Source: a virus. From it: a DNA stretch of 20,665 nt. The notes under the pieces are model-generated. The model had not been told where the DNA came from, searched no databases, and saw nothing but the letters and a program-made list of their open reading frames with translations. Below, one piece after another: positions 1 through 20,665 of this stretch (position 1 is the first letter of the stretch; every line of letters starts with the position of its first letter). The translations under genes and the position numbers were made by a program. Location of the stretch: the IMG/VR virus record IMGVR_UViG_3300043446_002753, positions 1 through 20,665 of that record, one strand, 5' to 3'.

Positions 1-235
1 CTTCCCAACCTTCGCTAGAACGATAACGAGCGTCCTCGGCTTCTTTGTCGTAGTCACGAGCGTTACGCTCTTTCTTGCTCTTGGCGCTACTCCCCTCTGC
101 CATTTTTGCCATGAGTTCAGCTTTCTTACTGAACCGGGCTACTACCAGCGGTGCCGTACCTTGTAGTAATACCTCGACGGTGTTGAATTTTGGTGCAGAA
201 ATAACTACCGCTGTTTCTTTGACTTTCATATCCAT
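1..235 (-). CDS. Phage protein of unknown function (C-terminus cut by window edge)
   Basis: The frame is open from an ATG at 235 to the left edge, giving 78 residues that begin MDMKVKETAVVISAPKFNTV. The start is supported by an AGGAG ribosome-binding site about 7 bases upstream. A beta-strand-like N-terminal part is followed by a highly charged stretch (about residues 48-70) rich in Lys, Glu, Asp and Arg. Small phage proteins of this general layout are common in recombination and replication arms, but I cannot name the family with certainty. It is the last visible gene of the leftward operon and lies 22 bases after the preceding stop. Confidence 0.75.
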   Translation of the reverse strand, partial: MDMKVKETAVVISAPKFNTVEVLLQGTAPLVVARFSKKAELMAKMAEGSSAKSKKERNARDYDKEAEDARYRSSEGWE

Positions 236-257
236 GATATTTCTCCTAGTTAATTAA

Positions 258-419
258 CTACCACCGTGCCTCGCCGTACTCCTCAGCTGTCGGCACTTTC
301 GTTTTGGGTTTTGGCTGTACAACTAGCTTCCACCCCTCTTGCATGAACTGCTCCGCAGATTCTTTGTCCCAGAACTTACGGAATAACAGCCCATCTTCGT
401 CATAGACTTCGTACCTCAT
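258..419 (-). CDS. Small hypothetical protein, 53 aa
   Basis: This short reading frame encodes MRYEVYDEDGLLFRKFWDKE and continues to a C-terminal ...EYGEARW. Its ATG overlaps the stop of the upstream gene in an ATGA arrangement (419-416), which is typical of translational coupling and is the main reason for calling it. The product is acidic and aromatic-rich with no recognisable motif. The sequence starting 'YEVYDEDGxLxRKF' is reminiscent of small phage proteins that carry a short beta-hairpin, but no function can be given. Confidence 0.65.
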   Translation of the reverse strand: MRYEVYDEDGLLFRKFWDKESAEQFMQEGWKLVVQPKPKTKVPTAEEYGEARW

Positions 420-598
420 ACACGAAGCATGAAGCCTAATACCTTCGATAAAAACGACTGCTTCTCTTCTCTGTATCCGAGCAACACGCTCTGAGCAAAA
501 CTTTCTTCAGGGCTGTACTCGTCAATTTTGAATCTAGGTATATAGAACACTCCAATCTTTGGGGGTTCCTCCTTAATAAATTTACCGTCACGTAACAT
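416..598 (-). CDS. Small hypothetical protein, 60 aa
   Basis: This 60-residue protein begins MLRDGKFIKEEPPKIGVFYI. The ATG at 598 is preceded by a strong AGGAGGA ribosome-binding site, and the stop is coupled to the next gene by an ATGA overlap. The C-terminal segment ('SFLSKVLGFMLRV') is amphipathic or hydrophobic, but too short to call a membrane helix with confidence. No domain was recognised. It sits between the Cas4-like nuclease gene and the 53-aa gene in one tight leftward operon. Confidence 0.65.
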   Translation of the reverse strand: MLRDGKFIKEEPPKIGVFYIPRFKIDEYSPEESFAQSVLLGYREEKQSFLSKVLGFMLRV

Positions 599-609
599 GT
601 TGAGTCCTC

Positions 610-1275
610 CTATCTGTTTTTGCCGTTATGCTCACAATCAACAACTGCGCAAAATTTACGGCATGTAAAGTTAGGTTTAGGGTTCCAAACCCCTGTATCA
701 AATGCTGCCTCCAATCGCCTCGTAGAATCAATCCATCTTATCCACGACTGCGGTTGATCTTCGCTCTTGTATACTCTCGGCACCAAGTCCTCTGCTACCA
801 AAAACAACAGTCCTGCTTTAATAGTTTTTATCTCTGGAAAATGTTTGAATGTTAGTAATGCCAACAACTCAAGTTGTTTTGTATCTGCGTACTGACTGCT
901 CTTTCCAGTCTTGTAATCAATAATCCTTGCCTTATCCCCATCAATTACAAGCAAGTCAACAATACCTCTAGCCCAAACTTCAGGGTCGTTAAACTTACAC
1001 GGGGTGAAATCTTTCTTCAACCCCATTTCATATTCACAATACTTAGTGCCTACCAAGTTCCGCATCGCAACAAGCTGTGGTTTAAACTGCGAAAACTTAG
1101 GTGGCAGGTCTACCCCATCCCTGATGAATTCTTCAGCAGCTTTGTGTACCGCGCTACCATACAGCAGATGCTCTTGCATCGGCTCGACAATATCCTTGAC
1201 GATGCGCAGTCGGTAATACTTCCGAGGGCATTGCTCGAATAGCGAGATGCTGGAGTAAGACCATGTGTAACTCAT
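610..1275 (-). CDS. PD-(D/E)XK nuclease, Cas4/RecB-like, with putative Fe-S cysteines
   Basis: This 221-aa protein is a likely DNA exonuclease of the PDDEXK_1 superfamily (Cas4, AddB C-terminal domain and RecB-type nucleases). Visible motifs in order are the N-terminal 'SxSxxxxFEQCPRKYYR' signature with Cys16; His44 in 'YGSAVH'; Asp107 in 'GIVDLL'; Asp120 and Lys122 in 'DYKTGK'; and a QxxxL/Y-type motif at Gln134. Three C-terminal cysteines (205, 209, 214) together with Cys16 could ligate a 4Fe-4S cluster as in Cas4/AddB; that is inference, because the spacing C-x3-C-x4-C differs slightly from textbook examples. The ATG at 1275 has an AAGGAG site and overlaps the upstream stop (ATGA). The location downstream of DNA polymerase suggests a role in replication or recombination end-processing. 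Confidence 0.88.
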   Translation of the reverse strand: MSYTWSYSSISLFEQCPRKYYRLRIVKDIVEPMQEHLLYGSAVHKAAEEFIRDGVDLPPKFSQFKPQLVAMRNLVGTKYCEYEMGLKKDFTPCKFNDPEVWARGIVDLLVIDGDKARIIDYKTGKSSQYADTKQLELLALLTFKHFPEIKTIKAGLLFLVAEDLVPRVYKSEDQPQSWIRWIDSTRRLEAAFDTGVWNPKPNFTCRKFCAVVDCEHNGKNR

Positions 1276-1658
1276 GTATTCTTCTCCTTCAGCTTGGCTT
1301 CAATGGCGCGTAAACCGCTTAGCATTTCTTCCTTAGTGGCATCGTGGATTTTCTTTAAGTCTTCACCCATGTTGCTGTACGCAGAATCTGGAATGCGGTT
1401 CGGCGCATAGGCATTCAGCATTTCCTCATCCGTCAGCCCCTGCCATTCGCGCTGCGCCATTTTGTTTACCGCCTTATCTACACTGGATTGCATCTGCTTT
1501 TGCATACCGTCAATAAACGCACGTTCGTAAACTGAAGTGGCAAAGCGTTCAAGTTCTTCCACCCAAAATCCGTCGGTAATCCACACATCATCAGAGTCAA
1601 CTTCAAACCCAGCCTCACGCGCCATGCGGATAATGTCATCTCTATTCATCTCTTCCAT
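1272..1658 (-). CDS. Conserved phage hypothetical protein, 128 aa
   Basis: This 128-residue acidic protein begins MEEMNRDDIIRMAREAGFEV. The 'MxRDDIIRMAREAG' opening recurs in many small phage proteins whose function is unassigned. The remainder is predicted largely helical, with a mid-protein segment around residues 35-70 and a charged C-terminus. I prefer the ATG at 1658 because a GGGGGAG site lies about 7 bases upstream. An internal ATG at 1649 forms an ATGA overlap with the polymerase stop and is an alternative start. The gene overlaps the 3' end of the polymerase gene by 13 bases, so it is probably co-translated. Confidence 0.78.
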   Translation of the reverse strand: MEEMNRDDIIRMAREAGFEVDSDDVWITDGFWVEELERFATSVYERAFIDGMQKQMQSSVDKAVNKMAQREWQGLTDEEMLNAYAPNRIPDSAYSNMGEDLKKIHDATKEEMLSGLRAIEAKLKEKNT

Positions 1659-3514
1659 TTCTTGGCTCCCCCATAACTATCCCCAACTTTTACCTCACAA
1701 TTAAGCGGCAACGTCTGCGCCCAATGTGGCCTCCAACGCATGCACTCCTGCACATAACGCGCTGCTTCATTTGCTTCCTCTATCGGTGCAATGCAAGCTA
1801 CGGAGTCATGAACCGTAAGAACGACTTTGTATTTCTTTGCTATCCGCAGCATCTGCTCACCGATCACACATCGCGCTAAACCCTGACAAATATTCTCCAC
1901 CACCTTACCACCATAGATTCGGCTTACACCTTTGCGAGTGTCATAGACAATTGGTGGGCTGTCGTAGCCACCAAAACCTACGCTTGTAAGATCTGTGCTA
2001 AATCGAATGCCCGGATACTTTTGTGGTATCCCGCTAGGCATATCAAACCCAACACCCGGCATGAAGTACACCGCTTCTTCCTGCACACCAAACTTAGTTG
2101 CCTTGATCTCTTTGTATGCCAACAACATAAGACAGTTGTTAGCTTGCTCCCATAGATTTGGTATATGGGCAAACTCTTCTCGATAGGTATTTAGAATCTT
2201 CTTACAGAAGTTAAGAGGGATAGACACGCCAAATGTGTTTAGCTGCATTTGGAACTTCACCGCACCCATACCGTACCCTGCGCCTAGAATCGTTGTCTTT
2301 CCTACAAATCTTTCATCTTCGGTAACTTCTTCGGGGGACTTCCCATAAATCTTCGCTGCCATGATCTTGTACACATCGCGCCCTTCCTCAAACGCAAGCA
2401 CCAAATCTTTCTGTCCTGACAGCCAAGCAACAATCCGCGCCTCGATCTGAGAGGAGTCCGATTCAATAATCACATGCCCCGGCGGTGGGCAAATTGCGGT
2501 CTTGAGTGTGTTCTTATCCTTGCCTCGGCTTGGTAGGTTCTGTAGGTTCAGCTTATCGTCGCCGCCCCAACGTCCTGTGTGCGCCGCGTAGTACCGTAAT
2601 GGAACTGGGAGGCTACCGCGCTTCGCTATCTCAATGAATCGCTGTGTGCGTGTCTCTTCCAACGTGGATTTTGTCCCTAGCCTAGCCGCCACCAACGCCT
2701 GTACGCGCTCGTCAGGATGCTCCGCAAGGGCTTTGAAACCCTCGTCGTTCTTCGCCAACGCCAACGTAGGCTTGCCTGTAGTCGGACTTACCTTCATCGG
2801 TGGCTCAACGCCTAGCGAAATCAGCCGCTCCGCAAACTTCTGGTTTGATAATAGCGTTTCCCTATCAGCACTAGCCTCAGCGATTAACTTTTCCTTACGG
2901 TCTATGACTTGTACAAGATGCTGTTCGAGTAATGGCAAGTTCAGCTGCAACGTCGGCTCGGTGAACATCCGCAGCGTCAGGTCGATAAGCTTTAATTCTT
3001 TCTTACCAAACCCTTCTTTGAGAATGCCAAATAACTTGTAAGTCAAGTCAACGTCGTTGATGCAGTAACCAGCGTACCGAACTAACTCTTCCTCGCTGAA
3101 GTGTTTTCGTCTTTTTCCCTTGGCGGCTATGACCTCAGTGCCTTTCGTGCCTAGGCCATAACGATCTGCAAGTTTTGCCAAACTGTTCCCTACTTCCGTA
3201 CCGTCTATTGCTCTCGCCATCGCCAGCGTGTCCAGCCAACCCATTGGTTTGATACCGAACCGCCATGACATAATCGCACCGTCGAACAACGTGTTGTGCG
3301 CAAGAACTAAAGACTCTGACCAATTGAACTGGTCTAGCCATTTGTGGGTTTCACTCATCGACCCGCTGAACCATTCGGTTTCATCATCATCCACCTTCAC
3401 CGCAACGCCAATCACCTCGAAGCGATCATCACGCACGTATTCTTCAGTAGTCAGCTTTGACAAGCTGAACTCTTGGTCATAGTACGTTTCGAAGTCGATT
3501 GTTATTATGCTCAT
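1646..3514 (-). CDS. DNA polymerase, family A (T7-like, with 3'-5' exonuclease)
   Basis: This 622-aa protein is the replicative DNA polymerase. The N-terminal proofreading exonuclease shows ExoI 'IDFET' (Asp7, Glu9), ExoII 'HNTLFD' (Asp78) and ExoIII 'YCIND' (Tyr150, Asp154). The polymerase domain shows 'HTGRWGGDDKLNLQNLPSR' (312-330), motif A 'DSSQIEAR' (Asp353), motif B R402-x3-K406-x7-Y414-G and motif C 'VHDS' (His569, Asp570). There is no 5'-3' exonuclease domain, as in T7. Two points stand out. The residue equivalent to E. coli Pol I Phe762 is Leu410. Motif C reads HDS instead of the usual HDE. The start ATG at 3514 overlaps the upstream stop (ATGA) and follows a GGGGAG/AGAG region. Confidence 0.97.
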   Translation of the reverse strand: MSIITIDFETYYDQEFSLSKLTTEEYVRDDRFEVIGVAVKVDDDETEWFSGSMSETHKWLDQFNWSESLVLAHNTLFDGAIMSWRFGIKPMGWLDTLAMARAIDGTEVGNSLAKLADRYGLGTKGTEVIAAKGKRRKHFSEEELVRYAGYCINDVDLTYKLFGILKEGFGKKELKLIDLTLRMFTEPTLQLNLPLLEQHLVQVIDRKEKLIAEASADRETLLSNQKFAERLISLGVEPPMKVSPTTGKPTLALAKNDEGFKALAEHPDERVQALVAARLGTKSTLEETRTQRFIEIAKRGSLPVPLRYYAAHTGRWGGDDKLNLQNLPSRGKDKNTLKTAICPPPGHVIIESDSSQIEARIVAWLSGQKDLVLAFEEGRDVYKIMAAKIYGKSPEEVTEDERFVGKTTILGAGYGMGAVKFQMQLNTFGVSIPLNFCKKILNTYREEFAHIPNLWEQANNCLMLLAYKEIKATKFGVQEEAVYFMPGVGFDMPSGIPQKYPGIRFSTDLTSVGFGGYDSPPIVYDTRKGVSRIYGGKVVENICQGLARCVIGEQMLRIAKKYKVVLTVHDSVACIAPIEEANEAARYVQECMRWRPHWAQTLPLNCEVKVGDSYGGAKKWKR

Positions 3515-3801
3515 ATGATGCTCTGCTCCCCTCGCTTTTCTGTGTCGCCTTCGAATATCGCGTTTACGATTCTAAATTTTGTGTTCTGCTTCTTTATATC
3601 TGCTAACGTCAAAGCTACCGCGATACGATCTATAAGTGGAAAGGCTCCATGAAGCGCAACTTCAATAAGCGACCCGTGACTTCTGTTGCGTCTATGCGGG
3701 TCATACCCTACCGCGCTGGGTATCTGCTCAAGTTTGTCGATCAGCATCTGCGTTTCAGTCCAGCTATGTTTGTACGCAAATTTTTTTATTAGCTGCCGCA
3801 T
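3511..3801 (-). CDS. Hypothetical protein upstream of DNA polymerase, 96 aa
   Basis: This 96-residue basic protein begins MRQLIKKFAYKHSWTETQML and has no recognised domain. A longer frame starts at 3825 inside the preceding gene but has no ribosome-binding site. The ATG at 3801 is preceded by AGGAGAAACA, an excellent site, so I use it. The stop overlaps the polymerase ATG (ATGA), which implies translational coupling. A central 'YDPHRRNRSHGSL' segment and a hydrophobic helix-like stretch ('LIDRIAVALTLADI') are the only notable features. A role in replication is suggested by position only. Confidence 0.72.
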   Translation of the reverse strand: MRQLIKKFAYKHSWTETQMLIDKLEQIPSAVGYDPHRRNRSHGSLIEVALHGAFPLIDRIAVALTLADIKKQNTKFRIVNAIFEGDTEKRGEQSII

Positions 3802-3821
3802 TGTTTCTCCTGTGGGAACGG

Positions 3822-4103
3822 TCATCGGGTAAGGTACAGCAAGTCATCGACGTTACCTTCGTTAATGACAAACGCTAAACCGCCGCCATTTTTTATTCTC
3901 TCCATCTCGCGCATCTGCAACGCGGTCGGTTTTGCTTTACCTGCTTTGGTTTCTATTGAGAAGAATCTACCACGCGCACAGCCTACGAAATCAGGTACGC
4001 CGCTACGACCATAGCCACCTGTCGCTGGCATGAAGTAATAGATGTTGTGCTGATCTAGCAGCTTTCTAACAGCTGCTTTGACCTTACCTTCTGGGGTAGA
4101 CAT
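3822..4103 (-). CDS. VRR-NUC-type PD-(D/E)XK nuclease, 93 aa
   Basis: This small nuclease resembles stand-alone VRR-NUC domains found in phages, which act on branched DNA such as Holliday junctions. Counting from the ATG at 4103, the visible catalytic set is Glu5, 'GVPDF' with Asp38, 'IETKAG' with Glu51 and Lys53, and Gln63. The length (~93 aa) fits a minimal VRR-NUC domain. A TTG at 4118 would extend the frame by five codons but has no ribosome-binding site and would start very close to the predicted transcription start. It is the first gene after terminator 4213-4250 and promoter 4134-4163, and heads the polymerase operon. Confidence 0.88.
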   Translation of the reverse strand: MSTPEGKVKAAVRKLLDQHNIYYFMPATGGYGRSGVPDFVGCARGRFFSIETKAGKAKPTALQMREMERIKNGGGLAFVINEGNVDDLLYLTR

Positions 4104-4133
4104 TGCACTCTCGCTCAAGGCATAACTGGACTC

Positions 4134-4163
4134 AGTATAGAACTAAGTCAGGGCGTAGCGCAA
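4134..4163 (-). promoter_or_regulatory. Probable sigma70 promoter for the nuclease-polymerase operon
   Basis: On the minus strand TTGCGC (4163-4158) is separated by 18 bases from TATACT (4139-4134). The -10 matches consensus at 5 of 6 positions and the -35 at 3 of 6. The predicted transcription start near 4127 leaves a leader of about 24 bases before the ATG at 4103. The position directly after a terminator supports a separate transcription unit. Confidence 0.5.
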
Positions 4164-4212
4164 TAGGGGAAGCGATTTAATTTCGCTATTTTGGTGGGGT
4201 AGTTGATAGGCG

Positions 4213-4250
4213 AAAAAAAGGGACAAGATGACATTGCGTCAACTTGTCCC
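4213..4250 (-). terminator. Rho-independent terminator of the leftward AAA/VWA operon
   Basis: A hairpin with arms GGGACAAG/CTTGTCCC and TGAC/GTCA, separated by one A-A mismatch and closed by a 5-base loop (4220-4250), is followed on the minus strand by seven T (4219-4213). It lies 28 bases after the stop of the 4278-5150 gene. The hairpin core is also a perfect copy of the dispersed 27-bp palindrome described elsewhere, so it may be a regulatory site as well as a terminator. Confidence 0.8.
4222..4248. repeat. 27-bp dispersed palindrome, copy 1 (in terminator hairpin)
   Basis: Reads GACAA-GA-TGAC-ATTGC-GTCA-AC-TTGTC and fits the consensus GACAW-N2-TGAC-N5-GTCA-N2-WTGTC at every fixed position. 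It lies in a gap between two leftward transcription units. Over 30 positions it agrees with the copy at 12407-12433 at 24, counting from three bases before the core. Confidence 0.85.
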
Positions 4251-4277
4251 AAAGCTGCCTTCTGGGAGAAGAAGGAT

Positions 4278-5150
4278 TTAACTAGCGGTAATTATCTCAC
4301 CGTTACACAGGAAGAACCAATTGTATTCATTAACCACAAACCGGACGCCGATAGATTCTGCTGCTTGTTTCTCTTTCAGCATCTTCAGCATACCGATCTT
4401 GGGTTGAAGCACCTCTGGCAAATCATACGAAGATAGTAGCTTTCTGGTTATAAACTCTGTGCCGGTGTGAGTTACCTCCGTCATGGAACCATCTCTTTCC
4501 TCGATCACAACCACACCATCACGCAACTCAAACCTACCCTGCACCGCTGAGACTATGCTATGAGTAGTGAAATGTTTCTCTGTATCAGGTTTTGTAAGCT
4601 TGCTGTGTACTGCGCTAGGAATAGGTGGACTGTCTCCCTTCACCACCTGCATCATGTACACAGCCATGTCCATAGCAAACTCTTCCGCGATACGCTCGGC
4701 AGAACGTCGTGCGCTGTAACTGATGTTGTTAAGTTCTGCTTCTGCCTGAGTCCATATATCCTTTCCTCGTTCTTGTGGTGTCTTGGTCACGGAAAACACT
4801 TTCACCGATAGCTTCAAAGCTTCAGAGTACTTAGCAGTTTCTTTGACTTCCCTCCTTCCGATGCTTTTCCTTATTCGGGGGGATTGTATCTCGTATACAT
4901 GGACTCGCCCACTAGAACCTCGATGGGTGCGGTATTCAACTTGTACCTTACCTACCTGCTCTACCCCATTGAACACAAGCACGTTATTGATATAGGCAAT
5001 ATCCTTACCTTCCATGTCCCGCAGCCAGTTATCTGTACTCTTGGCTTCGAACGAAAGCGACGGAACCTTCAGGTACAGCTCTGTCAAAAACTTCTCTAGC
5101 GGCGGATACACAGGGGAATCCGCGAACTTCGTGGTTTTATCTAGTTTCAT
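4278..5150 (-). CDS. Hypothetical phage protein, 290 aa
   Basis: This 290-residue protein begins MKLDKTTKFADSPVYPPLEK. The ATG at 5150 is chosen because GGGAGGAAGT precedes it; an ATG at 5168 would overlap the upstream gene and lacks a comparable site. Mixed alpha/beta character is suggested: a beta-rich segment around residues 50-90 ('KDIAYINNVLVFNGVEQVGKV'), a helical segment around 140-180 ('SARRSAERIAEEFAMDMAVY') and a beta-rich C-terminus. No catalytic motif was recognised. It is the last gene of the AAA+/VWA operon, ending 28 bases before the terminator hairpin, so it may be an accessory or substrate protein of that module; this is inference from position only. Confidence 0.82.
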   Translation of the reverse strand: MKLDKTTKFADSPVYPPLEKFLTELYLKVPSLSFEAKSTDNWLRDMEGKDIAYINNVLVFNGVEQVGKVQVEYRTHRGSSGRVHVYEIQSPRIRKSIGRREVKETAKYSEALKLSVKVFSVTKTPQERGKDIWTQAEAELNNISYSARRSAERIAEEFAMDMAVYMMQVVKGDSPPIPSAVHSKLTKPDTEKHFTTHSIVSAVQGRFELRDGVVVIEERDGSMTEVTHTGTEFITRKLLSSYDLPEVLQPKIGMLKMLKEKQAAESIGVRFVVNEYNWFFLCNGEIITAS

Positions 5151-5161
5151 ACTTCCTCCCA

Positions 5162-6052
5162 TTACCATTCGAATTTAGCTAGGATGCTATCGACTTTGCG
5201 TTTCACATCGTCACGAATTGCATCCGACTCTTTTAGTTCTTCGTAGTCAACACCATCGATTGCACGATTGAGTTCGACTCTTGCCAGTTCCAGCTTCGGG
5301 TCGTTGGCAATGTTCAGTCTACTCAACAGGCCCACCAACTCTTTCGCGTTGGATACCAGCGTAGAGTGAAAGCCCTTACGCTTGCCATCCTGACCATCTG
5401 TCAGTCTGTCGCTCATGTGGGTCAGACAATCATGCAGCCTATCCCAGATGTCACGCATCGCATGGTTAAGACGTTGGTTGAAGTGGTCGGTGTACTGTTG
5501 CGCCAGTTCAGCCTTCGCTTGCTCGTTGATGTCGATACGAAAATCCCCTGCTGTCGGCACAGGACTCACCGCATAGTTAAAGCGGAACTTGTTAGCAATC
5601 ATCTCAACCGCAGGGTACTCCTCGCGGTCAAACAAATCACCAAGTTGAAAAGCCGCTGCTGATATCAACGTAGGGTACTGCTGAAGAAAGTTAGCCACCA
5701 GTTCCTCGAAGTTCTCCTTGTGCTGATCAAGCTGCGCCTTGTACCCATTGAAGAACTGTTGGGCTGTCACGATACGCTGTCCATTGTCAGACCACGGCAG
5801 CGAGTTCAAGTTGTTCCACAGTCTTGCCTGTGCTGCGTACTTAGTCACAGCCTCAAGCGCAGGGCTACCCGCAAGCAAATGCTTGTGATAGTTGCCAGCT
5901 TTTACTTTAGTATTCTTGGAAGCATCAACCTCCAGCGATACCTTCTTGTCCAGTTTCCTAGCAGTCCAGCAAGAAATGCTAAGTTCAACCAGTAACGATG
6001 ACGATGCTATGCCGAACGATTCGAACGTCGGCGTTTCAGTTATTGCGTTCAT
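5162..6052 (-). CDS. Phage protein, possibly DUF3150-like, partner of AAA+/VWA pair
   Basis: This 296-aa, mostly helical protein begins MNAITETPTFESFGIASSSL. Its early segment 'LLVELSISCWTARKLDKKVS' followed by a Lys/Asp-rich stretch and long helices resembles DUF3150-type proteins, which are often encoded beside a MoxR-like ATPase and a VWA protein. I make this assignment from memory of that layout and rate it as tentative. It has no enzyme motif. The ATG at 6052 follows GGGGTGAGAT and starts 3 bases after the VWA stop. Together with the two neighbouring genes it probably forms a functional complex. An imperfect copy of the 27-bp palindrome lies inside it (5384-5410). Confidence 0.85.
   Translation of the reverse strand: MNAITETPTFESFGIASSSLLVELSISCWTARKLDKKVSLEVDASKNTKVKAGNYHKHLLAGSPALEAVTKYAAQARLWNNLNSLPWSDNGQRIVTAQQFFNGYKAQLDQHKENFEELVANFLQQYPTLISAAAFQLGDLFDREEYPAVEMIANKFRFNYAVSPVPTAGDFRIDINEQAKAELAQQYTDHFNQRLNHAMRDIWDRLHDCLTHMSDRLTDGQDGKRKGFHSTLVSNAKELVGLLSRLNIANDPKLELARVELNRAIDGVDYEELKESDAIRDDVKRKVDSILAKFEW
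5384..5410. repeat. 27-bp dispersed palindrome, degenerate copy inside a gene
   Basis: Reads GCCAT-CC-TGAC-CATCT-GTCA-GT-CTGTC. The inner TGAC/GTCA pair is perfect and the right outer arm TGTC is perfect; the left arm has GCCA instead of GACA. The right half equals that of the intergenic copy at 8658-8684. Being in coding sequence, it could be a chance match. Confidence 0.45.
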
Positions 6053-6055
6053 ATC

Positions 6056-7321
6056 TCACCCCACATAAACAGTTTGTCCATACTTCGGCACAAAGTCTTT
6101 CTTGCCCACCACACACCACAACACCGGTGCGCTGATGCGGTTCCACTCATGCCAACCATCACCGTAGAAATCACCGTCGGTCAGCATGATCACGCATTGC
6201 GGCGCGATACGCTCGGCTTCGAGATAGATCGGCACACACTCAGGCTGCGTACCGCCGCCACCTCTAGGCTTCGTGCTGTCAATAACATTAGCTACCTCAG
6301 CGCCGCGATAAGTTTCATGGCTTGCTACGTGGCTATCCCAATACAGTAGTTCAACTGTCTCAGGTGCTACGTCATCACAGATAGACTTCATCTCACCCAT
6401 GAACTGAGCAAGCAACTCACCTTGCACAGAACCGGATGTATCGATACCCACCACCATAGTCTCTGCCTTCTCTGTTACTGAACTCGGCATGATGATGTCC
6501 ACACCCAAATACCTACGGTTGGGTCTACGCCACGTTGATTGATCGCCACCCTTTGTGTGGGTCTTGATGAACTCACGCAACGCTTCACGCCAATCGACTT
6601 TGGGATACAGCAACTCGTTGATGCCACGAGATACCTTGCCTTTCATTTTTCCTGCTAGAATGGCACCCTCACGCAGCGCGTTATCTATCTCAGTCGCAAG
6701 CTCATCGGCTTGCTCTTTAGTCATCTTCTGTGCGCCCTCCCAGTCATGCTCATCAAAGTTATTACCGTTGCCATCCCCCTGCTGGCCTTGTTTGTCGCCC
6801 TGACCATCAGCAGGACTTCCTGACGAACCGTCATTATGTCCATCGTTCTTACGCTTCTCGGCCTCCTTCTTAAGTACGTCATAGACCTGCTTAGTGTCCA
6901 TATTACGGTACTGCTCGTCTAACAAGCCCATCAACTTACCGTCCTTGTCCCTCGGCATCTCAACCGCTTCGCCGCTCGGGTCGGAGTCTATGATCTGCAA
7001 GTTAATGACGTAGTCCATCGCTGCGTTCGCAAGCAATGGGTTCTCTTTGGCAATGCCCTGCCACACCGTCAAGTGACGATACGCTTTGTGCATTGCCTCA
7101 TGCACGACAACAAACGCAAGCTGCTTGTCTGTTAGGGATTCCACAAACGCTCGCCCATACGTCACATCCCTACCGTTCGTCGATGCAGTCGGATGCGTCT
7201 CGCTGATAGACACCTTGCCTACCATGAACAGACCGCTGAACAAACAGAAGTTCTTGTGCTGCATTAGCTTGGCATGCGCCCTCTCGATGCGCTGCTCCGC
7301 AGATAGTTTTAGTGTAGCCAT
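6056..7321 (-). CDS. HExxH metallopeptidase-like / VWA-like domain protein (DUF2201-type)
   Basis: This 421-aa protein has two parts. The N-terminal part contains a zinc-metallopeptidase-like motif 'VVHEAMHKAYRH' (HExxH at 74-78) followed by 'AAMDYVIN' with Asp103 as a possible third ligand. A low-complexity Gly/Asp/Asn/Gln linker occupies about 159-195. The C-terminal part is a von Willebrand A-like domain with MIDAS motif 'DTSGS' (294-298), Thr358 in 'GGGGTQP' and 'TDGD' (381-384). This architecture matches VWA-like/DUF2201 proteins that work with MoxR-type AAA+ ATPases. The start at 7321 has GGGGAGG about 7 bases upstream and overlaps the previous gene by 13 bases. The likely role is a metal-dependent adaptor with its AAA+ partner; substrate unknown. 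Confidence 0.92.
   Translation of the reverse strand: MATLKLSAEQRIERAHAKLMQHKNFCLFSGLFMVGKVSISETHPTASTNGRDVTYGRAFVESLTDKQLAFVVVHEAMHKAYRHLTVWQGIAKENPLLANAAMDYVINLQIIDSDPSGEAVEMPRDKDGKLMGLLDEQYRNMDTKQVYDVLKKEAEKRKNDGHNDGSSGSPADGQGDKQGQQGDGNGNNFDEHDWEGAQKMTKEQADELATEIDNALREGAILAGKMKGKVSRGINELLYPKVDWREALREFIKTHTKGGDQSTWRRPNRRYLGVDIIMPSSVTEKAETMVVGIDTSGSVQGELLAQFMGEMKSICDDVAPETVELLYWDSHVASHETYRGAEVANVIDSTKPRGGGGTQPECVPIYLEAERIAPQCVIMLTDGDFYGDGWHEWNRISAPVLWCVVGKKDFVPKYGQTVYVG
6814..6840. repeat. 27-bp dispersed palindrome, near-perfect copy inside the VWA gene
   Basis: Reads GACTT-CC-TGAC-GAACC-GTCA-TT-ATGTC. The inner pair and the right arm are perfect; the left arm is GACT instead of GACA. It falls in the part that encodes the flexible linker, where protein constraint is low. 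Confidence 0.55.
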
Positions 7322-7548
7322 GCTGCTTCCTCCCCTTCATTTGTGGCATTGAGATATCTATTCAAGCTTTTGGCTATCTCGCTGATGTAAGTTTCTTTTG
7401 GCAATACTTTTTCGTCGTATAACTCAGCGAGCAAAAAGATAAGCGCGGGTATGATGCAAGCGATCTGCTTGCCCTCCATCACATCTTCAAAGTTGCTCAC
7501 CAACTCATGCACCATCTTTTGTGCGCTCTCAATATCTTTCTTATCCAT
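7309..7548 (-). CDS. Small helical protein between AAA+ and VWA genes, 79 aa
   Basis: This 79-residue acidic protein begins MDKKDIESAQKMVHELVSNF. It appears all-helical, with a hydrophobic central segment ('QIACIIPALIFLLAELYDEK', about residues 28-47) that may be a buried helix or a short membrane helix. The ATG at 7548 is preceded by AAGGAGACAAAC, and the gene overlaps the VWA start by 13 bases. No family was recognised. Its conserved position suggests it is a third component or regulator of the AAA+/VWA pair. Confidence 0.75.
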   Translation of the reverse strand: MDKKDIESAQKMVHELVSNFEDVMEGKQIACIIPALIFLLAELYDEKVLPKETYISEIAKSLNRYLNATNEGEEAAWLH

Positions 7549-7558
7549 GTTTGTCTCC

Positions 7559-8620
7559 TTAGAACAAGTACTGGTTAGTCCGCATCCAGTTGATGAACGC
7601 GGGGCTGGTCATAAGAATCTGCTGCTTCTGCTCGTTCTGATTGCACGTTACACAGAACACCGACTGAAGCTCCTTCGGTGTACGCTTCAAGTACTCGAAC
7701 CATGCGTTGATACTACCTCGGTCAACCTTCTGCACCGCACCGTATGCCATGATGCAAAGTGCCGCTGCGTTGGTCGGTACCTTCGCCTTCATCGGATCAG
7801 CAATAATCTCTTCCCACGATGGTAGGGAATCGGCAACCTCGACAAACGCCAACAAGTCCCGCGCTGAAGCTTCACCAATCGTGCCGCACAACGCAGCAAG
7901 TAAAGCATCCCTCGTTATCAAACTACGCTTCAACAAGATGTTGCTAGCACGATGCCCTGAACGCGGCGAGAAGTAAGACTTCTGCGGGAACTTCGGGTTG
8001 AAGATGTGGTGATTCTCTTTCTGCGCAGGGTCTTTGTACGACGCCAACACGTGTGGATACTGACGTACGAAAGTCAGCAACTCGGGGGCAAACCCCGCCG
8101 ATGTACCGAACAGCACATACTCCTCCCATGTCGGCTTACGCACAGGCACGACAGTCATGCGGTTAAGCGAGTGCGCCTTGAGCATATCGCCCACGCCGTC
8201 GGACAGATTGTTACCAGCCGTCACCACAATGCTGTCTTTGTGTAGCCGCATACCACCGATGCGCCGCTCGTTTAGTAGTGGGTGCAGCATATTCTGTACC
8301 GCTTGGCTCGATGGCTTGGTGAACTCGTCGATGAAGGCGACCAACGGTTCATGCTTGTGAAAGCCCCAAACCTCGTTGGGATACAGGCTAGTTGTCTTTG
8401 TCTCATGGTTCGGCATGGGGATACCAATGTCACCAAGCTCGGTGTTAGGTGTGTCGATGTACACACCACGATAGCCAGTACGCTTGACCAGCCGCTCGAA
8501 CATTGCCGTTTTGCCAATACCTGGTTCGCCTACCAGATGAATAGCGTTCTGATTGCCAACCGTCAGGATGAGTTCCTCGGCTTCTTGCAGGGATACTTCT
8601 GTGTTCATGCGAATTTCCAT
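7559..8620 (-). CDS. MoxR-like AAA+ ATPase
   Basis: This 353-aa ATPase shows Walker A 'GEPGIGKT' (31-38), Walker B 'LVAFIDE' (93-99, Asp98/Glu99), a sensor-1 'TAGNN' (134-138) and a candidate arginine finger 'LNRM' (Arg154). The extent and spacing fit MoxR/dynein-type AAA+ proteins (AAA_5-like), which remodel protein targets and commonly pair with VWA-domain adaptors, as the downstream gene order here also suggests. The start ATG at 8620 has AGGAGAAACAA upstream; an in-frame ATG four codons later lacks its own site. A 27-bp palindrome copy lies 38-64 bases upstream of the start, where it could control expression of the module. Confidence 0.93.
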   Translation of the reverse strand: MEIRMNTEVSLQEAEELILTVGNQNAIHLVGEPGIGKTAMFERLVKRTGYRGVYIDTPNTELGDIGIPMPNHETKTTSLYPNEVWGFHKHEPLVAFIDEFTKPSSQAVQNMLHPLLNERRIGGMRLHKDSIVVTAGNNLSDGVGDMLKAHSLNRMTVVPVRKPTWEEYVLFGTSAGFAPELLTFVRQYPHVLASYKDPAQKENHHIFNPKFPQKSYFSPRSGHRASNILLKRSLITRDALLAALCGTIGEASARDLLAFVEVADSLPSWEEIIADPMKAKVPTNAAALCIMAYGAVQKVDRGSINAWFEYLKRTPKELQSVFCVTCNQNEQKQQILMTSPAFINWMRTNQYLF

Positions 8621-8657
8621 TTGTTTCTCCTAGTTAGTTTGTACAACACAACATCAC

Positions 8658-8684
8658 GACAACCTGACACCATGTCAGTCTGTC
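8658..8684. repeat. 27-bp dispersed palindrome, copy upstream of the AAA+ ATPase gene
   Basis: Reads GACAA-CC-TGAC-ACCAT-GTCA-GT-CTGTC, matching all GACA, TGAC, GTCA and TGTC blocks. On the minus strand its TGAC includes the TGA stop codon of the upstream gene, so it spans the gene junction immediately before the AAA+ leader. Confidence 0.85.
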
Positions 8685-9616
8685 CAAGGCAACGATGAGT
8701 CAGACCCAAACCGCAGGTACTTCTCATTAGAGTCGCGCACTACTACTCCCCTCTCTGCTGCTACTTCCTCAAACAAACTGTCGCTGTACTCGTACTTGCA
8801 CAGCTCGTAGAAATGCTCCCGCATCCCTTGTGGCGTGACAAAGTCCTGCCGCGTATACCCCATCCACTTACTATCTTTTGCGTTGTACGCAATGGTTTGG
8901 GATAGCTCAAAAAATGTTTCTAGTTTTGCTTCGCTAGTACCACGCGCCACTACGCCGTTCAAGTTGACGAAGAAGTTCACCCGCTGCCGCATTACGTCAG
9001 CGTTGTTCCACCGCATCTCTGACATGACGACGGGAAGATAGGCAACCCGCTTACCCGATAGGTCTAAGTTGTTGCCAACTGACTGCGCGTAGAAAGTCAT
9101 GTACTCAACGAACTCGGCGTAGTGTTTACGCAGTCGCGCCATGACAGGCTTCATCAAGCTGTGTTTGTACTCAACAATGCCTCCCTCTACGCTGTTATCA
9201 GGACGAATAATGATAGGGGTTTGCTCTACCCCACTTGGGTTAAACCTATGCTTGAACCCACTCCCATCCACTAGGTACATCTTGCCGTTCACGCGGGCAA
9301 TAGGTCGCCCGTTGTTCGCACTCCCAAAGCGGTAGCGTAGTACCAAATCGATGAATTCGGTGGTTGACACACTCTCGTACCCACCATGACGCAGTTCCAC
9401 GCTGTTGTCAGGCTTGTAACGAATTACGTCTGTGTTATATAAGCTACAAACGATATCGTCGCCATCCTGACGAATCAAGCTACGGTCGTACCGACGGTTG
9501 CCACCAAGGGGTTTTAGTCCTTTGGATGCGCCTTTGCTGTAAGGCTTCACCGCTACCCAATGCACATAGGCATCGCGGTAGGTCTGCAAGTTTGGAAACA
9601 GATCAGAGTTGTTCAT
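8675..9616 (-). CDS. Conserved phage protein of unknown function, 313 aa
   Basis: This 313-residue protein begins MNNSDLFPNLQTYRDAYVHW. The ATG at 9616 is preferred over an in-frame GTG one codon earlier because GGGAG lies 6 bases upstream of the ATG. A recognisable stretch 'NTDVIRYKPDNSVELRHGGY' followed by 'STTEFID' (about residues 61-90) looks like a beta-hairpin unit seen in several unassigned phage proteins; a related pattern recurs at about residue 136 ('IIIRPDNSVEGGIVEYKH'). No catalytic residues stand out. It precedes the AAA+ gene by about 54 bases and probably belongs to the same operon. The AT-rich gap just upstream (9617-9671) could hold a weak promoter, but no convincing -35 was seen. 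Confidence 0.85.
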   Translation of the reverse strand: MNNSDLFPNLQTYRDAYVHWVAVKPYSKGASKGLKPLGGNRRYDRSLIRQDGDDIVCSLYNTDVIRYKPDNSVELRHGGYESVSTTEFIDLVLRYRFGSANNGRPIARVNGKMYLVDGSGFKHRFNPSGVEQTPIIIRPDNSVEGGIVEYKHSLMKPVMARLRKHYAEFVEYMTFYAQSVGNNLDLSGKRVAYLPVVMSEMRWNNADVMRQRVNFFVNLNGVVARGTSEAKLETFFELSQTIAYNAKDSKWMGYTRQDFVTPQGMREHFYELCKYEYSDSLFEEVAAERGVVVRDSNEKYLRFGSDSSLPWTD

Positions 9617-9671
9617 CACCTTCTCCCTTTGTACAAATATATAAGTGCTACTACAAACAAAAAGATATAAA

Positions 9672-9914
9672 TCATCGCCACTCAGCCTTGCGTTTAACTT
9701 CCTCGGCGATGGTGTTGATGAGAATCTGCACCGCTGTGGTCATGGTCGCCTTGTGTTCCTTTGGCAGCATTTCAACTGCGCGAAACACATCCGAGTAGGC
9801 TTCCTCTGTTGATTCTCTAGTAGCAAATAGGCTACATTGAAGAGAATTTGCATAGCCAATCACATCGACCTGCGCATCGTCGTGCGCGTCGTAAAGTGCT
9901 TCGATTGATCTCAT
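9672..9914 (-). CDS. Small hypothetical protein, 80 aa
   Basis: This 80-residue protein begins MRSIEALYDAHDDAQVDVIG and ends '...ILINTIAEEVKRKAEWR'; it is predicted helical. The start at 9914 is chosen because it has GGAGG upstream and forms an ATGA overlap with the preceding 36-aa gene. A longer frame upstream is rejected because it reads through that gene in another frame. The C-terminal phrase 'TAVQILINTIAEE' resembles one in the 11087-11269 product ('QQAIVNTIAAEYHN'), hinting that these small genes may share ancestry. Function unknown. Confidence 0.72.
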   Translation of the reverse strand: MRSIEALYDAHDDAQVDVIGYANSLQCSLFATRESTEEAYSDVFRAVEMLPKEHKATMTTAVQILINTIAEEVKRKAEWR

Positions 9915-10021
9915 TTCGGTAGTCCTCCAAAGAAAAAAATCACAAGAATGACACCCAATACGGTGCCGATGATTGCACCGGCGATTGCCGCTGCGATTGC
10001 TAACATCTCGTTGTCGTCCAT
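9911..10021 (-). CDS. 36-aa single-span membrane protein
   Basis: This short frame encodes a polar N-terminus (MDDNEM) followed by one continuous hydrophobic helix of about 25 residues rich in Ala, Ile, Gly and Val with a small-residue pattern, ending '...FFFGGLPK'. It is supported by an AAGGAGAAGTA ribosome-binding site and by overlaps at both ends: TAATG with the upstream gene (10023-10019) and ATGA with the downstream gene (9914-9911). Such micro-membrane proteins in phage early regions may modify the host envelope or exclude other phages; the true role is unknown. It could also be holin-like, but the early-arm location argues against that. Confidence 0.7.
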   Translation of the reverse strand: MDDNEMLAIAAAIAGAIIGTVLGVILVIFFFGGLPK

Positions 10022-10209
10022 TACTTCTTCTCCTTGTCGTCGTACAGGACATACTGACGCTTGGTCAGGATGTCGTTCAGTTTCCTCGTCGTTGCCTTCA
10101 GGTCATACATCGGCTTGTTAAACAAAAGGCAATGCAACTCCATGTTTCTGGCGGTGTCGGCATCTTCCCTTGCCTTCCGTTCTTTCTTCAGTTCGCGGTC
10201 TTTACCCAT
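10021..10209 (-). CDS. Small charged hypothetical protein, 62 aa
   Basis: This 62-residue protein begins MGKDRELKKERKAREDADTA and is very rich in Lys, Arg, Asp and Glu in its first 20 residues, then predicted helical. The ATG at 10209 has GGAGG about 6 bases upstream; the longer frame to 10338 overlaps the preceding gene and is rejected. Its stop overlaps the next ATG (TAATG). A perfect copy of the 27-bp palindrome (10048-10074) lies within its coding sequence, in the part encoding 'NDILTKRQYV'. Function unknown; the charge pattern would fit nucleic-acid or protein binding. Confidence 0.7.
   Translation of the reverse strand: MGKDRELKKERKAREDADTARNMELHCLLFNKPMYDLKATTRKLNDILTKRQYVLYDDKEKK
10048..10074. 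repeat. 27-bp dispersed palindrome, perfect copy inside a small gene
   Basis: Reads GACAT-AC-TGAC-GCTTG-GTCA-GG-ATGTC and fits every fixed position of the consensus although it is within coding sequence. This shows that the motif is not limited to intergenic hairpins. Confidence 0.8.
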
Positions 10210-10489
10210 TGCATGCCTCCGGTAAATAGCACAGCCACAAGTGGCCTGATATACGTTTGTAACGAAATGACTTCTTTTGTACTGATCGAACATGGTTGTT
10301 GAACTGCTTAACCAATGGGGCTTCAATCCCACCAGCAACGGTGATACGCAAAGTGGCAGGGTCGCACCTGATGATCACAGCCCCATGTTCCTCAAGGATT
10401 CTGAACATCACATCCCAGTCTGGTACTAGCTTCATAGGGACAGCCACTTCTTGAGCGCGTTCCGCCAAAGCAAAAACGTCTGCTTTCAT
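10202..10489 (-). CDS. Hypothetical protein, 95 aa
   Basis: This 95-residue protein begins MKADVFALAERAQEVAVPMK and contains 'WDVMFRILEEHGAVIIRCDP', 'RITVAGG' and a C-terminal 'RYKRISGHLWLCYLPEACNG'. The pattern suggests an alpha/beta fold, but no family was recognised. The start at 10489 has AAGGGGG about 4 bases upstream. It overlaps the following gene by 8 bases in the leftward operon of very small early genes. Confidence 0.72.
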   Translation of the reverse strand: MKADVFALAERAQEVAVPMKLVPDWDVMFRILEEHGAVIIRCDPATLRITVAGGIEAPLVKQFNNHVRSVQKKSFRYKRISGHLWLCYLPEACNG

Positions 10490-10498
10490 TTAACCCCC

Positions 10499-10687
10499 TT
10501 AGTCGTAGACGGTATCCAGTATTTGCTCAAACCGCTTGGATGCCTCATTTCTGGATAGGTTTTCGGTACGAAACGCTATTGCCGCTGTTCGTGCTAACAC
10601 CACCATGCCTTCGTGCGGGGATAGCCCCGAATGCATCAAGTCAATGGTGATTTTTAGTGCCATTTCTTCCATAAGTTGTGCGCTCAT
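10499..10687 (-). CDS. Small hypothetical protein, 62 aa
   Basis: This 62-residue protein begins MSAQLMEEMALKITIDLMHS and ends '...KRFEQILDTVYD'; it looks fully helical. The ATG at 10687 has AAGGAG about 6 bases upstream, and it lies 1 base after the upstream stop, so the longer frame to 10879 is rejected. The pattern of two amphipathic helices could mediate protein-protein contact. No function is assigned. Confidence 0.7.
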   Translation of the reverse strand: MSAQLMEEMALKITIDLMHSGLSPHEGMVVLARTAAIAFRTENLSRNEASKRFEQILDTVYD

Positions 10688-10688
10688 T

Positions 10689-10922
10689 TCATGCTCCTTG
10701 TCGTTTAGGGTTGGTAAAACACAGGTCTTGCGGGTTGTGGATGTACTGGTACGCACCCTTGCTGTATGGGATTTGTACCATGCTTGCCTTGCGTTTCTTC
10801 TCTTGCACAGCTGCCGCTTCGCCGCAAGGCTTGCATAGGTTGTAGCCAAGTTTGTAACGTGCGTGGTCGATGAACCCACCGCACACTACGCATAGATACC
10901 GCTTATCTTCTTCATGGTGCAT
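10689..10922 (-). CDS. Zinc-ribbon-like small protein, 77 aa
   Basis: This 77-residue protein begins MHHEEDKRYLCVVCGGFIDH and carries two CxxC pairs (Cys11/14 and Cys30/33) separated by 15 residues, a treble-clef or zinc-ribbon-like arrangement. The C-terminal half is basic ('EKKRKASMVQ'). The ATG at 10922 is supported by AAGGGGATAACA. It overlaps the next upstream gene, a similar CxxC...CxxC protein, by 11 bases. The pair may be tandem paralogues. Likely zinc-binding; DNA, RNA or protein target unknown. Confidence 0.75.
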   Translation of the reverse strand: MHHEEDKRYLCVVCGGFIDHARYKLGYNLCKPCGEAAAVQEKKRKASMVQIPYSKGAYQYIHNPQDLCFTNPKRQGA

Positions 10923-11094
10923 TGTTATCCCCTTCACCGTCGGTTTTGTTTGGCTTGTCGTACTGCACTTTGGAGCAGGCTTGGCAGACTGTGTGGCCGT
11001 AAGCAAGTCTGGTCTTTCCTATGTTGTTAGTCAGGCAGATACGGCACGTGTTTGGGTTACGCGGGTTGTGCGTTTGTTTGCGTTGTTTAGACAT
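10912..11094 (-). CDS. Zinc-ribbon-like small protein, 60 aa
   Basis: This 60-residue basic protein begins MSKQRKQTHNPRNPNTCRIC and has CxxC pairs at Cys17/20 and Cys37/40. Between the pairs, 'TRLAYGHTVC' parallels 'ARYKLGYNLC' in the next gene, suggesting duplication. The ATG at 11094 lies inside a copy of the 27-bp palindrome, with the ribosome-binding sequence AGGTG in the loop of a CTGAC/GTCAG stem. An in-frame GTG three codons earlier is inside that stem and is not used here. Probably a zinc-binding regulator or adaptor; specificity unknown. Confidence 0.75.
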   Translation of the reverse strand: MSKQRKQTHNPRNPNTCRICLTNNIGKTRLAYGHTVCQACSKVQYDKPNKTDGEGDNNAP

Positions 11095-11269
11095 TCTGAC
11101 CACCTGTCAGGTTGTCGTTGCGGTTGTGGTACTCGGCAGCGATGGTGTTGACGATGGCTTGCTGCGCGTCGTGATAGCGCAGTTCTTCCCATGCCCTCAT
11201 GTACTCGGCACGTGGTGTTGCAGGATCGTTAACTATGCGTTGTAGGTAAGCGATGTAGTTGGTGGACAT
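11087..11269 (-). CDS. Small hypothetical early protein, 60 aa
   Basis: This 60-residue protein begins MSTNYIAYLQRIVNDPATPR; the first half contains 'AEYMRAWEELRYHDAQQA', predicted helical. Its start region lies in the first of two identical 32-bp repeats (11262-11293), with GGAGG in the loop of a short TGAC/GTCA stem just before the ATG. Its stop overlaps the zinc-ribbon gene start by 8 bases. No domain was recognised. Confidence 0.72.
   Translation of the reverse strand: MSTNYIAYLQRIVNDPATPRAEYMRAWEELRYHDAQQAIVNTIAAEYHNRNDNLTGGQNV
11090..11116. repeat. 27-bp dispersed palindrome over the start of the 60-aa zinc-ribbon gene
   Basis: Reads GACAT-TC-TGAC-CACCT-GTCA-GG-TTGTC on the plus strand. 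On the mRNA (minus strand) the WTGTC end contains the ATG start of the 10912-11094 gene, and the 5-base centre is the ribosome-binding site. Confidence 0.85.
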
Positions 11270-11293
11270 AATGACCCTCCGTCAGATTGTCGT
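11262..11293. repeat. 32-bp direct repeat, copy A (contains a 27-bp palindrome, 11265-11291)
   Basis: Identical over 32 bases to 11498-11529. It contains GACAT-AA-TGAC-CCTCC-GTCA-GA-TTGTC. On the minus strand it carries the ribosome-binding site (GGAGG) and start codon of the 11087-11269 gene. Confidence 0.92.
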
Positions 11294-11316
11294 GGTTAAG
11301 TTGTTCAGGTTGTTGG

Positions 11317-11505
11317 TTAGTAGCGAAGGCCGGTGTTTACGTCGATCAGGCCAGTCAGGTCTGCGCCCTCGATGAACTTGGTTGCTGCATGGGCAGCATG
11401 GGCGAACTCGATGTTGGTAAGCAAGCCGTTGCAGTATTGGGTTACTAGGTTGTTGATGATGTCGTTTAGTTGTTGCATGGTTTCTTGGTTGATAGTAGTG
11501 GACAT
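11317..11505 (-). CDS. First gene of the leftward early operon, 62 aa, unknown
   Basis: This 62-residue protein begins MSTTINQETMQQLNDIINNL and is predicted helical; it contains 'EFAHAAHAATKFIEGADLTG'. It is the promoter-proximal gene, about 75 bases downstream of the predicted start of the consensus promoter at 11586-11614, so it should be expressed very early. The ATG at 11505 lies inside the second 32-bp repeat with GGAGG in a hairpin loop. Early promoter-proximal phage genes often encode host-takeover factors or regulators, but nothing in the sequence proves that here. Confidence 0.75.
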   Translation of the reverse strand: MSTTINQETMQQLNDIINNLVTQYCNGLLTNIEFAHAAHAATKFIEGADLTGLIDVNTGLRY

Positions 11506-11529
11506 AATGACCCTCCGTCAGATTGTCGT
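11498..11529. repeat. 32-bp direct repeat, copy B (contains a 27-bp palindrome, 11501-11527)
   Basis: Perfect duplicate of 11262-11293, placed over the ribosome-binding site and start codon of the 11317-11505 gene. The 27-bp palindrome inside reads as in copy A. Confidence 0.92.
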
Positions 11530-11585
11530 TGGTAAGATAAAAGGAAAACCATAAAGAACAGGCCGAACCTCGACCTGCAACCCAT

Positions 11586-11614
11586 ATTATAACACATAAA
11601 CTATACAATGTCAA
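11586..11614 (-). promoter_or_regulatory. Consensus sigma70 promoter of the leftward early operon
   Basis: On the minus strand TTGACA (11614-11609) and TATAAT (11591-11586) are separated by exactly 17 bases; both hexamers are perfect, and TGT precedes the -10, giving an extended -10 element. Transcription should start near 11579, giving a leader of about 75 bases before the first ATG (11505). It is expected to be recognised by host RNA polymerase straight after infection. Confidence 0.93.
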
Positions 11615-11772
11615 GTGAATGTCTGTGGTTGCAAGGGGCGTGTCTTGGTCTTTGGCACGATGATTGCTTGATGAGATTTTTAAAAAGTTTTTTGTTTTGC
11701 CTGGCAACGGTGGCAACTTTGTCGTTTTGCTTGTTGCGTATTGGGGGTTATTGAGATGTTATCGTAATTGCT

Positions 11773-12317
11773 ATTGTTCTCTGTTTTTCTTGTAATGTTC
11801 GCTGTTTTTGATTTTGGAGAACAATTGCGATAATGGCATCGGATTAGTGGGGGTGGCTGTGTCGTTGGTTTGATTGTTCTGGGTGGGGAAAAAACAGAGA
11901 ACAATTGCGGGAATGGCAACGATTTAGTGATTTGAGAAAGTTCAATAAAATCAATGGGTTACGATGTTCTGAATGTTGTTAATATTGTTATTGTTCGAAA
12001 AAAAAAAAATAGAGAACATTAGGCCTAGGAAAAATGCGGATTGTACGGGATGTTCATTTGTTCTATTAAAAAAAGAGAGCGGAGCTAAAACGGATGCGAT
12101 ATTTTGATAACATTTTTATGCACTTGCCGAATGCCTCGTTAAAAGTGAAAAATCCGAAAATCGTCAAAAACGTCGGAACATTAGAACATTGCAGAACAAT
12201 TAACGAAATTTTGATAACTTTTTTAGACAAAACGTAATGTAATCAATGACTTACGAGCGTTTTATAATGTTCGAAATTTTCCTTGTAATGTTCGCTGTTT
12301 TTTTATTTTCGAACATT
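11773..12317. repeat. Iteron-like array of about 16 GAACA(A/T) motifs
   Basis: Copies of NGAACA(A/T)T or its complement lie at 11773, 11794, 11818, 11873, 11898, 11963, 11990, 12013, 12049, 12057, 12175, 12183, 12193, 12266, 12287 and 12310 (first base of each 8-mer). Thirteen match GAACAWT strictly; those at 11963, 12049 and 12057 differ at the last base. Both orientations occur and spacing is irregular, with three copies tightly packed at 12175-12200. Longer repeats surround some copies: AGAACAATTGCG with AATGGCA at 11818 and 11898, and CTTGTAATGTTCGCTG at 11790 and 12283. The array fits either replication-initiator or repressor binding. Confidence 0.75.
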
Positions 12318-12361
12318 GCACAAAAAATAGGCAGAAAAATATTTTAAAAAAGGCTTGACAA

Positions 12362-12409
12362 GTCGCAAAAAAATCTTTAAGCTGCTAGCAGCTTAAAGCT
12401 TTTAGCGAC
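12362..12409. repeat. 24-bp perfect palindrome nested in a 48-bp inverted repeat
   Basis: The core 12375-12398 is self-complementary over all 24 bases (arms CTTTAAGCTGCT/AGCAGCTTAAAG). Flanking GTCGC (12362-12366) and GCGAC (12405-12409) extend the symmetry with A-rich and T-rich shoulders. Seven A lie on the left, so on the minus strand the hairpin is followed by ATTTTTTT, like a leftward terminator. A TTGACA hexamer at 12355 lies just upstream, but no good -10 follows it. It could be an operator, origin structure or terminator. Confidence 0.7.
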
Positions 12410-12433
12410 AAAATGACGCTGCGTCAGGTTGTC
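12407..12433. repeat. 27-bp dispersed palindrome in the control region
   Basis: Reads GACAA-AA-TGAC-GCTGC-GTCA-GG-TTGTC, with all fixed positions matching. It abuts and slightly overlaps the 48-bp inverted repeat, and lies upstream of the rightward promoter. Confidence 0.87.
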
Positions 12434-12468
12434 CAAAACCTTCCCTCATGCCTCTCCCCGCGCGACAC

Positions 12469-12509
12469 GGCTACCACGTTGGAATGACCGTTCCTTCCTT
12501 TTTGATAAC
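12469..12509 (+). repeat. 41-bp element, copy 1 (upstream of first ~200-aa gene)
   Basis: Begins GGCTACCACGTTGGAATGAC and ends TTTTGATAAC. It matches 13297-13339 completely except for two single-base gaps. The segment GGAATGACCGTTCC has imperfect dyad symmetry, and the terminal TTGATA is a possible -35. It is probably a promoter/operator duplicated together with the downstream gene. Confidence 0.88.
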
Positions 12510-12529
12510 AAGACACTTTGTCGTATAAA
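12502..12529 (+). promoter_or_regulatory. Probable rightward promoter of the first ~200-aa gene
   Basis: TTGATA (12502-12507) and TATAAA (12524-12529) are separated by 16 bases, each matching consensus at 5 of 6 positions. The spacer contains a small inverted repeat GACA-CTT-TGTC that could be an operator. An alternative start signal TGG-CATAAT (12588-12596) further downstream resembles an extended -10. Confidence 0.55.
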
Positions 12530-12535
12530 TACAAC

Positions 12536-12583
12536 GCTACCTGGTAGCATGGTATACAAAGTAATTTCCCTATCCTGGTAGCA
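12536..12583 (+). promoter_or_regulatory. Operator-like GGTAGC repeats in the leader
   Basis: GCTACC-T-GGTAGC (12536-12548) is a perfect 13-base inverted repeat. CCTGGTAGCA occurs at 12540-12549 and again at 12574-12583. GCTACC also opens the 41-bp elements at 12469 and 13297, so the same protein might bind all of them. Confidence 0.45.
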
Positions 12584-12603
12584 AATCTGGCATAATCTTG
12601 AAT

Positions 12604-12630
12604 GACGGACTGACATGGGGTCAGCGAGTC
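12604..12630. repeat. 27-bp dispersed palindrome, degenerate copy in the first rightward leader
   Basis: Reads GACGG-AC-TGAC-ATGGG-GTCA-GC-GAGTC. The inner pair is perfect; the outer arms keep only GAC/GTC. It lies 20 bases before the start codon at 12651, close to the ribosome-binding site. Confidence 0.55.
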
Positions 12631-12650
12631 CTTTCCTTTTTGGAGGTTTT

Positions 12651-13241
12651 ATGAGTGAAGTAACTATTGCCCAGCCGCAGGCTGGTGCGTTCGCAGCCGG
12701 TGAAATGTTCGCGCGTAGTGAGATCGACGCGGACGAAGCCCTTGAGATGTTTGCGCGTACTGTGGGCGCGGAGCCATCCTACGAGTTGTGGCAGGCCGAG
12801 CGCGTTAATTTTGTGAATGGCTATGTGAACGTTAAGCCGCACGCGAAAGGCGATTCTGCGGACAAGGCTTTCCAGCGCATGAAGGACCGCGCGGTAAGTA
12901 AATTCGCTATCGTCGTACCAAAGTCACCGAGCGCAGCCGCGACCAAGAAGGCCGCCGAACGCAAGGCCAAAGAAGCGAAGCTACTAGAGAAGCACGGTAG
13001 CGCAACGCCGACCATGCTACGCGCCCAGCTTGAGGCCGCTTATCAGGCGCTAGCAAAGCAACCTGATAGCAAGGTAGCCAACGCGCTAGTCAACGAGTAC
13101 AAGAAGGTTTTAAAGCTCAAGACGCGCGATGAGGACAAAGCCGAGCGCGAGGACATCAAGGCCATCAAAGATGAGATACGCGAGGCCATGAAGGACGCTA
13201 CGCTGGCGCAACTCGAGGCCGCTTTAGCCGCGCTACGATAA
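12651..13241 (+). CDS. ~200-aa phage protein A, paralogue of the next gene; function unknown
   Basis: This 196-aa protein begins MSEVTIAQPQAGAFAAGEMF. The start at 12651 is chosen because GGAGG lies 5 bases upstream; an ATG 12 codons earlier has none. Segment 47-58 ('LWQAERVNFVNGYV') and 69-80 ('SADKAFQRMKDR') match the next gene product. A Lys/Ala/Glu-rich helix (about 97-116) and further helices suggest an elongated coiled-coil-like C-terminal half. Its codons are markedly richer in G and C than those of its paralogue: the 60 bases at 12721-12780 contain 37 G+C, against 22 at 13561-13620 in the paralogue. It has its own promoter region and terminator, so it is likely expressed strongly and separately. 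A DNA-binding or regulatory role is possible but unproven. Confidence 0.85.
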   Translation: MSEVTIAQPQAGAFAAGEMFARSEIDADEALEMFARTVGAEPSYELWQAERVNFVNGYVNVKPHAKGDSADKAFQRMKDRAVSKFAIVVPKSPSAAATKKAAERKAKEAKLLEKHGSATPTMLRAQLEAAYQALAKQPDSKVANALVNEYKKVLKLKTRDEDKAEREDIKAIKDEIREAMKDATLAQLEAALAALR

Positions 13242-13260
13242 AATCAAACGCACCAGTTTG

Positions 13261-13282
13261 AACCCGCTCCGGCGGGTTTTTT
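13261..13282 (+). terminator. Rho-independent terminator after protein A gene
   Basis: The hairpin AACCCGC-TCCG-GCGGGTT (13261-13278) with a tetraloop is followed by a T-run (through 13282). It lies 20 bases after the stop codon and directly before the second 41-bp element. Confidence 0.93.
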
Positions 13283-13296
13283 ATTGCCCGAAACAA

Positions 13297-13339
13297 GGCT
13301 ACCACGTTGGAATGACCGTTCCCTTCCTCTTTTGATAAC
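13297..13339 (+). repeat. 41-bp element, copy 2 (43 bases; upstream of second ~200-aa gene)
   Basis: Same sequence as 12469-12509 apart from two inserted C residues in the pyrimidine stretch. It lies between the terminator of gene A and gene B, about 155 bases before the start of gene B. Confidence 0.88.
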
Positions 13340-13359
13340 TTTTGCTTCTCTGGTATCCA
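13332..13359 (+). promoter_or_regulatory. Possible promoter of the second ~200-aa gene
   Basis: TTGATA (13332-13337) is followed after 16 bases by TATCCA (13354-13359), the same spacing as in copy 1 but with a poorer -10. Another possibility is TTGGAT and TAAAAT 18 bases apart in the AT-rich leader around 13404-13433. Downstream, TGATTCAG occurs twice (13443 and 13460) around CATGGGG, a heptamer also present before gene A. Confidence 0.35.
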
Positions 13360-13494
13360 GACAGACTGACTATTAATCATTATGTCGTGATTAAAATATA
13401 CAATTGGATATTTGATAGGATGATAGGTAAAATTATTTCCAATGATTCAGGCATGGGGCTTGATTCAGAGCACTAACCTAATGGAGTTTCCATC

Positions 13495-14130
13495 ATGGAA
13501 AAGACTACAGTAGCAGCACCGATACCGGTGCTAACGGATGACCAGCGGTTAATCGCTCGCGATGCTGGTTTTCAATTTGCCAAAAACCAATTGGCTAACA
13601 TAGAAACGGCATCGAATTATGCGCATATGCTCGATACTGATCCGACACTTGACAAGTGGGAAGCAGCGCGCATTGACTGGGTGTCTGGTTATGTTGAGGC
13701 AAACCCGAACAATACAGGCAATGCAGCTGATAAGGCTTGGCAGCGGTTCGCTGATTTGCTGGATAATCTATTCGGACTAACCAAACCAAAATCGACCAAT
13801 CCGGCAGCTGAGAAGAAAAGAGCAGAGAGAGAAAAGAAAGCAGCTGATTTGCTTGCAAAGTATCAAGACCAATCCGTAGCCGAGCTGAGAGCAACAATCG
13901 AGCATGCTTACCAAGTACTCAGCCAAAACCCAAACCACAAGGAATCTCTGAAGCAGGTCAAGGAGCTGGACAAAGTATTAAAGGCAAAGCAATCGGCAGC
14001 CAACAAGCAATACGGTGAAGAGCTGAAAGAGATGCGCAACGACGTTATCGATGCGGTTCGCAAGTGTACTGAAATCGAAGCATTAGCAGCCGCTCTGGAT
14101 ATCCTAAACTCAGCTGAGCAGATGATGTAA
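13495..14130 (+). CDS. ~200-aa phage protein B, paralogue of the preceding gene; function unknown
   Basis: This 211-aa protein begins MEKTTVAAPIPVLTDDQRLI. The ATG at 13495 follows GGAG by about 8 bases. Segment 54-67 ('KWEAARIDWVSGYV') and 78-88 ('ADKAWQRFADL') align with protein A, as do the Lys/Ala/Glu-rich helix (about 105-122) and 'ATIEHAYQVLSQNPNHKES' (133-151). The N-terminus is longer than in A. Composition is close to the rest of the window, unlike A. It ends 21 bases before a strong terminator. The pair is a clear tandem duplication that includes regulatory DNA. The family is not recognised. Confidence 0.87.
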   Translation: MEKTTVAAPIPVLTDDQRLIARDAGFQFAKNQLANIETASNYAHMLDTDPTLDKWEAARIDWVSGYVEANPNNTGNAADKAWQRFADLLDNLFGLTKPKSTNPAAEKKRAEREKKAADLLAKYQDQSVAELRATIEHAYQVLSQNPNHKESLKQVKELDKVLKAKQSAANKQYGEELKEMRNDVIDAVRKCTEIEALAAALDILNSAEQMM

Positions 14131-14151
14131 CCAACCAGCTTTATTTTTCAG

Positions 14152-14177
14152 CCCCACCGATCGGTGGGGTTTTTTTT
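14152..14177 (+). terminator. Strong rho-independent terminator after protein B gene
   Basis: A perfect 18-base palindrome (CCCCACCGA/TCGGTGGGG) at 14152-14169 is followed by eight T (14170-14177). It separates the duplicated genes from the structural operon. Confidence 0.95.
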
Positions 14178-14288
14178 CGCCCAGACCGCCGACCCCACAC
14201 CCCCTAAAATTTTTTGACACCCCTATGGCGTAACGTACACCATGATTTGCTCATCGTCTCACCACATTTCAAAATACCCCCCACCCCC

Positions 14289-14317
14289 TTGTATTTTTTA
14301 CAACTACTCCATATACT
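14289..14317 (+). promoter_or_regulatory. Possible promoter of the structural operon
   Basis: TTGTAT (14289-14294) and TATACT (14312-14317) are 17 bases apart; the -10 is close to consensus (5 of 6) and the -35 weak (3 of 6). A perfect TTGACA at 14214 has no good -10. The gap 14178-14485 has no gene and includes C-rich tracts. A late promoter dependent on a phage factor cannot be excluded. Confidence 0.4.
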
Positions 14318-14355
14318 GCGTTTCTAGAAAGCCCCCCGTCATATATAAATAGAGT

Positions 14356-14455
14356 CCCGTTTCCTTTTAGGGTATTATTTTGCGGGGAAAGCGGATGCTG
14401 GTGTGCCATCCCATGCGAAACGGGTCGTATTGCAGCCAGACGCAGCGAGTACCCT
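14356..14455 (+). other. Structured leader with interleaved inverted repeats before the terminase genes
   Basis: CCCGTTTC (14356-14363) pairs with GAAACGGG (14417-14424), and AGGGTA (14369-14374) pairs with TACCCT (14450-14455). The two stems interleave as in a pseudoknot, and GGATG/CATCC (14393/14407) can form a hairpin between them. No known riboswitch was recognised. The position next to the terminase genes also makes a packaging (cos/pac) function possible. Confidence 0.45.
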
Positions 14456-14485
14456 ATTTAATCTGTCTCACAAATAAGGCAGAGC

Positions 14486-15106
14486 ATGACAATTCAGATA
14501 CAACCTACCAGTGATGTGCCAGTCCCCAAAAATTTAGGCGACGAAGTCGGCGCGTCTTTGCAGGAGAATGCTCGCATCGCTGCCAATACAGCAGCTTTGA
14601 TGGCAGAGTTAGATATGCCCTTCGAAATGACGGAGGAAGATGAGAAGCTGGCCCACGACTTGTTTAAGCAAGTTGATAAACAAAAACATAAAAACGGCAA
14701 AGACGAATACAACCCTCCCGCGCTATATCAGGGTAACGTAGCCTTAAAGTTAGCAGCGTTGCTAACAGAATACGACCACCGAGTTGTCCTCAATGCAACT
14801 CAAGCAAGAACCTACATTACTAATAGACTCCTCGAAATATCCTCTTGTGGTGACGCAAAGCATGAGCTTCGTGCTATTGAGCTACTAGGAAAGCTCTCAG
14901 ATGTCGGTGCATTTACCGAAAAGAGCGAAGTCACCATTACCCACCGCACCTCCGACGATCTCAAAAATGCGATTGCGGACAAGATCAACCGACTCTTGGC
15001 TGCACAAAATGCAAATATTATCGACATAAGCCCCGATACGACCCTAGAAGATGAGCTTGGCTTGCTTGAGGCTAGGGTAAATGACTTCAAGGGAGATAAG
15101 GAATGA
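14486..15106 (+). CDS. Probable terminase small subunit
   Basis: This 206-aa protein begins MTIQIQPTSDVPVPKNLGDE. It is called from its position directly before the large terminase (ATGA overlap at 15103-15106) and from the helical segment 'ARTYITNRLLEISSCGDAKH' followed by 'ELLGKLSDVGAFTEKSEVTI' (about 107-150), a pattern seen in small terminase-like proteins of phages with P22-type heads. It would recognise the packaging site and stimulate the large subunit. A weak ribosome-binding sequence (AAGGCAGAG) lies before the ATG. The N-terminal helix-turn-helix typical of many small terminases is not obvious here. Confidence 0.72.
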   Translation: MTIQIQPTSDVPVPKNLGDEVGASLQENARIAANTAALMAELDMPFEMTEEDEKLAHDLFKQVDKQKHKNGKDEYNPPALYQGNVALKLAALLTEYDHRVVLNATQARTYITNRLLEISSCGDAKHELRAIELLGKLSDVGAFTEKSEVTITHRTSDDLKNAIADKINRLLAAQNANIIDISPDTTLEDELGLLEARVNDFKGDKE

Positions 15107-16617
15107 ACCCGCAGGAGCTACAAAACCTGCTAAAAGCGCTACCAAACCTACCGGAAGCGCAGTTATTGGACCTATATGCGTCGTTGGAGGAGCATGAAAT
15201 ACTTCAAAAGCGGGAAAACGCGGCTAATAACTTCATGGATTTTGTTCACAAAGTCTGGCCTACGTTCATTGATGGCGCTCATCACTCAAGGATGGCAAGA
15301 GCTTTTGAGAAAGTGGCGCGAGGCGAGTGCAAACGACTCATTATCAACATGCCCCCACGCCATACGAAGTCGGAATTCGCATCATATTTGCTGCCAGCGT
15401 GGTTTTTGGGCAAATTTCCTCATAAAAAGGTGATCCAAACGTCACATACGGCGGAATTAGCGGTCGGATTCGGTCGAAAAGTGCGAAATTTGGTGGATTC
15501 CGAGGCATTTAGGGAGATTTTTCCCAGTGTTTCACTGCGAGTTGACTCGCAAGCAGCGGGGCGGTGGAACACATCAGCCAACGGCGACTATTTCGCTATC
15601 GGTGTAGGTGGTGCCGTAACCGGTAAAGGCGCTGACATACTAATTATTGATGATCCGCACTCAGAACAAGAGGCTGCACTAGCGGAAGTGAACCCGGAAA
15701 TCTACGACAAGGTCTACGAATGGTACACATCAGGTCCTCGTCAGCGTTTACAGCCGGGTGGGTCGATCATCATAGTGATGACGCGCTGGTCGAAGAAAGA
15801 TTTGACTGGTCAGGTGCTAAAAGCTGCGGCGCAAAGGGGTGGTGACGAGTGGGAGGTGATTGAGTTTCCTGCGGTACTACCCAGTGGTAATCCGCTATGG
15901 CCTGAGTTCTGGTCATTAAAAGAATTAATGGCGTTGAAGGAAGAACTGCCCAACCAGAAATGGATGGCGCAGTATATGCAGAGTCCTACGTCTGAAGCAG
16001 CGGCTATTGTTAAGCGAGATTGGTGGCAAATTTGGGAACAGGAGTCGCCCCCACACTGTGATTTTGTGTTGCAAGCTTGGGACACGGCGTTTGAGAAGAA
16101 TAACCGTGCTGACTATAGCGCCTGTACTACGTGGGGCGTCTTTTATATGGACGACGATACCGGTGTCAAACAAGCCAACATCATTCTCCTTAATGCGTTT
16201 AGGGATCGCCTTGAGTTTCCTTCTCTTAAAAAGAAAGCTATCGAAGAGTTTCAAGAGTGGGACCCGGATTCGATCATTGTGGAGAAAAAGGCGTCCGGCT
16301 CCCCCCTTATCTATGAAATGAGGGCAATGGGCATCCCCGTGCAGGAGTTCACACCCAACAAAGGTAACGACAAAATCAGCAGGCTAAATGCGGTGTCCGA
16401 CATATTTGCGTCAGGTAGGGTGTGGGTACCCAACACAAGGTGGGCGGAAGAGGTAGTCGATGAAGTAGCGTCATTTCCCGGTGGAGAGTACGACGATTAC
16501 GTTGACTCAGTATCCCTTGCAATGATGCGGTTTAGGCGTGGGGGATATATACGTACCCTTTTAGACGAAGAGGACGAACCACAATACTTTAAACGGCGTA
16601 ACCAGCCGTTTTACTAA
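15103..16617 (+). CDS. terL: Terminase large subunit (ATPase-nuclease)
   Basis: This 504-aa packaging motor protein shows a Walker A-like 'MPPRHTKSE' (83-91), Walker B 'ILIIDDPHS' (179-187, Asp183/Asp184), a coupling motif 'VMTRW' (225-229), and an RNase H-like nuclease with Asp327 in 'AWDTAF', Glu394 in 'IIVEKKASG' and Asp465/Asp468 in 'DDYVDS'. The length is usual for phage large terminases. It cuts concatemeric DNA and pumps it into the prohead through the portal encoded just downstream. Translation is coupled to the small subunit gene through an ATGA overlap. Confidence 0.97.
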   Translation: MNPQELQNLLKALPNLPEAQLLDLYASLEEHEILQKRENAANNFMDFVHKVWPTFIDGAHHSRMARAFEKVARGECKRLIINMPPRHTKSEFASYLLPAWFLGKFPHKKVIQTSHTAELAVGFGRKVRNLVDSEAFREIFPSVSLRVDSQAAGRWNTSANGDYFAIGVGGAVTGKGADILIIDDPHSEQEAALAEVNPEIYDKVYEWYTSGPRQRLQPGGSIIIVMTRWSKKDLTGQVLKAAAQRGGDEWEVIEFPAVLPSGNPLWPEFWSLKELMALKEELPNQKWMAQYMQSPTSEAAAIVKRDWWQIWEQESPPHCDFVLQAWDTAFEKNNRADYSACTTWGVFYMDDDTGVKQANIILLNAFRDRLEFPSLKKKAIEEFQEWDPDSIIVEKKASGSPLIYEMRAMGIPVQEFTPNKGNDKISRLNAVSDIFASGRVWVPNTRWAEEVVDEVASFPGGEYDDYVDSVSLAMMRFRRGGYIRTLLDEEDEPQYFKRRNQPFY

Positions 16618-16626
16618 GGATAAATC

Positions 16627-19152
16627 ATGGCTATTGATAAGGCATTAAATCGCGCACCTGAAGGATTAACTGAGGACGACCTCGCTATTGCGCAAGCAAT
16701 ACAACCTGACATCGAGATTGAGATCGAGGACCCTGAGTCAGTAACGATTGGCATGGGTGACCTTGAGATTGAGATTGAGCCGCGCAAGGAAACTGAAGAA
16801 GATTTCAACGCTAACTTAGCCGAGCATATTGACGACAAAGAGTTAGCAACACTTGCCTCTGAGTTAATTGGTGACTATGACGAGGACATCGCTAGTCGCA
16901 AAGATTGGATACAGACTTATGTAGATGGCCTTGAGCTTTTGGGTATGAAGTTAGAAGAGCGGGCCGAGCCGTGGGAAGGCGCATGTGGTGTGTATCACCC
17001 ACTGCTATCTGAAGCGCTGGTTAAATTTCAAAGTGAGACGATGCTTGCTACGTTCCCTGCAAGTGGTCCGGTTAAGACACAGATCATTGGTAAAGAGACG
17101 CCTGAGAAGAAAGACGCAGCGCAGCGCGTGCAGGCTGATATGAACTACCAGTTGATGGACGTGATGAAAGAGTATCGCCCTGAGCATGAGCGCATGCTGT
17201 GGGGTTTGGGTCTGGCTGGTAATGCGTTTAAAAAGATTTATTTCGACCCGCACCTTGAGCGTCAGGTGTCGATGTATGTACCCGCAGAAGATATTGTGGT
17301 GCCGTACGGGGCAAGTGATTTGGAGTCCGCAGAGCGTGTAACACATGTGATGCGTAAGACTGAGAACGAACTAACGCGGTTGCAGCACGCAGGCTTTTAT
17401 CGTGATGTGGACCTCGGTGAGCCAAACAATATCTTAGATGAGGTTGAGAAGAAGATTGCTGAGAAGCTGGGCTTTAGAGCGACAACCGATCATCGCTACA
17501 AGATATTGGAGATGCATGTCGAGCTTGACCTAGAAGGGTTTGAGCACAAAGATGAGGATGGAAAAGTCACAGGCATTGCATTGCCATATGTCGTGACTAT
17601 TGAGAAAGGCTCCGCGCAGATTTTAGCCATTCGTCGCAACTGGGAGCCGGATGATGAGACACATCAGAAGCGCCAGCACTTTGTGCATTACGGCTATGTA
17701 CCGGGGTTTGGCTTCTATTATTTTGGTCTGATCCATCTAGTTGGTGCGTTTGCTAAATCAGGCACTTCGCTTATTCGTCAGTTGGTTGACGCAGGTACGC
17801 TGGCTAACTTGCCGGGTGGCTTTAAAGCACGAGGCTTGCGAGTTAAGGGTGACGATACACCGATTGCTCCGGGTGAGTTCCGTGATGTTGATGTACCAAG
17901 CGGCTCTATTAAAGATAACTTGCTGCCCCTGCCGTATAAAGAGCCAAGCCAGACGCTATTCTTGCTGTTCCAAAACATCATTGAAGAAGGTCGCAGATTT
18001 GCTAACACGGCTGATCTTCAGATCAGTGACATGTCGGCGCAAGCTCCTGTAGGTACTACGCTGGCTATTCTTGAGCGCACACTAAAAACAATGTCAGCGG
18101 TTCAGGCTCGCGTGCACTACAGCATGAAGCAGGAATTGGGTCTGCTAAAAGAGATTATCGCTGCATACACGCCTGACGAGTACAACTACGAGCCAGAAGA
18201 AGGCACCCGTCGCGCTAAGCGTAGCGACTACGACAACGTGGATGTGATACCGGTGTCTGATCCTAACGCCAGCACTATGGCGCAAAAGATTGTCCAGTAT
18301 CAGGCGGTGTTTCAGTTGGCTCAAGCGTCACCTAACCTGTACAACATGCCACTACTACATCGTCAGATGCTAGACGTGTTGGGTATTAAAGATGCACAGA
18401 AATTAGTCCCGATGGACGAGGATCAGAAGCCGACTGATCCAGTGACTGAGAATCAGAATGTCTTGATGGGCAAGCCTGTCAAAGCGTTTAACTACCAAGA
18501 CCATCGTGCCCACATCACCGTGCACATGACAGCAATGCAAGACCCGTTAATTGGTCAGTTGTTGCAGAACAACCCGATGGCACAGCAGATGCAGTCAGCG
18601 ATGATGGCGCATATCAATGAGCATCTTGGTATGGAGTACCGCAAGCAAATTGAGCTTCAGCTTGGCTTTAACTTGCCACCTGCTAAAGACGAAACTGGTG
18701 AAGAGCAAGGTATGGACCCAGAAGTCGAGGCACGGTTGGCACCGATGCTGGCGCAAGCAGCACAACAACTGTTCCAGCAAAACTCTGCGCAGGTAGCTCA
18801 GCAGCAGGCACAACAGCAGATGCAAGACCCGCTCGTCCAGATGCAGATGCAAGAGTTGCAGTTGAAACAGGCTGAGCAACAACGCAAGCAGTCTAAAGAT
18901 ATGGCTGACATCAAGCTCAAACAGCAGCAGCAACAGATTGAGGCTGCACGCATAGCTGCACAAGCACAGCTTGAGCGAGAGAAGTTAGCGGCTAACGCTA
19001 AGGCCGAGGCTCTACGTATGGCAGTTGAGTCAAAAGGTAGTCGTGAGAAAGACGCTCTTAAGATGGGTGTGGACATCCTCAAACAGATTTCTTCGCAAAA
19101 GCATCAACAGGAGATGCAGCGAAATACACCTAAACCGACGAAAGGTAAGTAA
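16627..19152 (+). CDS. Portal protein (P22-like)
   Basis: This 841-aa protein is a large portal. Recognisable parts are the acidic N-terminus (about 1-75), 'AEPWEGACGVYHPLLSEALV' with 'FQSETMLATFPASGPV' and 'MVxxDIVVPYGASDLESAER'-type sequence (about 115-240), and a clip/wing region. The last ~140 residues are rich in Gln, Ala and charged residues ('QQQAQQQMQ', 'KQQQQQIEAARIAAQAQLE'), predicted as a long coiled coil like the C-terminal barrel of P22 gp1. The portal forms the dodecameric DNA entry ring. The ATG at 16627 follows AAGGAT; its stop overlaps the next ATG (TAATG). Confidence 0.93.
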   Translation: MAIDKALNRAPEGLTEDDLAIAQAIQPDIEIEIEDPESVTIGMGDLEIEIEPRKETEEDFNANLAEHIDDKELATLASELIGDYDEDIASRKDWIQTYVDGLELLGMKLEERAEPWEGACGVYHPLLSEALVKFQSETMLATFPASGPVKTQIIGKETPEKKDAAQRVQADMNYQLMDVMKEYRPEHERMLWGLGLAGNAFKKIYFDPHLERQVSMYVPAEDIVVPYGASDLESAERVTHVMRKTENELTRLQHAGFYRDVDLGEPNNILDEVEKKIAEKLGFRATTDHRYKILEMHVELDLEGFEHKDEDGKVTGIALPYVVTIEKGSAQILAIRRNWEPDDETHQKRQHFVHYGYVPGFGFYYFGLIHLVGAFAKSGTSLIRQLVDAGTLANLPGGFKARGLRVKGDDTPIAPGEFRDVDVPSGSIKDNLLPLPYKEPSQTLFLLFQNIIEEGRRFANTADLQISDMSAQAPVGTTLAILERTLKTMSAVQARVHYSMKQELGLLKEIIAAYTPDEYNYEPEEGTRRAKRSDYDNVDVIPVSDPNASTMAQKIVQYQAVFQLAQASPNLYNMPLLHRQMLDVLGIKDAQKLVPMDEDQKPTDPVTENQNVLMGKPVKAFNYQDHRAHITVHMTAMQDPLIGQLLQNNPMAQQMQSAMMAHINEHLGMEYRKQIELQLGFNLPPAKDETGEEQGMDPEVEARLAPMLAQAAQQLFQQNSAQVAQQQAQQQMQDPLVQMQMQELQLKQAEQQRKQSKDMADIKLKQQQQQIEAARIAAQAQLEREKLAANAKAEALRMAVESKGSREKDALKMGVDILKQISSQKHQQEMQRNTPKPTKGK

Positions 19153-19340
19153 TGGACGCTTTAGAACTACTTGTCCAACAGACGGATGAGAAGCTTGCGC
19201 AACTCAAAGAGCACTTGGCAGCCGGTCGAGCGACTAGCTTTGAGGAGTACAAATCAGTTTGTGGTGAGGTTCGAGGTCTACTCATTGCGAGAGGGTACAT
19301 ATTAGACCTTAAGAAAAACTTGGAGGAATCGGATGACTGA
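19152..19340 (+). CDS. Small conserved protein after portal, 62 aa
   Basis: This 62-residue protein begins MDALELLVQQTDEKLAQLKE and reads as two helices joined around 'AAGRATSFEEYKSVCGEVRG'. Its start overlaps the portal stop (TAATG) and its end overlaps the next gene by 8 bases, so translation is likely coupled. Small proteins of this size and layout are frequent directly after portal genes in uncultured podoviruses; function unknown, possibly head assembly. Confidence 0.8.
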   Translation: MDALELLVQQTDEKLAQLKEHLAAGRATSFEEYKSVCGEVRGLLIARGYILDLKKNLEESDD

Positions 19341-19752
19341 CTCAATTTTGCTGGCTACAGACGCCAGTAACCCGCAAGTTGTTGGGGCGTATCAAATTGA
19401 CGCTACAGATGCGGAAAAAGCAACACAACTTCCCAAACCTTCGGGATACAGAATCCTGTGTGCCATACCGGAGATTGAGAAGGAGTTTGATAGTGGGATC
19501 GTCAAGGCGGATACAACCCTCCACTATGAAGAACTGCTGACTACTGTTTTATTTGTGGTCGATATGGGGCCTGATTGTTACAAAGATACTAACAGATTCC
19601 CAACTGGGCCTTGGTGCAAGACAGGAGATTTTGTTTTGGTGCGTCCAAATGCTGGTTCCAGACTGGTCATTCACGGACGTGAATTTAGGATGATTAACGA
19701 CGACTCCGTAGAAGGAGTAGTTGAAGACCCACGCGGTATTCGCCGTAAATAA
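19333..19752 (+). CDS. GroES/Cpn10-like co-chaperonin homologue
   Basis: This 139-aa protein contains a Cpn10-like core of about 100 residues from Pro34: 'PSGYRILCAIPEIE' (first strand), 'SGIVKAD' (mobile-loop region start), 'TTVLFVVDMGPD' (71-81), 'KTGDFVLVRPNAGSR' (96-110) and 'HGREFRMINDDSVEGVV' (114-130), the order of motifs in GroES. A 33-residue N-terminal extension precedes it. Phage Cpn10 proteins such as T4 gp31 assist the host GroEL in folding the capsid protein; position between portal and scaffold genes fits that role. The call rests on pattern reading, not on alignment. The ATG at 19333 has GGAGG about 6 bases upstream. Confidence 0.75.
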   Translation: MTDSILLATDASNPQVVGAYQIDATDAEKATQLPKPSGYRILCAIPEIEKEFDSGIVKADTTLHYEELLTTVLFVVDMGPDCYKDTNRFPTGPWCKTGDFVLVRPNAGSRLVIHGREFRMINDDSVEGVVEDPRGIRRK

Positions 19753-19764
19753 CAGGAGGACGAG

Positions 19765-20665
19765 ATGCCTGAATTTGAGAAAGAAGAATTCCAGTTTCCC
19801 GATGAGAAACCTCAAGGCGGTAAGGAGGAACTCAGTGTTTCTATGCAGCAAGACGAGAAACCGGAGGGTTTTGAGGTCGAGATTGAAGACGATACCCCAC
19901 CACAAGATCGGGGCAGACAGCCGCTACCTCAGAATCTAAAAGAAGAGCTTGAGAAGGATGAACTTGACTCGTACGACGATGCAGTCAAGGAAAAGCTCAA
20001 GCAGATGAAAAAGGTTTGGCACGACGAGCGCCGCGACAAAGAAGCTGCGTACAGAGAGCAACAGGAAGCCATTGCTCTTGCCAAACAGTTAATGGAAGAA
20101 AATAAACGGATCAAGACCATTCTTGATACCGGTGGGAAAGAATACGCCGCTGTTCTTAATAACGCCGCCACTCTTGAAATGGAGATGGCGAAACGAGCGT
20201 ACAAAGAAGCGTACGACAGTGGGGATTCAGACAAGCTGGTTGAGGCACAACAAGCGCTTCAGATTGCAAACTACAAAATGTTGCAAGCCAAAAGCTTCAG
20301 GATGCCTACTTTACAAGACGGAAATTATGCGGTACAACCGCAACCAGATCAGGTCCAACAACCTGCCCCTCGCGCTCTAAACCCCAAGCTGGAAGCGTGG
20401 CAAGACCGCAACCCTTGGTATGGCGCAGACGACGAGATGACCGCAACGGCTTTGGGCATACACGAGAAGCTTAAAAAGTCGGGCGAAGTGGTGGTTGGAT
20501 CAGACGAATATTACGCGGCGTTGGACAGAACAATCCGCAAGCGGTTCCCTGAATATTTCAATATTGAGGAGCCGGAGGACAAGGCGCGGTCCGAGCCTGC
20601 TCGCACAAAGCCGAGCACAGTGGTAGCCCCAGCGGTTCGTAGCACAGCTTCTAACAAGATAAAGC
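19765..20665 (+). CDS. Scaffolding-like protein (C-terminus cut by window edge)
   Basis: The frame is open for 300 codons to the right edge. It begins MPEFEKEEFQFPDEKPQGGK after AGGAGGACGAG. The N-terminal third is very acidic; a Lys/Glu-rich coiled-coil region follows ('KEKLKQMKKVWHDERRDKEA', about residues 75-95), then 'AWQDRNPWYGADDEMTATAL' (about 212-231) and 'YYAALDRTIRKRFPEYF'. The NPWYG-type motif and the coiled coil are typical of phage scaffolding proteins that guide capsid assembly. The position after portal and before the expected capsid gene agrees. Confidence 0.82.
   Translation, partial: MPEFEKEEFQFPDEKPQGGKEELSVSMQQDEKPEGFEVEIEDDTPPQDRGRQPLPQNLKEELEKDELDSYDDAVKEKLKQMKKVWHDERRDKEAAYREQQEAIALAKQLMEENKRIKTILDTGGKEYAAVLNNAATLEMEMAKRAYKEAYDSGDSDKLVEAQQALQIANYKMLQAKSFRMPTLQDGNYAVQPQPDQVQQPAPRALNPKLEAWQDRNPWYGADDEMTATALGIHEKLKKSGEVVVGSDEYYAALDRTIRKRFPEYFNIEEPEDKARSEPARTKPSTVVAPAVRSTASNKIK

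Follow-up and report, generated by a model that had tools for sequence, protein, structure and literature searches.

The window analyzed here, the whole stretch of 20,665 nucleotides, is part of the genome of a tailed phage that has not been cultivated. Its + strand encodes terminase and portal, while DNA polymerase A, an exonuclease and a MoxR/VWA module are encoded on the − strand. Dispersed along it are 11 copies of a 27-bp palindrome, scored over the 16 core bases GACA-N3-TGAC-N5-GTCA-N3-TGTC. Seven of these are perfect over the core (4222, 8658, 10048, 11090, 11265, 11501 and 12407), three carry one core mismatch (5384, 6814 and 13360), and one carries two (12604).

The early operon starts from a promoter on the − strand (11586-11614; TTGACA-17-TATAAT, with a TG before the −10 box), directly after which comes a terminator-like hairpin (11558-11578, −) that is possibly an attenuator. 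Some 60 bp past the −10 box, the palindrome at 11501-11527 holds the GGAGG and ATG (11505, −) of the first early gene; an identical copy at 11265-11291 holds the GGAGG ribosome-binding site and ATG (11269, −) of another early gene. Deeper in the operon, the palindrome at 11090-11116 overlaps a stop/start junction (ATG at 11094, −), and the one at 10048-10074 falls within the 3′-terminal part of another short gene (10021-10209, −). F19 (10689-10922, −) encodes a small four-cysteine zinc-finger protein. The copy at 8658-8684 overlaps the stop codon of F5 (8675-9619, −), which codes for a protein of no assigned function, and sits just upstream of F2 (7559-8620, −), the gene of a MoxR-type AAA ATPase (AAA_5; phrog_1297). 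The next two copies lie within genes, namely at 6814-6840 in F0 (6056-7321, −), encoding the DUF2201 VWA/metallopeptidase-like partner, and at 5384-5410 in F14 (5162-6052, −), which has a weak DUF3150 match. Beyond F1 (4278-5168, −), again of no assigned function, the palindrome at 4222-4248 (GACAAGATGACATTGCGTCAACTTGTC) marks the F1/F7 junction and has a counterpart there in almost all relatives. The MoxR/VWA module, F2 with F0, is bracketed by sites; F2, which is paired with the DUF2201 VWA protein, has homologues at ~25% identity among the ATPases of N4-like phages, PEV2 being one example.

On the other side of the early promoter, the palindrome at 12407-12433 lies in the divergent intergenic region, where it adjoins a terminator-like hairpin (12375-12398, −). 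The remaining two copies precede paralogous genes on the + strand. One, at 12604-12630, ends ~20 bp upstream of the start codon of F6a (12651-13241, +), whose 196-aa product belongs to no known family, has an all-helical model and is the putative reader of the inner block of the site. The other, at 13360-13386 (GACAGACTGACTATTAATCATTATGTC), lies upstream of F6b (13495-14130, +; 211 aa), and the same position is kept in relatives.

The 27-bp repeat is genuine and not the result of chance. An earlier note, made by reading the sequence, had listed ten sites, all of which are present where it placed them; TGAC-N5-GTCA occurs exactly 10 times in the window, as compared to 0.38 expected from base counts. 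Its statement that no copy lies in 12.7-20.7 kb is contradicted by the site at 13360. The note had also proposed a comparison with shuffled sequences, and here the count in the window is clearly higher: the full 27-bp consensus with up to 3 mismatches gave 11 matches, including one offset 3-mismatch overlap at 8650, versus a mean of 0.04 (largest value, 1) in dinucleotide shuffles. Base shuffles scored over the 16 core bases, allowing up to 2 mismatches, gave 0 sites.

Site placement in a clade of aquatic phages

The repeat belongs to a clade of uncultivated aquatic bacteriophages, not to a single genome. Scanning viral contigs for GACA-N3-TGAC-N5-GTCA-N3-TGTC returned at least 230 sites in at least 119 stretches. 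Among the matches listed, all multi-site records have the same gene families, and records sharing no clade gene family have one site each; lacking clade genes, these single-site viral records look like chance or unrelated palindromes. The motif was absent in the 50 kb scanned of each of HTVC027P, DSL-LC04 and Pag-Yong1, which had been found via TerL. The TerL-based scan of bacterial genomes returned MAG contigs only, without sites, and no host was found by it. A literature search found nothing specific to this repeat.

In the 27 related records plus the window, there are usually 6 to 11 sites per genome, about 1 kb apart and confined to a single (early) arm. They span the divergent region that separates structural from early genes, and the early operon as far as F7, while the structural genes and the region past PolA had no sites in these same records; the replication genes beyond F7 are without sites. 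The second comparison that the earlier note had proposed, with related phages, showed corresponding site positions in dozens of them. Syntenic copies recur in front of each F6 gene, at the early promoter, at the first genes, at F5/F2, inside F0, around F14 and at F1/F7. Within F0, synonymous-codon conservation peaks at the site at 6814 (z 3.9), which suggests selection on the DNA as such.

Between F5 and F7, 131 of 171 sites (77%) fall at gene junctions, which make up 23% of that span. Reading in the early direction, sigma70-like promoters precede sites by 25 to 100 bp in 60 cases, versus ~5 expected. Wherever a promoter is recognizable it comes before the site, and most of the remaining sites are found within the operon. 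With conserved junction positions and locations downstream of recognizable promoters, the proposal of dispersed operators is supported, and the placement is consistent with that expected of a transcription roadblock.

Two of the sites, 11265 and 11501, contain a ribosome-binding site together with a start codon, and most sites lie at gene junctions, as might be expected if the palindromes worked in RNA, forming 5′ leader hairpins that control translation. We nevertheless consider this very improbable, given that one conserved site lies deep within F0 and that the arms do not vary as an RNA stem would. Among 352 distinct early-operon sites, A-C mismatches between the arms outnumber G-U mismatches (46 versus 17), which is the opposite of what an RNA stem keeps and thus leaves no RNA-stem signature; in addition, the spacers are largely unpaired. 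As G-U pairs are not favored in the arms, the sites are better understood as operators read in duplex DNA, as had been suggested from the window itself, and we infer physical binding, dimerization and repression at these sites.

The sites might alternatively be centromere-like or DNA-organizing, acting in partition or nucleoid structure rather than in transcription. Scattered centromere sites are known from phage N15, and ~10 palindromes spread over 8 to 10 kb would fit such a role. However, no ParB_N, ParA-type AAA_31 or integrase was found in the 18 to 21 records searched, and the arrangement of ParABS partition systems, with ParA and ParB genes beside parS-like sites, is not seen here. The sites follow promoters and gene junctions instead, which makes a partition role equally improbable and favors transcriptional operators.

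Near-constant outer and switching inner blocks

A survey of site classes at 75 loci, gathered as relatives of the MoxR gene F2, revealed a modular site. Little variation is seen in the outer block, GACA...TGTC, which begins with AACA or CACA at a few loci, whereas the inner block differs by lineage, reading TGAC, TTAC, CTAG, CCGC/T, TGTC/TGGC, TAAG, TAGG, CGAA or TTTC. The architecture is the same across these loci despite the differing inner block, although a few of them have no such sites, and the inner block tends to change at all sites of one genome together. The earlier proposal of two contact blocks per half-site gains support from this pattern, in which a constant outer and a swapped inner block evolve separately. 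A 28-bp form of the site is seen in four loci (L308, L322, L358 and L362), reading GGACA-N20-TGTCC with CTTAG-N6-CTAAG within. In L329, a single genome carries a mixture of inner blocks (GTAC, ATAC, TGAC, AGAC and TTAC), as though a switch were under way.

An example of switching is given by L291 and L292, which are near-isogenic. At their homologous sites, flanks and outer arms are the same and CCGC is replaced by CTAG at every one. Core proteins of the two are 98 to 99% identical and F20, the neighbor of F6, is 99% identical, in contrast with 31% for F6. The same CCGC/CTAG swap recurs independently on another backbone, that of L296 and L298, with 36% identity in F6 and 99% in F20. Comparing members of the same class across the two pairs, F6 is 63% identical between L292 and L296 and 73% between L291 and L298. 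In these comparisons, F6 goes with the site class rather than the backbone. In a third pair, L326/L363 (TTAC/TAAG), identity is 43% for F6 and 82% for F20; over 30 kb, F1, F5 and a few small genes differ too, as they do between same-class phages.

Such paired comparisons are stronger evidence than class statistics. In the latter, which are exploratory since motif classes were defined during the search on the same loci as analyzed, distances were corrected for core proteins; among the families tested, divergence tied to class at a given core distance was seen for F6 and F20 alone (partial r, 0.51 and 0.53, as compared to −0.19 to 0.13 for the rest). The mean z of the class effect was 2.4 to 3.9 for F6 versus ~0 for most other families, and the class-dependent segments of F6 are residues 14 to 34 and 54 to 79. 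A stricter test covered every discordant triplet; F6 agrees with site class in 47 to 59% of them, which is above other families but not decisive. In addition, the mixed site set of L329 comes without a strongly changed F6, which counts against F6 as the reader.

Several other families were considered as readers. F20 (14486-15106) is class-correlated overall but not diverged in the near pairs; F1 and F5 are fast-evolving and do not track class; and a small ribbon-helix-helix-like protein (cluster 14) shows little class effect. The first binder candidate, the HTH protein F11, is conserved in the clade, yet its recognition helix is invariant across inner-block classes, being the same in TGAC, TTAC, CTAG and CCG phages. 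F11 at L155:5046-5282 is a 78-aa HTH protein that adjoins a primase-like gene.

The candidates put forward in the earlier note were the proteins at 12651 and 13495 and the zinc-ribbon proteins; the former, which make up the F6 family, co-switch best with the inner block, while the latter fared less well. It might still be that the palindromes are operators whose inner block is read by another co-switching product, be it F19, some other short gene of the early operon or one that is not on the contigs compared, with F6 hitch-hiking with nearby sites. In line with this, L291 and L292 are also unlike in their short early genes, among them F19, in a comparison of contigs rather than whole genomes. 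F19 relatives (L296:5400-5648) weakly match the DksA/TraR zinc finger and phrog_54, and F6 is without a known DNA-binding fold. Moreover, L299 combines F19 and a majority of sites of one type with an F6 of another: this F6 is of the CTAG type and accompanied by one CTAG site, and the remaining sites are CCGC. L299 may, however, be a chimera or very recent recombinant, because it is 100% identical to L298 save for ~1.3 kb at the contig end, the part that contains F6. Against F19 itself stands its small class effect at fixed core distance (mean z, 0.1 to 0.5), as does the fact that L290 and L292 are both CTAG yet differ in their zinc-finger segments; against a small early gene, the first gene after F6 is unrelated in L291 versus L298, both of the CCGC class. 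We therefore regard a reader other than F6 as unlikely, albeit less so than action in RNA or in partition.

F6 as a putative regulator, and related systems

Compared to Pfam and PHROG, F6 matches no family, and a tblastn search of 50,697 phage records gave no match. Models of two members are confident and all-helical (mean pLDDT, 91.5 and 88.0), with no PDB match and no Foldseek hit below E 0.001. Its charge is near-neutral, which counts against DNA binding. If F6 binds DNA, these models suggest that it would use an undescribed fold, the main weakness of the claim.

Taken together, we favor, with a probability of roughly 0.6, that the 27-bp palindromes are duplex-DNA operators of a phage regulator, most likely F6, by which the early operon is silenced through a roadblock. 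An F6 dimer would contact the near-invariant outer GACA...TGTC plus the lineage-specific inner block (TGAC...GTCA in the window), the best candidates for reading the latter being segments of the F6 N-terminal helical domain. F6 would occupy sites past the early promoter, ahead of the F6 genes and at junctions over the first 8 to 10 kb of the early operon. We infer that F6 thus placed would block elongating RNA polymerase, shutting down the early genes, MoxR/VWA module included, and that, when bound upstream of its own genes, it would shut down its own synthesis as well.

The pattern suggests a gene-control system, hitherto undescribed, whose specificity can be exchanged. More tentatively, with odds that we put slightly short of even, F6 might be the first member of a novel class of phage DNA-binding regulators, built on a helical fold not described before and reading fixed plus exchangeable operator blocks, in apparently lytic phages with immunity-like specificity groups whose regulator and every operator are switched together. 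Good descriptions of stoperator-like control come mainly from temperate mycobacteriophages. If our reading is true, the same logic would exist in an uncultivated phage clade in which no integrase was found, through a candidate regulator unrelated to theirs and a two-part palindrome whose inner block switches at all sites along with a single gene. Pairs of the L291/L292 type would then be natural swaps, illustrating how a regulator and ~10 scattered operators shift specificity together, and raise the question why selection diversifies operators in phages that apparently do not form lysogens.

In Cluster A mycobacteriophages such as L5, Bxb1 and TipsytheTRex, many repressor sites, the stoperators, lie along the genome, mostly intergenic and off promoters (PMC6550527, PMC9283540); distances of repressor and site correlate between related phages (PMC6550527), and the asymmetric site is recognized by a monomer of two domains, one HTH and one Stoperator (PMC9283540). 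The sites described here are likewise many, mostly away from promoters and in intergenic gaps, and they share a two-part site that diverges together with its candidate regulator. In contrast, Cluster A sites are 13 to 14 bp, asymmetric, oriented with transcription and present at 20 to 30 per genome, as opposed to a 27-bp palindrome restricted to the early arm. Their HTH plus Stoperator repressor is unrelated to F6, for which no family or structural match was found, and Cluster A phages are temperate with integrase or parABS, neither of which was found in the 18 to 21, perhaps incomplete, records here. The parallel with stoperators drawn in the earlier note thus holds as an analogy: a working likeness rather than membership, with the asymmetric site, the repressor and integrase or parABS setting Cluster A apart.

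The nearest palindromic case is that of the Cluster O mycobacteriophages (Corndog), which have no integrase and carry 17-bp dyad repeats, many intergenic and some in genes, of unknown function (PMC4351075). The Corndog repeat is a single block, TGTTCGG-N3-CCGAACA, with 34 copies genome-wide, and the clade site differs from it in sequence, length and distribution; unlike for the clade sites, no switching or partner protein has been described.

Finally, the Planktothrix phage Pag-Yong1 (L122, L191) has homologues of F0, F2 and F14, as in the clade, with no F6 homologue detected. It has a dispersed palindrome of its own, a 17-bp single block near CGGTTCAGNCTGAACCG, with 38 copies at up to 3 mismatches on both arms.

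Follow-up and report, generated by a model that had tools for sequence, protein, structure and literature searches.

Two anciently duplicated podovirus genes share a conserved upstream element, a candidate DNA-level control site

Introduction

Why would two neighboring paralogous genes, each with a terminator of its own, keep the same short stretch of DNA in front of them after the proteins that they encode have diverged? This question is raised by a locus in a 20.7-kb virus record (IMGVR_UViG_3300043446_002753; 20,665 nucleotides), referred to here in its full length as the window. Sequence comparison places the window as a fragment of an uncultured podovirus that is a distant relative of pelagiphage HTVC027P. 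The nearest cultured portal proteins share ~42–45% identity with that of the window and come from podoviruses and their relatives (e.g., HTVC027P, Pag-Yong1, and DSL-LC04). The structural gene block includes a gene for a GroES-like co-chaperonin (positions 19333–19752), and Rfam and tRNA searches of the window returned no match.

Related IMG/VR contigs were collected by two routes, namely as portal neighbors and by an exact scan for GTTGGNATGACCGTTCC, and further members of the gene family were added by profile search. The exact scan gave 38 matches, most of them located 120–220 nt 5' of a family gene. The gene pair with both upstream elements readable was found in 29 contigs, which collapse to 15 lineages. 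Genomes without the family were also available, including G003 (contig L005) and G004 (contig L034), whose portals are 95–96% identical to that of the window and which lack both the gene family and the element. In the palindrome comparison described below, genomes G001–G004 correspond to contigs L183–L198.

The tandem genes and their products

The two genes, A and B, lie on the same strand, and each is followed by a terminator-like stem and T-run, at 13260–13279 and 14150–14171, respectively:

12651..13241, plus strand: gene A, 196 aa, basic (pI 8.9), predicted to be helical by homology to B
13260..13284, plus strand: intrinsic terminator of A
13495..14130, plus strand: gene B, 211 aa, acidic (pI 5.5), with an all-helical AF2 model (pLDDT 86, pTM 0.49)
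14150..14178, plus strand: intrinsic terminator of B

The products are 37% identical over 180 aa (E-value 2e-35), so the original prediction of paralogous proteins of about 200 aa with separate terminators holds. The tandem arrangement recurs in the 15 lineages, and phylogenetic analysis places all A proteins in one clade and all B proteins in another (support 91/96). The A/B duplication is thus old and predates the sampled lineages. Gene A is missing while the B-side gene is present in four contigs (L004, L107, L090, and L110). The most distant family member (L036, positions 1–642, minus strand) lies in the opposite orientation and has a perfect 11-bp hairpin upstream.

The strong difference in G+C content noted at first is real in the window (57.3% in A, 47.6% in B), but its direction is not constant among relatives, as A is the richer gene in only 11 of 31 pairs. 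The explanation offered at first, in which a relative with another base composition donated one of the copies, is not supported given this inconsistent sign, the single clade formed by each paralogue, and the age of the duplication.

The function of the proteins was probed by profile search and structure prediction, and these yielded an all-helical model of B and no family or fold match that names a function, be it that of a regulator or of an abundant accessory factor, the two roles suggested originally. No homologue was detected by tblastn of B and two divergent family members against 50,697 phage records. A Pfam-A scan of A and B from the window gave nothing over the cut-off, and a PHROGs v4 profile scan with 30 members gave scattered matches only (E-value > 1e-4, at most two members per family). 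The family has no match in the PDB, and Foldseek and VIA-align searches with the B model, which has a pTM of only 0.49, returned no significant fold match; the best PDB matches extend over a single helical part, and their Z of ~7 is nothing out of the ordinary for models made of helices. No recognizable DNA-binding fold was found in A or B by the Pfam, PHROG, PDB, and fold searches. Across the family, A is usually basic and B is usually acidic, and this tendency hints at different partners or at a hetero-oligomer. The proteins probably act as abundant helical factors, with nucleic acid or a host protein as their binding partner.

A 26-bp element upstream of both genes

The original prediction described a 41-bp element in two copies (12469–12509 and 13297–13339), and both copies are found at these positions. 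Comparison of 50 non-redundant copies narrows the conserved part to an asymmetric 26-bp core, GCTACCRCGTTGRNRTGACCGTTCCC, with conservation ending on both sides. This core is referred to as E:

12470..12495, plus strand: E, copy A
13298..13323, plus strand: E, copy B, shortly 3' of the terminator of A

The 25-mer GCTACCACGTTGGAATGACCGTTCC is identical at 12470–12494 and 13298–13322, and a search that allowed up to three mismatches gave no further copy in the window (0 expected in shuffled sequence). In the window, the similarity of the two copies continues for ~15 bp past E. The TTGATA at the end of the longer element had been read as a −35 box; however, nothing is conserved past the 26th base in the 50 copies, and TTGATA occurs only in the window and a few relatives. 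It is consequently not a shared −35 box.

The position of E follows the gene family. Essentially every family gene is preceded by E, which lies 127–223 nt 5' of the ATG (71 leaders, of which 50 are non-redundant). Three contigs of 58–66 kb and three partial contigs contain exactly two copies each, all of them at family genes; the four phages of 63–67 kb that lack the family (G003–G006) have none. In the four contigs without A, the element is kept 5' of B. No homologue of known function lacking the element was encountered, and wherever the DNA 5' of a homologue is long enough, E is present; the one exception is the very distant L036. The proposal that the element is under strong selection while the proteins diverged is borne out, as the 26 bp are kept in all 50 copies and the proteins are 31–40% identical within the genome pairs of the 15 lineages. 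The related statement that the upstream DNA is more alike than the genes is correct for the element alone, since the 30-bp flanks of the two copies are 32–33% identical against a baseline of 27%.

Several roles can be considered for such an element. A structure in RNA was rejected, as folding of E does not go beyond chance (z = 0.3 and 0.9), the single possible stem is broken by natural variants of E, and there is no covariation; these results favor a role as DNA. A conserved RNA target in the host was also rejected, as a scan of 84,980 prokaryote genomes for CTNNNNCGTTGGNATGACCGTTCC gave two matches, neither beside a family gene. The location of E, near the point where the early genes, which run leftward, meet the packaging genes, which run rightward, and adjoining a region of AT-rich repeats, would suit a replication, packaging, or recombination site that was duplicated along with the genes by chance. 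This role is highly improbable, as phages without E (L005/G003) have similar packaging and replication genes with homologous portal and terminase, and as E tracks the A/B genes even where only one of them is present. The AT-rich region itself (11750–12350; ~35% G+C) contains GAACATT/GAACAAT repeats and a 30-bp inverted repeat and is possibly a replication origin.

Further insight into E comes from its variable bases, which are common to both copies within one genome. Across the 15 lineages, the A and B copies of a genome are 92.3% identical, compared with 84.7% when partners are permuted, and in a test that takes lineages as independent the observed value was never reached in 20,000 permutations (maximum 89.0%). 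Shared variable bases are the pattern expected if one reader serves both copies. Gene conversion over very short tracts could give the same appearance of coevolution, and frequent short conversion or repeated fresh duplication would explain the high similarity within genomes, and the ~15 bp of additional likeness in the window, with no need of a shared reader. An explanation of this kind is nevertheless very improbable: the flanks and genes are not homogenized and A and B are ancient paralogues, conversion tracts of ~26 bp between unrelated flanks are hard to achieve, and the strict conservation of E across lineages demands a function even under conversion. Gene conversion limited to 26 bp is therefore considered less likely than a shared reader.

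Promoters and leader hairpins

Better promoter candidates than TTGATA appear further 3', directly before a hairpin that is predicted in the leader of each gene:

12591..12596, plus strand: predicted −10 box of A, CATAAT, 7 nt 5' of the hairpin, inferred by comparison
12604..12630, plus strand: predicted 5'-end RNA hairpin of the A mRNA, GACGGACTGAC-AUGGG-GUCAGCGAGUC, with covariation in relatives
13405..13433, plus strand: sigma70-like promoter of B, TGGATA-17-TAAAAT, a weak consensus match whose position is supported by the adjoining hairpin
13447..13463, plus strand: predicted 5'-end RNA hairpin of the B mRNA, UCAGGC-AUGGG-GCUUGA, which includes a G.U pair

The leaders of the family share an 11-bp hairpin before the start codon with a five-base loop of the ANRGG type, mostly AUAGG, AUGGG, or AUUGG. 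The 46 distinct hairpins comprise 506 stem cells, of which 388 are Watson-Crick pairs and 55 are G.U pairs; with shuffled partners, the number of Watson-Crick pairs drops to 222. The raw pairing percentage is inflated by a search that took the best-pairing site in each leader. The stronger argument for the hairpin is that the stem sequence changes wholly under a constant loop, such that stems as unlike as GACAUAAUGAC and UCCUUUGUUGG are both paired. A TATAAT-like hexamer lies within 16 nt 5' of the hairpin in 39 of the 46 leaders (22% of random 16-mers), usually 5–8 nt ahead of it, and the hairpin should accordingly be the 5' end of the A and B mRNAs. The loop of the A hairpin in the window contains an in-frame ATG (12615) that would lengthen gene A by 12 codons.

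These predictions put E upstream of the promoter and outside the predicted A and B transcripts. The start of E lies ~64–151 bp 5' of the predicted −10 box, and helical phasing between the two is marginal (R = 0.37, p ~0.05). Sites of simple repressors or activators do not usually show a spread of almost 90 bp. The possibility that E serves as a promoter in its own right, recognized by a special polymerase or sigma factor, was also considered, as its length and strictness resemble those of a promoter and the spacing of TTGG...TTCC is superficially like a −24/−12 layout. This reading is improbable. When compared with sigma54 promoters, the spacing fits, but the −12 position has CC in place of GC, and several lineages have GA where GG would be expected. 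Furthermore, no conserved feature follows E at a constant spacing, E is limited to two copies per genome, a sigma70-like −10 box and 5' hairpin are found further 3', and no RNA polymerase is present among 25 of the 28 Pfam families listed for the early proteins of G001 and G002.

A separate palindrome regulon

The window also contains a 27-bp palindrome, GACANNNTGAC-N5-GTCANNNTGTC, of which 11 copies are present when up to two mismatches are allowed (0.1 expected with up to three); they occur mostly at gene starts and include the A and B leaders:

12407..12433, plus strand: exact copy 5' of unit A, with a counterpart in L004 at 5876
13360..13386, plus strand: copy with one mismatch between E and the B promoter, from the palindrome search
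4222–4248, 8658–8684, 10048–10074, 11090–11116, 11265–11291, 11501–11527, and 12604–12630: other copies, the last being the A hairpin, which doubles as a match with two mismatches
5384–5410 and 6814–6840: copies within genes

At several leftward genes (e.g., 11265–11291), the Shine-Dalgarno sequence falls in the center of the palindrome and the ATG in its right arm. The same palindrome is present in G001 (10 copies) and G002 (9 copies) and absent from G003 and G004, which each have 11 copies of TTAAC-N4-GTTAA, often around the Shine-Dalgarno sequence. Lineages of this phage group have recurrent palindromes of their own, e.g., CCGACA-N2-TGTCGG, CTAACA-N2-TGTTAG, GGTTCA-N3-TGAACC, and TTAAC-N4-GTTAA (seen in G001–G004, L015, L038, L045, L058, L070, L073, L082, and L085).

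An 80-aa helix-turn-helix (HTH) protein, whose gene is situated outside the window, is encoded in all four genomes G001–G004:

L185:3381–3617, L188:7968–8216, L192:6905–7138, and L196:2782–3027: 80-aa HTH protein

Its recognition segment is SRMTIYKWFxGEWxPR in G001 and G002 and SR(M/V)TVYNWFKGKAVVSG in G003 and G004. As this segment changes with the palindrome type, the 80-aa protein is likely the reader of the palindrome. The A and B proteins were considered for this role because they occur in the same genomes as the 27-bp palindrome, and they were set aside in favor of the HTH protein, the better candidate. The palindrome regulon is a second regulatory layer, separate from E.

Replacement of the pair in sister phages

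Sister phages without A and B have an ORF of ~170 aa on the other strand, between the early genes and the terminase gene, with its own terminator:

L005:6958–7464, minus strand: member of a ~170-aa helical-protein family, also present in L034, L008, L007, L018, L019, and L012

A conserved block of its own, TGTGCAAATTACTAAGGCA, lies 5' of this gene. A relationship of the L005-type protein to A and B was considered and rejected (hhalign E-value = 0.21, not significant), and a structure model of the protein gave no match. The A/B locus thus seems to host interchangeable stand-alone factors.

Proposed control of the pair

Comparison of the contigs shows that an old tandem duplication produced two self-contained units, each made up of E, a promoter with a 5' hairpin leader, an ORF, and a terminator, and that many related podoviruses have kept both units next to each other. 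The genes and their element suggest the following mechanism. E would act as double-stranded DNA, most likely recognized by a single phage-encoded factor with sequence specificity that serves both promoters and so places A and B under common control. The two copies of E would change together, since both must fit the one factor. The factor would most likely be a family protein itself, which would then control its own dose by feedback. Self-control is favored because E tracks the family closely and stays before B in genomes without A, and for the latter reason B is the better candidate for the reader. A probability of roughly one half is assigned to this reading, in which both units answer to one type of control site in the DNA and the family probably regulates itself. 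Points that speak against it include the absence of a recognized DNA-binding fold, the low pTM of the B model (0.49), and the variable spacing of E from the −10 box with its marginal helical phasing.

A second possibility, which is somewhat unlikely, is that E is read by another phage protein and that A and B are only its controlled effectors. The reader could be an unrecognised regulator or a 296-aa protein (window positions 4281–5168), which is the sole family other than A/B that is common to the window and both E-bearing genomes, G001 and G002, and was not found by blastp in the E-less genomes G003 and G004. The 296-aa protein evolves fast (27–36% identity), which would fit a changing E. 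However, its counterparts in G003 and G004 may have escaped blastp, its gene sits in the replication block beside a DUF3150 protein, and nothing ties it to recognition of a DNA site (a PHROG search gave no match).

A bolder version of control by the family itself is unlikely and is offered tentatively. Here, the usually basic A and the usually acidic B would be all-helical regulators of a new class, which bind DNA in a sequence-specific manner with no known DNA-binding fold and jointly read the asymmetric E to set their own level, and the module could be swapped for an unrelated one such as the ~170-aa gene of the L005 type that occupies this locus in sister phages.

Comparison with known systems

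Repressor/operator systems are examples of autogenous regulation in phages. The site of such a pair is confined to the gene that encodes its regulator, and E occurs only at family genes. Late activators of the P2 Ogr/delta type recognize a conserved box at a distance 5' of a sigma70-like promoter, and these boxes serve many promoters at a fixed distance. E is similarly conserved, lies upstream of a sigma70-like promoter, and is putatively read by a phage factor; in contrast to the P2 boxes, it precedes two promoters, its distance from them varies, and it has no clear dyad.

T4 gp32 is presented as an autogenously regulated phage gene (PMC535899). The likeness is that one phage protein would control its own dose through a dedicated site. 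Unlike gp32, which in that account acts on mRNA, E is a putative DNA site far upstream of the promoter, and the same type of site is common to two paralogues.

The start-associated sequences (SAS/ESAS) of Cluster K mycobacteriophages are short conserved sequences repeated at gene starts that include the Shine-Dalgarno sequence; they contain inverted repeats, their consensus differs between subgroups, and their function is left open (PMC3203893). These sequences are the nearest published parallel to the 27-bp palindromes of the window, not to E, which is located far 5' of the initiation codon, plays no part as a Shine-Dalgarno sequence, and is restricted to the two paralogues rather than present in many copies at unrelated genes. 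The lineage-specific palindromes and the changing HTH protein bear on the open role of such elements.

Significance

The A/B tandem with its shared element is real, conserved, and undescribed within the reach of the tools used. The family, for which tblastn gives no counterpart among cultured-phage genomes, is tied one-to-one to a strictly conserved DNA site, and the two together make a candidate regulator-site pair. With two E sites per genome, diverged genes, and unrelated flanks, these podoviruses may hold a natural record of the coevolution of a site and its reader.
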